Shown piece after piece: positions 1 through 64,000 of a stretch of 64,000 nt of DNA. A program made the position numbers and the translations under genes. The notes under the pieces were generated by a model that made no database searches, was not told the DNA's origin, and was given only the letters and a program-made list of their open reading frames with translations. Each line of letters opens with the position of its first letter. Position 1 is the first letter of the stretch. Source of the stretch: an uncultured Campylobacterales bacterium (GTDB taxonomy: Bacteria > Campylobacterota > Campylobacteria > Campylobacterales > Arcobacteraceae). The stretch is taken from NCBI GenBank assembly GCA_947503785.1, contig CANNFB010000001.1, positions 310,001 through 374,000 of the forward strand. The letters are read 5' to 3'.

Positions 1-385
1 TTTGTTTAAACTCTAAGGAAGTATTACTACTTGGGAAAAATAATTCATATATAAATATGAATAAAGAGAATACACCAATTATTAAAATACTACCTGAGAT
101 AATAGATAAAAAATATATACCTGTTACAATTGGCTGAGTATAAGTAAAAACATTTGAGTTTACACCAAAGATGTCATTTAATTGAGAATCTGCATTAACA
201 GAAAGATATAGAATTAGAGATAAACTAAAGAAAGAAAAAAGTAATTTTGTACTTTTATATTTATAATACCATAGATTAAAGAATCTATTTTCATAATACA
301 TAAATAGAAGCCAAGAGGATAATATGAAACTAATAATATAAAGAATATTATTTATATAGTATTTAGCAAGAGCTAAAAAAAACAT
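1..385 (-). CDS. Multi-pass membrane protein, cut off by the window edge
   Basis: The first 128 codons of a hydrophobic protein run off the left edge. I see about three membrane segments (residues 2-28, 48-63 and 86-115) separated by short charged loops, and no motif I recognise. The ATG at 385 is the first start in this frame but has a poor ribosome site. A better one (AGGA) lies in front of an ATG at 423 that reads ATG ATT TAA and stops at once. One extra T there would join that ATG to this frame, so the true start may be hidden by a one-base indel, real or from sequencing. It lies downstream of guaA on the same strand. Function unknown. Confidence 0.6.
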   Translation of the reverse strand, partial: MFFLALAKYYINNILYIISFILSSWLLFMYYENRFFNLWYYKYKSTKLLFSFFSLSLILYLSVNADSQLNDIFGVNSNVFTYTQPIVTGIYFLSIISGSILIIGVFSLFIFIYELFFPSSNTSLEFKQ

Positions 386-477
386 AGAGACAAAAGAATA
401 AATAAATATTTTTGTTAAATCATTTCTTTCTATAAGATTTTCCTAATAATAAAAACTATAACAAGTTTTATGTAGAT

Positions 478-513
478 TTCGTCAAAGTCTGACGAAGGTG
501 TACTACTAGTACA
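478..513. terminator. Two adjacent inverted repeats downstream of guaA
   Basis: TTCGTCA at 478-484 pairs with TGACGAA at 490-496. TGTACT at 499-504 pairs with AGTACA at 508-513. A third small stem (CCG/CGG around 541-552) lies before the guaA stop. The block is GC-richer than its surroundings and sits just past guaA, so it may terminate that transcript. It lacks a clean T-run, and it could instead be a dispersed intergenic repeat. Confidence 0.4.
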
Positions 514-560
514 TCAAAGTCAGTCTTTAGCGAAGATGCGCCGAAATTACGGCAAAAAGA

Positions 561-2096
561 TTATTCCCACTCGATTGTTGCAGGAGGCTTAGAAGAAATA
601 TCATAAACAACTCTATTAATTCCATCAACTTCGTTGATGATTCTTCTTGAAATTGTTTCTAATATTTCATGTGGAATATATGCAAAAGTTGCTGTCATTC
701 CATCTGTTGCATTTACTATTCTTACACAAACAGTATTGTCATAAGTTCTATTATCACCCATAACTCCAACAGATTTTACGTTTAGAAGTACAGTAAATGC
801 TTGCCATGTTTTATCATAGTAACCTGTTGATCTTAATACATCTAACATAATAGTATCGGCTTTTCTTAAGATTTCTAAATCAGGAGTATTAACATCTCCC
901 ATGATTCTAATAGCAAGACCAGGACCAGGGAAAGGATGTCTTCCAATCATATCTTTTGGAAGTCCAAGCTCTAATCCTAAAAGTCTTACTTCATCTTTAA
1001 AGATTTCTCTTAATGGCTCGATTAACTCAAAAGTCATCCAATCAGGTAAACCACCAACATTATGATGTGATTTGATTGTTTTAGAAGGTCCTTTAACAGA
1101 TACTGATTCAATAACATCAGTATAAAGTGTACCTTGTGCTAAGAACTCAATTCCATCGTGTTTTTTAGCTTCTGTATCAAATACTTCAATAAATGTTTCA
1201 CCAATGATTTTTCTTTTTGTTTCAGGATCTGTAACACCTTCAAGTTTAGTAAGGAATTGTTCTGATGCATCAACAGTAATTAAAGGAACACCCCGAGCTT
1301 TAAACATAGCTTCAACTTGAGGTCTTTCATTTGCTCTTAATAATCCATTATCAACAAATACAGGTACTAATTGGTGACCAATTGCTTCTGCAAGTAAAGT
1401 AGCAACAACTGATGAATCAACACCACCTGAAACACCACATAATACTTTTTTATTTCCAACTTGTTTTTTAATTTTTGCAATTTGTTCTTTTGCAAAAGAA
1501 CCCATATTCCAAGTTGATTCACAATGACAAATATGTTTTGCAAAGTTTTTAAGAAGCTTACTTCCTTCATCTGAATGATAAACTTCTGGATGAAATTGGA
1601 ATGCATATACATTTCTATGAGTATCTGCAATAGCTGCAAACGGTGAGTTTTCACTAGTTGCGATTTTTTCAAATCCTGCTGGAATTTTTTCTACTCTATC
1701 GCCATGTGACATCCACACAATTTGACCATCTTGTGTATCTTTAAAAATAGGATTTTCTTTTTCAAAGTTTAACTTTGCTTTTCCATATTCATGATGATCA
1801 GCAGGAATTACAGAACCACCGAAGTGTTGTGAAATTAATTGCATTCCATAACAAATTCCTAAAATAGGAAGACCAAGTTCAAAAATTGTTCCATCTGGAT
1901 GATATGAATCTTCAGCATAAACAGAAGCTGGACCTCCTGAAAGAATGATTCCTTTTGGAGTTCTAGCCATAATATCTTCAATACTTTCAGAATAAGGTAC
2001 TATTTCAGAATAAACACCTGATTCTCTAAGTTTTCTAGCAATGATTTGTGTATATTGACTACCAAAATCTAATACTACTATTGGTACATGTTTCAT
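561..2096 (-). CDS. guaA: GMP synthase (glutamine-hydrolysing)
   Basis: Converts XMP to GMP with ATP and glutamine in cytosolic purine synthesis. The N-terminal class I glutamine amidotransferase domain (about residues 5-190) shows the nucleophile Cys82 in GICYGMQ and the His169/Glu171 pair in FHPEV. The ATP pyrophosphatase domain follows with its P-loop SGGVDSS at 223-229. The C-terminal dimerisation domain ends in IEWE, as is usual. The length of 511 residues is normal for the family. The upstream region (2130-2148, minus) carries two TATAAT-like -10 boxes and a GAGGAT ribosome site. It is transcribed alone or with the membrane gene that follows it at the left edge. Identification is secure. 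Confidence 0.98.
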
Positions 2097-2129
2097 ATTT
2101 TAATATCCTCGTTTGATTTAAATAAATCT

Positions 2130-2148
2130 ATTATAAAGTGCGATTATA
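2130..2148 (-). promoter_or_regulatory. guaA promoter -10 boxes
   Basis: On the minus strand two TATAAT hexamers (2143-2148 and 2130-2135) lie 35-50 bases before the guaA ATG. No convincing -35 box is seen, which is common in Campylobacterota. Confidence 0.5.
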
Positions 2149-2196
2149 TCTAAAAAGTTGTAAAAATTTAGTTAAGTGAAAGAATAAGAGAGTTTG

Positions 2197-2376
2197 TTAT
2201 TTATCCTGAAGATTTGTTTTACCACATTTAGGACAAGGATTACCAGGGTTTGAATAACAAGCATAACAAAACATAGTATCACAACCTTCACAGGTATATT
2301 TACAATGCTTACAAACATAGGTTCTAAGCCTTTTCATTTCTTTTTTTTCTTTCTTCTTAAAAAGCCATTCAAACAT
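2197..2376 (-). CDS. Tiny Cys-rich zinc-ribbon protein (59 aa)
   Basis: A 59-residue reading frame with eight cysteines in four CxxC pairs: Cys22/25, Cys29/32, Cys37/40 and Cys48/51. The spacing and the final CPKCG knuckle fit a double zinc ribbon. The first 20 residues are basic (KKKEKKEMKR) after an amphipathic start MFEWLF. The ATG at 2376 follows the truncated exporter gene by 17 bases, with AAAAGGTGATAA as ribosome site, so the two may share a transcript. I do not recognise the family. Metal binding is inferred from the cysteines, and a nucleic-acid or protein-binding role would be a guess. Confidence 0.72.
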   Translation of the reverse strand: MFEWLFKKKEKKEMKRLRTYVCKHCKYTCEGCDTMFCYACYSNPGNPCPKCGKTNLQDK

Positions 2377-2393
2377 TTTATCACCTTTTTAAT

Positions 2394-2603
2394 TTATTTT
2401 AATTTGATATAAATTTTAATCCATAAACCTAATGTCGCTAAGATTGTGTGTCCCATAAGACCAATACTAACACCAAAAGCTGTAATAACACCAGCTTTTT
2501 TACCTTGTGATAAAGAACGAGATAATACTAAAACCATATCTTGTCCAGGTATTAATATAATCATAATTGATGTGAAGATAAACACTAAAGTTATTGCTTC
2601 CAT
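2394..2603 (-). pseudogene. LysE/RhtB-type exporter, N-terminal fragment
   Basis: The 69-residue product begins like an amino-acid exporter of the LysE/RhtB family: a first membrane helix, then the typical IPGQDMVLVLSRSLSQGKKAG segment around residues 18-39 and the start of helix two (GVSIGLMGHTILATLGL). Family members are about 200 residues, so two thirds are missing. The last eight residues (KIYIKLK) look like read-through into unrelated sequence. The ribosome site AAAGGACATATATG is intact. No remainder of the gene is visible downstream, where the zinc-ribbon gene starts almost at once. This points to a deletion rather than a simple frameshift. A functional miniprotein cannot be ruled out. 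Confidence 0.75.
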
Positions 2604-2651
2604 ATATGTCCTTTAAAATGATTATATCCATAATATCATTTTTTTGACAAA

Positions 2652-2685
2652 AAAAAAGCTTGCATCTTAAAGATACAAGCTTTTT
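2652..2685. terminator. Rho-independent terminator after nhaD
   Basis: AAAAAGCTTG-ATCTT pairs with AGAT-CAAGCTTTTT (one mismatch pair), flanked by A- and T-runs on the two sides, so it can act in either direction. It lies 25 bases past the nhaD stop. Confidence 0.85.
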
Positions 2686-2710
2686 AAATCGATTAGAAAA
2701 AGACGTTTAA

Positions 2711-4090
2711 TTAATGTCCTATTCCTAACATTTGATATTGAACATACCAAACTGCTATAGACACAAAGTATCCAATAACAATAATCCATGCATATTTCAT
2801 ATGTGCACCAAATGTATAAATACCATGTAATTTACCCATAACACCAACACCAGCTGCAGATCCAAATGAAATCATAGATCCACCAACACCAGCTGTAAGT
2901 GTAACTAGCATCCATTGATCAAGTCCCATAGTTGGATTTGCTTTTAAAACTGCTGACATAACAGGAACGTTATCAACTATTGCAGATAAGAACCCAACAC
3001 CGATATTTGACCAAGTTGGTCCTAATACATCTGGATTATAAACTACTGCTGCTAATCCTAACCAACCAATAAAGTATAATGCTCCAACAGCTGCTAAAAT
3101 ACCGAAGAAGAACATTAAAGTGTTATTTTCAATCTTAGCCATTGAATGGAAAATATTGAAGTGATCTACACCATATTTTCTTTTTAATCCATAAGAATAA
3201 ATTTTTAATAAAGAAAGACCGAACATCATACCCCACATTGCTGGAAGATGTAACACTTGGTGAGACATAACTGCACAGAAAATTGTAAATACTCCTAAGA
3301 ACATAACAACTTTTGCACCTTCTGCCATTACAGGTTTAACTTCTTTTGAAGCATCAAACGCTGGAACTTCATCTGGAACAAATCTAGATAAAATAAACGC
3401 AGTTACTAAATATCCAAGAATTGAAGCTGGAAATAAGAATAAGAAGTCTGTAAAAGCCCCTTTTCCTGCCGTCCAAGCCATAAGTGTTGTAATATCACCA
3501 AATGGAGACCATGCACCACCTGCATTTGCAGAAACAACAATATTAATAGCACCTGGTACTAAGAAATCTTTTCTTGTTTTTTCAATTGTAATTAATACAG
3601 TTGATAAAATAAGTGCAGTTGTTAAGTTATCCGCAATTGGAGAGATGAAGAATGCTAAAATACCAGTTACCCAGAATAACTTTCTATAAGTATATCCTCT
3701 AGAAATTAGTTTATATTTTAAAGCATCGAAAACACTCATATGAATTAATGATTCTATATATGTCATAGCAACAAATAAGAAGAAGAAAATCTCAGCAATT
3801 TCTAAGATAAGATGCTGTGCTTGAGTGTGAACTAATCCCATATCTAAGCCGTTTAAAGAGTAATAAACTGCAACTAACATAAACATAAATGTACCTATAA
3901 ATAAAGCTGGTTTTGCCTTATCTATCTCATATTTTTCTTCTGCCGCTACAAAGTAGTACCCTATTACAAAAATAAATAAACATGCGAAACCAACCCATGT
4001 CATTGTAATATCAGGTATTGCTCCTGTGCTTGCTGAACTAGCGAATAACGAAACTGTCGATGCCAGTAATGTCATTAATAATTTTACCAT
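2711..4090 (-). CDS. nhaD: NhaD-type Na+/H+ antiporter
   Basis: A 459-residue inner-membrane protein of the ion transporter superfamily, expected to expel Na+ in exchange for protons. A signal-like helix (about 1-25) precedes about 11 further membrane segments. Diagnostic stretches are the DNLTTALILST helix near residue 154, the NAGGAWSPFGDITT re-entrant segment near 188-201 and the SAIVDNVPVMSAVL segment near 372. Asp and Asn in these are the conserved polar membrane residues of NhaD. The start is supported by AAGGAGAATTA before the ATG. A clear sigma-70 promoter and an 80-base structured leader lie upstream, and a strong terminator follows. Confidence is high for the family. Confidence 0.93.
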   Translation of the reverse strand: MVKLLMTLLASTVSLFASSASTGAIPDITMTWVGFACLFIFVIGYYFVAAEEKYEIDKAKPALFIGTFMFMLVAVYYSLNGLDMGLVHTQAQHLILEIAEIFFFLFVAMTYIESLIHMSVFDALKYKLISRGYTYRKLFWVTGILAFFISPIADNLTTALILSTVLITIEKTRKDFLVPGAINIVVSANAGGAWSPFGDITTLMAWTAGKGAFTDFLFLFPASILGYLVTAFILSRFVPDEVPAFDASKEVKPVMAEGAKVVMFLGVFTIFCAVMSHQVLHLPAMWGMMFGLSLLKIYSYGLKRKYGVDHFNIFHSMAKIENNTLMFFFGILAAVGALYFIGWLGLAAVVYNPDVLGPTWSNIGVGFLSAIVDNVPVMSAVLKANPTMGLDQWMLVTLTAGVGGSMISFGSAAGVGVMGKLHGIYTFGAHMKYAWIIVIGYFVSIAVWYVQYQMLGIGH

Positions 4091-4172
4091 TAATTCTCCT
4101 TGATATAATGCGCTTCAAGCGAAGTAGTACGCTTGAGAGCTATTTCTTATTTAGATTTTGCCGTAAATAGCC
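4091..4172 (-). promoter_or_regulatory. Structured 5' leader of nhaD
   Basis: The predicted transcript leader (about 80 bases) holds two hairpins on the minus strand: GCTATTT/AAATAGC with a large loop, then CAAGCG/CGCTTG with an eight-base loop, followed by the ribosome site. This may be regulatory RNA or simply an inserted intergenic repeat. It shares TTACGGCAAAA with the block past guaA. Confidence 0.4.
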
Positions 4173-4178
4173 TTAAAA

Positions 4179-4206
4179 ATAATACAAATTGTAAATTTTT
4201 TGTCAA
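4179..4206 (-). promoter_or_regulatory. nhaD sigma-70 promoter
   Basis: On the minus strand TTGACA (4206-4201) is separated by 16 bases from TATTAT (4184-4179). This is the best full -35/-10 pair in the window. Confidence 0.7.
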
Positions 4207-4228
4207 GAAAATGTCAACTTGTTAAACT

Positions 4229-5689
4229 CTAAGAATTTGGCCTTGATTTTATAAAGTGTGCGCCCATAGATTCTTTTCTATTAATTGCACTTTGTATAAT
4301 ATCTTTTGCTGTAAGTAATCTTAAAAATAATAATCTTCCAACATCTTTTTTCAAATATTCATTAATTTGAGATAAAGACTCTTCTAGTTCTTTAGGATCT
4401 CTTACAATTGAAGCTGCTTTCCACATAATCTTTCGTAAGTTGTTTTTAATTTTTTTATCAATTTCTTGATTTCTTGTATAAGATTTTATTGTTTTAGTAT
4501 AATTTTCACATGATATTTTAAAATTTTCTTTCAATGAAGTTTCAACTGCAATTTGAGAGAAAACAAGCCCTTCTAATAATGAATTAGAAGCTAATCTGTT
4601 AGCTCCATGAACACCAGAACAAGCTACTTCACCAACAGCATAAAGGTTTTTTACACCTTTTACTTTTGCATCAAGAGTTGTTTCAATTCCACCCATTGCA
4701 TAATGAAAGGCAGGAGAAATAGGAACTCTTTGAAAAGGTAAATCATAACCTAAATCTTTTAAATTTGAATAGATATTAGGAAATCTTTTTTTGAAGTATT
4801 TTTTTGTAAACATATCTAAAGATAAGAAAACTCCTAAACCAGTTTTTTTATGATAATCAAAAATAGAACGACTAACTATATCTCTTGGAGCTAGTTCTCC
4901 ATCTTCATGATAATCTTTTAAAAATCTATAACCATTTTCATCTACAATATGAGCACCCTCACCTCTTAATGCTTCAGAAAGTAAAGGTTTTCTAGCAAAA
5001 TGAGTTCCTTTTACAACTGTTGGATGAAATTGCATCATTTCCATATCTTTTAAACTTAAGCCTTTATGTGAAATAAGCCCTTGCATCTCTCCTGCTATTG
5101 CTGTTGAGTTAGTGTGATATCTATAAAGTGAGCCAATTCCACCACTTGCTATAATAGTATTATGAGAATAAACAACTTTTTGTTCTGTCTCAGAAGTAAA
5201 AAACTGAACTCCATAACAAACACCATCTTCAATTAGTAAATCATTTACAACAGCATTTGTTATCATTTCGTGCTGACATTGTTCAAGTAAAAAAACATGC
5301 ATCATTCTTCCTGTAGCATCTCCATCTGCATGAAGAATTCTACTTCTACTATGTGCAGCTTCTTTTGTATATGCAAGCTCACCTTTATCATTTAAATCAA
5401 ATTTTAAACCTGCTTCAATTATATTTGACACAGCTTTTAAAGATTTTTTACTTAAAAGTTCTACTGCTTCTTTATCGTTGTAGTTTACTCCAGCTGTCAT
5501 TGTATCTTTAATATGAACAGGGATATCTACATCATCAACAGCAGTTGCTATTCCACCTTGAGCCCAAAAAGTATTACAATCCCAAGGAGATTTTTTACAT
5601 AATACTAAAACTTTTTTATCTGCAGGAATAAGTCTTGCAGCATTTAAACCTGCAATTCCTGTTCCTATAATTACATAATCATATATCAT
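4229..5689 (-). CDS. nadB: L-aspartate oxidase
   Basis: Oxidises L-aspartate to iminoaspartate, the first step of de novo NAD synthesis. The 486-residue flavoprotein begins with the FAD dinucleotide fold (IGTGIAGLNAARL, residues 8-20). It carries the succinate-dehydrogenase-like segments HSRSRILHADGDATG near 114, MMQFHPT near 219 and GEGAHIVDENGYRFL near 245. Near the end come HYAMGGI and GEVACSGVHGANRLASNSL, which bind substrate and FAD. The start ATG overlaps the stop of a small lipoprotein gene (TAATG), so the two are translationally coupled. nadA and nadC are not in the window. Secure assignment. Confidence 0.95.
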   Translation of the reverse strand: MIYDYVIIGTGIAGLNAARLIPADKKVLVLCKKSPWDCNTFWAQGGIATAVDDVDIPVHIKDTMTAGVNYNDKEAVELLSKKSLKAVSNIIEAGLKFDLNDKGELAYTKEAAHSRSRILHADGDATGRMMHVFLLEQCQHEMITNAVVNDLLIEDGVCYGVQFFTSETEQKVVYSHNTIIASGGIGSLYRYHTNSTAIAGEMQGLISHKGLSLKDMEMMQFHPTVVKGTHFARKPLLSEALRGEGAHIVDENGYRFLKDYHEDGELAPRDIVSRSIFDYHKKTGLGVFLSLDMFTKKYFKKRFPNIYSNLKDLGYDLPFQRVPISPAFHYAMGGIETTLDAKVKGVKNLYAVGEVACSGVHGANRLASNSLLEGLVFSQIAVETSLKENFKISCENYTKTIKSYTRNQEIDKKIKNNLRKIMWKAASIVRDPKELEESLSQINEYLKKDVGRLLFLRLLTAKDIIQSAINRKESMGAHFIKSRPNS

Positions 5690-5835
5690 TATTTTGAAAC
5701 TTCTTTATTACTTTTTATTTTTGTAGTTTTATCCGACACATAAACAGGGTCGCCTTTGTAACCACAAGCACTAAAAGATAATACAAAACCTGCTATAATT
5801 AACATATGAAAAAATTGAATGAAATACTTAGTCAT
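5689..5835 (-). CDS. Tiny LptM-like lipoprotein (48 aa)
   Basis: A 48-residue product with a lipoprotein signal: MTK, a hydrophobic core and FSAC at 21-24. The mature protein starts Cys-Gly-Tyr-Lys-Gly-Asp, which resembles the CGxKG start of the small outer-membrane lipoprotein LptM (YifL), an assembly partner of the LPS translocon LptD. I choose the ATG at 5835 because it gives a positively charged n-region and an AGGAT site, although another ATG exists at 5805. Its stop overlaps the nadB start (TAATG). Its 5' end overlaps the divergent gene at 5806 by 30 bases. The family link is by motif only. Confidence 0.68.
   Translation of the reverse strand: MTKYFIQFFHMLIIAGFVLSFSACGYKGDPVYVSDKTTKIKSNKEVSK
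5791..5799 (+). promoter_or_regulatory. Extended -10 box placed for a leaderless transcript
   Basis: TGCTATAAT ends at 5799 and the ATG of the plus-strand gene begins at 5806, about where transcription would start. No ribosome site precedes that ATG. Confidence 0.45.
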
Positions 5836-6222
5836 CTTAAAAATAATCCTGAATTCAGAAAGATTAACACATCATCTACAATAGAAAAGTTTATAGATGT
5901 ACTTCCTTTAAAATTAAAAAAAGGAGTTAAGTTTGGCTATATAAAAGGTCAAACTTTATATTTTGTGCTAACCCATCCTGTTTATAAAATGGAGTTTGAG
6001 TATAACAAAGCAGATATAAAATCATTATTAAAAAATGCAAATTTTGACAATGTAAATGAAATAGCATTTTTTGTAACAAATAAAATTGAGAGAAAAACTA
6101 AAGAAATTATAAAAGAACCTTTGTTTAAAGAGCGTTCAAACGGTGTTTTTATAAATAAAGCCAAAGATGAGATTCTTTATAAAAAATTCGAATCAATTAG
6201 AAATATTATAATAAAGACTTAA
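5806..6222 (+). CDS. DUF721/DciA-like protein
   Basis: A 138-residue soluble protein. Residues 3-75 have the pattern of the DUF721 family: an N-terminal helix, then a short beta unit with GYIKGQTLYFVLTHPVYKME leading into a helix with LLKNA. DciA proteins of this family help load the replicative helicase DnaB. The C-terminal 60 residues are charged and not conserved in any way I recognise. No ribosome site precedes the ATG, and a TATAAT ends six bases before it, so the mRNA may be leaderless. The 3' end overlaps the convergent metallopeptidase gene by 17 bases. The family call is moderate and the helicase-loading role is inferred from it. Confidence 0.6.
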   Translation: MKKLNEILSHLKNNPEFRKINTSSTIEKFIDVLPLKLKKGVKFGYIKGQTLYFVLTHPVYKMEFEYNKADIKSLLKNANFDNVNEIAFFVTNKIERKTKEIIKEPLFKERSNGVFINKAKDEILYKKFESIRNIIIKT

Positions 6223-6835
6223 ATAAAATTTCTCTTTTTTTATAATCAGGACAATAAACTTCTACTAAATCCCAAAACTTTTTTGAATGATTTTTGTATT
6301 TAATATGTGCCAATTCATGAATAACAACATATTCAGCTATTTCTATTGGGAACTTACATAATTGCGTATTAAAGTTTAAACCATTTTTATAGTTACATGA
6401 ACCCCAAGTTCTTTTATTTTTTCTATATTTTATTAATGTAGGATAGAGATTCATTAGTTTTGAATATTTTTCTACTAAGGGAGGAATTATTTCTTCTATT
6501 TTTATTCTATAAAATTTATCGAGATCTTGTATTTTATAATCATTTAATTTTTGTATTTTACCAAGATATAAAAATTCTTCCTCAGATAAAGTATTTAAAT
6601 CGACTTGTTTTAAGCCTTTTATCAGCCACTCTTTTTTTCTTCTTAATAAATCTTTTGCATCTTGCACTGAAAAATAGATATTTGCTTTAATTTGTATTTC
6701 TTGATTATTTATAACTCTTAAATAACAATGTTTAATACTTTTTTTATTGATTAAGTTAACGGTAACTACCAAAGAATCAAGATTATGCTGAAATTCCAAA
6801 CTTTTCCTTAAGATTATTTTGTTATAATTTACCAA
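6206..6835 (-). CDS. YgjP-like (DUF45) zinc metallopeptidase
   Basis: A 209-residue protein of the YgjP/DUF45 group related to M48 peptidases. The zinc site is in the C-terminal part: VVIHELAHIKYKNHS (HExxH at about residues 173-177 with a second His at 183), followed by FWDLV and a final basic stretch. RTWGSC at about 143-148 is also typical of the family. The N-terminal 100 residues form the beta-rich region usual for these proteins. Substrate is unknown. In other bacteria such genes sit beside restriction systems or stand alone, as here. The 3' end overlaps the convergent DUF721-like gene. Confidence 0.85.
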   Translation of the reverse strand: MVNYNKIILRKSLEFQHNLDSLVVTVNLINKKSIKHCYLRVINNQEIQIKANIYFSVQDAKDLLRRKKEWLIKGLKQVDLNTLSEEEFLYLGKIQKLNDYKIQDLDKFYRIKIEEIIPPLVEKYSKLMNLYPTLIKYRKNKRTWGSCNYKNGLNFNTQLCKFPIEIAEYVVIHELAHIKYKNHSKKFWDLVEVYCPDYKKREILFKSLL

Positions 6836-6881
6836 TTATATCATAGAAATATGATCAATATTACATACAGAGGATACATTA

Positions 6882-8051
6882 ATGAAAATTGCGAACAGAA
6901 TGGAAAAACTATCTCCCTCAGTTACTATGGCAATTACTGCTCTAGCTAGGGAGCTAAAAGCTCAAGGTAAAGATATATTAAGTTTTAGTGCAGGTGAACC
7001 TGACTTTAATACTCCAGAAGTTATTAAACAAGCAGGAATTCAAGCTATATTAGATGGACATACAAAATATACAGCCGTTGAGGGAATTACCCAAACTAAA
7101 CAAGCAATCATTAATAAATTAAAACGAGACCATAACCTAGAATATAACTTGGATCATGTTGTAATTAGTAATGGAGCGAAACATTCACTTTTTAATCTTT
7201 TTCAAGTACTAGTTGAAAAAGGTGATGAAGTAATTATTCCTGCACCTTATTGGGTTACATATCCTGAACAAGTAAAGTTTTCAGATGGTATTCCTGTAAT
7301 TATTGAAACAGATGATTCAAATGACTTTAAGATCACAGCAGAGCAATTAAAAAATGCGATTACTGACAAAACAAAAATTCTTTTATTAAATACACCTTCA
7401 AATCCATCAGGTGCTGTTTATACAAAAGAAGAATTAGAAGAATTAGGAAAAGTTCTTGAAGGTACAGAGATAATAGTACTTTCTGATGAAATGTATGAAA
7501 AAATAATGTATGATGATAAAAAGTTCACAGCAGCAGCTGAAGTATCTCATGACATGTATAAGAGAACAGTTACTATCAATGGTTTAAGTAAATCAGTTGC
7601 GATGACTGGGTGGAGATTTGGATATTTAGCAACTCCTAATACAGACCTTGTAAAAAGTATGATTAAACTACAAGGTCAAGTAACTTCAAATGTAAACTCA
7701 ATAACACAATATGCTGCAATTCCTGCACTTGAAGGAAAAGCAGATGAAACAATGGAAATCATGAGAAAAGAGTTTGAAAAAAGAAGAAATGTTGCTGTTA
7801 AATCTTTCAACGAGATCAAAGGTTTAAGTACATTTAATCCAGATGGAGCATTTTACTTATTTATTAATATTCAAGATGTTACATCTGATTCTATGAAATT
7901 TTGTGCAGATTTACTAGAAGAGAAAGGTGTAGCTTTAGTGCCAGGACTTGCTTTTGGAACTGAAGGTTATGTTCGTTTTTCTTTTGCTACAGATTTAGAA
8001 ACAATTGAAGAGGGAATTAGAAGAATCAAAGATTTTGTAGAGAATAAATAA
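6882..8051 (+). CDS. aspC: Aspartate aminotransferase, PLP-dependent
   Basis: A 389-residue class I/II aminotransferase of the Ib type, transferring the amino group between aspartate and 2-oxoglutarate. The PLP lysine is Lys237 in GLSKSVAMTGWRFGYL. Asn174 in NTPSNPSG, Asp202 and Tyr205 (SDEMY) bind the cofactor, and Arg residues near the end (VRFSF) bind the substrate carboxylate. AGEPDFNTP near 37-45 is typical. The ATG is preceded by GAGGATACATTA. It heads a run with the cation transporter (2-base gap) and the rhodanese gene (12-base gap). A broader specificity, including prephenate, cannot be excluded for type Ib enzymes. Confidence 0.93.
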   Translation: MKIANRMEKLSPSVTMAITALARELKAQGKDILSFSAGEPDFNTPEVIKQAGIQAILDGHTKYTAVEGITQTKQAIINKLKRDHNLEYNLDHVVISNGAKHSLFNLFQVLVEKGDEVIIPAPYWVTYPEQVKFSDGIPVIIETDDSNDFKITAEQLKNAITDKTKILLLNTPSNPSGAVYTKEELEELGKVLEGTEIIVLSDEMYEKIMYDDKKFTAAAEVSHDMYKRTVTINGLSKSVAMTGWRFGYLATPNTDLVKSMIKLQGQVTSNVNSITQYAAIPALEGKADETMEIMRKEFEKRRNVAVKSFNEIKGLSTFNPDGAFYLFINIQDVTSDSMKFCADLLEEKGVALVPGLAFGTEGYVRFSFATDLETIEEGIRRIKDFVENK

Positions 8052-8053
8052 CT

Positions 8054-8938
8054 ATGACTCCACAAAAAAAAGCTACGGTCGTTTCTTCATCAGTTGCGGC
8101 CCTTTTAACTATTATAAAACTTGTAATAGGTATTGCTAGTGGATCAGTTGCTGTTTTAGCTTCAGCAATTGATTCTGTTCTGGATATGTTTGTATCACTT
8201 TTCAACTATTTTGCAATATCAAACTCTGAAAAACCAGCAGATAGAGAATTTAATTATGGTCGAGGAAAAATTGAAGCATTAGCTTCTGTTATTGAAGGTA
8301 CAATTATTACTGTATCTGGATTATTTTTACTTTATCAAGCGATACAAAAAGCAATAAATGGTGAGATATCTAAGTATGTTGAAGTATCTATTGTTGTTAT
8401 GATTATCTCACTTGTGATTACAATTTTTTTAGTAATTTACTTAAATAAAGTTGCTAAAAAAACTAAATCTATGGTTATTAAAGCCGATGCACTTCACTAT
8501 AAAACAGATGTTTATTCAAATGTTGCTGTTTTGACATCTTTAGTACTTGTACATCTTACAGGATATGAAATAATTGATGTTCTTGTAGGAAGTGGTATTG
8601 CTTTATATATTATTTACTCTGCCTATGAATTAATTCATGATGGTGTTTTAGTTTTACTAGATAGAGCAGTTGATAGTAAGTTAGTTCATAAAATTGAAGA
8701 TATAATTAAACATAATGAAAATGTAAATGCTTATCATCTTTTAAAGACAAGAGAAGCTGGTCACCAAACTTTTGTTGAAGTACATTTAGTTTTTGATTGT
8801 ATAATTACACTTATGAACGCACATAAAACAAGTGATAAAATTGAACAAGAAATAGAAAACTTAGATAAAGATAGAGACTGGATAATTAATATTCATATGG
8901 ATCCTTATGATGATTTTGAAATTAATGATGAGAAATAA
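8054..8938 (+). CDS. Cation diffusion facilitator (FieF/YiiP-like)
   Basis: A 294-residue inner-membrane exporter for divalent metals. Six membrane segments span about residues 10-190. The transport site is the pair AIDSVLD (Asp40, Asp44) and ALHYKTD (His148, Asp152). Asp at the first position and His at the third match the Zn/Fe/Cd FieF-type group. The cytosolic C-terminal domain holds His-rich metal sites such as the HQTFVEVHLVFD segment near 237. It directly follows aspC with a two-base gap and may simply share that promoter. The metal cannot be fixed from sequence. Confidence 0.92.
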   Translation: MTPQKKATVVSSSVAALLTIIKLVIGIASGSVAVLASAIDSVLDMFVSLFNYFAISNSEKPADREFNYGRGKIEALASVIEGTIITVSGLFLLYQAIQKAINGEISKYVEVSIVVMIISLVITIFLVIYLNKVAKKTKSMVIKADALHYKTDVYSNVAVLTSLVLVHLTGYEIIDVLVGSGIALYIIYSAYELIHDGVLVLLDRAVDSKLVHKIEDIIKHNENVNAYHLLKTREAGHQTFVEVHLVFDCIITLMNAHKTSDKIEQEIENLDKDRDWIINIHMDPYDDFEINDEK

Positions 8939-8950
8939 ATAAGGAAGAAA

Positions 8951-9388
8951 ATGAGAAATATTTTATTTATACTATTATTTATAACTACTACATTATTTGC
9001 AAACGGCAAAATTGATTACCGAACTGCAAAAATTTATAAAGATGATATTTCCTCTATTAGTGCTTTTGCTATGCAAAAAGAAGGAGCCTTGTTAATTGAT
9101 GTTAGAACTAAAGCAGAATTTAAAAAATTAAGAGCAAAGGATTCTTTAAATATTCCTATATTCTATGCAAAAAATGGGAAAAGAGTATTTAATAGAAACT
9201 TTCTAGAAGAAATTTATAAAGTATCACAAGAGAATATAAACAGAAAAATAATCCTAATTTGTAGAAGTGGTTCAAGAACAAAACTAGCAAGTAATTTATT
9301 AGCTGAACAAGGTTTTACTAAGGTATATAATGTACAGCGTGGATTTCAATATGATTGGTTAAAAGTAAAGCTTCCCACTGAAAAATAA
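8951..9388 (+). CDS. Periplasmic rhodanese-like protein
   Basis: A 145-residue protein with a signal peptide (about residues 1-17, ending LFANG) and one rhodanese domain. The active-site loop is ILICRSGSRT with the catalytic Cys104. The domain starts with the typical LLIDVRTKAEF (47-57) and ends with VYNVQRGFQYDW. The CRSGSRT loop is of the six-residue sulfurtransferase type. It probably handles persulfide sulfur in the periplasm, which fits sulfur-active Campylobacterota, but the donor and acceptor are unknown. It is the last gene of the aspC run. Confidence 0.88.
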   Translation: MRNILFILLFITTTLFANGKIDYRTAKIYKDDISSISAFAMQKEGALLIDVRTKAEFKKLRAKDSLNIPIFYAKNGKRVFNRNFLEEIYKVSQENINRKIILICRSGSRTKLASNLLAEQGFTKVYNVQRGFQYDWLKVKLPTEK

Positions 9389-9438
9389 TAATTTTTTACT
9401 CCTTAAATATTTTTGTTAAATAATAAAGTTTATTTAGA

Positions 9439-9444
9439 TATAAT
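9439..9444 (+). promoter_or_regulatory. -10 box for the phosphodiesterase/cyclase/secretion operon
   Basis: TATAAT 23 bases before the ATG at 9468, which has its own AAAGGAATTTT ribosome site. No clear -35 box. The four following genes are separated by at most 18 bases. Confidence 0.55.
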
Positions 9445-9467
9445 CATTGATATATTAAAGGAATTTT

Positions 9468-11798
9468 ATGAATTTTATCAAAATTTTGGGTGCAAGTGGA
9501 AGTAGAGCTAAAGGAATGGGAACAACATCATTCCAAATCTTCAAAGATATCATAGTTGATGCAGGAAATGTAATAAACTCATTGGGCGATGAAGCCTTAG
9601 ATATAAATCATGTATTTTTAACACATTCTCATACAGACCATATTTCTGATTTACCATTTGTAATAGAAAGTTTTTTTGAAAAAAGAAAAACTCCTTTAAC
9701 TATCTATGCTTTAAAAGAAACTATCGATGTTTTAAAAGATCATGCTTTTAATAATTTAGTTTGGCCAGATTTTACAAAAATACAATTAGTGAATTCTAAT
9801 GAAAATTCTTTAATTTTTAGAGAAATTAAAGTAGATGAAATTATTAAATTACATGATTATGAAATAAGAGCTTTTCCAGCTGTACATATAGCCGGTGCTT
9901 GTGGTTTTATAATAACTAAAAACAAGCAAGGTTTTATGATAAGTGGAGACACATATAAAAACCCTATTATCTGGGAAGAACTAAATAAAAATAAAGAGAT
10001 AAAATCTCTTCTATTAGAATGTTCTTTTCCAGACAAGTTAACTTCATTTGCAAAAAGTACAAGCCACTTATCTCCCCAACTTATTAAAGAAGAATTAGAA
10101 AATTTAGAAAGAGATGATATAACAATTTTTTTATATCATATAAAACCTGTATATGATAAAGAAATTAAAAAAGATATTAAAAAACATGAATTATTAAAAA
10201 ATGGTGGTAAAATTTTAGTAGAAGGGGATGTTATCCATATTGATAAAGGAACGATTGAACACAATTTAATTAGTGAAGATATGTTCCAAGAAATTATGAA
10301 AATTAATCTTTCTTTATCATCAGAAATGGATAAAGACGTACTGCTAGAAAAAATTCTAACCCTACTTAGAAAACTAACATCAGCAGATGCAGGAACACTA
10401 TATCTTAAATCAAAAGATGGAACTAAACTTGATTTTAAAGTTGTACAAAATGATCCTTTAAATATAAATATTGGTGGAGCTAAAAAGAATCTTGATTGGG
10501 AGTCATTGCCTTTTATTTTAGAAGATGGCTCTTTAAATAATAAAATGGTTGCTGTTGTTTGTGTAAGTGAAAAAAGAATTATTAATATTAAAGATGTATA
10601 TAGAACAACAAAATACATTTTTAAAGGTACTAAAGATTTTGATCAAACGACAGGATATAGATCTAAATCTATGTTAGTAATTCCTTTAATTAATCATGAA
10701 AATGAAGTTATTGGTGTTTTACAATTAATTAATAAAATGGATAACCATAATATAGTAGATTTTAATAAAACTGATGAAAATATATTAAAATCACTAGCAT
10801 CTCAAGCTGCAATGTCACTTACAAATACTCAATTAGTTTTAAATTTAGAAGAGCTTTTAAATGCATTTGTAGCAACAATTGCAAAAGCCATTGATGCAAA
10901 ATCTCCTTATACAGCAGATCATATAGGAAAAGTAGAAAAAATTGCTCTACTTTTAGCAAAAGCTATAAATGACGATAAAACAATTTATAAAGATGTTTCA
11001 TATAAAGACAATGATTATAAACAAATTGCTTTAGCAGCATGGATGCATGATATTGGAAAAATTTCTATGCCTGAACATATAATTGACAAATCTACAAAGC
11101 TTGAAAAAATATTTGATCGAATTGAATTAATAGAATCTAGATTTGAAGTAATAAAAAGAGATGTGGAAATCAACTATCTTAAAAACAATATAAGTAAAGA
11201 AGAATTTGATGAAAAAATCGTAACTTTAAATGATTATATAGAATTTTTAAAAGCCACTAACAAAGGTGGTGAATTCATGCATGATGACAATGTAGAGAAA
11301 TTAAATAAAATAGCTAAATTAACTTATATTAAAAATGGAAAAACTATTCCAATTTTAAATGAGGACGAATTCTATAATTTATCAATAATAAAAGGAACTT
11401 TAACACGTGAAGAGATAGATATTATTAGAAATCATGCCAAATTATCTCTAGAAATGATTTCAACATTACCTTTCCCAAAAAAATATGCAGATGTTTTAAA
11501 TATCGCATGTAATCACCATGAGAAATTAAATGGAGAAGGATATCCAAGAGGACTTACCGCAGATGAAATTACACTAGAAGATAGAATAATGATTTTTGCA
11601 GATGTATTTGAAGCATTAACAGCATCACAACGTCCATATAAAGATGCAATGAAATTATCTCAAGCATATAATATTTTAAATAATATGGTTCAAAAAGGTG
11701 AAATTGATAAAGAACTAACTGAATTCTTTTTTAATCATAAAATTTTACATACTTACGCAAATGATTCTTTATCAGCTGACCAAATTGATATAAAGTAG
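9468..11798 (+). CDS. Beta-lactamase-fold phosphodiesterase / GAF / HD-GYP fusion
   Basis: A 776-residue three-module protein. Residues 1-260 form a metallo-beta-lactamase-fold domain with HSHTDH (His53, His55, Asp57, His58), His140, Asp161 and His224, resembling class II cyclic-nucleotide phosphodiesterases. Residues about 280-455 look like a GAF sensory domain. Residues 465-760 are an HD-GYP domain: MHDIGK (His527, Asp528), NHHEKLNGEGYP (683-693) and FADVFEALT. The GYP motif reads GEGYP rather than DGxGYP. About 100 residues are inserted between the HD and the second half. It could thus cleave both cyclic mononucleotides and c-di-GMP. No signal peptide, so cytosolic. It heads the operon with the adenylate cyclase, four bases away. 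Domain calls are firm, substrates inferred. Confidence 0.88.
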   Translation: MNFIKILGASGSRAKGMGTTSFQIFKDIIVDAGNVINSLGDEALDINHVFLTHSHTDHISDLPFVIESFFEKRKTPLTIYALKETIDVLKDHAFNNLVWPDFTKIQLVNSNENSLIFREIKVDEIIKLHDYEIRAFPAVHIAGACGFIITKNKQGFMISGDTYKNPIIWEELNKNKEIKSLLLECSFPDKLTSFAKSTSHLSPQLIKEELENLERDDITIFLYHIKPVYDKEIKKDIKKHELLKNGGKILVEGDVIHIDKGTIEHNLISEDMFQEIMKINLSLSSEMDKDVLLEKILTLLRKLTSADAGTLYLKSKDGTKLDFKVVQNDPLNINIGGAKKNLDWESLPFILEDGSLNNKMVAVVCVSEKRIINIKDVYRTTKYIFKGTKDFDQTTGYRSKSMLVIPLINHENEVIGVLQLINKMDNHNIVDFNKTDENILKSLASQAAMSLTNTQLVLNLEELLNAFVATIAKAIDAKSPYTADHIGKVEKIALLLAKAINDDKTIYKDVSYKDNDYKQIALAAWMHDIGKISMPEHIIDKSTKLEKIFDRIELIESRFEVIKRDVEINYLKNNISKEEFDEKIVTLNDYIEFLKATNKGGEFMHDDNVEKLNKIAKLTYIKNGKTIPILNEDEFYNLSIIKGTLTREEIDIIRNHAKLSLEMISTLPFPKKYADVLNIACNHHEKLNGEGYPRGLTADEITLEDRIMIFADVFEALTASQRPYKDAMKLSQAYNILNNMVQKGEIDKELTEFFFNHKILHTYANDSLSADQIDIK

Positions 11799-11802
11799 AA
11801 AG

Positions 11803-13962
11803 ATGCCCGTAGGATCAAAAATAAAAGAAAATTCTATTTATATATTATCATCTATTATTATTGCTACTTTAATTAGTTTTATTTATATATTTACACCTAA
11901 ATTACCTTCTTCTATAGACAATAGATTAAAAGATTATATGTTTAATATAAGGGGTGAAGTAGCTCCCAAAACAGATAGTGTAGTAATTATTGATATTGAT
12001 GAGAAGTCTTTGCAATCTTTAGGACAATGGCCTTGGTCTAGAGATATTCTAGCAACTATCTTAAAAAATTTGTCTAGTAATGATATTGCAATAATTGGAT
12101 TAGATATTGTTTTTGCAGAACAAGATAGAACCTCTCCACATAAAATATTTGAGAAACTAAATATAGAAAAAGAAAATATACCTAATTATGATTCTGAGTT
12201 TGCCCAAACTGTTGCTTCAACACCTACAATATTAGGTTATCAATTTGAGTTTCAAGCACTAGATCATATTAACAAAGAAGCACCTGCAATTCAAACAATG
12301 TTTATTGAAAAAAATAAAAAGCTAGGGGAGAATTACTTATTGCAAGCAAAGGGAACAATTTTAAATATTCCAGTAATTCAAGATAGCTCATATTCTAGTG
12401 GATTTTTTAATAACATTCCAGATGATTCAGGAGTGATTAGAAGTGTTCCACTAATTATTTCTTATGATGATGAGATATATCCATCTCTAGCACTTGAAAC
12501 ACTTAGAATTGCATTGGGTATAAAAAGAATCACTATCAACTATGATGAAAATGGAGTGAAAAATCTTCAATTAAATGACTATCTTATTCCTACAGATAGA
12601 CATGGTAGATTGATTATTAATTTTAGAGGAAAAGAAAAAACATTTAAATATATATCAGCAATTGATATTTATAATAATAACTTTAAAAAAGAAGATATAG
12701 TAAATAAAATTGCTCTAATAGGAACTTCTGCTGCTGCTTTAATGGATTTAAGAGCCACTCCTTTTGAATCAATATTTCCAGGAGTAGAAGTTCATGCGAA
12801 TGTAATAGATAATATTATTGCAAAAGATTTTTTATATGAGCCATCTTGGGTTAATGGTGCAAATATATTCATCATTTTTTTATTAGTATTGATAGTAGGC
12901 TATTTAACAAGAAAAATTCACTTGTTATTTATTCCTTTTTTAATTACAGGTTTACTATTTTCTGCTTCTTATTTAATTTACTATACACTTTTTAATTATG
13001 GTTTAGTATTAAATATATTTTTCCCACTAATGACTATTGTATTATCTACAATTGTTACTATAATGTTGCAATATTTTTATGAAATTAAAAAGAAAGATGA
13101 AATTAAAAATAAGTTTGCGTCAAAAGTTTCAAAAGATGTAATGGAACAATTATTAAAAAATGTAAATAATAAACAATTAGAAGCTCAGAATAAAGAAATA
13201 ACAGTATTTTTTAGTGATATTAGAGGTTTTACTAAAATTTCTGAAGATATAAAACAACCTGAATTATTAGTAAAATATATCAATAAATATATGACACCAA
13301 TGAGCGAGATAATTACAAAAAACAAAGGCACAATTGATAAATATATTGGAGATGCTATTATGGCATACTGGAATGCTCCTTTTGATATAGAAGACCATGA
13401 AGATAAAGCGGTAAAAAGTGCACTTGAACAATTAATAGAACTAGAACAATTAAATATAACACTCAAAAAAAACAATCAACCAAGAATTGATATAGGAATT
13501 GGTATAACAACAGGTATTGCAACTGTTGGTGAAATTGGAAGTATTGGACGAAGTGATTATACAGTGATTGGTGATACTATCAATATTGGCTCAAGAGTTG
13601 AATCTTTATGTAAGTATTATAATGCAAAATTAATTATTACAAACTTCACTAAAGATAAATTAAAAGATACTTATATTCTTAGATATCTTGATTATGTTCA
13701 ATTAAAGGGTAAGGATGAAGCTATTGAATTATGGGAAGTTATTAATGAAGATGCAAATACAGATGGTTTTAAAGTAGAATTAGCAATTTATAATGAAGCT
13801 ATTAAATTATATAAAGAAAAAGAACTACATGAAGCAAAAAAAATATTTAATAAATTAAATAAAACAAATCCAAGCGAAATATACAAAATATATTTACTAA
13901 GATGTGAAGATTATATAAAGAATAAAGAATTCCAAGAGGTTTATAAACATGAAAATAAATAA
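11803..13962 (+). CDS. CHASE2-domain class III adenylate cyclase
   Basis: A 719-residue membrane-bound cyclase. One helix (13-30) leads into an extracytoplasmic CHASE2 sensor domain (about 35-345), three further helices (352-368, 373-395, 402-425) and a cytosolic class III cyclase domain (about 460-645). The metal aspartates are Asp472 in FFSDIRGFT and Asp517 in YIGDAIMAY. Lys513 and Asp585 (DYTVIGD) fit adenine recognition. Asn594 and Arg598 in INIGSRVE are the transition-state pair. All needed residues are present, so it should make cAMP. The 3' end overlaps the barrel gene by 14 bases. The product would be opposed by the phosphodiesterase-like domain encoded just upstream. Confidence 0.92.
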   Translation: MPVGSKIKENSIYILSSIIIATLISFIYIFTPKLPSSIDNRLKDYMFNIRGEVAPKTDSVVIIDIDEKSLQSLGQWPWSRDILATILKNLSSNDIAIIGLDIVFAEQDRTSPHKIFEKLNIEKENIPNYDSEFAQTVASTPTILGYQFEFQALDHINKEAPAIQTMFIEKNKKLGENYLLQAKGTILNIPVIQDSSYSSGFFNNIPDDSGVIRSVPLIISYDDEIYPSLALETLRIALGIKRITINYDENGVKNLQLNDYLIPTDRHGRLIINFRGKEKTFKYISAIDIYNNNFKKEDIVNKIALIGTSAAALMDLRATPFESIFPGVEVHANVIDNIIAKDFLYEPSWVNGANIFIIFLLVLIVGYLTRKIHLLFIPFLITGLLFSASYLIYYTLFNYGLVLNIFFPLMTIVLSTIVTIMLQYFYEIKKKDEIKNKFASKVSKDVMEQLLKNVNNKQLEAQNKEITVFFSDIRGFTKISEDIKQPELLVKYINKYMTPMSEIITKNKGTIDKYIGDAIMAYWNAPFDIEDHEDKAVKSALEQLIELEQLNITLKKNNQPRIDIGIGITTGIATVGEIGSIGRSDYTVIGDTINIGSRVESLCKYYNAKLIITNFTKDKLKDTYILRYLDYVQLKGKDEAIELWEVINEDANTDGFKVELAIYNEAIKLYKEKELHEAKKIFNKLNKTNPSEIYKIYLLRCEDYIKNKEFQEVYKHENK

Positions 13963-15583
13963 TAAAAGTTTTTTATTAACAACAATTTTATTTTTCCCAT
14001 ATTTAGGTCTAAGTGCTGATACTTATACCTTATACATTGCATCAAGTAAATATAAAGATGTTGCAAAAAACTATATAGAAGAAGTTAATGATTTATTAAA
14101 AATTGAAAACTTAGTTGTAAGAACACATAAGAAAAAAAATTATAGTTTAATAGTTAATAAAATAAAAGACATTCAAACAGCAAAGAAATTACAAAAGAAA
14201 TTACAATTAGAATCAACATATACAGATACTTTTATTAAAAAAGAGAAAAATGATTTAAAATATGGAGTAATATATTACACAAAATTTATGCTGGATAATA
14301 AAACTATTATAAAAGAAAAAAAAGCAGATGAAACAGAATATATTTTAGATGTAGAATCATCAAATGAATATATCACTGCTTCAACAATGTATAATATAGG
14401 AAACTATAAAAGATCATATGAACTATTTAATAAACTCTTTTATAAGCATAACTACAATTTAAATGTCAACTACTTCCTAGCACAAAGTGCAATTAAATTA
14501 GCAATGTACGATGAAGCATCAATAGCACTTGAAAGAGTTTTAATACAAGACCCAACGTTTAATAAAGCTAGATATGATTATGCAAGACTTTTAACAAAAT
14601 TAAAATTAAATAAAGAGGCAAAAGAAGAATTCAACATCCTCTTAAAAGAGAATATTACTGAAGAAACAAAAAAAGATGTTCAAAAGTATTTAAAGTTTTT
14701 AAATGAAAAGAAAAAATTAACTTCAAATTCTGCTACATTAATTTTAGGGGTAGGTCATAATACAAATGTAAATAATGGCTTATTAACTCAAGAATATAGA
14801 CTTCCAGGATTAGGTGATATTTCAGTTTTAGGAGAAGAACCTATTAGTGATAATTTTCATAATGAAGTTATATCTTTTGATTTTAATAGAACTTTTAAAT
14901 CTAATCCTGCAATAAGAATTAAAAACAATTTTCTAGCATATAATAAAAGTTATTTTAATGAAAAAAATGAAAACACTTCTGTTTTTTCATATAGACCTAC
15001 ATTATCTTATTTTTACAATAATAATATATATGCTTTAGATTTAAATGCATCTAGAGTTTTAAAAAAAGATGATAATGATATAAATGTATTTTCTTTCTCT
15101 CCATCTCTTACAAATAAATATTTAAAAGCATCATTAGAATATCAAAAACTTTTATATGTAAATAATATAAATAAAAGTAAGAATTTCGAAAAATATTCAT
15201 TAGAATTTATATATAACTTACAAAAAAACTTAAAAATCTATACAAATATAGGAAAAATAATTAGAATAAAAAAAGAGCGTATAGACCTTGATAAAGTATC
15301 TAGAGCCATAGGTTTAAAATACAATTATACACTTAATAATAAAAATATGATATACTTAGGGTATAAGTTTGAAAGAAATAATTTTAGGTATTACAATATG
15401 TTTTTTGATAATAAAAGAAAAGATAGTACTCACAACTTGAATTTAAGTTATATATATAACATAAGTAAAAGTAATGTGATTAACTTATCAACTTCTTTTA
15501 ATAGAAACAATTCTAATCAAGATGCATATTCATATGAAGAGTATGAAACTAAAGTTAATTATATAAAGAAATTTAATTGGTAA
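13949..15583 (+). CDS. TPR plus DUF560-type (Slam-like) outer-membrane barrel
   Basis: A 544-residue exported protein. It has a signal peptide (1-22), a SPOR-like region (24-95), a TPR region (about 140-255) and a beta-barrel from about 262. The barrel begins LILGVGHNTNVNNG, resembling the GxGYDxNVN start of DUF560 barrels, and ends on an aromatic residue (KKFNW). TPR plus C-terminal DUF560 barrel is the layout of Slam proteins, the translocons of type XI secretion, which export TbpB-like cargo. The next gene encodes a protein with TbpB-like C-terminal domains, a fitting cargo. Start overlaps the cyclase gene by 14 bases. The barrel is clear, while the Slam assignment is by architecture and neighbour. 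Confidence 0.7.
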   Translation: MKINNKSFLLTTILFFPYLGLSADTYTLYIASSKYKDVAKNYIEEVNDLLKIENLVVRTHKKKNYSLIVNKIKDIQTAKKLQKKLQLESTYTDTFIKKEKNDLKYGVIYYTKFMLDNKTIIKEKKADETEYILDVESSNEYITASTMYNIGNYKRSYELFNKLFYKHNYNLNVNYFLAQSAIKLAMYDEASIALERVLIQDPTFNKARYDYARLLTKLKLNKEAKEEFNILLKENITEETKKDVQKYLKFLNEKKKLTSNSATLILGVGHNTNVNNGLLTQEYRLPGLGDISVLGEEPISDNFHNEVISFDFNRTFKSNPAIRIKNNFLAYNKSYFNEKNENTSVFSYRPTLSYFYNNNIYALDLNASRVLKKDDNDINVFSFSPSLTNKYLKASLEYQKLLYVNNINKSKNFEKYSLEFIYNLQKNLKIYTNIGKIIRIKKERIDLDKVSRAIGLKYNYTLNNKNMIYLGYKFERNNFRYYNMFFDNKRKDSTHNLNLSYIYNISKSNVINLSTSFNRNNSNQDAYSYEEYETKVNYIKKFNW

Positions 15584-15601
15584 AAGATACAGGGGAAAAT
15601 A

Positions 15602-17782
15602 ATGAAGTTATTAATATTATTAATATTATTTACAAATATTTTATTTGCAAATGTAGGAAAGATTGTATCACTTAAAGGTGAAGCTAATATTACAAGAGAC
15701 AATAAAACTTTTCAAGTAAAAAGAGATACTCTCTTGAAAGAAAAAGATTTACTTATTACAAAAAATAACTCTAAAGTACAAATTTTATTTAAAGATGAAA
15801 CTATCATTTCTATTGGGAAAAATTCTACATTTAAAATTAATGACTATTTATTTGAAGATAAAGACAATGTAAAAGCAGAATTTTCTATGATTAAAGGTGT
15901 ATTTAGAACAATCACTGGAAAAATAGGAAAAATTGCACCTCAAAACTTTAAACTAAAAACAAAAAGTGCTTCAATAGGAATTAGAGGAACACAAATAATC
16001 ACTCAAATTACAGATGGCAAAGAAAGAATATTCTGTACAGAAGGTCAAATCGAAGTTACTCAAATCTCAACAAATCTAAAAATTATTGTTAATAAAGGTG
16101 AATTCATTGCTATGGAAAGAGCTAATGGAAATTCATTACAAAAAAATAAAACAAAAATAAAAGATTTAAAAGAAGTTAATCAAAATGTATCAGTTAATAA
16201 AAATAAAGCACAAGATTCTGTTACAAAAGAAGAAACTGTAGGACAAGAAGATAGTTCAACTCTAAATACACAAACAAATACAACTCAGACTGTTGAAACA
16301 GAAAATGTTGTTAAAGTAGTTGCTGACTCAGAATCAAATGATGAAGTATTAGAAAAAGTGAATGAAGAAGCGGAAGCTAAAAGATTAGCTGATGAAAAAG
16401 CTGAAGCTCAAAGAGTAGCTGATGAGAAACTAGCAGCTAAGAAAGAAGCTCAAAGGCTTGCTGATGAAGAAGCCCAAAGGCTAGATAATAAACGAATTGC
16501 TCAAGAAGAAGCTCAAAGACTTGCTGATGAAGAAGCCCAAAGATTAGCCCAAGAACAAGTTGCTGCAGCTGAAGCTCAAAGACTTGCGGATGAAGAAGCT
16601 CAAAGATTAGCCCAAGAACAAGTTGCTGCAGCTGAAGCTCAAAGACTTGCTGATGAAGAAGCTCAAAGACTTGCTGATGAAAATGCCAGTGAACAAGAAA
16701 AAGCTGACGCTGCTGAAGTTCAAAGACTTGCTAATGAAGAAGCTCAAAAATTAGCGGATGAGCAAGTTGCTGCAGCTGAAGCTCAAAGACTTGCTAATGA
16801 AGAAGCTCAAAGATTAGCAGACGAGCAAGCTGTAGCAGAAGAAGCTCAAAGACTTGCTGATCAAGAAGCTCTACAATTAGCAGCTGATCAAGCTGCTGCA
16901 GAAGAAGCTCAAAGACTTGTAGATGAAGAAGCCGCTGCTGAGCTTACTGCAAGTTTACAATTTTTAACACCAGATTCTTATTATGTAAATAATAATAGCA
17001 AAGCATCTTATGTTGGAAATTTTAATTCAACACCTTTTGATTCAAAAAGACAATATCTAGAGATTAAAGAGGACAAAAATAAAGTATCTATTCCTATGAA
17101 TAGTACAATTTCTATGAATATTGATTTTGGAGCAGCTGATGATCAAGTAAGTAATGGAAAAGTTTCAGTAATAGGTTATACAGACTTAAAATTTGATGGA
17201 CATTTTCATAAAGATAACAAGTTACATCTAAGACCAATAGATACAACATCAGGAAAAGGTGGGGATGCTTATTTTTACGGAGCTGAGGGAAATATTATAA
17301 AGGGTGATATAGATTTACATAATGATGATATAAAAATAAAAGCTGATTTTCAAGCTAGTAAATATAATGAAAATAGTCTAAATGAACTAACAGAACTTGA
17401 TTACTTTACAAATAATACATCTACAGCAACATATAGTGGTGATTTTAATTCTTATACATATGATGAAGATACTCAATTTAAAAAACTTGGTTCTTATAAA
17501 TATAAAATTCCAGATGAAACTTCTATTAATATGAATATAGATTTTGGAGCAACTTCTAATCAAATTACTGAAGGAAAAATAGATCATAAATTTACTAGTG
17601 ATTTGAATTTTAATGGTTCTATTAGTGGAAATAGTTTTGAATTAACAGGTATAGAAAATACTACAGGTACAGGATCTGGAAATTTTTATGGTACTTCTGC
17701 AAATGTAATTAGAGGAGAAGTAGATATGACTGATTCTGATGAAATTCAAACTAAAGGTAAATTTGAAGCAAGTAAGAACTAA
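15602..17782 (+). CDS. Secreted FecR protein with Ala/Glu-rich repeats and tandem TbpB-like domains
   Basis: A 726-residue protein with a signal peptide (1-16, NILFA) and no lipobox. Residues 18-135 are a FecR domain (GKIVSLKGEANITR to KSASIGIRGTQI). A Thr/Asn/Gln linker follows, then 256-447 is a charged alpha-helical repeat built on AQRLADEE. Residues 453-587 and 597-726 are two related beta-rich domains sharing MNIDFGA and then G-FYG-A-NIIKGDID / GNFYGTSANVIRGEVD. This strand pattern resembles the TbpB C-lobe beta-barrel domain found in type XI secretion cargo. Ribosome site AGGGG. I infer a cell-surface or released protein exported by the barrel encoded upstream. Function unknown. Confidence 0.75.
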   Translation: MKLLILLILFTNILFANVGKIVSLKGEANITRDNKTFQVKRDTLLKEKDLLITKNNSKVQILFKDETIISIGKNSTFKINDYLFEDKDNVKAEFSMIKGVFRTITGKIGKIAPQNFKLKTKSASIGIRGTQIITQITDGKERIFCTEGQIEVTQISTNLKIIVNKGEFIAMERANGNSLQKNKTKIKDLKEVNQNVSVNKNKAQDSVTKEETVGQEDSSTLNTQTNTTQTVETENVVKVVADSESNDEVLEKVNEEAEAKRLADEKAEAQRVADEKLAAKKEAQRLADEEAQRLDNKRIAQEEAQRLADEEAQRLAQEQVAAAEAQRLADEEAQRLAQEQVAAAEAQRLADEEAQRLADENASEQEKADAAEVQRLANEEAQKLADEQVAAAEAQRLANEEAQRLADEQAVAEEAQRLADQEALQLAADQAAAEEAQRLVDEEAAAELTASLQFLTPDSYYVNNNSKASYVGNFNSTPFDSKRQYLEIKEDKNKVSIPMNSTISMNIDFGAADDQVSNGKVSVIGYTDLKFDGHFHKDNKLHLRPIDTTSGKGGDAYFYGAEGNIIKGDIDLHNDDIKIKADFQASKYNENSLNELTELDYFTNNTSTATYSGDFNSYTYDEDTQFKKLGSYKYKIPDETSINMNIDFGATSNQITEGKIDHKFTSDLNFNGSISGNSFELTGIENTTGTGSGNFYGTSANVIRGEVDMTDSDEIQTKGKFEASKN
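16367..16942 (+). repeat. In-frame repeat coding AQRLADEEA units
   Basis: About 575 bases of imperfect direct repeats inside the FecR gene, with units GAAGCTCAAAGACTTGCTGA in many copies. Two near-identical longer units start near 16565 and 16625. They encode an acidic/basic helical stalk. Such repeats are prone to copy-number change between strains. Confidence 0.9.
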
Positions 17783-17795
17783 TACTTCTTACTTG
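17769..17795. terminator. Ten-base inverted repeat at the end of the FecR gene
   Basis: CAAGTAAGAA (17769-17778) pairs perfectly with TTCTTACTTG (17786-17795) across a seven-base loop holding the stop codon. It probably ends the operon. No T-run follows directly, though a T-rich patch starts 17 bases on. Confidence 0.5.
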
Positions 17796-17861
17796 AAATA
17801 AGCTACTAATTGTTTTTTAGATAAACTCACACTAACTTAAAAACAGGAAAACTATAATTAT

Positions 17862-19817
17862 ATGGCATTAATAGACCTACAAAACATTTCAAAACAATAT
17901 GACACAAAAGTTATCTTAAAAAATGCAAACTTTACTTTAAATCAAGGTCAAAGAATTGCAGTAATTGGTCAAAATGGCCAAGGAAAATCAACACTTCTAA
18001 AAATTATTACAGGTGAAACTGAACCTGATGATGGAATAAAAGCTATTGATAAATCTATTAAAATAGAAATGCTAGCTCAACATCCAAAATTTGATGATGA
18101 TTTAATAGTAAGAGATGCTATTGAAAATCAATTGAAAGAATTAAAAGATGCAAGAGTTGAGTATGAGGAAATATCTCTTAAAATTGTAGATGATTATGAA
18201 AATACAGAATTAATCAATAGACAAAGTGAACTTGCAACATTTTTAGAATTCCATGATGCATGGGATTTGGACAATATGATTGAGCGGGTACTAAAAGAGT
18301 TTCATTTAAAAGAGTATGAATTCAAAGATGTTAATCTTCTTTCAGGTGGTGAACAAAGAAGAGTTTCACTAGCTGGTCTTCTATTGAAAAAACCTGATGT
18401 TTTACTTTTAGATGAACCTACAAATCATCTTGATGTATATATGGTTGAGTTTTTAGAACAACTTTTAATTAAGAAGAATTTCACTCTTATATTTATTTCA
18501 CATGATAGATACTTTATTGATAACATCGCAACTTCAGTTATTGAAGTTGAAAATGGAACATTGCGTAAGTTTCATGGTGGATACTCATCATACTTAGAAC
18601 AAAAGCAACAACTATTAGAGAATATGCAAAAAGATCATCATAATATGATTAGATTATTCAAAAGAGAAGCTCATTGGATGCAAAGAGGCGTTACTGCTAG
18701 ACGAAAAAGAAATGTTAGAAGAAAAGCAGATTATTTAGATTTAAAACAAAAAGTAAAATCAAATCCAGCCGCAATTAGAAAAATGAGTGTGGAACTACAA
18801 AGAGAACAAAAATCTTTTAACAGTGAGGAAACAAGAACTCAAAATAAAAAGAAAATGCTATTTGAACTTGATGATATAGGTATCACATTAGGGGATAAAC
18901 TTCTAATCAAAGAGTTTACTACTAGAATTTTACAAAAAGACACTATTGCAATTGTAGGACCAAATGGAACGGGTAAATCCACAATGCTTAAAATATTTAT
19001 GGAAAAACTAAAAATTGATTCAGGTAAATTTAAAAAAGGTGATTTTAAAGTAGGATATTTTGACCAACATCGAGAAATGCTAAATGACAATCAAACTATC
19101 ATGCACACATTTTGTCCAAATGGTGGAGACTTAGTTGAGTTAAACGATGGTAGAACAATGCATGTTTATGGTTACTTAAAAAATTTCTTATTTCCAAAAG
19201 AGTACTTAGAAAAGAAAATTGGAGTATTGAGTGGTGGCGAAAAAAATAGAGTTGCTTTAGCTCTTTTATTCACTAGAAATATCGATTGTTTAGTTTTAGA
19301 TGAGCCTACTAATGATTTAGATTTACCTACTATTAATATTTTAGAAGAGTATCTAGAAAACTTTCAAGGTGCTATTATATTTGTATCTCATGATAGATAT
19401 TTTGTTGATAAGATTGCAAAAAAACTATTTGTTTTTAAAGGTGTAAACGGGCAAGTAGAAGAAAGTTTTCAACCTTATAGTGAATACTTAGAAATTGAAA
19501 AAGAGTTAAAAGATTTAAACTCATTAGAAAAAAGTTTAAAAAAAGAAGAAATTGAAAAAACTAAAGAAATAACAAAAAAGAAACAAGTAAAACTTTCATT
19601 TAATGAGCAAAGAGATCATGAAATGCTTCCAGATGAAATAGAAGCTTTAGAAACTAAAATAGAAGAAATTAACAACTGCCTTATGGATTCAAAGTGTTAT
19701 GAAGCTAAAGGTATAGTTGCAGTATCTAAAGAGCTTGAAGAAGTAGAAGCGATTTATGAAACAAAAGTTGAAAGATTTCTAGAACTTGAAGAGTTAATTG
19801 AGAGTTTTAACTCTTAA
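17862..19817 (+). CDS. uup: ABC-F family ATPase, Uup type
   Basis: A 651-residue soluble protein with two ABC domains and no membrane part. Walker A motifs are GQNGQGKST (36-44) and GPNGTGKST near 368. Signature motifs LSGGEQRRVSLAGLL and LSGGEKNRVALALL are followed by Walker B segments LLLDEPTNHLD and LVLDEPTNDLD. Between them lies the charged linker with MQRGVTARRKRNVRRKADY, typical of ABC-F proteins acting on ribosomes or branched DNA. The C-terminal 100 residues form a Lys/Glu-rich coiled coil as in Uup. It stands alone between the FecR operon and a new promoter for yqeY. Confidence 0.9.
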   Translation: MALIDLQNISKQYDTKVILKNANFTLNQGQRIAVIGQNGQGKSTLLKIITGETEPDDGIKAIDKSIKIEMLAQHPKFDDDLIVRDAIENQLKELKDARVEYEEISLKIVDDYENTELINRQSELATFLEFHDAWDLDNMIERVLKEFHLKEYEFKDVNLLSGGEQRRVSLAGLLLKKPDVLLLDEPTNHLDVYMVEFLEQLLIKKNFTLIFISHDRYFIDNIATSVIEVENGTLRKFHGGYSSYLEQKQQLLENMQKDHHNMIRLFKREAHWMQRGVTARRKRNVRRKADYLDLKQKVKSNPAAIRKMSVELQREQKSFNSEETRTQNKKKMLFELDDIGITLGDKLLIKEFTTRILQKDTIAIVGPNGTGKSTMLKIFMEKLKIDSGKFKKGDFKVGYFDQHREMLNDNQTIMHTFCPNGGDLVELNDGRTMHVYGYLKNFLFPKEYLEKKIGVLSGGEKNRVALALLFTRNIDCLVLDEPTNDLDLPTINILEEYLENFQGAIIFVSHDRYFVDKIAKKLFVFKGVNGQVEESFQPYSEYLEIEKELKDLNSLEKSLKKEEIEKTKEITKKKQVKLSFNEQRDHEMLPDEIEALETKIEEINNCLMDSKCYEAKGIVAVSKELEEVEAIYETKVERFLELEELIESFNS

Positions 19818-19821
19818 AAAG

Positions 19822-19827
19822 ATATAA
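19822..19827 (+). promoter_or_regulatory. -10 box for yqeY
   Basis: TATAAT 34 bases before the ATG at 19862, in the short gap after uup. AAGGATTGAA serves as the ribosome site. Confidence 0.5.
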
Positions 19828-19861
19828 TAATCAAATAAATAATAAAAATACAAGGATTGAA

Positions 19862-20305
19862 ATGAGTTTAAAACAACAACTAAAAGATGATGTTAAAACA
19901 GCTATGAGAGAAAAAAACATAGTTAAAAGAGATTCAATTAGATCAATAAATACAATGATTAAACAAATTGAAGTTGATGAAAGAATAGAATTAGCTGATG
20001 AAGATATTATTAAACTTATTCAAAAAGGTATCAAACAAAGAGAAGAAGCAATTACTCAGTATACAGCTGCTTCAAGAGATGATTTAGTTGAAAAAGAAGC
20101 TGAACAAATTGAAGTATTCAGACTTTATTTACCTATTCAAGCTACAGATGAAGAACTTGAAGCAGGAATGAAAGAAATCATTGCACAAGTAAATGCTCAA
20201 ACTATGAAAGATATGGGAAAAGTAATGGGAACTGCAAGTAAAAAATTTGCAGGAATTGCTGATGGAAAAAGAATAAATGAAATGGTTAAAAAACTTTTAG
20301 CTTAA
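19862..20305 (+). CDS. yqeY: GatB/YqeY-domain protein
   Basis: A 147-residue helical protein of the YqeY family. It starts MSLKQQLKDDVKTAMREKNI and shows the conserved RDSIRSINTMIKQIEVDER segment, RLYLPIQATDEEL and the C-terminal MGKVMGTASKKFAGIADGK. This is the tRNA-binding tail domain that also ends GatB, but here it is a free protein, so it is not itself an amidotransferase subunit. Its cellular task is not settled. It is followed 22 bases later by the diguanylate cyclase gene. Confidence 0.92.
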   Translation: MSLKQQLKDDVKTAMREKNIVKRDSIRSINTMIKQIEVDERIELADEDIIKLIQKGIKQREEAITQYTAASRDDLVEKEAEQIEVFRLYLPIQATDEELEAGMKEIIAQVNAQTMKDMGKVMGTASKKFAGIADGKRINEMVKKLLA

Positions 20306-20327
20306 TAACAATATTTTAGGATTAAAT

Positions 20328-21455
20328 ATGAGTAAAGAATTTCAAGAAGTATTTTCAAAACTAACTGAATCTGAGAAAAAAGAAGTAACAAAAAGTAAAA
20401 TTGAAAGCTTAATAGAATTAGTTCCTATTCTTTTAGAAAGAGTTTGCGAAAAAAATGTAAATGAGTTAGCAACACTACTTAAACAGTCTGTTTTACCTTC
20501 AATTTGTTCTCAAACTGATGATGAAATAGAACAATTATTTGAAAATATAGATAAAGATAAAAATTTATTATTTGATAAAGAAGTACAAGAAAAAATACAA
20601 AGATTTATTGAACAAAGATTTGAAAGAGATAAACAAGTTGTAATTCAAAGAACTTCTGATATATCAAAGTTTGTTTCATTAATGGGACAATATTTAAATG
20701 ATGCAATCACAAGTAGTGGTTCTGGTTCTAAAAATGTATTAAATATAAAAGAAAAAATACAATCTATTGATTTAACAAGTAATGGATTAATAGAGTTATC
20801 TGATTTACAAACAGAACTTATAAATGCAGCTTCATCAATAGAAGCAGAAATGAACACAGTAAGTGATAAATTGCAAAGTGGAAAAACTCAAGTTCAAGAA
20901 CTTGAAGAAAAAGTAAATTCACTAGAAGAAGAACTAACTAAAACAAAAAATGAAAGTATGAAAGATCATTTAACAGGTTTACTTACAAGAAGAGCTTATA
21001 ATGACGAAATCAAAAGAATAGAGAGTTCTTATAAAAGACATAATACTCAATATGCCGTAGTCTTTTTTGACTTAGATTTTTTCAAAAAAGTAAATGATAC
21101 TTATGGACATGAGTGTGGAGATGTAATTTTATCTACATTTGCTAAAATATTAGAAAAAAACACTAGAGATCATGATATTGTTGGAAGATATGGTGGAGAA
21201 GAATTCGTTGCCATTGTACATTTTAATTTAAATAGAGAGCTTTTACAATATTTAAAAAGAATTAAAACAATTGTTAATGCAAATAACTTTAAATATAAAG
21301 AGCACGAAATAAAAGTAACATTTTCAGCAGGTGTTTCAATAAGATCAGATCATGAATCTTATGATAGTGCTATTCAAAAAGCTGATATGCTTTTATACGA
21401 AGCAAAAGAGAATGGCAGAAATCAAATCAAACTTGAAGATGGAAAAACTATTTAG
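20328..21455 (+). CDS. Diguanylate cyclase with helical N-terminal region
   Basis: A 375-residue cytosolic protein that makes c-di-GMP. Residues 1-205 are helical, with a coiled coil at about 165-208 and no sensor domain I recognise. The GGDEF domain (about 210-372) has DHLTGLLTRRAY at its start, FFDLDFFKKVNDTYGH for nucleotide binding and an active GGEEF at 289-293. Arg280 and Asp283 form an RxxD inhibitory site exactly five residues before it, so product inhibition is likely. This architecture is common in Campylobacterota, where one such enzyme regulates attachment (Cbr/DgcB-like). No such link can be made here. Confidence 0.93.
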   Translation: MSKEFQEVFSKLTESEKKEVTKSKIESLIELVPILLERVCEKNVNELATLLKQSVLPSICSQTDDEIEQLFENIDKDKNLLFDKEVQEKIQRFIEQRFERDKQVVIQRTSDISKFVSLMGQYLNDAITSSGSGSKNVLNIKEKIQSIDLTSNGLIELSDLQTELINAASSIEAEMNTVSDKLQSGKTQVQELEEKVNSLEEELTKTKNESMKDHLTGLLTRRAYNDEIKRIESSYKRHNTQYAVVFFDLDFFKKVNDTYGHECGDVILSTFAKILEKNTRDHDIVGRYGGEEFVAIVHFNLNRELLQYLKRIKTIVNANNFKYKEHEIKVTFSAGVSIRSDHESYDSAIQKADMLLYEAKENGRNQIKLEDGKTI

Positions 21456-21720
21456 TTCTTCTATCTCTAAGATTTTCTATTCTTACTACATTTACTAAAA
21501 ATTCAGCTACAATCCTTTCAATACTTATACTACTTGATCTGTATTATAATATCGTTTTTGCAATCTTTCAAAAGCATAAAAACAACCTATTGATAGCCTA
21601 GATCTACACTAAATTATTACTTACTAATTAATTGTTAGGCTTCTTTCCATGAATACATAATATATTATAGTTTTATAAAATATACTAAAATCATGCCCTA
21701 CTTTTATGGAGTAAATTAAA

Positions 21721-22434
21721 ATGGTACAAATAAGTAATCAAATATTTTGTAAGGAATCTCTTATGAAATTAGATATAAAAACAGGGAAATTACCAAATCC
21801 TTATTATGATTTACCTTTTATGCTTATTGAGAACTTTCTGCCTTTGAAAATGTGTGAAGATATAACTTCATCAATGAGATCAAATCAAGATATATGTGAA
21901 GCAGAAATTAGAAAATATGAAGCAATTAAAATTCAAACAGGAAAAGACACCTCTATAAGAAAAACAAATATTCATAAATTAAAACCTATTCATGAAAATA
22001 TATACAATGAAAGTTTTACTAAACATCAAGAAAAGATAGAGAAGTTTTTTAATCTATGTATTACAACATCAACTGAGATTCAAGCTTTAGAGTATACAAA
22101 GGGTTCATTTTATAAGCAACATAGTGATGATTCTAGTGTTTTACTTAAAGATAATGAAGTTATTGGTTTTCTTCCAGTTGCATTAGAGAGAAAAATAACA
22201 TCAGTTTTATTTACGACAAATCATAGTGATATAGTTTCTAAAAACAATTTCAATGGTGGAGAGCTTATTTTTAATTATTTATATGATAAAGATGGAGAGA
22301 CAATACAAATTAAACCAAAAGCTGGTGATATGATTGTCTTTTTTAGTAACCCCTACTTTACACATGAAGTTTTAGAAGTGAAAAAAGGTTATAGAGTATC
22401 TTTAGTTCAATGGCATGATGCTATTATGAACTAA
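21721..22434 (+). CDS. 2-oxoglutarate/Fe(II) oxygenase, prolyl-4-hydroxylase-like
   Basis: A 237-residue protein with the double-stranded beta-helix metal triad: His134 and Asp136 in YKQHSDDSS, His215 in YFTHEVLEV, and Arg225 in GYRVSLVQWHD for 2-oxoglutarate. GGELIF and KPKAGDMIVFFSN between them are typical of prolyl-4-hydroxylase-like enzymes. The substrate may be a protein or a small molecule and cannot be told. The start has GGAG 11 bases upstream. The preceding 265 bases carry no gene I can support. The 3' end overlaps the convergent DUF2237 gene by 11 bases. It may belong to the adjoining stress island or merely border it. Confidence 0.85.
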   Translation: MVQISNQIFCKESLMKLDIKTGKLPNPYYDLPFMLIENFLPLKMCEDITSSMRSNQDICEAEIRKYEAIKIQTGKDTSIRKTNIHKLKPIHENIYNESFTKHQEKIEKFFNLCITTSTEIQALEYTKGSFYKQHSDDSSVLLKDNEVIGFLPVALERKITSVLFTTNHSDIVSKNNFNGGELIFNYLYDKDGETIQIKPKAGDMIVFFSNPYFTHEVLEVKKGYRVSLVQWHDAIMN

Positions 22435-22786
22435 AAATATACTCTAATAAGATTTCTTTTTTTATTAATTTAGTTGTTGCATTTGAAGTTGCTTCTGCAA
22501 TTATTTTAGGTGCACAAGAAGCTTCATAAGCTTCTTTCCATCTTAAAGCACATAAACACCACTTATCACCTTCTTTGAGTCCTACAAAACCATACTGTGG
22601 CAGTGAAGTTGTTAAATCATTTCCTTGCGCTTTCGAAAAGTCTAAAAACTCTTTTGTAAGAACAGCACAAACCGAATGCATACTTGTATCTTCTTGTGAA
22701 GTTCTACAAACACCGTCTCTATAAAAACCTGTCATTGGACTTGTACAACAAATTTCTAAATTTGTTCCTAAAATATTTGTTTGCAT
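22424..22786 (-). CDS. DUF2237 family protein
   Basis: A 120-residue Cys-rich cytosolic protein of the DUF2237 family. The diagnostic segments are NILGTNLEICCTSPMTGFYRDG at the start, HSVCAVLTKEFLDFSK, GNDLTT, YGFVGLKEGDKWCLCALRW and the final helix. Six cysteines are present. I place the start at 22786 because AAGGATAATT precedes that ATG. A longer frame starting at 22834 would run into the lipocalin gene. Function is unknown. In other bacteria it often sits with photolyase and lipid-modifying genes, as it does here. It is the last gene of the minus-strand lipocalin operon. Confidence 0.9.
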   Translation of the reverse strand: MQTNILGTNLEICCTSPMTGFYRDGVCRTSQEDTSMHSVCAVLTKEFLDFSKAQGNDLTTSLPQYGFVGLKEGDKWCLCALRWKEAYEASCAPKIIAEATSNATTKLIKKEILLEYIFSS

Positions 22787-22796
22787 AATTATCCTT

Positions 22797-23309
22797 TTAT
22801 TCTTGAATAGTCCAAATAAATTTACTCTTATCAAATTTATGTTCAGGAAGCTTATTTAAAATACTATTTTTCACTTCTTCACTTATTGTTTTTGTTCTAC
22901 TTAAAATCCATAGGTACTCTCTATTTGGACTTCCAACTAGCGCATAATTGTAAGCTTTATCTAAATCAATTATCCAATAATCTCCATAAAAAGGTTTAAA
23001 GAAACTTACTTTTAATTTTGAGTTTGTTCCATCAAGAGCATAAGCTTCGCCTATTGCTTCTTTTTGTTCACCATCCTCGATATTTGTACATTTATTAATT
23101 ACTTTTATTTTTCCATTATCTTTTAACTCATAAGTTGCAGTTACATTCTTACATCCTTTTTCAAAAAAATGTTCAAATCTTGCAATTTCATACCAAGTAC
23201 CTTTATACTTTTGAATATCTACCTTATCAACTGTTTGTAAATATGGGTCTTTCGCACCACATCCTACAAATAAAAATGCGATTATAAAACCCGTTATTAG
23301 TTTTATCAT
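22797..23309 (-). CDS. Lipocalin lipoprotein, Blc-like
   Basis: A 170-residue outer-membrane lipocalin. The lipoprotein signal ends FVGC (Cys17). The first lipocalin motif is YKGTWYEIARFEHFFEKGC near residue 35, and NREYLWILSRT near 131 is the third motif, carrying the Arg that closes the barrel. The bacterial Blc group binds lysophospholipids or fatty acids and is induced by membrane stress. The gene is 10 bases from DUF2237 and 3 bases from the SRPBCC gene. A second, non-lipidated lipocalin is encoded at 27336. Confidence 0.93.
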   Translation of the reverse strand: MIKLITGFIIAFLFVGCGAKDPYLQTVDKVDIQKYKGTWYEIARFEHFFEKGCKNVTATYELKDNGKIKVINKCTNIEDGEQKEAIGEAYALDGTNSKLKVSFFKPFYGDYWIIDLDKAYNYALVGSPNREYLWILSRTKTISEEVKNSILNKLPEHKFDKSKFIWTIQE

Positions 23310-23312
23310 ATC

Positions 23313-23768
23313 TTAACTCCTAGCTTTAAAATTTAATATTTCTTTTGTGATTTTATGTCTATAGTCAAACATTTTTTTTAGTTCATTTTGTATGAAAAAA
23401 TCAAATAAATTTCCAAGCATTCCAAAAGGTAGCTCATATTCAACTACATCTTTTAACTCACAAATATTTCCTTTTTGAGTAAAAATATGAGAATGTTTCC
23501 AGTACTTAAAAGGTGATTTAAGCGCAATATCTACTAATAAATTTGGCTTTTTCATCTTATCTATCTTTACTTCCCAAGTAGTTGGAATAAAACTTTTTAC
23601 TGTTTTTATTTTTAAAACTCCACCTTCCTGTGGTACAAAGTCTTTATTTATTAAATTAACTTTTGTATCAGGAGGTGTTATATTTACTAAATTTCTCATA
23701 TCTGTATGAAACTCAAATAAGTCTTCTATTTTACAGTTTATTGTAGATATTTTTTCAAATTTTTTCAT
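23313..23768 (-). CDS. SRPBCC-fold ligand-binding protein
   Basis: A 151-residue soluble protein with the START/SRPBCC pattern: beta strand and helix at the start (INCKIEDLFEFHTDMRNLVNI), a run of strands around residues 50-115 (LKIKTVKSFIPTTWEVKI, HSHIFTQKGNICELKDVVEY) and a long C-terminal helix with MFDYRHKITKEIL. This is the cell-division inhibitor/SRPBCC type often paired with TIGR01777 epimerases, exactly as here (9 bases apart). A hydrophobic ligand is likely but unknown. Confidence 0.82.
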   Translation of the reverse strand: MKKFEKISTINCKIEDLFEFHTDMRNLVNITPPDTKVNLINKDFVPQEGGVLKIKTVKSFIPTTWEVKIDKMKKPNLLVDIALKSPFKYWKHSHIFTQKGNICELKDVVEYELPFGMLGNLFDFFIQNELKKMFDYRHKITKEILNFKARS

Positions 23769-23777
23769 TTTCTTCCC

Positions 23778-24632
23778 TTATTCTACTAAGTTATCAATAG
23801 TAGAATTTATATTAGTAAATTCAAACTCAAAACCACTATCAAGTAGTTTTTTAGGTTTTACACATTGTCCATCTGTTAGTACTTTTGCACCTTCGCTAAA
23901 TATTAAATTTAATACAAACTCAGGAAGAGGTAATATTGTAGGTCTATTTAGTTTTTTTCCTAAAGCTTTTGTTAACTTTAAATTTGTGGTTGGTTGGGGT
24001 GCTGTTAGATTAAATACACCATCAAGATTTTTATTTTCATATACAAAACCATAAGCATTTATTAAATCACTTATATGTATAAATGAAAAATCCTGTAACC
24101 CATCTCCAATAGTTCCACCAAGTCCAAATTTAAAAGGTGTTAGCATTTTTGCTAATGCTCCTCCATCTCCTAAAATAATTCCAAATCTAAAAATAGCAGT
24201 TCTTATTCCAAACTCTTTTGCTTTCAAAGCTTCTTCTTCCCAATCTTTACAAAGCTTTGCTAAAAAATCATCTTCATATTCAAAACTTTCCTCATCATAA
24301 CAAGTTGTATTTTTGTATATTCCAACTGCTGAAGTAGAAATAAAAAGTTCTGGTTTCTTTTCTGCTTTATTCATTGCCCTAATCAAAGCTTTTGTAGTAT
24401 CTAATCTACTATTATATAGAATTTTTTTATAAGATTCTGTCCATCTATTTATAATATTTGCACCAGCTAAATTTACAACAACATCTGAAGTTTCAATAAT
24501 TTCTAATAGTTTTTTTTCATCTTTTAATTCTTCTCTTTTAATTCCAATTACATTGAAGCCTTTTTTTTCAAAAAAGTCTCTTAAGTTTGTTCCAACAAAT
24601 CCACTTGAACCTGTTATTGCTAGAGTTTTCAT
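23778..24632 (-). CDS. TIGR01777/SDR39U1-type epimerase
   Basis: A 284-residue NAD(P)-dependent sugar epimerase-like protein (YfcH/SDR39U1 group). The Rossmann motif GSSGFVGTNL is at residues 8-17. VVNLAGANI near 71 and LFISTSAVGIYKN near 112, with its Ser and Tyr, form the catalytic region. The C-terminus has the family's LPLPEFVLNLIFSEGAKVLTDGQ stretch and a final helix. I start it at 24632 because AAAGGGGTATATT precedes that ATG. The longer frame from 24671 would span the promoter. It heads the minus operon with SRPBCC, lipocalin and DUF2237. Substrate unknown. Confidence 0.92.
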   Translation of the reverse strand: MKTLAITGSSGFVGTNLRDFFEKKGFNVIGIKREELKDEKKLLEIIETSDVVVNLAGANIINRWTESYKKILYNSRLDTTKALIRAMNKAEKKPELFISTSAVGIYKNTTCYDEESFEYEDDFLAKLCKDWEEEALKAKEFGIRTAIFRFGIILGDGGALAKMLTPFKFGLGGTIGDGLQDFSFIHISDLINAYGFVYENKNLDGVFNLTAPQPTTNLKLTKALGKKLNRPTILPLPEFVLNLIFSEGAKVLTDGQCVKPKKLLDSGFEFEFTNINSTIDNLVE

Positions 24633-24660
24633 AATATACCCCTTTTTTCTTACATGCACT

Positions 24661-24682
24661 ATTATATACATTCTAGGATGTA
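24661..24682 (-). promoter_or_regulatory. Promoter with abutting near-palindromic operator
   Basis: On the minus strand TATAAT (24666-24661) lies 29 bases before the epimerase ATG. Directly upstream of it is a 16-base near-palindrome, 24667-24682 (TACATTCTAGGATGTA on the plus strand, one mismatched pair). A palindrome in the -35/-10 spacer is how MerR-type activators bind, though any dimeric regulator could use it. Confidence 0.55.
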
Positions 24683-24771
24683 TTTGTATTATAAATATGT
24701 CATTTAAAAAGATTTATTTTACAAAATATATAAACTGACACATTAACTCTACTAAAAATACATAAGAACTC

Positions 24772-24777
24772 TATAAT
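24772..24777 (+). promoter_or_regulatory. -10 box for the SDR-to-DUF3833 operon
   Basis: TATAAT, 21 bases before the ATG at 24799, in the divergent region shared with the epimerase promoter. Confidence 0.55.
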
Positions 24778-24798
24778 ATAAATAAAAAAGGCTTCAAG

Positions 24799-25569
24799 AT
24801 GGAACCTAAAAAAAGAATTTGGATTGTTGGTGGAAGTTCTGGAATTGGTTTAGAGCTAGTAAAGTTATGTCTAAAGAGTAATTATCTTGTAATTACAAGT
24901 TCTAGAAATGCTTCAAAGAGTGATGATTTAATTAAACTAAAAGAACAATTTTCAAAAGAGTTAAATTTATTAGATATGGATGTAAGTTCAAAAGAAGATG
25001 TAGCAAGTAAAGTAATAGCAGCATATTCTACTTATGATGGTTTAGATATTTGGTTTTATAATGCCGCAGCCTACGATGTAATGAGCATTAATTCATGGGA
25101 TATTGAAAAATTTGAGCAAATGAATGAAGTAAATTATTTAGGAGTTATTAGAGTAATGTCAAATCTTCTTCCACACCTTCACAATAATAAAACAAGAGAA
25201 AATATGAAATGGATATGGAACTGTAGTCTGTCTTCTTATTTTGGACTTCCTCAAGGTGGAGGTTATTCTGCTCCTAAAGCTGCATTAGTAAATTTAGCAG
25301 AATCAATTCAACCTGAATTAGAAATTTCAAATATAAACTTACAAATAATAAATCATGGTTTTGTAAAGACAAGGCTAACTGCAAAAAATAAATTTCAAAT
25401 GCCACAACTAATGGAAGCTAAAGAAACAGCAGAAAAAATACTTGAAGGTATGGAGAACTCTTCATCTTTTGAGATTAGATTTCCTTTTGGTTTAAGAATA
25501 TTCTTAAGCTTATTAAAAATGCTCCCTTATAAAATCTCTTTAGCTCTTACAAAAAAGATGCTGCCATGA
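24799..25569 (+). CDS. Short-chain dehydrogenase/reductase
   Basis: A 256-residue classical SDR. The cofactor loop is VGGSSGIGLELVKLC (residues 10-24), the NAG-like motif reads YNAAAY near 90 and the catalytic pair is YSAPK near 153, with Ser in NCSLSSYFG before it. The C-terminal 30 residues are hydrophobic and basic (LRIFLSLLKMLPYKISLAL), suggesting membrane contact. First gene of an eight-gene plus-strand run. The next gene overlaps its stop by four bases (ATGA). SDRs of this type occur in the photolyase/CFA clusters of other bacteria. Its substrate there is not known to me. Confidence 0.9.
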   Translation: MEPKKRIWIVGGSSGIGLELVKLCLKSNYLVITSSRNASKSDDLIKLKEQFSKELNLLDMDVSSKEDVASKVIAAYSTYDGLDIWFYNAAAYDVMSINSWDIEKFEQMNEVNYLGVIRVMSNLLPHLHNNKTRENMKWIWNCSLSSYFGLPQGGGYSAPKAALVNLAESIQPELEISNINLQIINHGFVKTRLTAKNKFQMPQLMEAKETAEKILEGMENSSSFEIRFPFGLRIFLSLLKMLPYKISLALTKKMLP

Positions 25570-26003
25570 GTGAACTAAATAACACAAACGCAAGATTATA
25601 TGCAAGGTTTTTTGAAAATATTAATAGAACTACTCCGATAGAAGAGTATGAAAAGGTATTTGAAAAAGATGTACGATTTAAAGACCCATTTCACGATATA
25701 GAAAATCTTGAAAAGTTATATAAAATATTCAAAGATATGTATGTAAAACTTGATAATCCAAGTTTTAAAGTTACGGAAATAATAGAACAAAATAATATTG
25801 CTTATTTAAAATGGAATTTCCACTTCTTATTTAAAGGTACAAATAAAGATGAATCTTTTGAAGGAGTTAGTAGAGTTGAGTTTAATAAAGAGAATAAAGT
25901 AATATCTCATATTGATTACTGGGACTCATCTAGTAATTTATATGAAAAGATACCTATTCTTTCTTTTTTTATGAGATTTATAAAAAGTAAGATAAATAGT
26001 TAA
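25566..26003 (+). CDS. SnoaL-like (NTF2-fold) protein
   Basis: A 145-residue soluble protein with the cone-shaped NTF2/SnoaL pattern: an N-terminal helix (NARLYARFFENI), a strand with FKDPFHDIENLEKLYKIF, then strands ending in FEGVSRVEFNKENKVISHIDYWD. That last motif is the common C-terminal end of SnoaL-like proteins. It is translationally coupled to the SDR gene (ATGA overlap) and two bases from the MFS gene. It could bind or isomerise a hydrophobic compound; nothing in the sequence fixes this. Confidence 0.87.
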   Translation: MSELNNTNARLYARFFENINRTTPIEEYEKVFEKDVRFKDPFHDIENLEKLYKIFKDMYVKLDNPSFKVTEIIEQNNIAYLKWNFHFLFKGTNKDESFEGVSRVEFNKENKVISHIDYWDSSSNLYEKIPILSFFMRFIKSKINS

Positions 26004-26005
26004 TT

Positions 26006-27262
26006 ATGCAAAATAAATTAGTACTTTATTATAGTCTTTTAGCAATTCCATTAGCGATTGTAGGTTTGCCTCTATACATATATCTACCAACTTTTTATGC
26101 AACTACAGTTGGAGTTGAAATAGCAACTGTTGGTTTGATAATTTTTCTTGCAAGATTAACTGATGTATTTACAGACCCATATTTTGGGTACTTAAGTGAT
26201 AAAAGTGTTGAGTACTTTAATAGTAGAAAACCTATTATGATTTTAGGTTCTTTTATATTGATTTGTAGTTTTTATGCACTTATAAATCCAAATTTAGAGT
26301 TTCCAAAACTTTGGCTTTTAACTTTTTCTATTTTAGTTTATATTGGATGGAGTATGATTAATATTCCTTATTTAACATGGAGTAGCGAAATAAGTCAAAA
26401 GTATGAAGATAAAACTCTCTTAAATAGTTCAAGAGAACTCTTTACTATAATTGGTGTTTTAATAGCTTTACTTGTTCCTTATATTTATAAAGTATCAGAA
26501 GACTTTGAACAAACTTTACAAATACTATATCTCTCATTTTTAATTTTATTTATTCCTTTATTTTTTATCACTTTAAAAACAATAAAGATTAAAACAAGAA
26601 TAAAAATAGAAAAATATACCTTTAAAAATCTTAAAAATATTTATAAAAACATGAGTGATTTAAAATATCTTCAAATTGGATACTTTTTTAATAACCTAGC
26701 AAATGCACTTCCAGCAACTCTGTTTTTGCTTTTTATTGAATTAGTTATTCAAGAAAAAAGTTCTGGTGGAATGATTTTAATTTTATACTTTTTCTCAGGA
26801 ATCATTGCTCTTCCTTTTTGGAATTTTTTATCAAATAAAATTGGAAAGAAAAAAACTTGGATTAGCTCAATTATACTAGCTTCTACTGCTTTTGCTTTTG
26901 TACCTTTTTTACAAGCTGGAGATTTAAATGCTTTTATAATTATAAGCTTAGTCTCTGGATTATCACTTGGAGCTGATATGGCACTTCCAACTGCCATTCA
27001 AAGTGATTTAGTACAAAAAAGTAAAGAGTATGAGAGTAATATTTCTGGCTTATTATTTGGTATATGGACTATGATTACAAAGTTATCACTAGCTTTTACA
27101 GTAGCATTGAGTTTTGTAATTCTTGGGTTCTTTGAATTTGAAGCAAGTAATCCAACTTCTACTTCTTTACTTGTGTTATCTTTTCTTTATGGTATTTTTC
27201 CTGTGATTTTAAAACTAATTGCTATGCTTTTTATCAATAAATATTCTGATAAAAAAGCATAA
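26006..27262 (+). CDS. MFS transporter, GPH (MelB-like) group
   Basis: A 418-residue inner-membrane transporter with about 12 membrane segments. The segment LARLTDVFTDPYFGYLSDKS (residues 48-67) is the characteristic loop of the glycoside-pentoside-hexuronide/MelB group, and GWSMINIPYLTWSSEIS near 113 is also typical. Despite the group name, members inside photolyase/CFA clusters are not known sugar carriers. A lipid-related cargo is an inference from context. Follows the SnoaL gene by two bases. Confidence 0.88.
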   Translation: MQNKLVLYYSLLAIPLAIVGLPLYIYLPTFYATTVGVEIATVGLIIFLARLTDVFTDPYFGYLSDKSVEYFNSRKPIMILGSFILICSFYALINPNLEFPKLWLLTFSILVYIGWSMINIPYLTWSSEISQKYEDKTLLNSSRELFTIIGVLIALLVPYIYKVSEDFEQTLQILYLSFLILFIPLFFITLKTIKIKTRIKIEKYTFKNLKNIYKNMSDLKYLQIGYFFNNLANALPATLFLLFIELVIQEKSSGGMILILYFFSGIIALPFWNFLSNKIGKKKTWISSIILASTAFAFVPFLQAGDLNAFIIISLVSGLSLGADMALPTAIQSDLVQKSKEYESNISGLLFGIWTMITKLSLAFTVALSFVILGFFEFEASNPTSTSLLVLSFLYGIFPVILKLIAMLFINKYSDKKA

Positions 27263-27301
27263 TCTTATCAACAAACATTTTATTACTACAAAAACTCTTC
27301 A

Positions 27302-27307
27302 TATAAT
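27302..27307 (+). promoter_or_regulatory. Internal -10 box before the second lipocalin
   Basis: TATAAT, 29 bases before the ATG at 27336, in a 73-base gap. The later genes may therefore be expressed apart from the SDR-SnoaL-MFS part. Ribosome site AAGGAG. Confidence 0.5.
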
Positions 27308-27335
27308 CATAGAATAACAGTACAAGGAGTTTGAC

Positions 27336-27875
27336 ATGAAGATGTTTTTTATAACTATTATTTCTTTTTCTTTTCTTTTATCTCAAACTCCCAAAGAGTT
27401 TAACAAAGCACCTAAGGTAGTTGATTTTGTATCAATTGAAAAATTCAGTGGCTTATGGTACGAAATTGCACGAACATACAATAGTTTTGAAAAAGATTGT
27501 GTTGGAGCAACTGTTGAATACAAACTAAGAGATGATTTAAATTATGACATTAAAAATAGATGCTTTGATACTGTAATTGGTGGAGATTTAATCGAATTTA
27601 ATGGAACAGCAAAACCTTTAAACCAAAATACGATGGCACAAATACAAATGACTTACTTTTGGATATTTACTAAAAATTATAGAGTCGTATACTTAACTGA
27701 AGATTACTCCAGTGCCGTAGTAGTTGATAAAAATATGAATAATGTTTGGATTATGAATAGAACACCCTTTATGAAAAAAGAGAAGCTAGCTTACCTAGTT
27801 TCTTTTTTATCAAATCACATGGATATTAAAAGATTGATATACACTCCACAAGATTCGCAAGGACGATACAAATGA
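27336..27875 (+). CDS. Secreted lipocalin
   Basis: A 179-residue lipocalin with a signal peptide (about 1-17, FLLSQT) and no lipobox, so periplasmic or surface-released rather than anchored. Motif one is FSGLWYEIARTYNSFEKDC near residue 36, and NNVWIMNRTPFMKK near 131 carries the conserved Arg. It is clearly related to the lipoprotein lipocalin at 22797 (both have WYEIAR, the FEK-C pair and the W-I-R motif). The stop overlaps the flavoprotein start (ATGA). Likely ligand is a fatty acid or lysolipid. Confidence 0.9.
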   Translation: MKMFFITIISFSFLLSQTPKEFNKAPKVVDFVSIEKFSGLWYEIARTYNSFEKDCVGATVEYKLRDDLNYDIKNRCFDTVIGGDLIEFNGTAKPLNQNTMAQIQMTYFWIFTKNYRVVYLTEDYSSAVVVDKNMNNVWIMNRTPFMKKEKLAYLVSFLSNHMDIKRLIYTPQDSQGRYK

Positions 27876-29125
27876 GTAAAGAAAAAATATATAAAATAGC
27901 AGTCTTAGGAGCTGGAATAAGTGGACTTGGATCTGCATATTTACTAAGTAAAAAACATGATGTAGATTTGTACGAAAAAGACAATAGATTAGGTGGTCAT
28001 GCACGAACTTCGCAAGTTGAAGAAGATGGTAAAACATTTGGTGTTGATACTGGTTTTTTAGTATTTAATCACCCTACTTATCCGCTGTTAACAAAACTAT
28101 TAAAAGAACTAGATGTAAAAATAGAAAATAGTGATATGAGTTTTGCTTTTTGGGATCAAAAAAGTAACTTAGCTTACAATGGTGAATCTTTAAAAGGTAT
28201 GTATTTTCAAAAGAAAAACATCTTTTCTTATTCACATAATAAGATGATTCTTGATGTATTAAAATTTAATAAAAAAGCAAATAAAGATTTAGAAAATAAT
28301 AGCAACGATTTAGACTTATGTTTAGGTGAATATTTAAAAGATTATTCACAATATTTTAAAGATCGATATATTATTCCAATGGGTTCATCAATTTGGTCAA
28401 CACCTAGTGATAAGATGAGTGATTTTCCTGCACGTGCATTTTTGCATTTTTTTAAAAATCACGGATTATTAGGTGTTGATACTCATCACCAATGGCTTAC
28501 TGTTAGTGGTGGTTCTATTAATTATGTTGAAAAAATATCAAAGAAAATATCTGGAAAAATCTTTAAAAATTCTGATGTAATAAGTGTAGAAAGAGAAGAG
28601 GATAAAGTTATTTTAATACATGCCGATAATTCCCAATCTATTTACGACAAAGTAATCTTTGCTATGCATGCACCTGATGCTTTGAATTTAATAGATGAGC
28701 CAAGTGTTGATGAGCTTAGGATTCTTTCTTGTTTTGAATATAAAGAAAATAAAGCAGTTTTACATACAGATAAAAAAGCTCTGTATCCTGATAAAAAAGT
28801 ATATGCAGCTTGGAATTATAAAACAAATGGAAAAGATAAAAATGTGACATTGTCATATTGGATTAATCGCTTACAAAATTTAAAGAGTAAAAAAGAGTAT
28901 TTTGTTTCGTTAAATGAAACAGAACAACTAGATGAAGTAATAGAAAACATAAGCTATGAACATCCACAATTTGATGCAAAAGCAATTGATGCTCAAAGTA
29001 AAAGAAATCTTATCAATGGCAAAAACAATACTTATTTTGCAGGAGCTTATTGGAGATATGGTTTCCATGAAGATGGATTATATAGTGCAAATACAATTGC
29101 AGAAGAATTTGGATGTGAATTATGA
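27872..29125 (+). CDS. FAD-dependent amine-oxidase-like protein (COG2907 type)
   Basis: A 417-residue flavoprotein. The FAD-binding fold is VLGAGISGLGSAYLLSKK (residues 11-28), followed by the second glycine motif LGGHARTSQV near 46. The C-terminus has YFAGAYWRYGFHEDGLYSANTIAEEF, where FAD closes. Members of this family are almost always encoded next to DUF1365 and a CFA-like methyltransferase, as here (four-base overlaps). In Rhodobacter such genes are induced by singlet oxygen and tied to furan fatty acid formation, as far as I recall. An oxidising step on a membrane acyl chain is the best inference. Confidence 0.9.
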   Translation: MSKEKIYKIAVLGAGISGLGSAYLLSKKHDVDLYEKDNRLGGHARTSQVEEDGKTFGVDTGFLVFNHPTYPLLTKLLKELDVKIENSDMSFAFWDQKSNLAYNGESLKGMYFQKKNIFSYSHNKMILDVLKFNKKANKDLENNSNDLDLCLGEYLKDYSQYFKDRYIIPMGSSIWSTPSDKMSDFPARAFLHFFKNHGLLGVDTHHQWLTVSGGSINYVEKISKKISGKIFKNSDVISVEREEDKVILIHADNSQSIYDKVIFAMHAPDALNLIDEPSVDELRILSCFEYKENKAVLHTDKKALYPDKKVYAAWNYKTNGKDKNVTLSYWINRLQNLKSKKEYFVSLNETEQLDEVIENISYEHPQFDAKAIDAQSKRNLINGKNNTYFAGAYWRYGFHEDGLYSANTIAEEFGCEL

Positions 29126-29862
29126 GTCACAAATTTTTTGAAGGAAGTCTTTATCATAAAAGGTATAGTCCAAAAGTACATGATTTTAAATATAAATTTT
29201 TTATGATTGATATAAATATATCAAAACTTGAAAAATTAGAGAACAAGTACTTTTCTCAAAATAGTTTTAATCTATTCTCTTTTAATACAAAAGACCATTT
29301 TGGGAAGAGTATTGATTTTAAAGAAAATATAAAAAACTTACTAAAAGAATATGACTTAGAAGCAACTGAAAAAATGAGATTTATTACCTTGCCTAGAATT
29401 GTTGGTTATGTATTTAATCCTATTAGTATTTTGGTACTTTTTGAAAATGATAAACCAACAAATATGATTGCAGAAGTGCATAACTATAATGGTGGAAGAG
29501 TTATCTATCCTGTTAAGTTAGAAACAAGTGATAACAAACACTATAAGGGTGAAAGTTTAAAAGATATGCACGTTTCTCCATTTTTTAAAAGAGATGGAAG
29601 ATATGAGTTTGATTTAACATATACAAGCAATCATTTCTCAATAGGAATAAAACTTTTTGAAGATGATAAAAAGATGTTATCTTCAACATTTGTAGGTAAA
29701 AGTCTTGTTTTTAATGAAGTAAATATTATATCACTATTTTTTAGACATACCCTACTTACATTTTGGGTAGTTACAAGAACAATTTGGCAGAGTTTAAAAC
29801 TTAAATTAAAAGGTCTAAAATGGAATGGACCAGAAGCTATTGATCAAACTAGGAGGGCTTAA
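29122..29862 (+). CDS. DUF1365 family protein
   Basis: A 246-residue protein of the DUF1365 family. Recognisable parts are the start FFEGSLYHKRYSPKVHDFKY, FITLPRIVGYVFNPIS near 87-102, the EVHNYNGGRVIYPV region and HVSPFFKRDGRYEF near 150, and the basic C-terminus. Activity is unknown. It stands between the flavoprotein and the CFA-type methyltransferase, overlapping the former by four bases and two bases from the latter. This is the conserved trio of the fatty-acid modification cluster. Confidence 0.93.
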   Translation: MSHKFFEGSLYHKRYSPKVHDFKYKFFMIDINISKLEKLENKYFSQNSFNLFSFNTKDHFGKSIDFKENIKNLLKEYDLEATEKMRFITLPRIVGYVFNPISILVLFENDKPTNMIAEVHNYNGGRVIYPVKLETSDNKHYKGESLKDMHVSPFFKRDGRYEFDLTYTSNHFSIGIKLFEDDKKMLSSTFVGKSLVFNEVNIISLFFRHTLLTFWVVTRTIWQSLKLKLKGLKWNGPEAIDQTRRA

Positions 29863-29864
29863 AA

Positions 29865-31091
29865 ATGAAATCTTTTTGGAATAAACTAGGAGATAAGTAT
29901 TTTTCAAAAATTACAAAAGGAACATTAGAAGTTTCATTTTGTGATGGGAAAATCAAAATATATGGAAATAATCAAGAACCCAAAGCAAAAATTGTTTTAA
30001 ATAATGCAGATTTATTTAGAAGATTAACTCTTTTTGGAGATATTGGCTTTGCAGAAAGTTACATGGATAAAGATTTTGAATGTGATGATTTAACCGCATT
30101 AATCAAAATTGGACTTATAAACTCTGATGCTTTAGAAACTAAAAGTGAGGATGAAAAGAAGTTTAGTCTTTATAACTTATTCCCAGTAGTAAATAAAATA
30201 AAACATATTATGAGAAAAAACTCAAAAACACGTTCAGCAAAAAATATCCAAGATCATTATGATTTGTCAAATGATTTTTTTGAACTGTTTTTAGATGATA
30301 CAATGATGTATTCATCAGCTGTATTTGAAAAAGCTGATGAGCCTTTATTTGATGCACAAAAAAGAAAAATAGATTTACTTGCAAAAAAATTAAATCTTAA
30401 AAAAGGTTCAAAAGTACTTGAAATTGGTTCAGGATGGGGAGCTATGGCTATGCACTTAGTTAAAGAGTATGGTTGTGAAGTTACCACTTTAACACTATCA
30501 AAAGAGCAAAAAAAGCTTTGTGAAGGTAGATTTAAAGAGCATAATATTGAAGAATCTGTTGATGTAATGCTAAAAGATTACAGAGATATGGAAGGTGAAT
30601 TTGATGCTGTAATTGCTGTTGAAATGTTTGAAGCAGTTGGACGTGAGTATTTTGATGTGTTCTTCAAAAAGTGTGAATCTTTATTAAAACCAAGTGGAAT
30701 ACTAGTAATGCAGATAATAACAATGCCTGACCAAAGATATAGTTCATACTGCAAGGGAACAGATTTTATTCAAAAATATATCTTCCCAGGAGGACATCTT
30801 CCAAGTGTTGGAAAGATATTAGATGTAACTACAAAAAACACAAAATTAAATCTTTTACATATGGAAGAGTTTACAGAACATTATGCAAAAACATTAAATA
30901 TTTGGCATAAAAATTTTAATCAAAAATTAGAAGAAGTAAAAGAGTTAGGCTTTGATGAGTACTTTATTAGAATGTGGAAAATGTATCTTTGTTATTGTGA
31001 AGCAGCATTCTTAACTAGAAATATAAATCTAGTTCAAATTGCCTTTACAAGATATCAAAATATGGATTTAAATGAAGGATTAGTAGCATGA
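29865..31091 (+). CDS. Cyclopropane-fatty-acid-synthase-like methyltransferase
   Basis: A 408-residue SAM-dependent enzyme of the CFA synthase family that methylates unsaturated acyl chains in membrane phospholipids. The N-terminal domain (1-125) binds lipid. The SAM motif is VLEIGSGWGAMAMHL near residues 184-198, and QDHYDLSNDFFELFLDD near 127-143 and YIFPGGHLPS near 303-312 are diagnostic. The catalytic Glu/His/Tyr set lies in MEEFTEHYAKTL and the end region. Given its neighbours, it may act in the furan fatty acid or a related branch rather than in plain cyclopropanation. Stop overlaps the DUF3833 start. Confidence 0.93.
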   Translation: MKSFWNKLGDKYFSKITKGTLEVSFCDGKIKIYGNNQEPKAKIVLNNADLFRRLTLFGDIGFAESYMDKDFECDDLTALIKIGLINSDALETKSEDEKKFSLYNLFPVVNKIKHIMRKNSKTRSAKNIQDHYDLSNDFFELFLDDTMMYSSAVFEKADEPLFDAQKRKIDLLAKKLNLKKGSKVLEIGSGWGAMAMHLVKEYGCEVTTLTLSKEQKKLCEGRFKEHNIEESVDVMLKDYRDMEGEFDAVIAVEMFEAVGREYFDVFFKKCESLLKPSGILVMQIITMPDQRYSSYCKGTDFIQKYIFPGGHLPSVGKILDVTTKNTKLNLLHMEEFTEHYAKTLNIWHKNFNQKLEEVKELGFDEYFIRMWKMYLCYCEAAFLTRNINLVQIAFTRYQNMDLNEGLVA

Positions 31092-31624
31092 AAATACAAG
31101 TCTTTTTTTTAACAGCAATATTTTTAATTTTTACAGGATGTTCAAAAATGCAAATAGAAGATTTTACAAATAAAGGGCCAGAATTCATTCCTCAAAAATA
31201 TTTTAATGGAAAACTAACAGCTTATGGAATGGTAAAAGATAGAAGTGGAAAAATCATCAAAACTTTTAAAGGTGATTTAGTAGGTTCTTGGGATAAAAAT
31301 GGCGTTGGAACACTAGATGAAAAGTTTGTTTATGACAATGGGGAAAAACAAACTAGAGTTTGGACGTTAACTCCAACAGGTGATAAAACTTTTATAGGAA
31401 CAGCAGGTGATATTGTAGGTGAAGCACAAATGGTTGCAAATGGAAATACAGTAGTTATTGATTATACGATGACAGTTCCATATAATGACTCAACAATAGA
31501 TATAAACGTAAAAGATTGGCTACACCTTCAAGAAGATGGAGTTATTTTAAATCACTCTAAAATGAAAAAGTTTGGATTTACTGTAGGTGAACTTGTGATT
31601 ACTATAATTAAAGAAGATAAGTAA
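31088..31624 (+). CDS. DUF3833 lipoprotein
   Basis: A 178-residue lipoprotein of the DUF3833 family with lipobox FTGC (Cys18). The family pattern is clear: PEFIPQKYFNGKLTAYGMVKDRSGK near residue 32, the GTLDEKFVYDNGEKQTRVW strand pair, and YNDSTIDINVKDWLHL near 137. A lipocalin-like beta fold is likely. It ends the plus-strand operon and overlaps the CFA gene by four bases. Such lipoproteins accompany CFA-type enzymes in other clusters. The role, perhaps lipid handling at the envelope, is inferred. Confidence 0.9.
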   Translation: MKIQVFFLTAIFLIFTGCSKMQIEDFTNKGPEFIPQKYFNGKLTAYGMVKDRSGKIIKTFKGDLVGSWDKNGVGTLDEKFVYDNGEKQTRVWTLTPTGDKTFIGTAGDIVGEAQMVANGNTVVIDYTMTVPYNDSTIDINVKDWLHLQEDGVILNHSKMKKFGFTVGELVITIIKEDK

Positions 31625-31629
31625 AAAGC

Positions 31630-32343
31630 CTAGAGAATTCTTTTTTCAAGATATTCTCTAAACTCTTTAGCTCCATCTTTTGAGCTTGTTACAATATCAT
31701 CTATTCCTTCAAATGATATCTCTAATTTTGATTGTTCCATACTTTGCATAGATTTAATTTTATCTACATTTACAATACAAGATCTATGAATTCTAAAGAA
31801 GTTTTTTCCCTTTAAGAGTTTTTCCATATCCCCTATTTTTTTTCTTACGTATGCATCTGTATTTTTTATCTTGATGATAACTTCATCTAAATCAGCTTTA
31901 ATATAAAAAATATCTTCTATGTCAATCAAATAAAGCTTACTTCCTCTTTTAGCCATAATTCTTTTGGAACTATCTATATGTTCTTTTATCATAAATTTTT
32001 CAATCTTTTCTAAAGATTTTTTTATACTTTCATTTGATATTGGTTTTAGTAAATAATCTACTCCACCACTTTGAAAGGCTTCTAAGGCATGTTCAGAGTA
32101 TGCTGTTTGAAACACTATGAATGTATCAGGGTTAATATCTAAAATAGTGTTAGCAAGCTCTAAGCCACTCATATTTGGCATTGATATATCTAAGAATGCA
32201 ATATCAAATTTCTCCTTTGATACAAGCTTTATAGCATCTATTGGATTATTACATTCAGTAATATCCTCTACTCCCTCTTCTTCTAAAAGTCTTTTTAATC
32301 TGCTAAGAGCTAGTTTTTCATCATCTACTATAAGTGTTTTCAA
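31630..32343 (-). CDS. LytTR response regulator
   Basis: A 237-residue DNA-binding regulator. The receiver domain (1-120) has Asp7/Asp8, the phosphoacceptor Asp52 in FLDISMP and Lys100 in YLLKP. The LytTR domain (about 130-235) shows FFRIHRSCIVNVDKI. Its start overlaps the stop of the LytS-type kinase gene by four bases, so the two form a cognate pair. Being inside the photolyase operon and facing the CFA operon, it is the natural candidate regulator of this island, since no MerR, ECF sigma or B12-photoreceptor gene is visible. Target sites are not identified. Confidence 0.93.
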   Translation of the reverse strand: MKTLIVDDEKLALSRLKRLLEEEGVEDITECNNPIDAIKLVSKEKFDIAFLDISMPNMSGLELANTILDINPDTFIVFQTAYSEHALEAFQSGGVDYLLKPISNESIKKSLEKIEKFMIKEHIDSSKRIMAKRGSKLYLIDIEDIFYIKADLDEVIIKIKNTDAYVRKKIGDMEKLLKGKNFFRIHRSCIVNVDKIKSMQSMEQSKLEISFEGIDDIVTSSKDGAKEFREYLEKRIL

Positions 32344-33335
32344 TTTTTGCCTTTTAATTCTATTATAAAAATCATTTTATGATTCTCTTTCTTATATCTT
32401 AAGTTTCCAATACCTAATAATTCTAATCTTTTTTCTAAGTTACTAAGTCCTGTACCAAAACTAACATTTTCACTTAAAATTCCGTCATTTGACACAATGA
32501 TTTTATTTTCTATTGTTCTTATATTTATATTTAATTCTTTTGAGTTAAAGCCATGTTTGATTGCATTTTCAACAAGTAATTGAATTGAAAACTTTGGTAT
32601 TTCTATTTTTGAAAACTCTTTTGATATATTTATTTCTAATTTAATATTATCGTCAAATCTAATATTTTCAATTTTCAAGTAAGTTTCTACCATTTTTATT
32701 TCACTATCAAGTTCAATCAAAGAATCTCTTGTAATTGCATTTCGTAAGAATTTTGACAAATCAAGAGTTGCTTTCTCTGCTTTTTTTTGATCTAAGTATA
32801 TTAACTCTGATATAGAATTTAAAGCATTAAATAGAAAGTGAGGATTTAGTTCGTTTTCTAAAGCTTTTATTTTTGAATCAAGAACTTCACTTTTTATTGA
32901 TTCATTTTTATATTTCATTGAAATAAACTGATGAAGAATTAGTCCAATTAAAAAAGTAAAAAAGCCAATCACAATACTAATATAAAGCCAAATCGGTTTT
33001 AAAAAACTTATAATTGGAAAATCAGTAAAGGAAAAAAGAGCATAACAAACAACAAAACCTAAAAATCCTGAAAGAAAAGAGAATATAAAACTAATTAGAT
33101 ACCAAAACTTTTCATTGATTCTTGGAAGAATTAAATCATTTGAAATAGAAATAAAGACAAAAGCACTTAATGAAATAGATATAGCACTTGTTGTACCAAA
33201 AAGTATTGTTGAGAATTCTTTTAAATTAGTATTTATTAAAAATAAAAAAAACGAAATAAAGAAACCAAAAAAAGCTCCAATGACAATAATGTATAACCAG
33301 TCAAGTTTTGATATTTTTAGCTCTACACTAGACAT
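32340..33335 (-). CDS. LytS/AlgZ-type sensor histidine kinase
   Basis: A 331-residue membrane kinase of the His_kinase (PF06580) type. Four membrane segments lie at about 12-34, 42-65, 78-104 and 112-138, with no periplasmic domain of note, so the signal is probably sensed in the membrane. The phosphoacceptor is His166 in ELNPHFLFNALNSI. The ATPase part has VENAIKHGFN and FGTGLSNLEKRL. It overlaps the LytTR gene (ATGA) and the CrtI-like gene by eight bases. A signal such as membrane oxidation or light-driven damage is a guess from context. Confidence 0.92.
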   Translation of the reverse strand: MSSVELKISKLDWLYIIVIGAFFGFFISFFLFLINTNLKEFSTILFGTTSAISISLSAFVFISISNDLILPRINEKFWYLISFIFSFLSGFLGFVVCYALFSFTDFPIISFLKPIWLYISIVIGFFTFLIGLILHQFISMKYKNESIKSEVLDSKIKALENELNPHFLFNALNSISELIYLDQKKAEKATLDLSKFLRNAITRDSLIELDSEIKMVETYLKIENIRFDDNIKLEINISKEFSKIEIPKFSIQLLVENAIKHGFNSKELNINIRTIENKIIVSNDGILSENVSFGTGLSNLEKRLELLGIGNLRYKKENHKMIFIIELKGKN

Positions 33336-34743
33336 TTAATTCCTTATTTAAAACTTCTACACCAATAGCTACTCCTGGCCAGCCTTGACCTGCGAATATT
33401 GTGTCACCAACATTGTACAAACCATCAAAAGGAGTTCGACAACTTGGTGTTTGTAAAATATTTTTGAATGTTATTGCTTTTCCACCACAATTATTTCTAT
33501 TTATATATCTTTTAAAAGTATTAGAAGTGGCACTATGTATATTTATTATATCTTCTTTTTTTACGTTTTCAAAGTTTTCTAAAAAGTTATTTATTATAAA
33601 ATCTTCTGTTATTTGTTTTTGTACTTTATACTCTTCTTTTGAGATATTTTTCCAAAGATTTGCTTTTGTATGAGTTGAAATTGTCACGCTGTAACCATTT
33701 TTTGAAAGCTTTTTATCATCTTTAGAAGAAAATGATATGAAATAAGATTGAGATATTGCATTTGGAAGATTTTTATCTAATATAATTTGATAGTGATGCA
33801 AGAAATCTTCTTTAGAATCTAGTGTTAAATTTATCACAAAAGCACTTTGATCAGAAAAAGAAAAACTATCATAATACTTTTTAATTTTCACATCATCAAA
33901 AAGTGCAGCACTATCATAAATAGATGAATTCAAAATTACTTGCTTTGCTTTATATTCATCTTTATTTGAAATAATTCTATAAAACTCTTTTTCTTTTTTT
34001 ATTTTTAAAATTTGCTCTTTTTTATGTACATTTATATCTTCTAATAAACCTTCAAACAAACTTCCCATTCCATTATTTACATAAAACACATCATGAAAAG
34101 GATAAGACAAGCCTAAAGCAAGTGAAAGCAAAGGTATATCTTTTGAAGTAGTTTGTATAGTAATTAGTAATTGAGAGTCAATAAACGCTTTATATTCATC
34201 CGAAATACCATATAAAGTTTCATTTATAAAACTCTCTGCACTTTTAAAAACATCTAGTTTGAAAACTTTTAGTATTTCTATTACTGAGCTTGCAGTTTTG
34301 ATATATGAAGACATATTATATTTTGCATAGTGTAGTTTTTGTAAACCCCAAAACTTTTCGTCTAAAGCTTTAATTGTATTCCAAAATATTCTATTATTTT
34401 TATGAGGATATACTTTATCCATATTATCAATAAATGTATCAAAATCTTTTACTCTATCAACACTTTTTTTATTTTGGATAACTCTAATAGCAATATCACT
34501 TTTTTTAATATCAGGAATAAATTTTGCTTTATCAAAGATATTTTTTATAGGATGATTATCTTCATATCCTACAAAAGTAGTTGCTCCTGAGTTGTAGTAG
34601 TTTCCCTTTCTTTTAAAAGTACTTCCGCATCCACCAAGATTTGAATCTTTTTCAAATAGTATTAAGTTTTTATCATTATTGAGTGCTGAGATTAAACTCC
34701 CACCCATTCCAGAACCAACAACAGCTATATCAAAATTGTTCAT
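33328..34743 (-). CDS. CrtI/CrtISO-like FAD oxidoreductase
   Basis: A 471-residue flavoprotein of the phytoene desaturase/carotenoid isomerase/retinol saturase group. The FAD fold is AVVGSGMGGSLISAL (residues 7-21), followed by LGGCGSTFKRKGNYYNSGA near 38-56. The C-terminal FAD motif is GLYNVGDTIFAGQGWPGVAIG near 445. I start it at 34743 (MNNFDIAVV). A longer frame to 34800 would run inside the photolyase gene. No carotenoid synthase gene is in the window, so the substrate could be a carotenoid made elsewhere or another polyunsaturated lipid. It overlaps photolyase by 14 bases and the kinase by eight. Confidence 0.85.
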   Translation of the reverse strand: MNNFDIAVVGSGMGGSLISALNNDKNLILFEKDSNLGGCGSTFKRKGNYYNSGATTFVGYEDNHPIKNIFDKAKFIPDIKKSDIAIRVIQNKKSVDRVKDFDTFIDNMDKVYPHKNNRIFWNTIKALDEKFWGLQKLHYAKYNMSSYIKTASSVIEILKVFKLDVFKSAESFINETLYGISDEYKAFIDSQLLITIQTTSKDIPLLSLALGLSYPFHDVFYVNNGMGSLFEGLLEDINVHKKEQILKIKKEKEFYRIISNKDEYKAKQVILNSSIYDSAALFDDVKIKKYYDSFSFSDQSAFVINLTLDSKEDFLHHYQIILDKNLPNAISQSYFISFSSKDDKKLSKNGYSVTISTHTKANLWKNISKEEYKVQKQITEDFIINNFLENFENVKKEDIINIHSATSNTFKRYINRNNCGGKAITFKNILQTPSCRTPFDGLYNVGDTIFAGQGWPGVAIGVEVLNKELNV

Positions 34744-36076
34744 TTTTTGCTTCTTTGAACTTCTCAATTGCTCTTTTTCTTGATAGTTTAATATCAACAA
34801 TTGCTTTTGTATACTCTACAAATAAGTTTGAATGTAAACCATTTTCAACATGAAATAGTTTTGGTTCTATATTTTCAAACTCTTTAAATATACTTTTGAT
34901 AAAAATTCCATCTTTATCAAACTTTTGTGATTGTGTATAAGGATTAAAAATTCTAAAATAAGGTGCAGAATCAGCACCAGTACTTGAACTCCACTGCCAT
35001 GAACCAATGTTTGAGCTAGCTTCATAATCAAGTAGTTTCTTTGCAAAATACTCTTCACCCCTTTTCCAATCTATAAATAAATTTTTAGTTAAAAATGATG
35101 CAACTACCATTCGTAAACGATTATGCATAAGTCCAGTATTATTTAAGTGTATCATTGCTGCATCTATTATGGGAACACCTGTTTTACCCTCACACCATTT
35201 AAGAAAATCGTCTTCATTTGAACTCCATTTAATTTCTAAATTATTAAAATTTTCTTTTTCTGATTTTGGAAAATGAAATAAAATATAGTTATAAAATTCT
35301 CTCCAAAAAATCTCTCTTATAAAAAACTCACAATCACTTGAATTAAAAGATTTAAAGTAGTTAAAAACTTGTTTTGGTGAAATCAAACCAAATCTTAAAT
35401 GAACTGAGATTTTTGAACTTGCATCTATATAAAAGAAATCTCTTTCTTCTTTATATTTATTTACTTTTATTTTAAACTCTTCTAAAAGTTCTATTGCAGT
35501 TTTACATAAGAAATCGGGAAGTTTTTGAGCTTCAAATCCCATCTCTTCTAAAGTAGGAATAAAAGAGTAATCAAACTCTATTTTTTGCAAGTTTTTATTT
35601 GCAGAATATTCTTCAATATTATGTGATTGAGTAATCATATTTAAAGATTTATAAAAAGGTGTAAATACTTTATATGGTATGTTGTCTTTCTTCAAATGTG
35701 ACATAGGATTTAGAATAAATGAATCAATAAACCTTTTCATAGGGATTATTGATTCAATTTCTTCATCTCTATTTTTAGCATACGAATCAAAATCAACAGA
35801 ACACAATACCTCATCAAAACCATCTTTTTTCAAGTTTTCAAAAACATTTTTTGGTTCATCATAAAATATTGCTAAATCAAGATTTAACGATTGTAGTTTT
35901 TTCTTTAGTTCTAAAACAGATTTATATATAAAAGTAACTCTTTTATCACCTTTTTCTAGGCTTTTTAAAATATTTTTATCAAAAATAAAAATAGGTAATA
36001 CATCTTTATTAGCATTTGCTAAAAGTGCACTATCTTCTACTCTTAAATCTCTTCTAAACCAAAGAATTTGTCTCAT
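34730..36076 (-). CDS. phrB: Deoxyribodipyrimidine photolyase
   Basis: A 448-residue blue-light DNA repair enzyme of the class I cyclobutane dimer photolyase type. The N-terminal antenna domain begins ILWFRRDLRVEDSALL. The FAD domain shows FIREIFWREFYNYIL near 264, GKTGVPIIDAAM near 302, LMHNRLRMVVASFLTKNLFIDW near 321 and GSWQWSSSTGADSAPYFRIFNP near 364, including the Trp and Asn residues around FAD. It overlaps the DUF523 gene by four bases upstream and the CrtI-like gene downstream. Deposits the light-repair function at the core of the island. Confidence 0.96.
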   Translation of the reverse strand: MRQILWFRRDLRVEDSALLANANKDVLPIFIFDKNILKSLEKGDKRVTFIYKSVLELKKKLQSLNLDLAIFYDEPKNVFENLKKDGFDEVLCSVDFDSYAKNRDEEIESIIPMKRFIDSFILNPMSHLKKDNIPYKVFTPFYKSLNMITQSHNIEEYSANKNLQKIEFDYSFIPTLEEMGFEAQKLPDFLCKTAIELLEEFKIKVNKYKEERDFFYIDASSKISVHLRFGLISPKQVFNYFKSFNSSDCEFFIREIFWREFYNYILFHFPKSEKENFNNLEIKWSSNEDDFLKWCEGKTGVPIIDAAMIHLNNTGLMHNRLRMVVASFLTKNLFIDWKRGEEYFAKKLLDYEASSNIGSWQWSSSTGADSAPYFRIFNPYTQSQKFDKDGIFIKSIFKEFENIEPKLFHVENGLHSNLFVEYTKAIVDIKLSRKRAIEKFKEAKNEQF

Positions 36077-37026
36077 CGGTACGCCTCTACTTTTGATCTT
36101 AATGCTAATTCTTTTGGATATGGATTTAGAAACTTTTGAGCTTTTAAATACTCTATATCAAATCTTTTAATATAAAGATTTAAAATTTTAACTACTGCAA
36201 TCAAAGGAATAAGTCCTGATTTGAATTCTTCTAAAGTATCTAATATCTCTGTTTTTTCATCTTTACTTATGTCTTTTTTAAAGTAACCATATAAATGAAG
36301 TAAAACATTGTATGTATTTGAAATACTTCCCTTTAAACTAATTGCTCTTAAGAATGCATATTTATAATCTTCTAAGACAATTTGAATATCTTTTTTATCA
36401 TGATTTGCAACTATTCTTCCTAATTCTTTATATGATTGGTGAGATTTTGCATAAACCATATACTTGTATGATGTATGAAACTCAACTAAATCTTTTGCCA
36501 ATGGCTTTGTTTTTAAAAATTCGAAGATATTTTTATATGAGAATATTTGCATCAAGAAATTTTCTCTAAGCCAAGCATCACCTAGTCTTCCTTCTTCTTC
36601 TAAAGGTAATAATGGATATTTATCTTGTATTTGCTTAGCAAAAACACCAATACCATTTTTTTCACTCATCTGATTTTTTGAAGATGGATAAACTTTAACC
36701 CGCTCTAATCCACATGTAGGAGATTTTGATTTTAAAATAAAACCACACAAATCATCATCTTGAATCTGATTGCTAAGTTGTTTTGAAATATCTACTAGCT
36801 TTTCAGTTACATCAACATCTCCAGCAGATGTTCGTACTCTTACATCATCATCAATCCTTACTAACCTAATAGCTTCTCTTGGTGTTGTAAAAACCATTTT
36901 CTCAGGACAGTATGGCACAAACTCAAAATAATCACCTAACATATCAGTAATAAACCTATCTCTTGAGTGGCCTCCATCATAACGACAATTTGTTCCTAAT
37001 AAACAAGAAGAAATTCCTAATTTCAT
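36073..37026 (-). CDS. DUF523 (TudS-like) / DUF1722 fusion, YbgA-like
   Basis: A 317-residue two-domain protein. Residues 1-150 are DUF523 with SCLLGTNCRYDGGH at the start (Cys8, Cys14), Cys40 in VPYCPE and Cys105 in KSPTCGLERV. TudS enzymes of this family hold a 4Fe-4S cluster and remove sulfur from thiouracil. Residues about 190-305 are DUF1722, the part shared with YbgA, which in other bacteria is encoded with photolyase. Fusion of the two is usual. It heads the minus-strand operon from a TATAAT at 37044-37049. Repair or clean-up of sulfur-containing pyrimidines is an inference. Confidence 0.9.
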   Translation of the reverse strand: MKLGISSCLLGTNCRYDGGHSRDRFITDMLGDYFEFVPYCPEKMVFTTPREAIRLVRIDDDVRVRTSAGDVDVTEKLVDISKQLSNQIQDDDLCGFILKSKSPTCGLERVKVYPSSKNQMSEKNGIGVFAKQIQDKYPLLPLEEEGRLGDAWLRENFLMQIFSYKNIFEFLKTKPLAKDLVEFHTSYKYMVYAKSHQSYKELGRIVANHDKKDIQIVLEDYKYAFLRAISLKGSISNTYNVLLHLYGYFKKDISKDEKTEILDTLEEFKSGLIPLIAVVKILNLYIKRFDIEYLKAQKFLNPYPKELALRSKVEAYR

Positions 37027-37043
37027 ATCAAATCCTTTTGTGA

Positions 37044-37049
37044 ATTATA
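37044..37049 (-). promoter_or_regulatory. -10 box for the DUF523-photolyase-LytTR operon
   Basis: On the minus strand TATAAT, 17 bases before the DUF523 ATG, which has AAAGGATTTGAT as ribosome site. Just upstream is ATACTAATGTAT, an imperfect dyad that shares the ATGTAT end of the 24667 palindrome. Confidence 0.55.
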
Positions 37050-37105
37050 ATACATTAGTATATTCTTTAATAGCTAAAAAATGTCGCTTTATAAATATAA
37101 ATTTA

Positions 37106-38248
37106 CTATTCCTCTGATAATGGTATTTTTATAATAAAATTAGCACCTTTATATAAATGATTTTCATATTCAAATTCTTCATTTATAACTTCAATAGTAC
37201 CTTTAAGATTTTTTGTAATAATTGTATGAGAAATATAAAGCCCTAATCCCGTCCCTGTTTCACCTTTTGTTGTAAAATATGGTTCAAAAACTTTTTTTAT
37301 AATATTTTCAGGTATACCTCCTGCATTATCTTTAATACTTATAACAACTTGTTTTTTATCATTTTCTTTAACACTTATAATAAAAACCAATTTTTTATGT
37401 ATATTTTCAGCATTCTTCAAAGCATCTTTAGCATTATTAAGAATATTTATCAAAGCTTGTGTTAACTGATTTGGATCTCCTAAAGAATCGATTTTATAGT
37501 CAATATCTTGAATAGCCTCAATAGTATTTTCATCAAATGATGATTTTACTAAATCAATACACTTATCTAAAAACTTTTTAATATTAAAAGTTGATGTAGT
37601 ATTATATGGCTTGAAGAAAACTCTAAAATTATCTATTGTTTTTGAAAGATATTGTACTTGATTTAATATGTCATTTATAGGATTCATTAAATTATCTTTA
37701 TCAAGTTGTTCAAGCTCATGATCAAATTTAATATTACTTGCATGTGTTGAAATAACCGATAAAGGTTGCTTCCATTGATGTGATATATTTCCTATCATTT
37801 CACCCATAGAGGCTAATTTTGACTGCTGAATTAGCATTTGTTCTTTTTTTTCTAAGTCAATTTTAATTTGATTATTTTTAATAATATTTAATATTTTATT
37901 CTCAAGTAAACCTAAATCTATGGGTTTTATAATATATCCATCAACTTGCAGTTCAATAGCTTTTTGAAAAAAATCTGAATCACTAAAAGCAGTTGTAAAA
38001 ATTATTGATGCGGCTTCATTTATTTCTCTTATTTTATAAGCCATATCAATGCCATTCATAAAAGGCATTTTAATATCTGAAATAATAAGATCAGGGTTAT
38101 ACTTTTTATAAAGAGATAGGCCTTGTACTCCATCATCAGCTAGGTACAGATTATTACAAAACATTTTTAAAAATTTTGATAATTCTTCTTGAATATTTTT
38201 TTCATCTTCTACATAAAGTATTGAATTTATTTTTAAAGTATTTGGCAT
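37106..38248 (-). CDS. Receiver-histidine kinase protein
   Basis: A 380-residue cytosolic protein with an N-terminal receiver domain (about 8-125, phosphoacceptor Asp58 in IISDIKMP, Lys108) joined directly to a histidine kinase. The phosphoacceptor is His157 in GNISHQWKQPLS, the Campylobacterota-style box. The ATPase domain has NILNNAKDAL, DNAGGIP and GTGLGLYISHTII. A receiver in front of a kinase suggests that an upstream kinase controls this one, consistent with the membrane kinase encoded at 41599. Last gene of the five-gene sensory operon, 12 bases after the EAL gene. Confidence 0.92.
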   Translation of the reverse strand: MPNTLKINSILYVEDEKNIQEELSKFLKMFCNNLYLADDGVQGLSLYKKYNPDLIISDIKMPFMNGIDMAYKIREINEAASIIFTTAFSDSDFFQKAIELQVDGYIIKPIDLGLLENKILNIIKNNQIKIDLEKKEQMLIQQSKLASMGEMIGNISHQWKQPLSVISTHASNIKFDHELEQLDKDNLMNPINDILNQVQYLSKTIDNFRVFFKPYNTTSTFNIKKFLDKCIDLVKSSFDENTIEAIQDIDYKIDSLGDPNQLTQALINILNNAKDALKNAENIHKKLVFIISVKENDKKQVVISIKDNAGGIPENIIKKVFEPYFTTKGETGTGLGLYISHTIITKNLKGTIEVINEEFEYENHLYKGANFIIKIPLSEE

Positions 38249-38260
38249 AATTAATCCCTT

Positions 38261-39946
38261 TTATAGTTTTCTAATCTTTTGAGGTTTTCCAATATGGTAA
38301 CCTTGAGCTAAATCTATTCCAAGATCTTTTACAATATTATATATTTTTTCATTACAGACATATTCTGCAATAACTTTATATCCCAGATTATGAGAAAATG
38401 TTAAAATTGATTTAACAATTTCTAATGAACTTTTATTAGTATCTATTTCTTTTATAAAACTACCATCAATTTTAATATAATCAACTTTTAGTTTTAACAA
38501 TCTACTAAAGTTAGAATTTTCACTTCCAAAATCATCAATAGCAAGCTTAAATCCCATTTCTTTCAAGCTTACTAATTGTTCTAAAATCAAATCATCATTA
38601 TTAATACTAATAGATTCAAGAATTTCTAAAATTATTTGAGTTTCGTCAATCTTATATTCATCTACTTTTTGTTTTAAATATTCTATTAGATAGTTTTCTT
38701 TTAAATCTTGTTCTGTTATATTAATAGAAATAATTACATCTTTATTTGTTATAGTTTGAAAAGCTTTATCAATAATTTTTTTAGTAAATTGTGCCATTAA
38801 TCCAGCAAGCTTAATAGGTTCTAAAAATTCAAATGGCATAATTATTTCATTATCTTCTGTATAAATCCTAGCCAAAGCTTCATATTTTGTAATTTTATTT
38901 TTTTTAATATCTTTAATTGCTTGAAAAAAGACAGTAACTTGATCGTTGTTTAGATAATCTCTAATTTTGTTAATATTTTGTAAGTTATTTTTTTGTTTCT
39001 CTTCAAATTTTGAATCTTCATTATAAATTCCAATTTTATTTTTATCAAATTCTCTTAATTCTTGAATTGTTAAATTTGCAGTTTTTAATAAATCTTTATT
39101 TACGCCATAATCAATTGCAATAGAAAAGGTTAGATTAATTTTTATATTTTGAACTAATAAACTATTATTATTAAAATAATGCTTTATCTTTTCAGCTATT
39201 ATTTTAGAATCTTCCAAGCACTCTTCTTGTGATAATAAAGCAAATACATCAGCTTGAAGTCTATACAAAATAAATTTTTTTGATTCAAAAGCTTTTAATA
39301 TATTTGATACTTTTATTAAAATATTATCAGTAAAAGCAAATCCATAACTATTGTTTAACATATTGAAATTATCAATGTTTAGTAGGATTAAAGTTTTTGT
39401 ATTATTTGAGAGAAGTTCTTTATCTAGACATGTACGATTATATAAACCCGTTAATTCATCAGTAATGTATTGTTTCTTTATCTCTTTTGTTTTTTCATCA
39501 ACTAAATTTTCTAAATTATTTTTATACTTTTCATTTAATTTGTAACTATTAATTTGAGTAACAATTTTGTAAAAAAGTAAATTAACTTGATTGTATTCAA
39601 CAGGCTTTAGAATATAACCTTCTATGCCTATATTTATAGCTTCAACATAGTTTTCAATTTCATTGTAAGCTGAAACAATAATAATATGTTGATACTCATC
39701 CATTTCTTTTATTTTTCTAGACATTTCAAGACCTGTACAAAAAGGCATATTTATATCAGTTATTATAATATCAAAAGTATCTTTTTTATAGGCAGATAAA
39801 CCTTCTAGTCCATTTGTACATATTGTAATATGATTAAATATTCTATAAAGATATTGGCTAAAAGCTTCTCTTAAAGTATCATTATCTTCAACATATAAAA
39901 TTGATATATCTTTCCCAAGATTTTTTAGTTCTTTTAAATTAACCAT
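38261..39946 (-). CDS. Receiver-GGDEF-EAL protein, degenerate GGDEF
   Basis: A 561-residue response regulator. Receiver domain at about 14-130 with phosphoacceptor Asp64 in IITDINMP. The GGDEF-like domain (about 150-312) keeps DELTGLYNRTCL but has QADVF where GGDEF should be, so it should not make c-di-GMP. The EAL domain (about 330-558) has YEALARI, SINITEQDL, LEILES and IDDFGSENSNFSRLLKLKVDYIK, the full phosphodiesterase set. Expected net activity is c-di-GMP breakdown, controlled by phosphorylation. It lies four bases after the diguanylate cyclase gene, giving opposed enzymes in one transcript. Confidence 0.92.
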   Translation of the reverse strand: MVNLKELKNLGKDISILYVEDNDTLREAFSQYLYRIFNHITICTNGLEGLSAYKKDTFDIIITDINMPFCTGLEMSRKIKEMDEYQHIIIVSAYNEIENYVEAINIGIEGYILKPVEYNQVNLLFYKIVTQINSYKLNEKYKNNLENLVDEKTKEIKKQYITDELTGLYNRTCLDKELLSNNTKTLILLNIDNFNMLNNSYGFAFTDNILIKVSNILKAFESKKFILYRLQADVFALLSQEECLEDSKIIAEKIKHYFNNNSLLVQNIKINLTFSIAIDYGVNKDLLKTANLTIQELREFDKNKIGIYNEDSKFEEKQKNNLQNINKIRDYLNNDQVTVFFQAIKDIKKNKITKYEALARIYTEDNEIIMPFEFLEPIKLAGLMAQFTKKIIDKAFQTITNKDVIISINITEQDLKENYLIEYLKQKVDEYKIDETQIILEILESISINNDDLILEQLVSLKEMGFKLAIDDFGSENSNFSRLLKLKVDYIKIDGSFIKEIDTNKSSLEIVKSILTFSHNLGYKVIAEYVCNEKIYNIVKDLGIDLAQGYHIGKPQKIRKL

Positions 39947-39950
39947 AATC

Positions 39951-41594
39951 TTATCCTTGAGTTAAATTACTTTTTACTTTATCTCTGCCATCTTCTTTAG
40001 CCTGATAAAGTAAATCATCTACTTGTTTGTAAAGTTTTCTTTCATTTTCAATATCTTCTGCATTTATTGAAATTAAACCTATTGAGGCAGTAACATATTT
40101 ATTAACACCATGAATATGAGGTATTTTCAAGTCTCTAATTTTTTCACAAATACCTTTTGCAAAAATTAAACTTTTATTATGGTCTTTTACTTTAAATAAA
40201 CCGCCAAATTCCTCTCCACCTAACCTAAAAGTATAATCATCTGCTCTTTTAAAAGCATCATTTAAAACTTTTGAGATGCTAATAAGAACTTCATCTCCTT
40301 TTTGGTGTCCATAGGTATCATTATATTTTTTAAAAAAGTCTACATCTATCATCATAAAACTTACTAGTTCTTTATCCCTTTTAGCACTATTTATATATTT
40401 AGTAAAAATTTCATCAAAAAATCTTTTATTATAAATATTTGTTAAACCGTCTTTTACAGATAATTCTTTAACTTGTTTTAAATATGTAATATCTTGACTA
40501 ATTGAGGTATAGCCACTTCTATTTTTATGTTCATCATAAATTGAATATATTTTAGAATATAAGAAATACGGCTCTCCATTTGGTTTTTTATTTTTAAGTT
40601 CACCTTTCCAAACTTTGTTTTTTGTTATAGTTTCCCAAATATCTTTATGAATTTTATCTGGGGTATCTTCATGTTTTATAAGAGAATGTCTCTTTCCTAT
40701 AATTTCTTCTTTTGAGTATCCTGAAATATCAGAAAATGCATTTGAAACTTCAGTTACAGTTCCATTTAAATCTGTTGATAAAGTAATTACATTATCATTA
40801 ATTATTTCTATATATTCTTTTAATTTTTTTTGAGTGTAAATTTCTTTTGTAATATCCTTAGTCGAAATCAAAATACTTTTTGTATCAGGCATAAGGGAAG
40901 TAGATATATTTACATAAACTTCATTTGAATCTTTTCTTATATATTTTTTTATATAGTTATCTTTATACCCTTTTTCTATAACTTCTTTTAAAACTTCATG
41001 TGCATTTTCCATGTCATCTTTTGATGTTAGTTCTAAACTAGATAATTTTTCTAATTCTTCAAATGTATATCCTAACATCTGTAAAAATGCATCATTTGCA
41101 TATAAAAATCTAGTGTTTAAATCTAATATTGAAATCCCATCTTTAGTTGTAGAAAGGATTGTTTCTAGTTTCTGTTTTTGGATTAATTCGTTAGCTGTTT
41201 TTTCTTTTAACTTTTCTTCTAGCTGATATGTTTTTTTTACTTTGATTAAGGTTTTTTCTAATAAATCCATATCAATAGGTTTTACTAAATACCCTTCTGC
41301 TTGAAGAGAAATGGCTTCTTGTAACATTGAAAAATCCGAAAAAGCAGTAAGAAAAATAATCTTTGCATCTTGATTTATCTCTTTAATATTTTCTGCTAAT
41401 TCAATACCATTCATTACTGGCATTTTTATATCTGTTACAACTATTTTAGGATTATGACTTTTATATAATGTTAAGCCTTCTTCTCCGTTCTCTGCTAAAA
41501 ATAAGTTATTACAAAATCTCTTTAATATTTGAGATAAACTCTCTCTAATATTTTTTTCATCTTCTACATAAAGTATTGATTCTATTTTTTCCAT
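39951..41594 (-). CDS. Receiver-PAS-PAS-GGDEF diguanylate cyclase
   Basis: A 547-residue response regulator. Receiver domain (1-120) with Asp55 in VVTDIKMP. Two PAS domains follow at about 145-255 and 265-375, each with the typical GYTFEELEKL or GYSKEEIIGK helix. The GGDEF domain (about 380-545) has SVKDGLTNIYNKRFF, IDVDFFKKYNDTYGHQKGD and an active GGEEF. An RxxD (RADD) five residues before it makes an inhibitory site. It should synthesise c-di-GMP on receiving phosphate. Sits four bases after the sensor kinase gene. Confidence 0.93.
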   Translation of the reverse strand: MEKIESILYVEDEKNIRESLSQILKRFCNNLFLAENGEEGLTLYKSHNPKIVVTDIKMPVMNGIELAENIKEINQDAKIIFLTAFSDFSMLQEAISLQAEGYLVKPIDMDLLEKTLIKVKKTYQLEEKLKEKTANELIQKQKLETILSTTKDGISILDLNTRFLYANDAFLQMLGYTFEELEKLSSLELTSKDDMENAHEVLKEVIEKGYKDNYIKKYIRKDSNEVYVNISTSLMPDTKSILISTKDITKEIYTQKKLKEYIEIINDNVITLSTDLNGTVTEVSNAFSDISGYSKEEIIGKRHSLIKHEDTPDKIHKDIWETITKNKVWKGELKNKKPNGEPYFLYSKIYSIYDEHKNRSGYTSISQDITYLKQVKELSVKDGLTNIYNKRFFDEIFTKYINSAKRDKELVSFMMIDVDFFKKYNDTYGHQKGDEVLISISKVLNDAFKRADDYTFRLGGEEFGGLFKVKDHNKSLIFAKGICEKIRDLKIPHIHGVNKYVTASIGLISINAEDIENERKLYKQVDDLLYQAKEDGRDKVKSNLTQG

Positions 41595-41598
41595 TTTC

Positions 41599-43215
41599 TT
41601 ATCTTTCTGTAAATTTTAAAATAAAGGTTGCACCATCTTTATTATTTTCTACATTAATTTTTCCATTCATATTTTCTTCCATAATCATTTTAGACATATA
41701 AAGTCCTAATCCTGTACCTTTTCCTTGATCTTTTGTTGTGAAATATGGTTCAAATATTCTATTAATTATATCCATTGGAATTCCTCCTGCATTATCTTTA
41801 ATATATATTACTTTTTCTTCTAAAAGAATATCTATTTTTGGAAATACAATTTCACTTTCTACAAAAACATCTTTTGCATTTGCAATTAAGTTCATAATAA
41901 CATGTTGAAATTCCATTTTAAAACCCTCAACAATAAAATCTTCACCTTCAATATTTACTTCTATATTATGCTCTTTTAATTGTGCTGCTTGAATATTTAT
42001 TGTATCTTCAATTGCTCCTTGAATACTGAAAGAAACTTTTTCTTTATCTATTCTAAAAAAATTCCTAAAATCATCAATTGTTTTACTCATAAAACTTATA
42101 GTTTTTTTATTTTTACTTATGAATTCTTTTATAAAAGTTTCATCAATATCTCCATCACTATAATCATATTTTAATGATTGTATTCTAATTGTAAGTTCAT
42201 TTAGTGGTTGTCTCCATTGATGTGCAATCGCACCTATCATTTCACCCATGGCAGCAAGTTTAGTTTGATTTTGTAATATTTGAAATTGTTTAAAATTTTC
42301 TTGAGTTTTCTTTTCTACTTGTGCATGAAGTTCTTCATTCATTATTTTTAGAGTTTTAGTTTTTTCTTCTATTTTTTCTTCTAAATTTCTATTTATAAGT
42401 TGTACTTCATAGTCACTTTCTTCAAGCTCTCTATTTAAAATAGATAATTGATCATTTTTGTGCTTTAACTCTTCTTTAAGTTTAAGTTCTTCATTTATAA
42501 TATTTTTAGTATTACTTATAGCCTTGTTAAAAGTACTTGTAATAAGATCAATTTCATTATTTACTTTATATTCAAAAGGTTCTATTTTTACTAAATTTGG
42601 GCTAGCCGTTATATGATTATGTATTAATTTGATTGGATTTACTATTTTTTTAAAGATATAGTAAGAACTAATAAATAAAAGAAGAAAAATTACAACAATT
42701 GATATAAATACTTGGTACTTAATACTTTTATGAATCTTTTCTAAATATGCCAATTCCTTAGTTTTTAAATTAAAAATCATTTTATTCATTTGTATTATAA
42801 AAGAGTATAAGTGAGAAGCTTTGATTTTCACATACTCTTCTGGCAAATAACGTTCTTTTTTGATTTGAATATAATCTTTAAATAATTCTAAAATAGTACT
42901 ATTTACTTTTTCTATTCTAGAAAATTGAGATTTTTCATAATTACTTGTATTAATCATCTTTAGTTTTTTAATTACACTTGATATCTTTTCTTGTGTTAAA
43001 TACCAATTTAATGTTGAATCAACATTTAGATTAAATATACTTTCACTTGTCAAAATTTGTAGATTTAACATTAATTCATTTATTTGTATAATTTCATTTA
43101 AATTCTTTTCTATAACATTTTGCTTAGAATATGAATTATAAAAAAAATAGCCAATAACAGTTATTAATACTAATAATGATGAAAAAATAAAAAGATTAAA
43201 TGTTTTTATACTCAT
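41599..43215 (-). CDS. Membrane sensor histidine kinase
   Basis: A 538-residue kinase. Two membrane helices (about 7-26 and 168-188) bracket a helical periplasmic domain. A HAMP-like stretch and a long coiled coil (about 225-330) lead to the kinase core. Phosphoacceptor His lies in GAIAHQWRQPLNEL near 345. The ATPase domain has NLIANAKDVF, DNAGGIP and GTGLGLYMSKMI. It is directly preceded by the binding-protein gene (two-base gap), so that protein probably delivers the ligand signal, as in other SBP-kinase pairs. Likely donors to the three receiver proteins encoded downstream. Confidence 0.93.
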   Translation of the reverse strand: MSIKTFNLFIFSSLLVLITVIGYFFYNSYSKQNVIEKNLNEIIQINELMLNLQILTSESIFNLNVDSTLNWYLTQEKISSVIKKLKMINTSNYEKSQFSRIEKVNSTILELFKDYIQIKKERYLPEEYVKIKASHLYSFIIQMNKMIFNLKTKELAYLEKIHKSIKYQVFISIVVIFLLLFISSYYIFKKIVNPIKLIHNHITASPNLVKIEPFEYKVNNEIDLITSTFNKAISNTKNIINEELKLKEELKHKNDQLSILNRELEESDYEVQLINRNLEEKIEEKTKTLKIMNEELHAQVEKKTQENFKQFQILQNQTKLAAMGEMIGAIAHQWRQPLNELTIRIQSLKYDYSDGDIDETFIKEFISKNKKTISFMSKTIDDFRNFFRIDKEKVSFSIQGAIEDTINIQAAQLKEHNIEVNIEGEDFIVEGFKMEFQHVIMNLIANAKDVFVESEIVFPKIDILLEEKVIYIKDNAGGIPMDIINRIFEPYFTTKDQGKGTGLGLYMSKMIMEENMNGKINVENNKDGATFILKFTER

Positions 43216-43217
43216 TT

Positions 43218-44219
43218 TTATTCCAATACAGTTACAGCTGGGCTATCAATCTTTTTTAAAACTTCTGTATCAAAAAGTGTATTTAACTTTACAGGTTCAC
43301 CATTAACTAAATTATTGTTTTTAAGCCATTTAAATTGATTTTGAAGTACTGAAGACAGTACATAAGGAAATGTTAACTCAAATTTATTTTTTTCCAAGAT
43401 ATAGTTTGTATATTCTTCATCAAAATTAAAATAATTTTTAACAAAAACTTTGAATTCTTCTGGGTGGTCTTTTATATAATTTTGAGCTTTATATAAAGAG
43501 TTTAATAATTTAGAAGAAATAATAGGATTTTTTATATGAAATTTTTCATCAGAAACAATTAAAAAATAGAACTCAAAACCAATTGGCATAGGGAAAATAT
43601 TTACTTTTTCTTTATACTCTTTTTTTAATTTATACAGCATAGGTTCCCAAGTAAAAAGAACGTCAGCTTTATCATCTCTAAAAACATTTAGCCTTTCTTT
43701 TGGATGAATATCAACTATTTTTACATCATCTAAACTTAATTTATTATATTCTAAAAAAACTCCACTATAGTATTCAGCAGCAGTTCCTATTGTTGTACCT
43801 ATTCTTGTATTTTTCATATCTTGAGGTGTAGTTATTCCCTTAGATACATTTGCAATAGCACCATTTATATTTGCAACTGACATAGAACCAAGAATTTTAA
43901 AATTTGGATGAGTAAAACTATATTTTGAAGCTACATATTCTGCACAATTTGCATAATCTACTTCACCTTCGAGCATTCCCTTCATAGCATGATATCCGCT
44001 TGGATATTTTATCAACTCAACATCTATATTTTCTTCTTTAAAGAAACCTTTTTCTTCTGCGATTAGTGCAAGAAGTGAGGTATCTCCATTATAAATACCA
44101 AATTTAGTTTTATGAATGACATTATTATCTAATAATGTTTCTTTTTTATCATTATTAACTAAAATAAAACCTACAATACCTAATATAATTAGTGACAAAA
44201 TTACTATTTTAATTTTCAT
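43218..44219 (-). CDS. Periplasmic binding protein, NMT1/SsuA-like
   Basis: A 333-residue protein anchored or exported by an N-terminal hydrophobic segment (about 4-21, no lipobox). The rest is an ABC-type solute-binding fold of the NMT1/THI5/SsuA type: LIAEEKGFFKEENIDVELIKYPSG near 52-75, GEVDYANCAEYVASKY near 90 and GTTIGTAAEYYSGVFLEY near 141. No transporter permease or ATPase gene is next to it. Instead it opens a sensory operon, so it may serve as a sensor rather than in uptake. The ligand (pyrimidine, sulfonate or other) cannot be told. Confidence 0.85.
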   Translation of the reverse strand: MKIKIVILSLIILGIVGFILVNNDKKETLLDNNVIHKTKFGIYNGDTSLLALIAEEKGFFKEENIDVELIKYPSGYHAMKGMLEGEVDYANCAEYVASKYSFTHPNFKILGSMSVANINGAIANVSKGITTPQDMKNTRIGTTIGTAAEYYSGVFLEYNKLSLDDVKIVDIHPKERLNVFRDDKADVLFTWEPMLYKLKKEYKEKVNIFPMPIGFEFYFLIVSDEKFHIKNPIISSKLLNSLYKAQNYIKDHPEEFKVFVKNYFNFDEEYTNYILEKNKFELTFPYVLSSVLQNQFKWLKNNNLVNGEPVKLNTLFDTEVLKKIDSPAVTVLE

Positions 44220-44353
44220 AATAAGCCTTTGTATCTTTATATATACATTAAAACATAATAAATCTTTTACTTAGCTAATTTAAAGAGAAAATAATTATTT
44301 TATTTTAATTATTATTTTCTCTTAATTATTTTTCATTAATATTTATATTTAAT

Positions 44354-45121
44354 CTAAATTATCTTTTCCTGACCAATTCTATATAGGGCAAAATCATACT
44401 TAATTGGGTCAGTATTATCAAACTCTTTTAACTTCTGAGTAATCAATAACGCCGATTTTAAATCATAAGTTTTTCTTGTTAGCAGTCCTAGTTTTTTTGA
44501 AACATTAAAAGTATGAGTATCTAAAGGCAATATTAAGTCTTTTTTATCAATTCCACTCCATAATCCTAAATCAAGTTCATCTGAACGTACCATCCAACGT
44601 AAGAACATATTCCATCTTTTATATGGTGCATTTCCTATTTCTTTTATCTTTCCTTCTTTATCCCTTTTTAGTGGACTTGAAACTAAAAATGTAAAACCTT
44701 GAGATTTGTAATTTGCAACTTCATGGATTTTACTTATTACAAAATCTAAACCTTCTAAAGTAGAATTGCTTTTAGAATATCCTTCTAAAAATAGTTTATT
44801 TAAACTATAAGATTGTTTTAGTTTTTTAAATGTTTTGAATACAACTTTTATATCTTCACTTGTTTGAAATCTATAATAAAAATTATCTAGTTCTTTATCT
44901 ATTTTTTCATCACTTGCATCTAATAGTGAGAAATCTAAAGTATCTAAAAACTTTACTATCATAGAAGCTTTTCCATAAGCAAAAAGAGCGCATAAAAGGA
45001 TTATATATTCATCTTTGTATCTACTTGCAACTAAGAGTGGGTCGGGTTTATCGTATGATAATTCGTGGTGTTTATTTCGTGAAGAAACTTCGTCATTTAA
45101 AAGCTTTTTTATCTTATTCAT
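44354..45121 (-). CDS. TIGR02757 family protein
   Basis: A 255-residue soluble protein of the TIGR02757 (DUF2400) family. The DPLLVASRYKDEYIILLCALFAYGKA region near 26-51, the FLVSSPLKRDKEGK stretch, the KRWNMFLRWMVRSDELDLGLWSGI segment near 167-190 and LPLDTHTFNVSKKLGLL near 199 are the family's conserved blocks. The fold is reminiscent of helix-hairpin-helix DNA glycosylases, but no function is established. It is transcribed alone, divergent from the SDR gene. Confidence 0.9.
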   Translation of the reverse strand: MNKIKKLLNDEVSSRNKHHELSYDKPDPLLVASRYKDEYIILLCALFAYGKASMIVKFLDTLDFSLLDASDEKIDKELDNFYYRFQTSEDIKVVFKTFKKLKQSYSLNKLFLEGYSKSNSTLEGLDFVISKIHEVANYKSQGFTFLVSSPLKRDKEGKIKEIGNAPYKRWNMFLRWMVRSDELDLGLWSGIDKKDLILPLDTHTFNVSKKLGLLTRKTYDLKSALLITQKLKEFDNTDPIKYDFALYRIGQEKII

Positions 45122-45140
45122 TAAGTATCCAATATTTGAT

Positions 45141-45150
45141 TTGCTATAAT
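45141..45150 (+). promoter_or_regulatory. Extended -10 promoter for the SDR gene
   Basis: TTGCTATAAT, an extended -10 box, ends 29 bases before the ATG at 45180 region (ATG at 45180-45182 is preceded by AGAGTGTTAA). It lies in the 57-base divergent gap. Confidence 0.5.
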
Positions 45151-45178
45151 ACCAACAATTAAACTAAAAGAGTGTTAA

Positions 45179-46000
45179 ATGAATAATATATTAATTACTG
45201 GATGTTCTACAGGTATAGGATTAGAAACAGCTTTGATTCTACAAAATAATGGTTTTAAAGTATATGCAAGTGCTAGAGAAGAAGAAGATGTAAAAAAGCT
45301 TCAAAATCTTGGTCTTGAAACATTTAAAATAGATGTTACAAATAAAGAAGAAATCACAAATGCTTTTGCAAGTATTTTACAAAATGATAAAAAACTAGAT
45401 GCAGTATTTAACAACGCAGGATTTGGACAACCAGGTGCTGTTGAAGATATTACAACAGAAGTTTTAAAAGAACAGTTTGAAACAAACTTTTTTGGATTAC
45501 ACGAAGTTACAATTCAAGCTATGAAAATATTTAGAAAACAAGGTTATGGAAAGATAATTCAGCATAGTTCAGTTTTAGGAATCATCTCTTTAAAATTTAG
45601 AGGTGCTTACAATGCAAGTAAATACGCAATAGAAGGTTTAAACGATACTTTAAGACAAGAAGTTATGGGTTCGAATATATTTATTAGTACCATAAATACA
45701 GGACCAGTTACCTCAGAGTTTAGAGCAAATGGCTTAAAAAACTTTAATAAAAATATAGATATGGAAAATAGCTATTTTTCCAATGTTTATAAAAAAGAAT
45801 TGAAAAAAAGACTAGAATCAAAAGAAGATAACACTCCATTTACACTTCCAGCATCTTCAGTTGCAAATGTTGTGTTTGATATTATAAATAGCAAAAAACC
45901 AAAGCCGCGATATTATGTAACAAAAGCTACACATATTTTAGGCTTCTTTAAAAGAATTTTATCTACTTCACTTATGGATAAAATTCTTAATAAAATGTAA
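45179..46000 (+). CDS. Short-chain dehydrogenase/reductase
   Basis: A 273-residue classical SDR. Cofactor loop ITGCSTGIGLETALIL (residues 5-20), NNAGFGQPG at about 79-87 and the catalytic YNASKYAIEG near 153, with Ser in QHSSVLG. The long C-terminal region (after 190) and the RGAYNASKYAIEGLNDTLRQE pattern resemble the retinol-dehydrogenase-like or YbbO-type SDRs acting on hydrophobic carbonyls. Its substrate is not evident. It is transcribed alone and shares a convergent terminator with nhaC. Confidence 0.9.
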   Translation: MNNILITGCSTGIGLETALILQNNGFKVYASAREEEDVKKLQNLGLETFKIDVTNKEEITNAFASILQNDKKLDAVFNNAGFGQPGAVEDITTEVLKEQFETNFFGLHEVTIQAMKIFRKQGYGKIIQHSSVLGIISLKFRGAYNASKYAIEGLNDTLRQEVMGSNIFISTINTGPVTSEFRANGLKNFNKNIDMENSYFSNVYKKELKKRLESKEDNTPFTLPASSVANVVFDIINSKKPKPRYYVTKATHILGFFKRILSTSLMDKILNKM

Positions 46001-46019
46001 AAAGAGAAATCCTCTTTTT
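45999..46019. terminator. Convergent bidirectional terminator
   Basis: AAAAAGAG (45999-46006) pairs perfectly with CTCTTTTT (46012-46019) across a five-base loop, between and partly within the ends of the SDR and NhaC genes. Confidence 0.75.
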
Positions 46020-47730
46020 ACGAAGCTTTGACTTTCATATATGGTTTACCATAGAATCTAATTACAAGATAAATCACTAATAAGCCAAGAGGTAAAAGGA
46101 TATAAACAGATACGCCAAATGCAGCAGGTAAATATCCAAATAAAATAGCAATAATACCTACAAAAATAGCATAAAACATTTGAGTTGAAATATGATCCAT
46201 ATGGTCACAAGAAGAAGCCATAGATGATAAAATTGAAGTATCAGAAATAGGAGAACAATGATCTCCAAAAATTGCACCAGTTAAAACAGCTCCAATATTT
46301 AATACTATATAACTATGTAAATCTGTACCTTCTAGACCTGTATTAATTCCAACAGCACTTGCAAGAGGAATTGTTAAAGGCATTAAAATTCCCATTGTTC
46401 CATACGAAGTACCAGTTGAAAATGAGATTAGAGAACCCAAGATAAAAATAATACTAGGAAGAATAAATTGAGGTGTCGAATCAGCTAAAATTGATACTAA
46501 ATAAGCAGCTGTTCCCACTTCTTTCATAACAGCACTTAATGTCCATGCAAGTATTAAAATTACAGCTGTGATTACTAAAGCTTTTGCACCAAATACCCAT
46601 GTTTCAATTGCTTCATGAATATCAAATATTTTTTGTTTTAATCCCATACCAATTGCAACAAGTGAAGATAATAAAGCAGCTTCAAAAATCACAATTGAAG
46701 CATCAGCAGAACCAAAACAATCTTTTATTGTATTAAATGAATAAGGGCTAGCCTGAGCAGCTGCGAGTACTTCACCTTTTAAAGATGATAAACCATTTAG
46801 ATAAAACCCTACAATAGCTACAACTATCAAAACAAAAATTGGAATAACTGCATTATAAATAGAGTATGTAACACCCTCTTTAGGAAGCATAAAAGAGTTC
46901 TCTTGATTCATAATACCTTTTGATTGTGGATTAGATACATTACCTGTTTCATAAGCACGAACAGCAGCTTTATGCATAGGACCAAATTCTCTTAGTGAAT
47001 AAGCTGAGAAAAAAACAAAAGCTAGCATTAGAATATTATAAAATCTGTAAGGAAGAGTTTCTACAAAAATTGCAAAAGCATTAACTTCAGGTTGTCCTAA
47101 AATTACATAGGCATCTTTTATCAATGATAACTCATATCCAACCCATGTTGAAATTAGTGCAAGTCCAGCAATAGGTGCAGCAGTAGAATCAATAATAAAA
47201 GCTAACTTTTCTCTTGAAACTTTTAATTTATCAGTAACAGGTCTCATAATTGGACCTACAATTAATGAGTTAGCATAATCATCAAAAAAGATAAAAAAAC
47301 CCATAATCCAAGTATATATTTGAGCACTTGCTGGAGTTTTAGCTCTTTTAGCTAATTTTTCTGCAATAGCACGAGGTCCACCCATTTTAGTGATAACTGC
47401 AATCATTCCACCAATTGTTAATACTTGTAATACAATCCCAGCATTCCAAGAATCCGCTAATGAACCAACCATCTTCCCTGACATATCAACAAAAGCATTA
47501 TAAAATGCAACAAAAACATTTGAACCTGTGATATTTACCATAAATGTACCAGAAAAAATACCAATAAAAAGAGAGAAGATTACATTACGTGTAATAAAAG
47601 CTAAAACTATTGCCACAAAAGGCGGGATAATGGTTAAAAAGCCATAAGTTAATGCATTGTCTTTAGCATCTGCAAGTAAAATAACTGGCAGTACTGTAAA
47701 CAATAACATTATTTTAAAAAACTTAGTCAA
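46018..47730 (-). CDS. NhaC-family Na+/H+ antiporter
   Basis: A 570-residue inner-membrane protein with about 12-13 membrane segments. It begins with a signal-like helix (1-20, ending ILLADA). Family markers are the IPPFVAIVLAFITRNVIFSLF stretch near 35-55, FFDDYANSLIVGPIMRPVTD near 149, STAAPIAGLALISTWVGYE near 186 and FGDHCSPISDTSILSSMAS near 490. NhaC-type carriers exchange Na+ for H+ or, in some members, for malate/lactate or other ions. With nhaD this is the second sodium exporter in the window. A TATAAT lies upstream at 47762-47767. Confidence 0.9.
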   Translation of the reverse strand: MTKFFKIMLLFTVLPVILLADAKDNALTYGFLTIIPPFVAIVLAFITRNVIFSLFIGIFSGTFMVNITGSNVFVAFYNAFVDMSGKMVGSLADSWNAGIVLQVLTIGGMIAVITKMGGPRAIAEKLAKRAKTPASAQIYTWIMGFFIFFDDYANSLIVGPIMRPVTDKLKVSREKLAFIIDSTAAPIAGLALISTWVGYELSLIKDAYVILGQPEVNAFAIFVETLPYRFYNILMLAFVFFSAYSLREFGPMHKAAVRAYETGNVSNPQSKGIMNQENSFMLPKEGVTYSIYNAVIPIFVLIVVAIVGFYLNGLSSLKGEVLAAAQASPYSFNTIKDCFGSADASIVIFEAALLSSLVAIGMGLKQKIFDIHEAIETWVFGAKALVITAVILILAWTLSAVMKEVGTAAYLVSILADSTPQFILPSIIFILGSLISFSTGTSYGTMGILMPLTIPLASAVGINTGLEGTDLHSYIVLNIGAVLTGAIFGDHCSPISDTSILSSMASSCDHMDHISTQMFYAIFVGIIAILFGYLPAAFGVSVYILLPLGLLVIYLVIRFYGKPYMKVKAS

Positions 47731-47761
47731 AAGAATCCTTTATATATATAAAAATTTGCAA

Positions 47762-47767
47762 ATTATA
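47762..47767 (-). promoter_or_regulatory. -10 box for the NhaC-type gene
   Basis: On the minus strand TATAAT with TTTATC about 12-17 bases upstream as a weak -35 candidate. The ATG is 32 bases downstream behind AAAGGATTC. Confidence 0.5.
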
Positions 47768-47806
47768 TCTTGATAAAGTGTATAACTTATGTATAAATAG
47801 CTATTG

Positions 47807-48442
47807 TTAATTATTTTTCATATCATTGATAAGTTTTACAACAGTTTTTCTTACTGATTTTTCAACAGCTTGTGTTAAAATATTTTTATTATTTAAAAGT
47901 ATATTTTCTTTTACAGTAGTTATTTCATCTACGGCATTTGTACTATATATTATTTGATTATCTTTATTTAATATTTCTAAATTAATAAAAACCTTCAAAT
48001 AAGCATTATCAGTAAAAAGAGAAGAATCTAAAGTATATTTAGGAACAGATAAATATATTTTATAATCACTCCCAAAAGCAACAAATTTATTCTTATAGAA
48101 GCTATCATTTTCCATTTGTCTTGAAAATTCTTGCTTGATAATATTTCCTAAAGATATATTATGTAAAGCTAAGCCTTTTTCTATATTTAAAGCTTCATCG
48201 TTTGAAATATCTGGATTTATTACAGTTCCAACATTAACACCAACATGTCTAGAAAGAGTTCCACCTAAACCAAGACCAACTGAAAATGGACTCTTTACCG
48301 TTTTTAGAGCACTTAGAATCACTACATTTTTATTTAGTGAAAATGATTTTATTTCTTTATTTATATTAATACTATTTTTAGAAGAACATGCAGTAAAAAG
48401 TAAAGCAATTGATAGAAAGATAATTTTTGATATATATTTCAT
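47807..48442 (-). CDS. Lipoprotein of unknown function
   Basis: A 211-residue lipoprotein: signal peptide with lipobox LFTAC (Cys19). The mature part begins with a Ser/Asn-rich linker and then a glycine-rich stretch (SVGLGLGGTLSRHVGVNVGT, about 54-73). A strand-helix pattern follows, and the last helix has AVEKSVRKTVVKLIND. The Gly-rich hydrophobic stretch followed by a C-terminal alpha/beta domain recalls envelope lipoproteins that insert in or organise the outer membrane, but I cannot name the family. Encoded alone between nhaC and the ABC permease. Confidence 0.75.
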   Translation of the reverse strand: MKYISKIIFLSIALLFTACSSKNSININKEIKSFSLNKNVVILSALKTVKSPFSVGLGLGGTLSRHVGVNVGTVINPDISNDEALNIEKGLALHNISLGNIIKQEFSRQMENDSFYKNKFVAFGSDYKIYLSVPKYTLDSSLFTDNAYLKVFINLEILNKDNQIIYSTNAVDEITTVKENILLNNKNILTQAVEKSVRKTVVKLINDMKNN

Positions 48443-48504
48443 GATAAGTTTCCTAATTATTTTCTCTTATAATAACATAAAGAAATAAAAATTAAAAATT
48501 TTGA

Positions 48505-49305
48505 TTATGGATTTTGAATCTCTTTTGTATTAAATTTACTTTGTAAATAATCAGAAACTTGAATAAGACAAAAAGTAATTAAAAATATCATCAAACCAGG
48601 AAAGAAACTAACCCACCAAGCAATATCAATTACACTTTTTCCATCACTAAGTAATGAACCCCAAGACATTTCAGGAGGATTTATTCCAAGACCTAAAAAT
48701 GAAAGTCCAGACTCTGCTAAAATAGAACCACCTACTCCAAATGTAAAAGAGATTAAAAATATTGGTGCTAATAATGGAGCAAAGTATTTAAAGATGATTT
48801 TCATAGTTGAAACATTTGATAGTTTTAGTATTTTTATATATGGTTTATTTCCTATTGCAAAACTTTCACTTCTAATTAGTCTTGCCATTCCCATCCAACC
48901 TGTGATTGAAATTACAATTATTAAAATAACAGACGATGCTTGAATATATGAAACCAAAGCTAAAAGTAAAAAGAAAGTAGGAAAAGTTAAAAATAAATCA
49001 ATTGTAATAGTAATTGTTTTATCAATATTACCTTTGAAATATCCCGCATTTATTCCAATAAACAAACCAATTAGTGAAGATATACTTGCTGCTAAAAAAC
49101 CAATAATAAGGGAAGTTTGTCCACCTTGAAGTATTCGAGCAAGTACATCTCGTCCTAATCTATCTGTACCAAATAGATGTTGAAAAGATGGACTTTCAAG
49201 AATTTTTAAAGGATTTAATTCATAAGCAGAAGTAGTGTAAAAAAATGGCAATAAAAAGACTAATCCAATTAATGAAATTAATAAATATACTGCAAATTTA
49301 AACAT
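48505..49305 (-). CDS. ABC transporter permease, DppC/OppC type
   Basis: A 266-residue inner-membrane permease with about six helices. HLFGTDRLGRDVLARILQGG (about 44-63) is the conserved start of the peptide/nickel DppC-type permeases, and AESGLSFLGLGINPPEMSWG near 208-227 is the EAA-like loop contacting the ATPase. No partner permease, ATPase or binding-protein gene is next to it; it follows rsmD by nine bases. The partner genes must be elsewhere. Substrate probably a peptide or peptide-like compound. Confidence 0.9.
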   Translation of the reverse strand: MFKFAVYLLISLIGLVFLLPFFYTTSAYELNPLKILESPSFQHLFGTDRLGRDVLARILQGGQTSLIIGFLAASISSLIGLFIGINAGYFKGNIDKTITITIDLFLTFPTFFLLLALVSYIQASSVILIIVISITGWMGMARLIRSESFAIGNKPYIKILKLSNVSTMKIIFKYFAPLLAPIFLISFTFGVGGSILAESGLSFLGLGINPPEMSWGSLLSDGKSVIDIAWWVSFFPGLMIFLITFCLIQVSDYLQSKFNTKEIQNP

Positions 49306-49314
49306 TTTAACTAC

Positions 49315-49905
49315 TTATAAATATTTATAATATGATAAAGAACTTTTTCCAAACTTTTTAGTCTTAGATAAAGAAAACTTACCAAGAGTTTTTGGTATTT
49401 CTAAAGTTGATACATGTTCAACGATAATCATAAAAATATTTTCATTTTCGATTTCTTCAATCATTTTAAATGATTTATCATAAATATCTTCCATTCCATC
49501 TCTAAAGTCAAATGGTGGGTCAATATAAAGTATAACTTCATCATTTGAATTCTTTACAGATGAAAGTATATTAGGTGTTTGTATAAAAGTATCACCCAAC
49601 ATAGTTTCACATTTATTCATATCAATTGCTCTACAATTTTTGATAAGAATACTATATGAACTTTTATTTAGTTCTACAAAATATGCTCTTTTTGCATCTC
49701 TTGAAACTGCTTCAAGTCCAATAGAACCTGAACCTGCGAAGGCTTCTATAAATATTTTATCAATTATATCAAACTGTAAAACATTAAATAGTGACTCTTT
49801 TAGTCTTGACTTTGAACTTCTTGTAACATCTAATGAAGGTAAAGCTATAGTTTTACCTTTATATTTACCTGCTATTATTTTTGTTGTTGGTGTATTTATT
49901 TTCAT
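49315..49905 (-). CDS. rsmD: 16S rRNA m2G966 methyltransferase
   Basis: A 196-residue SAM-dependent methyltransferase that methylates G966 of 16S rRNA. It starts with IIAGKYKGKTIALPS near 10-24. FAGSGSIGLEAVSR near 58-71 is the SAM loop, and YIDPPFDF near 127 is the catalytic DPPF/Y motif for exocyclic amines. The N-terminal R(T/S)S...K..LFN pattern (RSSKSRLKESLFNVL) is conserved in RsmD. Encoded between rny and the permease, 23 and 9 bases apart. Confidence 0.93.
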   Translation of the reverse strand: MKINTPTTKIIAGKYKGKTIALPSLDVTRSSKSRLKESLFNVLQFDIIDKIFIEAFAGSGSIGLEAVSRDAKRAYFVELNKSSYSILIKNCRAIDMNKCETMLGDTFIQTPNILSSVKNSNDEVILYIDPPFDFRDGMEDIYDKSFKMIEEIENENIFMIIVEHVSTLEIPKTLGKFSLSKTKKFGKSSLSYYKYL

Positions 49906-49928
49906 TTTTCTCTTATATCTTTTATTTA

Positions 49929-51473
49929 TTATCTAGCATAAGATAAAGCTCGTAATTCTCTAATTACATTTACTTTAATCTCACCTGGGTATTGAACTTT
50001 TTCTTCAATCTCTTTTGCAATTTCAGTTGCAAGAATAACCGCTTCATCATCATTTACAAGCTCAGCTTTTACAATAACTCTAACTTCTCTACCTGCATTA
50101 ATTGCAAAAGCATTTAATACTCCAGGTTTAGATGTTGAAATATTTTCAATCTCTTCTACTCTTTTTAGGAAACTTTCTAATACTTCTCTTCTAGCACCCG
50201 GACGTGCTGCACTTAATGCATCAGCTGCACAAACTGCCGCTGATTCAACATTTATAGGTTCTTCATGTCCATGATGAGCATAAATTGCATTTATTACAGT
50301 GTCAGGTTCATCATATCTTTTACAAATTTCTACACCTAAATCTACATGAGATCCTGGCATTTCGTGAGTTAAAGCTTTACCAATATCATGTAATAACCCA
50401 GCACGACGTGCTAAAATTGCATCTCCACCCATTTGAGAAGCTAATAATCCAGCTAAATGAGAAACTTCTAAAGTATGTGCCAAGGCATTTTGTCCATAAG
50501 AAGCTCTATACCTTAGACGTCCTACAAGTTTTATAAGCTCAGGATGCATAGTTTTAATACCAAGTTCTAAGATAACATCTTCACCCTCTTTTAGGATGTT
50601 TTTATCAAATTCTATTTTTACTTTATTATAAACTTCTTCAATTTTTGCAGGTTGAATTCTTCCATCTTCTAATAAAACTTTTATAGTCTTAGTTGCAATT
50701 GCACGTCTGTAAAGATTAAAAGATGAAATTGTAATAGTATTTGGAGTATCATCAATAATAATATCAACGCCTAATAACATTTCAAGAGCTTTAATATTTC
50801 GCCCTTCTTTTCCAATAATCTTTCCTTTAGTTTCATCATCTTTAATAGGTAGATTATTGATAAGTCTCTCAGCTGCAAATTCTCCTGCATATCTTGTAAC
50901 CGCATGAGAGAGCATATTGTTAATCTCATTTTTTGTATTTGTTTCTGCTATTTTATATTTTTTTCTAAAAATAGAAGAGATTTGAGCTCGTGAGTCTTCT
51001 TTTACTTTTTCAAGCATTAACTCTTTTGCTTCTTCAACAGTAAGACCACATCCATTTTCAAGAATTTTAATTGCTTCTTGTGTTTTTACTTCATAAGCTT
51101 TTTTCTGCTTTTCTAAACCATCTCTTAAAGATGTAATTCTTTTGTTATTTTCAACAATTTCTTCTTTTTCAGATTTAATTATTCTTAATTCTGATTCAAG
51201 ATGTTCGTTTAATTCTCTCTCTTTTTTCTCAATCTTTGCTAGCATAGTGTCATAATCACGTCTTGCATTTTTAAACTCTCTATCACAATCAATTTTTGCT
51301 TTTAACTGTGAATCTTTTAAAGACACTTCTGCCTCATGTTCAATAACTTTTGCTTTTGCTTTTGCTTGTTCAATAAAAACTTGAAACTTTGCTTTATCAA
51401 GTTTTCTAACAACAATAATACTAATAATAGCAGTAACAATAGCTATTAAAACACACCCAATAATATATTCCAT
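49929..51473 (-). CDS. rny: Ribonuclease Y
   Basis: A 514-residue membrane-anchored endoribonuclease for mRNA turnover. One N-terminal helix (about 3-23) leads into a long charged coiled coil (about 25-190). A KH domain follows with IIGKEGRNIKALEMLLGVDI near 218-237. The HD domain has HTLEVSHLAGLLA near 334 and AGLLHDIGKAL near 358. The end has the family's KVNVIRELRALSYAR. I place the start at the ATG at 51473, eight bases after AAGG; a TTG two codons earlier is also possible. Follows the 5-formyl-THF ligase gene by 10 bases. Confidence 0.95.
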   Translation of the reverse strand: MEYIIGCVLIAIVTAIISIIVVRKLDKAKFQVFIEQAKAKAKVIEHEAEVSLKDSQLKAKIDCDREFKNARRDYDTMLAKIEKKERELNEHLESELRIIKSEKEEIVENNKRITSLRDGLEKQKKAYEVKTQEAIKILENGCGLTVEEAKELMLEKVKEDSRAQISSIFRKKYKIAETNTKNEINNMLSHAVTRYAGEFAAERLINNLPIKDDETKGKIIGKEGRNIKALEMLLGVDIIIDDTPNTITISSFNLYRRAIATKTIKVLLEDGRIQPAKIEEVYNKVKIEFDKNILKEGEDVILELGIKTMHPELIKLVGRLRYRASYGQNALAHTLEVSHLAGLLASQMGGDAILARRAGLLHDIGKALTHEMPGSHVDLGVEICKRYDEPDTVINAIYAHHGHEEPINVESAAVCAADALSAARPGARREVLESFLKRVEEIENISTSKPGVLNAFAINAGREVRVIVKAELVNDDEAVILATEIAKEIEEKVQYPGEIKVNVIRELRALSYAR

Positions 51474-51483
51474 ATTCAAAACC

Positions 51484-52017
51484 TTAATTAGTTATTATAT
51501 AATCTGCTTGAATATCGTAACTTTCAGATAAAACTTTATCACTTTTACAAAGTACTAATTGTGTAAAAACTAGTGTCGGTTTATAAGATAATCTATCAAA
51601 AAATCTATCGTACATTCCTTTACCAAAGCCAATTCTTTTGCCAATAGCATCTACTCCTACAACAGGTACTATTGCCAAATCAATTTTTTTAGCTCTTAAA
51701 AAGGAGTTGTTTGGTTCTTTTATTCCAAACTTCTTTTTTTGTAAAGGTAATCTGTACTTAATTATCTTAAAACTGTCACCTTCCATATAAGGAACATAAA
51801 CATTTTTGTTTTTTCTTAATTTATTTATTAATGGATTAACATTAACTTCTATACCTAATGGTATATATAATAAAATATTTTTTGCTTTGCTTCTATTTAT
51901 AAAATTTTCTAATTTTTTAATAACAATTTTGTCTTTATAATACTTTGAAGTAACACTTGTAAATTTTAATCTTTTTATACACGATTTTCTAAAATCACTT
52001 TTGTGATTTAATTCCAT
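51484..52017 (-). CDS. fau: 5-formyltetrahydrofolate cyclo-ligase
   Basis: A 177-residue enzyme that converts 5-formyl-THF to 5,10-methenyl-THF with ATP in folate recycling. Recognisable parts are NILLYIPLGIEVNVNPLI near 49-66 and the C-terminal DLAIVPVVGVDAIGKRIGFGKGMYDRFF near 113-140, which holds the ATP/folate loop GxGxGxYD. Length is slightly short but usual for Campylobacterota. It heads the run fau-rny-rsmD-permease and diverges from the TlpA-like gene. Confidence 0.92.
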   Translation of the reverse strand: MELNHKSDFRKSCIKRLKFTSVTSKYYKDKIVIKKLENFINRSKAKNILLYIPLGIEVNVNPLINKLRKNKNVYVPYMEGDSFKIIKYRLPLQKKKFGIKEPNNSFLRAKKIDLAIVPVVGVDAIGKRIGFGKGMYDRFFDRLSYKPTLVFTQLVLCKSDKVLSESYDIQADYIITN

Positions 52018-52030
52018 TTTTAAGCCTCAC

Positions 52031-52051
52031 TTGGGTAAAATTCTTACCCAA
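52031..52051. other. Perfect 8-base inverted repeat in a divergent promoter region
   Basis: TTGGGTAA (52031-52038) and TTACCCAA (52044-52051) flank five bases, between the fau ATG and the TlpA-like ATG. It could be an operator or an RNA hairpin in one leader. Confidence 0.5.
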
Positions 52052-52078
52052 CAAATAATTTTACCTAAAGGAATTAAA

Positions 52079-52639
52079 ATGCAGTTTAAAACATTAGCAT
52101 TTTTGTCAATATTATCAATTTTAGTACTAACTGGTTGTGATTCAAAGACAGAAAATGAAAGTTCAAATAAGACAGAGATAAAAGAAGTCGTAGTTAAAAA
52201 GACAAATTTTATATTGAAAACAACAGATAATCTAAATATAAATGTGAAAGTTGATGGAGATAAGATAATTTTCAAAGATTATCCTGAAAAGCTAGTATTA
52301 TTAAACTTCTTTGCAACTTGGTGCCCACCATGTAAAGCAGAAATTCCAAACCTAATAGAATTAGAAAAAAAACATGGAAATGACTTAAAAGTTATATCAG
52401 TTTTATTAGAAGAAGGTAAATCAAATGAAGAAATTATTGAGTTTATAAATAAATATAAAATTAATTATGCAGTTGTAAATGGAAAACAAAACTTTCAACT
52501 ATCAACTGCACTTGGCGAGATCAAATCAATTCCTACTATGTTCTTAGTTGATAAAGAATCAAATATTTTCCAAAAGTATGTAGGCATAGTTCCTGTTGAA
52601 ATGATGGAAATTGATATTAAAAAACTTTTAGAAAAATAG
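52079..52639 (+). CDS. TlpA-like thioredoxin-fold lipoprotein
   Basis: A 186-residue lipoprotein with lipobox VLTGC (Cys20). A Ser/Lys/Glu linker precedes the thioredoxin domain (about 55-186). The redox site is FFATWCPPCKAE (Cys82, Cys85) and the cis-proline is in KSIPTMFLVD. It is a periplasmic thiol-disulfide oxidoreductase of the TlpA/ResA type, perhaps for cytochrome c or disulfide maintenance. The start at 52079 follows TAAAGGAATTAAA. A longer frame from 52031 would include the inverted repeat and lose the signal peptide. Nine bases before ftsY, so cotranscribed. Confidence 0.92.
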   Translation: MQFKTLAFLSILSILVLTGCDSKTENESSNKTEIKEVVVKKTNFILKTTDNLNINVKVDGDKIIFKDYPEKLVLLNFFATWCPPCKAEIPNLIELEKKHGNDLKVISVLLEEGKSNEEIIEFINKYKINYAVVNGKQNFQLSTALGEIKSIPTMFLVDKESNIFQKYVGIVPVEMMEIDIKKLLEK

Positions 52640-52648
52640 AGGAATAAA

Positions 52649-53734
52649 ATGTTTAGTTTTTTTAAAAAGAAAAAGGTTGAAAAAGAAGAACCTAAAGAAG
52701 AACTTGTAGTAGAACAAGAAGTTAAAGAGATAGTTCAAGAAGATATTAAAGAAACTATAATCGAAGAAGCTATTGTAGAAAAAATAGAAGAAGTTCCGCA
52801 GTTAATTGAAGTTGAAAAAGAAATTGTAAAAGAAGTTGAAACTAAAGAAGAGAAAAAAGGATTCTTTTCAAGAGCTTTAGAAAAAACATTCGGAACAATT
52901 AAGACAGTAATTCCAACAAAAAAAGAAAAAATTGCTTTTGATGATATTGAAGAAATGCTAATTGAAGCAGATATGGAATATGAAATCATTGAAAAAGCAA
53001 TGGATGGTTTACCTGAAGAAATTACAAGAAAACAATTAAGACATAGACTTGTAATGCTTTTTGAACATGCACCAAAAGTTGACTTAGATAACTTACCAAA
53101 ACCTTTTGTAAGATTAATTATAGGAGTTAATGGAGCTGGGAAAACTACAACTATTGCTAAACTCGCACATAGATCTAAAAAAGAAGGTAAATCGGTAATC
53201 TTAGGAGCTGGGGATACATTTAGAGCAGCTGCAATTGAACAGCTTTCAATTTGGGCGGATAAGTTAGACGTTCCTATTATTAAAACAAAACAAGGTCATG
53301 ATTCAAGTGCAGTAGCTTATGATACTATATCTTCAGCAATAGCTAGAGATATTGATAATGTTATTATAGATACAGCAGGAAGACTTCAAACACAAAAAAA
53401 CCTTAATAATGAACTTATTAAAATTGTAAAAGTTTGTGGAAAAGCACAAGAAAATGCTCCACATCAAAAACTTATGATTTTAGATGGTACACAAGGAAAT
53501 ACAGCAATAGCACAAGCTAAAGCATTTAATGAAATGGTTGGTATTGATGGAATTATTGTAACAAAACTTGATGGGACAGCAAAAGGTGGAGCCTTATTCT
53601 CTATTTCAAATCAACTTGAACTTCCAATTTTCTTTGTAGGAGTTGGTGAACAAAAAGATGATTTAATTGAATTTTCACCAGATAAGTTTGTAGATTCATT
53701 ACTTGATGAAATCTATATAGACGAAGAAAACTAA
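52649..53734 (+). CDS. ftsY: Signal recognition particle receptor FtsY
   Basis: A 361-residue GTPase that docks SRP-ribosome complexes at the membrane. A basic start (MFSFFKKKKVEK) and a Glu-rich acidic region (10-75) form the A domain. The N domain starts near 78 (FFSRALEKTFGTIKTV). The G domain has GVNGAGKTTTIAKLA near 155-169, DTFRAAAIEQL near 187, DTAGRLQTQ near 233, TKLDGTAKGGALFSI near 298 and GVGEQKDDL near 326. The ribosome site is GAGG. A strong hairpin follows the gene. Confidence 0.97.
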   Translation: MFSFFKKKKVEKEEPKEELVVEQEVKEIVQEDIKETIIEEAIVEKIEEVPQLIEVEKEIVKEVETKEEKKGFFSRALEKTFGTIKTVIPTKKEKIAFDDIEEMLIEADMEYEIIEKAMDGLPEEITRKQLRHRLVMLFEHAPKVDLDNLPKPFVRLIIGVNGAGKTTTIAKLAHRSKKEGKSVILGAGDTFRAAAIEQLSIWADKLDVPIIKTKQGHDSSAVAYDTISSAIARDIDNVIIDTAGRLQTQKNLNNELIKIVKVCGKAQENAPHQKLMILDGTQGNTAIAQAKAFNEMVGIDGIIVTKLDGTAKGGALFSISNQLELPIFFVGVGEQKDDLIEFSPDKFVDSLLDEIYIDEEN

Positions 53735-53748
53735 ATTTAACTCAAAGT

Positions 53749-53780
53749 AAATATAGATATTATTTAATATCTATATTTTT
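53749..53780 (+). terminator. Terminator after ftsY
   Basis: AAATATAGATATT (53749-53761) pairs perfectly with AATATCTATATTT (53766-53778) around a four-base loop, followed by more T. The stem is AT-only but long (13 pairs). Confidence 0.75.
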
Positions 53781-53811
53781 TATACAAAGCAAATTTATCA
53801 AGGACTACAAT

Positions 53812-54780
53812 ATGAATTTATTTATGAAAACATCTCTTTTAACTACAATTACAAGTATACTTTTTACAGTTACAGCGCAGGCGCAGAGTTTATCTCTTTA
53901 TCTTGAAAATGATGTTATTGATGGAAAAGACAGACACTATACAAATGGAACATCTATTGTGTATGTAAGTGATTCGTATGAAAATAGTTTTATAAATAAA
54001 ATCCCTACACCTTTTAGCAAAACAAAAAATGCAAACTTTGGTATTTCATTTAGTCGATTAACATTTACTCCAAGTGATATAAAAGAAAAGAATAAAATCG
54101 TTGGCGATTTACCATATGCAGGTATTATCAATATGGATTTCTTTATTTATAAATGGAGTGAGACATTTTTTCACGAGTACATGCTTACTTTAGGGATGGT
54201 AGGGCCTACTACTAAAACTGATCAGTTTCAAAAAGCTTTTCATAATGTAACAGGAAATACAAATCCAAAAGGTTGGGATAATCAGTTAAAAGATGATTTT
54301 TTATATAATTTTTCATATAGTTTTGGCCATAAATCTTATAAAAAAACATTTGATTATGGGAAGTTAGATATCAATAATAGTTTTAGAATTGATTTAGGAA
54401 ATTATAATAGAGCAGTAAGTTTAAGCTCAATGATTAGATATGGTAGTGGATATGCTGATAATTTTAATACAGTAGGAAGATTAATCGGCTCAAATGAGAA
54501 CAAACAGCTAAATCTGCAAGCTTCGAATTCTAAAGATATAAATTGGTCAATATCTTATGGTTTAGCCTATATATATACTGATTTCTTCTATGTAAATGAC
54601 CAAGACAAGTCTTATAAGCTTGGAAAGATTAGAGAAACTATCAGCCAAATAATTTCTCTAGATACATATCTTAATAATTATATAATATCTTTTAATTTTA
54701 AATCTAATAAATCTCTGTTTGGTAGTGACAATGATGTAAAATCAAATTGGGCTGGTATATCTTTAATATATTTATTCTAG
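53812..54780 (+). CDS. LpxR-type lipid A 3'-O-deacylase
   Basis: A 322-residue outer-membrane protein of the LpxR (DUF2219) family. A signal peptide (1-24, ending TAQAQS) is followed by a barrel opening with SLYLENDVIDGKDRHYTNGT. This is the family's strongly conserved N-terminal motif with the catalytic Asn/Asp. DLPYAGIINMDFF near 101, LGMVGP near 128 and a Trp-containing loop (NPKGWDNQLKDD) are also typical. It ends in YLF with a C-terminal aromatic residue. Such enzymes remove the 3'-acyloxyacyl chain of lipid A. Activity here is inferred from family. The 3' end overlaps the convergent esterase gene by nine bases. Confidence 0.9.
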   Translation: MNLFMKTSLLTTITSILFTVTAQAQSLSLYLENDVIDGKDRHYTNGTSIVYVSDSYENSFINKIPTPFSKTKNANFGISFSRLTFTPSDIKEKNKIVGDLPYAGIINMDFFIYKWSETFFHEYMLTLGMVGPTTKTDQFQKAFHNVTGNTNPKGWDNQLKDDFLYNFSYSFGHKSYKKTFDYGKLDINNSFRIDLGNYNRAVSLSSMIRYGSGYADNFNTVGRLIGSNENKQLNLQASNSKDINWSISYGLAYIYTDFFYVNDQDKSYKLGKIRETISQIISLDTYLNNYIISFNFKSNKSLFGSDNDVKSNWAGISLIYLF

Positions 54781-55338
54781 AAAAGTAGAAACTTTTCTAA
54801 AATATCTTTCAATATCTTCAAAAGAATGGCTTCCGCCCTCTTCTATTATAAGTTCTGTTTCTTCGAGCTTGTCAGCAGCTTCATTATAATCTAATACCTC
54901 ATCATCTGTTTGCAATAAAGTTAAAAAATTACTAGGATTTTTAAGCATTACAACTTCATAGTTTCTCAAAGATTGTATATGAGAATGAGTAAACTCAAAC
55001 CTTGAGTTATCATAATAGCATATTGCCATCTCGTCTTCATTTTTATTCAAGCCATCTGAATTAAGCCAAGGAGTTACCGCAGGGTTAATTAATACAGCTT
55101 TTAAATCATACTTATTTGCTAAAAAAAGTGCATAAAACCCTCCAAGAGATGAACCTACTAATGATACTTTTATTCCTCTATTTATAAAAGCTTCAATTAT
55201 CTGCTCTAAGGTAGCAATTGCTAAATTAGGAATAGTAGATAATGTTGGAGTTATCATCTCATCTTCAAAGTATTCTAAAAACTTTTGAGCCTTTTCTCCA
55301 AAACCAGCACTTGCAAAGCCATGTAAATAAATAACCAT
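54772..55338 (-). CDS. YqiA/YcfP-type esterase
   Basis: A 188-residue alpha/beta hydrolase. It starts with VIYLHGFASAG (oxyanion loop). The nucleophile Ser is in VGSSLGGFYALFLA near 61-74, AVLINPAVTPW near 84-94 is characteristic of the YqiA/YcfP family, and the catalytic His is in EEGGSHSFEDIERY near 167-180. The natural substrate is unknown. Third gene of a minus operon after the RNase H-like and DUF3095 genes. Ribosome site AAAGGATAAAA. Confidence 0.9.
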   Translation of the reverse strand: MVIYLHGFASAGFGEKAQKFLEYFEDEMITPTLSTIPNLAIATLEQIIEAFINRGIKVSLVGSSLGGFYALFLANKYDLKAVLINPAVTPWLNSDGLNKNEDEMAICYYDNSRFEFTHSHIQSLRNYEVVMLKNPSNFLTLLQTDDEVLDYNEAADKLEETELIIEEGGSHSFEDIERYFRKVSTFLE

Positions 55339-55347
55339 TTTTATCCT

Positions 55348-56478
55348 TTATTTTTTTGTTAAACTTTCTTTTAAATTTTTTGATGCACTTGCATAACCAC
55401 CATTTGAGCCATCCACAAAATGTATGTGTTTCCCATGTCTTTGAAAAATAATACAAGTCATTAAAGAAGAATCTGATTTATGTAAACCATACTGGATATT
55501 TTTATTTATAAATTCATTTTCTAAATACTTTTCAAGTTCTATTGTTTGCAAAAAATCTGTAGCAACAACCATTCTTAACATATCATCAAACTTTTCGGTA
55601 TCTGCTGTACTAATGATTCTATCTTTATATTCACCCCATAAAGAAACTTTCTTTTTCATCAAATATGCACCTAGAGCATTTACTAGTTTAAATTTTGTAC
55701 TAATTAAAAACCTCATAATAATATTTTTTGAATAAAGAGAAGCTTCAATATTTAGTTCTTTATTTTTAAAACTAAGCTTTAAGTTTTTATTTATTATAGG
55801 ATGTCTAATCGTATTATTACCTAATATATCATCTAAATCTTTTAATATCTTTTCATAATGATTCTCATCAAAAGCTCTAATAATTATTGATAAATTTTCT
55901 TCTTTTGGTGTTTTTATAGCTTTCCATCTACACTCTAAGCCACTAATATCAAGTTTAAAGTTTTCATCAATCTTCTCTTTGACTAGGTATTTATCACTAG
56001 ACTTTAAAAGATCATCACATAAGTCTAAACCACCACCTTTTATTAAAGCTTGTGTATAGTCTTGAGAAACTCTATATTTTGTGATTAGTACTTGTTTATT
56101 TCTTTTGTATACTTCATCTATAGAAATTATACCTACTCTTAAATTCAATGAATAAGAATCCATCGCAAGCTTTTTAACTGCAAGTAATGCTTGTACTGCT
56201 TGAGGATATATTGATTTTGGAATCAATAAAAAAGAACCATCTCCTCCAAATACAAAAGGAATATCAATATCTTTAGCAATATTTAAAATAGAGATAATAC
56301 TCAAAGCCCCTACCATATTTACTTCTTTATATTTACCTTCTTCTATTGCTTTTGTTGAACCAATCACATCAGAAACTACTACAAACCAATCTTTAGGAAC
56401 ATTTTCATAAAATTCATTATTTGCTATTGAATATAAGTTATCCATCACTTTTAAGTTTAAATAAAAATTCTCATTCAT
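55348..56478 (-). CDS. DUF3095 protein, cyclase-like motifs
   Basis: A 376-residue soluble protein of the DUF3095 family. The start PKDWFVVVSDVIGSTKAIEEG (29-48) and IDIPFVFGGDGSFLLIP (71-87) are its conserved blocks. These resemble the two metal-site strands of class III nucleotide cyclases: Asp37 in SDVIGST and Asp80 in GGDGS, 43 residues apart. The cyclase at 11803 has the same pair 45 apart. The transition-state Asn/Arg segment is not visible, so it may bind or modify a nucleotide without being a classical cyclase. Coupled to the RNase H-like gene (ATGA) and 9 bases from the esterase gene. Confidence 0.87.
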   Translation of the reverse strand: MNENFYLNLKVMDNLYSIANNEFYENVPKDWFVVVSDVIGSTKAIEEGKYKEVNMVGALSIISILNIAKDIDIPFVFGGDGSFLLIPKSIYPQAVQALLAVKKLAMDSYSLNLRVGIISIDEVYKRNKQVLITKYRVSQDYTQALIKGGGLDLCDDLLKSSDKYLVKEKIDENFKLDISGLECRWKAIKTPKEENLSIIIRAFDENHYEKILKDLDDILGNNTIRHPIINKNLKLSFKNKELNIEASLYSKNIIMRFLISTKFKLVNALGAYLMKKKVSLWGEYKDRIISTADTEKFDDMLRMVVATDFLQTIELEKYLENEFINKNIQYGLHKSDSSLMTCIIFQRHGKHIHFVDGSNGGYASASKNLKESLTKK

Positions 56479-56966
56479 GATAATTCTTCTTCTTTTAAAT
56501 ATTCACGTAAAGCCCTTCGTGAAGCTTTATCTACAAGATTAAATAGTTTATCTATTTCATCTTTTTGGCTTGACTTTTTATGACCTTCAACTTTTATAAA
56601 AGTATAACTTGTCTTCTCTTTTATATTATCTGTCATTTTATAAAATCTTTTATAAAGCTCATGATTTTTAACTATTTTTCCTGTACTTGTCTTATAGTTA
56701 TTTGATTCGAGTTTTTCTCTTCTTTTTTCTAAGCCTAAAATGTTTTGACAGTCAGTATATATTAGAATCTCTTCTTTATTAAATTTCAAATCATCTAGTG
56801 CCCAAAGCAAAACTTGAAGTTCTAATTTAGTAGAAGAAGTATCTTCAAACTTCTTCATTTTAATATCTTGGGTTAATAGCTTATCATCATAAATAAAATA
56901 AGCACCAAAGCCTATTTTTCTTTGGGGATTAACACTTCCATCGCAAAATAATATTATTTTATCCAT
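56475..56966 (-). CDS. RNase H-fold protein
   Basis: A 163-residue protein with the RNase H fold. It starts KIILFCDGSVNPQRKIGFGAYFI, with Asp9 as first metal ligand. STKLELQVLLWALDDL gives Glu49, IYTDCQNI gives Asp72 and LVDKASRRAL near the end supplies the fourth acidic residue. The catalytic set is complete, but the surrounding sequence differs from housekeeping RnhA, so RNA-DNA hybrid cleavage is likely yet its special role is unknown. It heads the operon with DUF3095 and YqiA from a TATAAT at 56996-57001. Confidence 0.85.
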   Translation of the reverse strand: MDKIILFCDGSVNPQRKIGFGAYFIYDDKLLTQDIKMKKFEDTSSTKLELQVLLWALDDLKFNKEEILIYTDCQNILGLEKRREKLESNNYKTSTGKIVKNHELYKRFYKMTDNIKEKTSYTFIKVEGHKKSSQKDEIDKLFNLVDKASRRALREYLKEEELS

Positions 56967-56995
56967 TATATTCCTCTTTAAAGTCTTATAATAAC

Positions 56996-57001
56996 ATTAT
57001 A
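56996..57001 (-). promoter_or_regulatory. -10 box for the RNase H-DUF3095-esterase operon
   Basis: On the minus strand TATAAT, 29 bases before the RNase H-like ATG, behind which AAGAGGAATATA gives a strong ribosome site. Confidence 0.5.
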
Positions 57002-57010
57002 AAGCTATTT

Positions 57011-57631
57011 TTATTTTATTGAACTTTCAAAAAAACTTTTTAGTTGTTGATTAAATTCTTTTGAATTATCACAAGGTAATAATGCATCACCAATACAAAC
57101 ATCACAATTAAAGGGAACAAACAAAGCTTCACCTTTTGGTAATGAGTTTCCTAAGCCTTCCATATGTACAGGAACAACCGGAGTATCGATTCTGTCTTTA
57201 ATCATATAATAAAGACCTTTTTTTAAACGACTTATTTCTTCAGGTTTCCCTCTACTCCCTTCTGGAAATAGTATTAAAACATCTCCATTATCTAAAGCTT
57301 CATAGGACTCTTTAAATAATTCTTCTGGTGATGCTGAACCTGATCTATCAAGTGGAATAATTCCAATACAATTTATAGAAATCCATGAGGTGATTTTGTT
57401 TTTCATAAAATAATCAGCCGCAGCAACTGGCCTAATTTTATGAATTTGATTTAGTGGATATAAGCTCATAATAACCATAGTATCAAGGTGACTATTATGA
57501 TTTGGTGCGATTATTGAACCCTTTCCAAATGGTAGTTTTTCTCTATTTTTTATATTTAAACCCAAAATTACAAATACAATAGGACGTATAATAACTGCAA
57601 AAAACAGTATTTTTATTATTCTACTTTTCAT
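57011..57631 (-). CDS. 1-acylglycerol-3-phosphate acyltransferase, PlsC-like
   Basis: A 206-residue membrane-associated acyltransferase. One N-terminal helix (about 7-24) precedes the four acyltransferase motifs: NHNSHLDTM near 44-52 (HxxxxD), the GIIPLDRSG stretch near 93, LFPEGSRGKPEEISRLKKG near 119-137 and VPVHMEGLG near 149. It adds the second acyl chain to lysophosphatidic acid to give phosphatidic acid, the substrate of the CdsA-like enzyme encoded three bases upstream. A second chromosomal plsC would be expected elsewhere. Confidence 0.9.
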   Translation of the reverse strand: MKSRIIKILFFAVIIRPIVFVILGLNIKNREKLPFGKGSIIAPNHNSHLDTMVIMSLYPLNQIHKIRPVAAADYFMKNKITSWISINCIGIIPLDRSGSASPEELFKESYEALDNGDVLILFPEGSRGKPEEISRLKKGLYYMIKDRIDTPVVPVHMEGLGNSLPKGEALFVPFNCDVCIGDALLPCDNSKEFNQQLKSFFESSIK

Positions 57632-57633
57632 AA

Positions 57634-58566
57634 TTAATACTGCACATAATATAAAAGGTGAAAGAAAATAGGTGCTGTGTAAAGTAAACTATCTAACCTA
57701 TCTAAGATTCCACCGTGTCCTGGAATTAAAGTACCAGTATCTTTTATCTTTATATCTCTTTTTAAACTTGAAATTACTACATCTCCAAAGAAACCAAACA
57801 CAGAGATTAAAAATCCAGCTAAAAATCCATATAACATATCTAATGATGTTAAATAAGGAGCAATTAATCCAGAGATTAAAGTAACAGTTACAACACCACC
57901 AAGGAAACCTTCCCATGTTTTATTTGGACTAACTTTAGGAATAATTTTATGCTTACCAAATAACTTACCAAAGACATATTGCGAAACATCATTAAACTGT
58001 GTCATAAAAAGTAAAAATAAAACAGGCCCAATACTTCCAGCAAGATTGTTTTGAACAGGTAAAGTTAATAAATAAGCAATATGACTAATACTAAAAACAG
58101 TAAGCATAGCAGCCCAGTGAATAACACTAGCAGAGTTTATAAAACCATCAGTTTCCCCAATAATTACAAGTCTAATTGGTATAAATAAAAATAAAAAGAT
58201 AGGAATAAAGATGATAAACATTCCATACCACTCAATACTTACCCAATAGTACTGCAAAGGAATAGATAAATAAACCCAAAATATTGCTCGTCTATCTACA
58301 TGTCTAATTGAAATAATTGATAAAAATTCTTTAAGAGCTAAAAATGAAAGAAAAGCAAAAAAAACAATTGCAGTTTGTGAGCTAAAACTAAGTGAGATAA
58401 AAACAATAGCAATCATCCACCACCAAGATTTTATTCTAAGTTTTAACTCAGTGTAATCTACTTCTTTATTAGAATTTTGCTTATATAAATATATAAGAGT
58501 TGATATAACTAATACAAGTACAACTGCGAACATTGCATTTAGTGAATTTTGTTCTATATTAAACAT
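57634..58566 (-). CDS. Phosphatidate cytidylyltransferase
   Basis: A 310-residue inner-membrane enzyme with about eight helices that makes CDP-diacylglycerol from phosphatidic acid and CTP. The C-terminal signature is complete: KVSPNKTWEGFLGG near 212-225, and FFGDVVISSLKRDIKIKDTGTLIPGHGG leading to ILDRLDSLL near 286-294, with the conserved Ser-Lys-Arg, Lys-Asp and Asp-Arg-Asp residues. It is placed between PlsC and the CDP-alcohol transferase (two-base and one-base gaps), so three sequential steps are encoded together. Whether it is the only CdsA of the cell cannot be seen. Confidence 0.93.
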   Translation of the reverse strand: MFNIEQNSLNAMFAVVLVLVISTLIYLYKQNSNKEVDYTELKLRIKSWWWMIAIVFISLSFSSQTAIVFFAFLSFLALKEFLSIISIRHVDRRAIFWVYLSIPLQYYWVSIEWYGMFIIFIPIFLFLFIPIRLVIIGETDGFINSASVIHWAAMLTVFSISHIAYLLTLPVQNNLAGSIGPVLFLLFMTQFNDVSQYVFGKLFGKHKIIPKVSPNKTWEGFLGGVVTVTLISGLIAPYLTSLDMLYGFLAGFLISVFGFFGDVVISSLKRDIKIKDTGTLIPGHGGILDRLDSLLYTAPIFFHLLYYVQY

Positions 58567-58567
58567 T

Positions 58568-59221
58568 TTATTTACCTTCTAAAGTTTTATATATAAAATA
58601 AGTACGATTTAATACAGTTAATAAAGAACCAATTGTAATTATTAGAAGTGCCATAAAAAGTACGTAATTTTGATCAAACATCATACTTTCAAAAATACTA
58701 AAAACTAATGAAAAAGTTAATACAGCCATTCTATGTTGTTTTGCCATTGGGCCGTTAAAACATGCCCCTGCATTCATACTAGATCCTAATACTCTTATAT
58801 ATGCAGTCATCATTGCAAATAGTGCTCCTAAATATCCTAGTTCGACAGAAAAAGAAAAACTTGTAAGTGAATATCCAAGGGCTATAAATAAAATAGAATC
58901 AGAAACTCTATCAGGAATATCATTGTAAAGTTCACCTGATTTTGTGCTTTTCCCACCTTCTAAAGCAACCATTCCATCAAATAGATTACATAAAAGCCTC
59001 ATTTGAATAAATAGTGCTGCTAAAATTGGAAATAAAAACTCTTGATAAGAACTAGCAGATGGGATTAATAAAATAAATATAGCAGCAATTATACTAAAAA
59101 CTATACTTGCTATAGAAATTTGATTTGGTGTTATATCTTTTTTACTTAAGTAACTTGCAATATTTTTTGACCATGTAGCACCTCGTACTTTAAGAGGTCT
59201 TCTTTGCTCTTCATTTGACAT
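58568..59221 (-). CDS. CDP-alcohol phosphotransferase, variant active site
   Basis: A 217-residue membrane enzyme with about six helices. It carries a clear but altered CDP-alcohol motif. The usual D-x2-DG-x2-AR-x8-G-x3-D-x3-D reads here N79-x2-D82G-x2-A86L-x8-G96-x3-N100-x3-D104. Two metal aspartates are thus asparagine and the Arg is Leu. I start it at 59221, which follows AAAGGAAAAATAAT; a longer frame to 59290 would overlap the next gene. Its place after CdsA suggests it uses CDP-diacylglycerol and an alcohol acceptor that I cannot name. It may be a separate subfamily rather than a dead enzyme. Confidence 0.85.
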   Translation of the reverse strand: MSNEEQRRPLKVRGATWSKNIASYLSKKDITPNQISIASIVFSIIAAIFILLIPSASSYQEFLFPILAALFIQMRLLCNLFDGMVALEGGKSTKSGELYNDIPDRVSDSILFIALGYSLTSFSFSVELGYLGALFAMMTAYIRVLGSSMNAGACFNGPMAKQHRMAVLTFSLVFSIFESMMFDQNYVLFMALLIITIGSLLTVLNRTYFIYKTLEGK

Positions 59222-59222
59222 A

Positions 59223-59603
59223 TTATTTTTCCTTTTTTTTAGTATAATTTGAAATTTTTCTTGTTGTAAATAGTGTAAAGATAAATGCAACTATTACAGT
59301 TGGAAGTACTGTTATAAATATATTTTCAGTATTAATAAACAAATGAATTCCTATTACAAAAGATGAAGTTATAAAAACAGTAATAACAGATGGTAATATA
59401 AAATAAAATTTATTTTCTGGAAATAAATCATAAAAATATTCTATGATTTTTATCATCACTAGTGTTATAATAAAACTAGCAATTCCTTGAGCAAATGCTG
59501 ATATAAAACTATTTGAACTATTTATATTCATAAAATAAGCCCAAGTTCCCCAAAGAACAAATGCTAATATTGCAGATGTATAGTTATATGATTTTAAAGA
59601 CAT
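59223..59603 (-). CDS. Four-helix membrane protein, unknown
   Basis: A 126-residue hydrophobic protein with four predicted membrane helices (about 8-26, 33-55, 66-86, 92-112) and a basic C-terminus (RKISNYTKKKEK). It has no recognised motif. It is one base from the CDP-alcohol transferase gene and opens the phospholipid operon, so a structural or helper role in that pathway is possible but not shown. The cytochrome gene ends eight bases upstream. Confidence 0.8.
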   Translation of the reverse strand: MSLKSYNYTSAILAFVLWGTWAYFMNINSSNSFISAFAQGIASFIITLVMIKIIEYFYDLFPENKFYFILPSVITVFITSSFVIGIHLFINTENIFITVLPTVIVAFIFTLFTTRKISNYTKKKEK

Positions 59604-59611
59604 TATTTTTA

Positions 59612-60052
59612 TTATTTAAAATTTGAGAATCTATGTGTTGCAAAAGTTGAATGACATTTTACACATGAGTTTGTCATTTGATTAAAATACATATTTACAT
59701 CTTTTATATCTTCAAACTCTGCTGCACTTGCTAACTTACCAGCAGTAGCATGAAAAGTTTTATCTTGTGTAATAAACTCTTTTGAAACAGTTGTATGTAA
59801 TTCATGTTTTTGTTCTTGAGTTAATTTTTTTTTCAAAATAAAACTATTTTTTATTCCTGTTGCTTCTTTTTCTATAGCTTCATAGTTTCCTGCAATCATA
59901 TTTGAAAATATATTTTTCATACTAATTTCTACGGCAATCATTTCTTGAGATAATAAAGTTTTAAGACCAGATGATAATTTTGTAACCTCATCACTAGTAT
60001 TACTTGCTATTAAACTTGAGGCAATACATATTGCTATTATTGATTTTTTCAT
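59612..60052 (-). CDS. Cytochrome c'-like monoheme protein
   Basis: A 146-residue periplasmic cytochrome. A signal peptide (about 1-17, SLIASN) is followed by a helical domain and a single C-terminal heme site CVKCH (Cys130, Cys133, His134) near the end, as in cytochrome c' and cytochrome b562-like four-helix bundles. His101 and Met residues in the first helices could be further ligands. Cytochromes c' bind nitric oxide and protect from it, though the electron or gas partner here is unknown. Gene lies at the start of a minus run into the phospholipid operon. Confidence 0.87.
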   Translation of the reverse strand: MKKSIIAICIASSLIASNTSDEVTKLSSGLKTLLSQEMIAVEISMKNIFSNMIAGNYEAIEKEATGIKNSFILKKKLTQEQKHELHTTVSKEFITQDKTFHATAGKLASAAEFEDIKDVNMYFNQMTNSCVKCHSTFATHRFSNFK

Positions 60053-60104
60053 TTATTTTCCTTGTATTTTCTAATCTAGTTAAGAACTATTAAGTTTTAA
60101 TTAT

Positions 60105-61286
60105 TCACAATTCTCGCTCTAATACTCTAATTTTAGATAATAACTCATCTTTATCAACATAACAACCTTGTAAATGACGATCTCCACTTTCTAAATCAAA
60201 AGCATTACGTGAATGAAGTATTCTACGATTATCAAAAACTATTAAATCGCCTGCATTAAGACGATATGAAAATTGGAATTTTTCATCTCTTGTTAATAAG
60301 ATAAATTGGCGATAAGCACGATAAAGAATCTGCATATTTTCTGCTGGAACATCAATAGGACCTCGCAAAAAGTTAGCCAATCTAATCTCTATTATCTTAC
60401 CATTATGATCAGTTATAATCATAGGACTATCAAATCTATAATCACTTGCTTTATCTTTATTATAAAAAGACATAGGTAATTTAGTTAATGCTTTATAATC
60501 ATCATTAAAATTATCCCGCATATACTCTGCAATTTTAAAACCATCTACAAATATTGATTCTCCCCCACTCGCATCATTAATTAAACAATGTAAAAACTGT
60601 AATCCAGGTTGTAATTCTCTAGTAGGTAGATCTGTGTGTAAAGGCAATCGTAAAGTAGTATAAGCAGCAGAATTTGCATTTGCTTTAGATACTACATCAA
60701 ATACAGTACCAAAATTTGTTTTACGTATAAACGAAATACGTTCAGCAACTTTTTGTACAGTTTTAAGTTTATTTTCTACATTTTCAATTTTACTTATTCC
60801 AAAATCTCGCAAATCATATAACCAACTTAATAATGATTTATCATCATTCATAATAGATTTATACTCATAAATTGGCAGTTGTTTATCTATTTTATTCTTA
60901 TCCCATACTTTTGGTAATAAAATTCGATTCTCTCTAGCTTTTTGGCTATAACAATGCTGTTTTAACCAAGCAGGATGATAACTACTTTCATGTCCTTCGT
61001 AATCCCATATAATATTAATCATATTATCACTTGTTAATTCAACACTATTTGGTTTTATATCAAAAGGAACATCACAAATCTCAAATACTTGCTCTTTACT
61101 TAGATTTGTAACGCATTTATCACAATCACAATTATCTCTAAGCCATAAAAAGTGATAATCACTTTTATCACCGTTATCCCAATCAACAGTTAATGTTTTG
61201 TCATCATAATAAACACTCTCAGGATTAAATTCTGTTTTATAGACGCTATAACCATTGATATAATAGTCACTTTTATTTTGTACCAT
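60105..61286 (-). CDS. Gamma-butyrobetaine-hydroxylase-like dioxygenase
   Basis: A 393-residue two-domain protein. The N-terminal DUF971 domain (about 22-115) has HFLWLRDNCDCDKC with Cys53, Cys55, Cys58 and, further on, His104 in YHPAWLKQH, the zinc set of gamma-butyrobetaine and trimethyllysine hydroxylases. The C-terminal TauD-type Fe/2-oxoglutarate domain shows LPLHTDLPTRE (His217, Asp219) and NRRILHSRNAF (His358, Arg360). It should hydroxylate a quaternary or other charged amine, possibly in carnitine or related metabolism. Cytosolic. It sits 30 bases after the Mrr gene, an unusual neighbour, in the accessory part of the window. Confidence 0.9.
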   Translation of the reverse strand: MVQNKSDYYINGYSVYKTEFNPESVYYDDKTLTVDWDNGDKSDYHFLWLRDNCDCDKCVTNLSKEQVFEICDVPFDIKPNSVELTSDNMINIIWDYEGHESSYHPAWLKQHCYSQKARENRILLPKVWDKNKIDKQLPIYEYKSIMNDDKSLLSWLYDLRDFGISKIENVENKLKTVQKVAERISFIRKTNFGTVFDVVSKANANSAAYTTLRLPLHTDLPTRELQPGLQFLHCLINDASGGESIFVDGFKIAEYMRDNFNDDYKALTKLPMSFYNKDKASDYRFDSPMIITDHNGKIIEIRLANFLRGPIDVPAENMQILYRAYRQFILLTRDEKFQFSYRLNAGDLIVFDNRRILHSRNAFDLESGDRHLQGCYVDKDELLSKIRVLEREL

Positions 61287-61316
61287 TTTGTATCCTGAAA
61301 TATTTTTAATTTTTTA

Positions 61317-62207
61317 CTATTCAAAAAAATCATTATCTAATTCTTTTACTTCATATACAGTTTTTACTTGAACACCCACTTTATATTGGTACATTAAATC
61401 TACTAATTTGGTACCATCAACTAATATAATTGAATGGTGCGCTTCTCTTGCTTTTTTAATTGCCCCATTATCAAATGTTGATGTTGTAATAAAAATACCT
61501 TTGCTAGTATCTCCACTCATTGCTCCAATAAAATTTCTTATATCTTTTTCACGTACTTTATCTTCATTATAACGTTTAGCTTGAGTATAAATTTTTTCAA
61601 GTCCAAGCTTATCTTCATTTATAATTCCATCGATTCCACCATCACCTGACTTTGGAGTCTCAACAAAATCTCCATAGCCCATGTTTTTGAGAAGAATAAG
61701 AATTACTTTTTCAAAATAATAAGGATCAGTTTCTTTTAATTTTTCTAAAAGCTCATTCTTTAATTCTCTTTCAATTGTAGAAAACCCTGAATCAATTAAA
61801 TCTTGTGGTGAAGAATTTTCTATATTAGTTTCCTCAAATATAAGATCTTGTTCTTTTTTATTTTTTACAGATTCTCTATGATTTTTAAAATCATTGTCAT
61901 TTTTAAGGTCGGGAAGAGACAAACTTCCTTTTTTTAGAATCAATTTTCCCTTATCTGTAATTTGTACCATTCCTTTTTTTGGATAAGAAACAAATTTTGC
62001 CATTTTAAGATATGACTTACCCCACAGAATTCTATCAAGTAAAACATTGGCACCCGTACTTGTTTTTTGATTAAGTAATTCTCGTGGTAAATCAGAATAA
62101 TATTTACTAAGTACTTCTAATGCTAGTTCTCTACCTTTAAGGGATTCTACAGTATTTAAAACTTTTAATATAGGTATGAATGCTTGATGATATTTTGGTA
62201 TTTCCAT
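61317..62207 (-). CDS. Mrr-type restriction endonuclease
   Basis: A 296-residue nuclease that cleaves modified or foreign DNA. The N-terminal Mrr winged-helix domain (about 5-95) has VLSKYYSDLPRELLNQK and ANVLLDRILWGKSYLKMA. The C-terminal Mrr catalytic domain (about 155-285) has DPYYFEKVILILLKNMGYGD, the SGDGGIDG motif with Asp193 and YTQAKRY with Gln209 and Lys211, the PD-(D/E)xK core, followed by FIGAMSGDTSKGIFITTS. All key residues are present. It stands alone without a methylase, as type IV enzymes do. Ribosome site AAGGAAGAAT. Defence gene next to an integrase. Confidence 0.92.
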   Translation of the reverse strand: MEIPKYHQAFIPILKVLNTVESLKGRELALEVLSKYYSDLPRELLNQKTSTGANVLLDRILWGKSYLKMAKFVSYPKKGMVQITDKGKLILKKGSLSLPDLKNDNDFKNHRESVKNKKEQDLIFEETNIENSSPQDLIDSGFSTIERELKNELLEKLKETDPYYFEKVILILLKNMGYGDFVETPKSGDGGIDGIINEDKLGLEKIYTQAKRYNEDKVREKDIRNFIGAMSGDTSKGIFITTSTFDNGAIKKAREAHHSIILVDGTKLVDLMYQYKVGVQVKTVYEVKELDNDFFE

Positions 62208-62415
62208 ATTCTTCCTTTAGATATATATCTATAAGTTAATAACCATTATATAATATTAATTCTTATTCATAATAAATAATATTACAAATTGTTATCTTTT
62301 TTCATTTTAACAACTCCCTATTTTATGGGATGTTTACAAGAATTTAGCAATAAATTTTCAAATTTGTTGAAAAATATGGGTTAAAAGTGGAAACATTGAT
62401 ATCGTTTTATTAAAA

Positions 62416-62460
62416 TTGTTTTGTATCAAAACAACTTTTGGTTCCAAATTGGACCAAATT
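62416..62460. repeat. Nested inverted repeats before the integrase gene
   Basis: TTGTTTTG (62416-62423) pairs with CAAAACAA (62427-62434). TCCAA-A-TTGGA with outer TGGT/ACCA arms follows at about 62438-62457, and CTTTTG/CAAAAG bracket that. The set lies in the 60 bases before the recombinase ATG. It may hold recombinase-binding or attachment sites, or an RNA hairpin controlling translation. Confidence 0.55.
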
Positions 62461-62475
62461 CAAAAGGTACAACAC

Positions 62476-63678
62476 ATGTCGAAAAAAGAATTTATCAGAA
62501 GAATACCTCAAGAGTATCAAAAACAATTAGAATTAACTAGGTTAAAAATAAGCCTAATTAAATGCAGAAATAAAACTGAAGTTGAAAAAGCTAAGATGTT
62601 TTTATATTTTCAAAGTGAAAAAATATTTGAGAATATAAATGATTATAACAAACTAAAAGCTAAATCTTTCCTAAAAAGCTCATTATATGAGTATTTACTA
62701 AATAATAGCAACCTTAATGTAAAATCACTATCTACTAAAATAGTAGAATCTATTGATATTATAACCGTTATTAATATAATGGATTTAGAGATGAAAAAAA
62801 GAAAAGTGATTTTTATAAATCAACAAAAAGAGAAAAAGAAAGCTGGAGTTGATATCACTATCAAAAAAGATATGACGTATAATGCTTATGTTACTATTAA
62901 AAATCATCTACTAAGTTTTAAAGTTATTGTAGAAAAAGACTACAAAGAGCTTAAAAATGATGATTTTGAGGATTTCAAATACTTCTTATTGGAAAAAAAT
63001 ATCTCTCTTTCAAGTATTAGAAACTATTTTAAACACTTAAAAGCAATTTTTAATAGACTTATAGAATCAGATAAAATCACTTATAACCCTGTAAAAGTTC
63101 CAAGTGTAAAAAGTCTTGAAGATGATAAATTGATGTTTGATTATGATGAAATTACAACTATACTTGCCAATTTAGAAGATGAAGAGAGCCTAATATTTAA
63201 AACTTTACTTTATACTGGTATGAGAATGGATGAACTCTCATCACTCAAAAAAGAAAATATAAAAAATGATTGCTTCTATTTTTTTGATAGTAAGAACTAC
63301 TTTAAAAAAATAGTACCTATTCACGCAAGTATTATTGCTGATATAAAAAATATCATGGATAATATCAATAGTAGCGATTATATTTTCAAAAATATACTCA
63401 CAGGAACAACTAGAGTAGATAATATCAGAAACCCTTTAAACAATTTCTTTAAAGAGCTAGGTATTCAAAAAACTTTACACAAAACAAGAGCTACTTTTAT
63501 CACTTATTTAAACTTTTATAATGAAAATTTTAACTCTAATGATATTAAGGTTTTAACTCATGCTTTAACAGGAGAAGATAATAAAAGTTATGTTGTTGCA
63601 AAAAATATTGAAAAATTAAGAACCATTGTAAATAGCATTGATTTAAAAAAACTCCAAGAAATCGAAAAATTAATGTAA
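62476..63678 (+). CDS. Tyrosine recombinase (integrase)
   Basis: A 400-residue site-specific recombinase. Residues 1-125 are helical and unlike the usual arm-binding domain. A core-binding SAM-like domain spans about 130-210. The catalytic domain shows Arg250 in LLYTGMRMDELSSL, His335 and Arg338 in LHKTRATF, His362 in LTHALTGED and the nucleophile Tyr372 in KSYVVAKN, so the catalytic set is complete. I start it at the ATG at 62476 (AAGG ten bases upstream). A frame from 62416 is open but would include the inverted repeats. It is followed by a strong convergent terminator. Probably integrates a mobile element whose other genes lie to the right. Confidence 0.9.
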   Translation: MSKKEFIRRIPQEYQKQLELTRLKISLIKCRNKTEVEKAKMFLYFQSEKIFENINDYNKLKAKSFLKSSLYEYLLNNSNLNVKSLSTKIVESIDIITVINIMDLEMKKRKVIFINQQKEKKKAGVDITIKKDMTYNAYVTIKNHLLSFKVIVEKDYKELKNDDFEDFKYFLLEKNISLSSIRNYFKHLKAIFNRLIESDKITYNPVKVPSVKSLEDDKLMFDYDEITTILANLEDEESLIFKTLLYTGMRMDELSSLKKENIKNDCFYFFDSKNYFKKIVPIHASIIADIKNIMDNINSSDYIFKNILTGTTRVDNIRNPLNNFFKELGIQKTLHKTRATFITYLNFYNENFNSNDIKVLTHALTGEDNKSYVVAKNIEKLRTIVNSIDLKKLQEIEKLM

Positions 63679-63694
63679 TCCAAATTTTTCTTGT

Positions 63695-63733
63695 TAAAAT
63701 AGAATTGTATTAGTCAATTACAATTCTATTTTA
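63695..63733. terminator. Strong convergent terminator after the integrase gene
   Basis: TAAAATAGAATTGTA (63695-63709) and TACAATTCTATTTTA (63719-63733) are perfectly complementary, 15 pairs with a nine-base loop. It separates the integrase gene from the minus-strand gene at the right edge. Confidence 0.85.
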
Positions 63734-63749
63734 TACTAAATTCAAACTA

Positions 63750-64000
63750 TCACTTTTTACTAACTCTTAAATTCTTTAATACCTCTCTAAATGACCTAGA
63801 TTTTATATTAAAATACTTCTTATGTATTATATGATGTCCATCATGGATATAATCCAATAATCCTTTTAAATTATATACATTAGTAATAGAAGTATCATAC
63901 TTTATAAAATCAAACTCACTATTAGAAAATAGAATTAAATGAAGATGTTTTTTTCTTGGATGTGGATTTGATGCTTTTTTAAATTTCTTTAAAGTATTGC
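63750..64000 (-). CDS. C-terminus of a possible HUH replication protein, cut off by the window edge
   Basis: The last 83 codons of a protein whose start lies beyond the right edge. It is basic and shows HPRKKHLHLILF with the His-Leu-His pair (codons at 63939-63947), then EFDF, then GLLDYIHDGHH. The order HLH, FDF and YI-DG is like motifs II and III of HUH Rep endonucleases of CRESS-type replicons, although the usual Lys after the Tyr is not in place and no helicase domain follows. It ends 27 residues later in KNLRVSKK. Other readings are open because motif I and the rest are not in the window. Confidence 0.5.
   Translation of the reverse strand, partial: NTLKKFKKASNPHPRKKHLHLILFSNSEFDFIKYDTSITNVYNLKGLLDYIHDGHHIIHKKYFNIKSRSFREVLKNLRVSKK

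Follow-up and report, generated by a model that had tools for sequence, protein, structure and literature searches.

A Campylobacterota CHASE2 adenylate cyclase cluster with a putative type XI secretion pair that carries a FecR domain

A four-gene cluster encoding a CHASE2 adenylate cyclase, a cAMP phosphodiesterase, a FecR protein and a TPR protein has already been reported from Campylobacterota (mBio 2022, PMC9239204), and the available excerpts of that report propose one signaling pathway and horizontal transfer for it. Those excerpts concern the same four genes, in the same phylum, as the locus described here. In them, the barrel protein is termed a 'TPR domain-containing protein' and the FecR protein is assigned to the outer membrane, and their description of the cluster makes no mention of a type XI secretion system (T11SS)/DUF560, of TbpB tails or of a mechanism. 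In T11SS (Slam, NilB and HrpB with TbpBBD cargo; PMC8406197, PMC9090332, PMC12282271), an outer-membrane protein with TPR and 14 strands, as opposed to 16 in PgaA (PMC8406197), is encoded beside a protein exported by Sec whose C-terminus forms an 8-strand TbpBBD barrel. The locus described here has the same arrangement, and its FecR protein resembles the soluble SPI-type cargo of T11SS subcluster 1B. The cargo of environmental T11SS clusters has been described as unknown (PMC8406197). Our locus differs in its linked signaling enzymes, in a SPOR domain on the outer-membrane protein, and in a cargo N-terminus that is a FecR signaling domain rather than a host-effector domain. Two T11SS survey texts do not mention FecR, Campylobacter or a cyclase, and in the open-access papers searched we found none on a T11SS pair, or on DUF560/'surface lipoprotein assembly modifier', together with FecR. 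What is new here is thus that genes 3 and 4 are recognized as a probable T11SS pair, together with the link to NsrA; the cluster itself is known.

In the FecA-FecR and PupB-PupR systems of cell-surface signaling, a FecR-type domain works periplasmically and links a barrel in the outer membrane to an output at the inner membrane. These systems share the FecR-type fold with our protein (PupR, 6ovk) but, unlike our locus, have an ECF sigma factor output, an inner-membrane FecR and a TonB-dependent receptor barrel. In the BiofilmReg operon of Burkholderia, LysM-FecR is paired with CHASE2 kinases (PMC5192318). There too a FecR protein adjoins a CHASE2 sensor, but that FecR protein has a peptidoglycan-binding domain, the output is a histidine kinase, and no barrel or TbpB tail is described. 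The closest experimentally studied parallel is found in S. meliloti, where an external protein elicits a response that requires both NsrA and the CHASE2 cyclase CyaK, and signaling from the outer membrane to cAMP has been demonstrated genetically (PMC7529298; PMC13001267). Residues 600-1200 of NsrA form a barrel (PMC7529298), and in the pSymB sequence nsrA lies upstream of cyaK with a 1-bp overlap and encodes 1190 aa with FecR and TPR by Pfam. As in our locus, FecR, TPR and barrel modules stand directly beside a CHASE2 class III cyclase; in NsrA they form one protein, whereas here they are split over two, so that our locus may work like NsrA but is not an NsrA-type receptor. NsrA also has no TbpB tail and its output is the CRP-type regulator Clr. 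Pfam gave no SlipAM match for the NsrA barrel, and the parallel is therefore functional, not full homology.

The locus analyzed here lies in a 64,000-nucleotide stretch of DNA (the window) from a marine Arcobacter-like bacterium with a genome of 2.76 Mb. Four open reading frames (ORFs) follow one another on the same strand between positions 9468 and 17782 (Table 1), separated by a 4-bp gap, a 14-bp overlap and an 18-bp gap, with about 80 bp flanking the cluster on either side. This reproduces the tight spacing given in the initial annotation, whose list of features is extended here by the SPOR domain at the N-terminus of the barrel protein and by the NKXnFX3DE motif in the GAF domain. Across 8800-18000, a terminator scan found no intrinsic-terminator-like site, and promoter-like sites were no commoner than chance. 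A GGEEF diguanylate cyclase-like protein is encoded about 2.5 kb downstream of the cluster (20328-21455).

Table 1. Features of the four-gene cluster (window positions) and giant predicted surface proteins of related loci (locus positions). AF2, AlphaFold2; TM, transmembrane segment.
Feature	Position	Strand	Details
Gene 1, MBL-GAF-HD-GYP protein	9468-11798	+	776 aa
MBL / putative class II cAMP phosphodiesterase module	9468-10262	+	N-terminal; HSHTDH residues 53-58
GAF domain	10326-10820	+	NKXnFX3DE cyclic-nucleotide-type motif, residues 422-437
HD-GYP c-di-GMP phosphodiesterase domain	10875-11735	+	HDIGK 527, HHEKLNGEGYP 683
Gene 2, CHASE2 adenylate cyclase	11803-13962	+	719 aa; one N-terminal TM, C-terminal TMs
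Periplasmic CHASE2 domain	11866-12891	+	PF05226, 2.7e-61
Class III catalytic domain	13186-13725	+	PF00211 Guanylate_cyc, 2.5e-21
Gene 3, putative Slam/DUF560-type (T11SS) outer-membrane protein	13949-15583	+	544 aa; SPOR + TPR + barrel
SPOR domain	14015-14239	+	8.8e-6; AF2 residues 25-99
TPR helices	14363-14707	+	AF2 residues 139-253
14-stranded barrel (predicted)	14720-15577	+	AF2 residues 258-543
Gene 4, FecR protein with T11SS-type cargo tails	15602-17782	+	726 aa; Sec/SPase I-type leader
FecR domain	15659-16126	+	PF04773, 6.8e-14; AF2 pLDDT mostly >90
Ala/Glu/Gln-rich predicted helix, ~200 residues	16340-16942	+	Tandem repeats, 63-bp unit
TbpB-like tail 1	16958-17362	+	40% identical to tail 2, E 3e-29
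TbpB_B_D tail 2	17417-17779	+	Terminal cargo module; 8-stranded barrel, residues 608-725
Giant protein, L037	2205-7538		
Giant protein, L054	2977-7110		
Giant protein, L058	3-6635		
Giant protein, L064	1040-6292		
Giant protein, L066	544-6354		
Giant protein, L069	10372-14538		
Giant protein, L072	3339-8567		

The gene 3 protein was modeled with AlphaFold2 from a 38-sequence alignment (mean pLDDT 86.9, mostly above 90 in the TPR and barrel regions), and the model predicts the T11SS architecture of an N-terminal TPR followed by a 14-strand barrel. Pfam scans of the protein detected TPRs and gave no match to PF04575 (Slam/DUF560, SlipAM; curated cut-off 22 bits); its TPR_Slam score of 5e-4 was below the cut-off, and the barrel matched Porin_4 weakly rather than SlipAM. 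Among the 38 family members, 13 match PF04575 at E<=0.01, and relatives above the cut-off include L038 (30.4 bits), L101 (25.4), L108 (35.2), L082 (44.6) and L174 (25.9), with the matches of several relatives spanning most of the barrel. The L038 barrel gene (first listed as L008) was reached directly in a search with the window barrel (2e-31), and by this chain through relatives the window barrel is probably a distant member of the Slam/DUF560 family. The TPR-DUF560-type barrel proposed in the initial annotation is thus upheld through these relatives and the predicted architecture, not through the Pfam score of the window copy itself. Foldseek against the PDB listed generic barrels, OmpG-like porins and BcsC as top matches, the best architecture match being BcsC (TPR and barrel); no Slam structure was among the matches listed, and the comparison is non-discriminating. 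The barrel adjoins a FecR protein that ends in a TbpB_B_D domain above the cut-off, as it does in most loci, and we infer that it translocates cargo across the outer membrane. The SPOR domain, which is of the peptidoglycan-binding type, was found by Pfam in 3/38 family members of this T11SS-like protein. In Poseidonibacter ostreae (L121) the barrel gene appears split into ORFs of 357 and 206 aa, possibly by a frameshift or an assembly error.

The gene 4 leader, as read from the sequence, is Sec-type and without a lipobox, and a lipobox was present in 0/38 aligned FecR family members. Foldseek matched the FecR domain to anti-sigma regulators (BDI_1681, PupR), with the PupR signaling domain 6ovk and with 4m0n among the structures. 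At the other end of the protein, tail 2 scored 30.5 bits (5.8e-7) against PF01298, for which the cut-off is 26, and a genome search identified it as the sole place in the host genome above the TbpB_B_D cut-off. A full-length hmmscan of gene 4 missed the tail, probably because of the low-complexity stalk, but both the isolated fragment and the genome search detected it. Tail 1 alone gave no Pfam match and was poorly modeled by AF2. Structural matches of tail 2 were NHBA (6cuj, 5.0e-7) and 5o1r (TMt 0.77), with further Foldseek matches to TbpB, LbpB, HphA, fHbp and hemophilin, and phmmer also aligned tail 2 with NHBA (5.6e-4). A profile of the FecR family searched against the PDB found TbpB (6.6e-14) and NHBA (5.9e-9) and, more weakly, fHbp, LbpB and a haemophore. 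We take the proteins that structurally match the tail to be largely known Slam/T11SS cargo. A PF01298 match was present in 24/38 related FecR proteins. By sequence and model, gene 4 has the signal peptide and C-terminal 8-strand TbpBBD barrel of a T11SS cargo, which bears out the TbpB-like tails claimed earlier; its tails are TbpB-type T11SS cargo barrels that would be exported.

The enzymes encoded by genes 1 and 2 appear intact, and the catalytic residues noted in the initial annotation proved to be conserved in family alignments as well. The gene 2 protein is, by its sequence, a complete class III adenylate cyclase with a CHASE2 domain, as had been claimed: CHASE2, the catalytic domain and all key residues are present, TM-like segments can be read from the sequence, and across the cyclase family the metal Asp pair, Lys513, Thr587 and Asn594 are kept in 57/57 members and Arg598 in 56/57. 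Thr587, at the second purine-specifying position, points to ATP and the class IIIb type. An apparent FecR-CHASE2-cyclase fusion at L136 (1088 aa) was rejected, as it results artefactually from an N gap with a frame shift. In gene 1, the N-terminal module matches PF02112 PDEase_II (2.4e-15), and its metal ligands (HxHxDH, D, H) are kept in 30/30 aligned relatives, which identifies a class II cAMP phosphodiesterase on sequence with cAMP as the putative substrate. This MBL module also forms a gene of its own next to other CHASE2 cyclases, and at L136 and L140 MBL and GAF-HD-GYP are separate adjacent genes. The GAF domain (PF01590, 3.8e-14) plausibly binds cAMP, as its NKXnFX3DE signature is conserved among the relatives (n=30) with N in 30/30, K in 28/30, F in 26/30, D in 30/30 and E in 21/30, although such a signature is by itself no proof of binding. 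The C-terminal domain (PF13487 HD_5, 1.2e-34) retains, as do its relatives, the HD and HHExxNGxGYP residues expected of an HD-GYP phosphodiesterase. Seven proteins with a PF00027 cyclic-nucleotide-binding domain in the host genome are possible cAMP receptors.

A survey of gene order was among the checks named in the initial annotation, and the neighborhood is strongly conserved, which excludes a chance arrangement. The barrel occurs in 57/249 genomes of the order, and a cyclase is encoded by 52/57 of these compared with 26 of the barrel-less rest (Fisher p about 4e-28, a value that ignores relatedness). In 41 loci chosen by their barrel, FecR lies within 300 bp in 36/41, a cyclase within 6 kb in 25 and an MBL gene in 18; wherever FecR and barrel are both present they share a strand (38/38). 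Gene order and orientation in the cluster vary between loci, so common descent of a single stretch is not enough to explain the linkage. For about a dozen barrel-FecR pairs the stretch read contains no cyclase, and a few pair-bearing genomes give no cyclase match anywhere. A scan of genome contigs with a profile of seven close FecR proteins placed the nearest named relatives of the window FecR gene in Poseidonibacter (Arcobacteraceae), and in P. lekithochrous (L120) all four genes recur in identical order.

Three architectures could be distinguished, although loci L080-L119 were picked for a cyclase or FecR match and counts from them are not unbiased frequencies. In architecture A, a tailed FecR protein is paired with the barrel, often with a cyclase. 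Architecture B (seven loci) has the barrel and a FecR protein on which no tail was detected, most with a cyclase; the FecR protein is clearly short (212-236 aa) in L101, L107, L108, L109 and L111, and uncertain in L082, beside an N-gap, and in L084, a 246-aa protein at a contig end. Such pairs indicate that the tail is not obligatory. Architecture C has a short FecR protein and a cyclase without a barrel (L100, L102-L104, L106). The stable core is thus FecR-CHASE2, with a variable outer-membrane part. At L110 (6320-7393), a short NsrA-like protein of Campylobacterota joins FecR to an OmpA-like outer-membrane barrel, and its gene lies immediately upstream of one for a CHASE2 cyclase. Beyond this phylum, where the spread rests on the single loci L173, L174, L176, L177, L184 and L190, similar barrel-FecR pairs were found in Gallionellaceae and Chromatiaceae (L174, L176, L177), and a Paracoccus plasmid (L190) carries a TPR-barrel, FecR and a CHASE2 cyclase, with a TbpB_B_D-like FecR tail just below the cut-off (E 2e-4).

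A Chromatiaceae MAG (L177) encodes two tail-positive proteins (8498-10903 and 11021-11818) separate from a short FecR gene that looks frameshifted and neighbors a barrel and a CHASE2 cyclase. At L039 (5709-9170) and L045 (10114-13992), two tandem FecR-tail genes lie beside a single barrel, which suggests one translocon with several cargoes. Campylobacter gastrosuis (L144, 8001-12280) has a 642-aa barrel and a FecR protein whose charged helix is very long, and no cyclase in the stretch read. In seven loci, giant predicted surface proteins of 1377-2211 aa are encoded close to the barrel and FecR genes or between them (Table 1). Those scanned contained Ig-like, RCC1, FG-GAP or PKD domains, TbpB_B_D was absent from the five scanned, and the giant proteins are possibly additional cargo or adhesins.

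We compared pairwise distances of the modules across 47 loci by permutation of loci, a design in which phylogenetic dependence remains. With the catalytic domain removed, distances of FecR and CHASE2 were correlated (partial r 0.63, p at the permutation floor), whereas FecR and the catalytic domain with CHASE2 removed were not comparably so (partial r 0.09); the barrel behaved similarly (0.41 with CHASE2 vs 0.18 with the catalytic domain). The pattern survived restriction to tailed loci, MBL as a control and equalized column numbers. A periplasmic complex would be expected to produce such covariation, but so could a shared evolutionary rate of envelope proteins.

Together, these data suggest that the four genes form one envelope-spanning, outside-in signaling unit that runs from the T11SS pair through FecR to the CHASE2 cyclase, a reading to which we assign a probability of about one half. 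Gene 3 would be the T11SS (Slam/DUF560-type) outer-membrane translocon and gene 4 its partner, in which a long helical stalk connects the FecR domain to TbpB-type barrels at the C-terminus. The translocon would carry the tails to, or hold them at, the cell surface, the FecR domain would stay or be released in the periplasm and contact CHASE2, and the state of the surface or outer-membrane module would set cAMP synthesis inside the cell. At the outer membrane, the tail would serve as a surface sensor held through the barrel, or else what is sensed would be the status of export. Downstream, the unit may be self-contained: the cyclase would make cAMP, the MBL module would hydrolyze it and end the signal, and the GAF domain, by plausibly binding cAMP, may regulate HD-GYP in a cAMP-to-c-di-GMP relay. 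Outside-in signaling is favored because NsrA joins in one protein the modules that are split here over genes 3 and 4. A more specific version, which we offer tentatively, is a two-part receptor in which the T11SS barrel threads the tail to the surface and the FecR head, on a ~30-nm helix, remains periplasmic; this receptor would gate the CHASE2 cyclase directly, and c-di-GMP hydrolysis by way of a GAF domain that binds cAMP.

The linkage and covariation evidence would equally fit a system in which jammed or saturated export leaves the FecR-tail cargo in the periplasm to switch CHASE2, so that cAMP reports export and not a ligand. This is the self-sensing loop of the initial annotation, and it accords with cargo and reporter domain forming a single polypeptide in most loci and with a FecR-tail protein that, without a lipobox, could be released. 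We nevertheless consider it unlikely, given the FecR-CHASE2 pairs of architecture C, which have neither tail nor barrel, and the NsrA precedent, which answers an external protein (PMC7529298). Still less likely is that information flows the other way, with cAMP acting through CRP-type regulators, or c-di-GMP, to time the T11SS pair and neighboring surface proteins. Such regulated display needs no contact between FecR and CHASE2 and corresponds to the route from signal to cAMP to surface export that the initial annotation had drawn; the seven PF00027 proteins and the giant Ig/RCC1/FG-GAP proteins of some barrel-FecR loci would suit it. However, regulation does not follow from gene clustering by itself, the covariation of FecR is with CHASE2 rather than with the catalytic domain, FecR-CHASE2 linkage is maintained where barrel or tail is absent, and in the experimentally studied NsrA-CyaK parallel the signal starts at the outer membrane and leads to cAMP (PMC7529298, PMC13001267). 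The component identities and neighborhood of that annotation therefore stand, while its direction from cAMP to export finds no support. We regard as least probable that the barrel is porin-like, a polysaccharide-type TPR-barrel or a pure receptor, with FecR as its periplasmic adaptor as in FecA-FecR. Its resemblance to BcsC and OmpG-like porins, the weak Porin_4 match in place of SlipAM, and the barrels paired with FecR proteins without a detected tail all lean that way, but it has 14 strands, not 16 (the criterion of PMC8406197), its relatives exceed the SlipAM cut-off, its FecR partner ends in a cargo barrel in most loci, and no polysaccharide synthase genes were identified within the cluster itself.

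Little is known of the signals that CHASE2 domains perceive. If the outside-in reading is true, the FecR domain is the CHASE2 partner, and this T11SS cargo is a signaling protein, not an adhesin or a metal binder. The cluster offers a concrete, genetically tractable case for both CHASE2 sensing and T11SS cargo. NsrA-CyaK in symbiosis, BiofilmReg in biofilm formation and the Campylobacterota cAMP cluster would then share a common theme of outer membrane, FecR and CHASE2.
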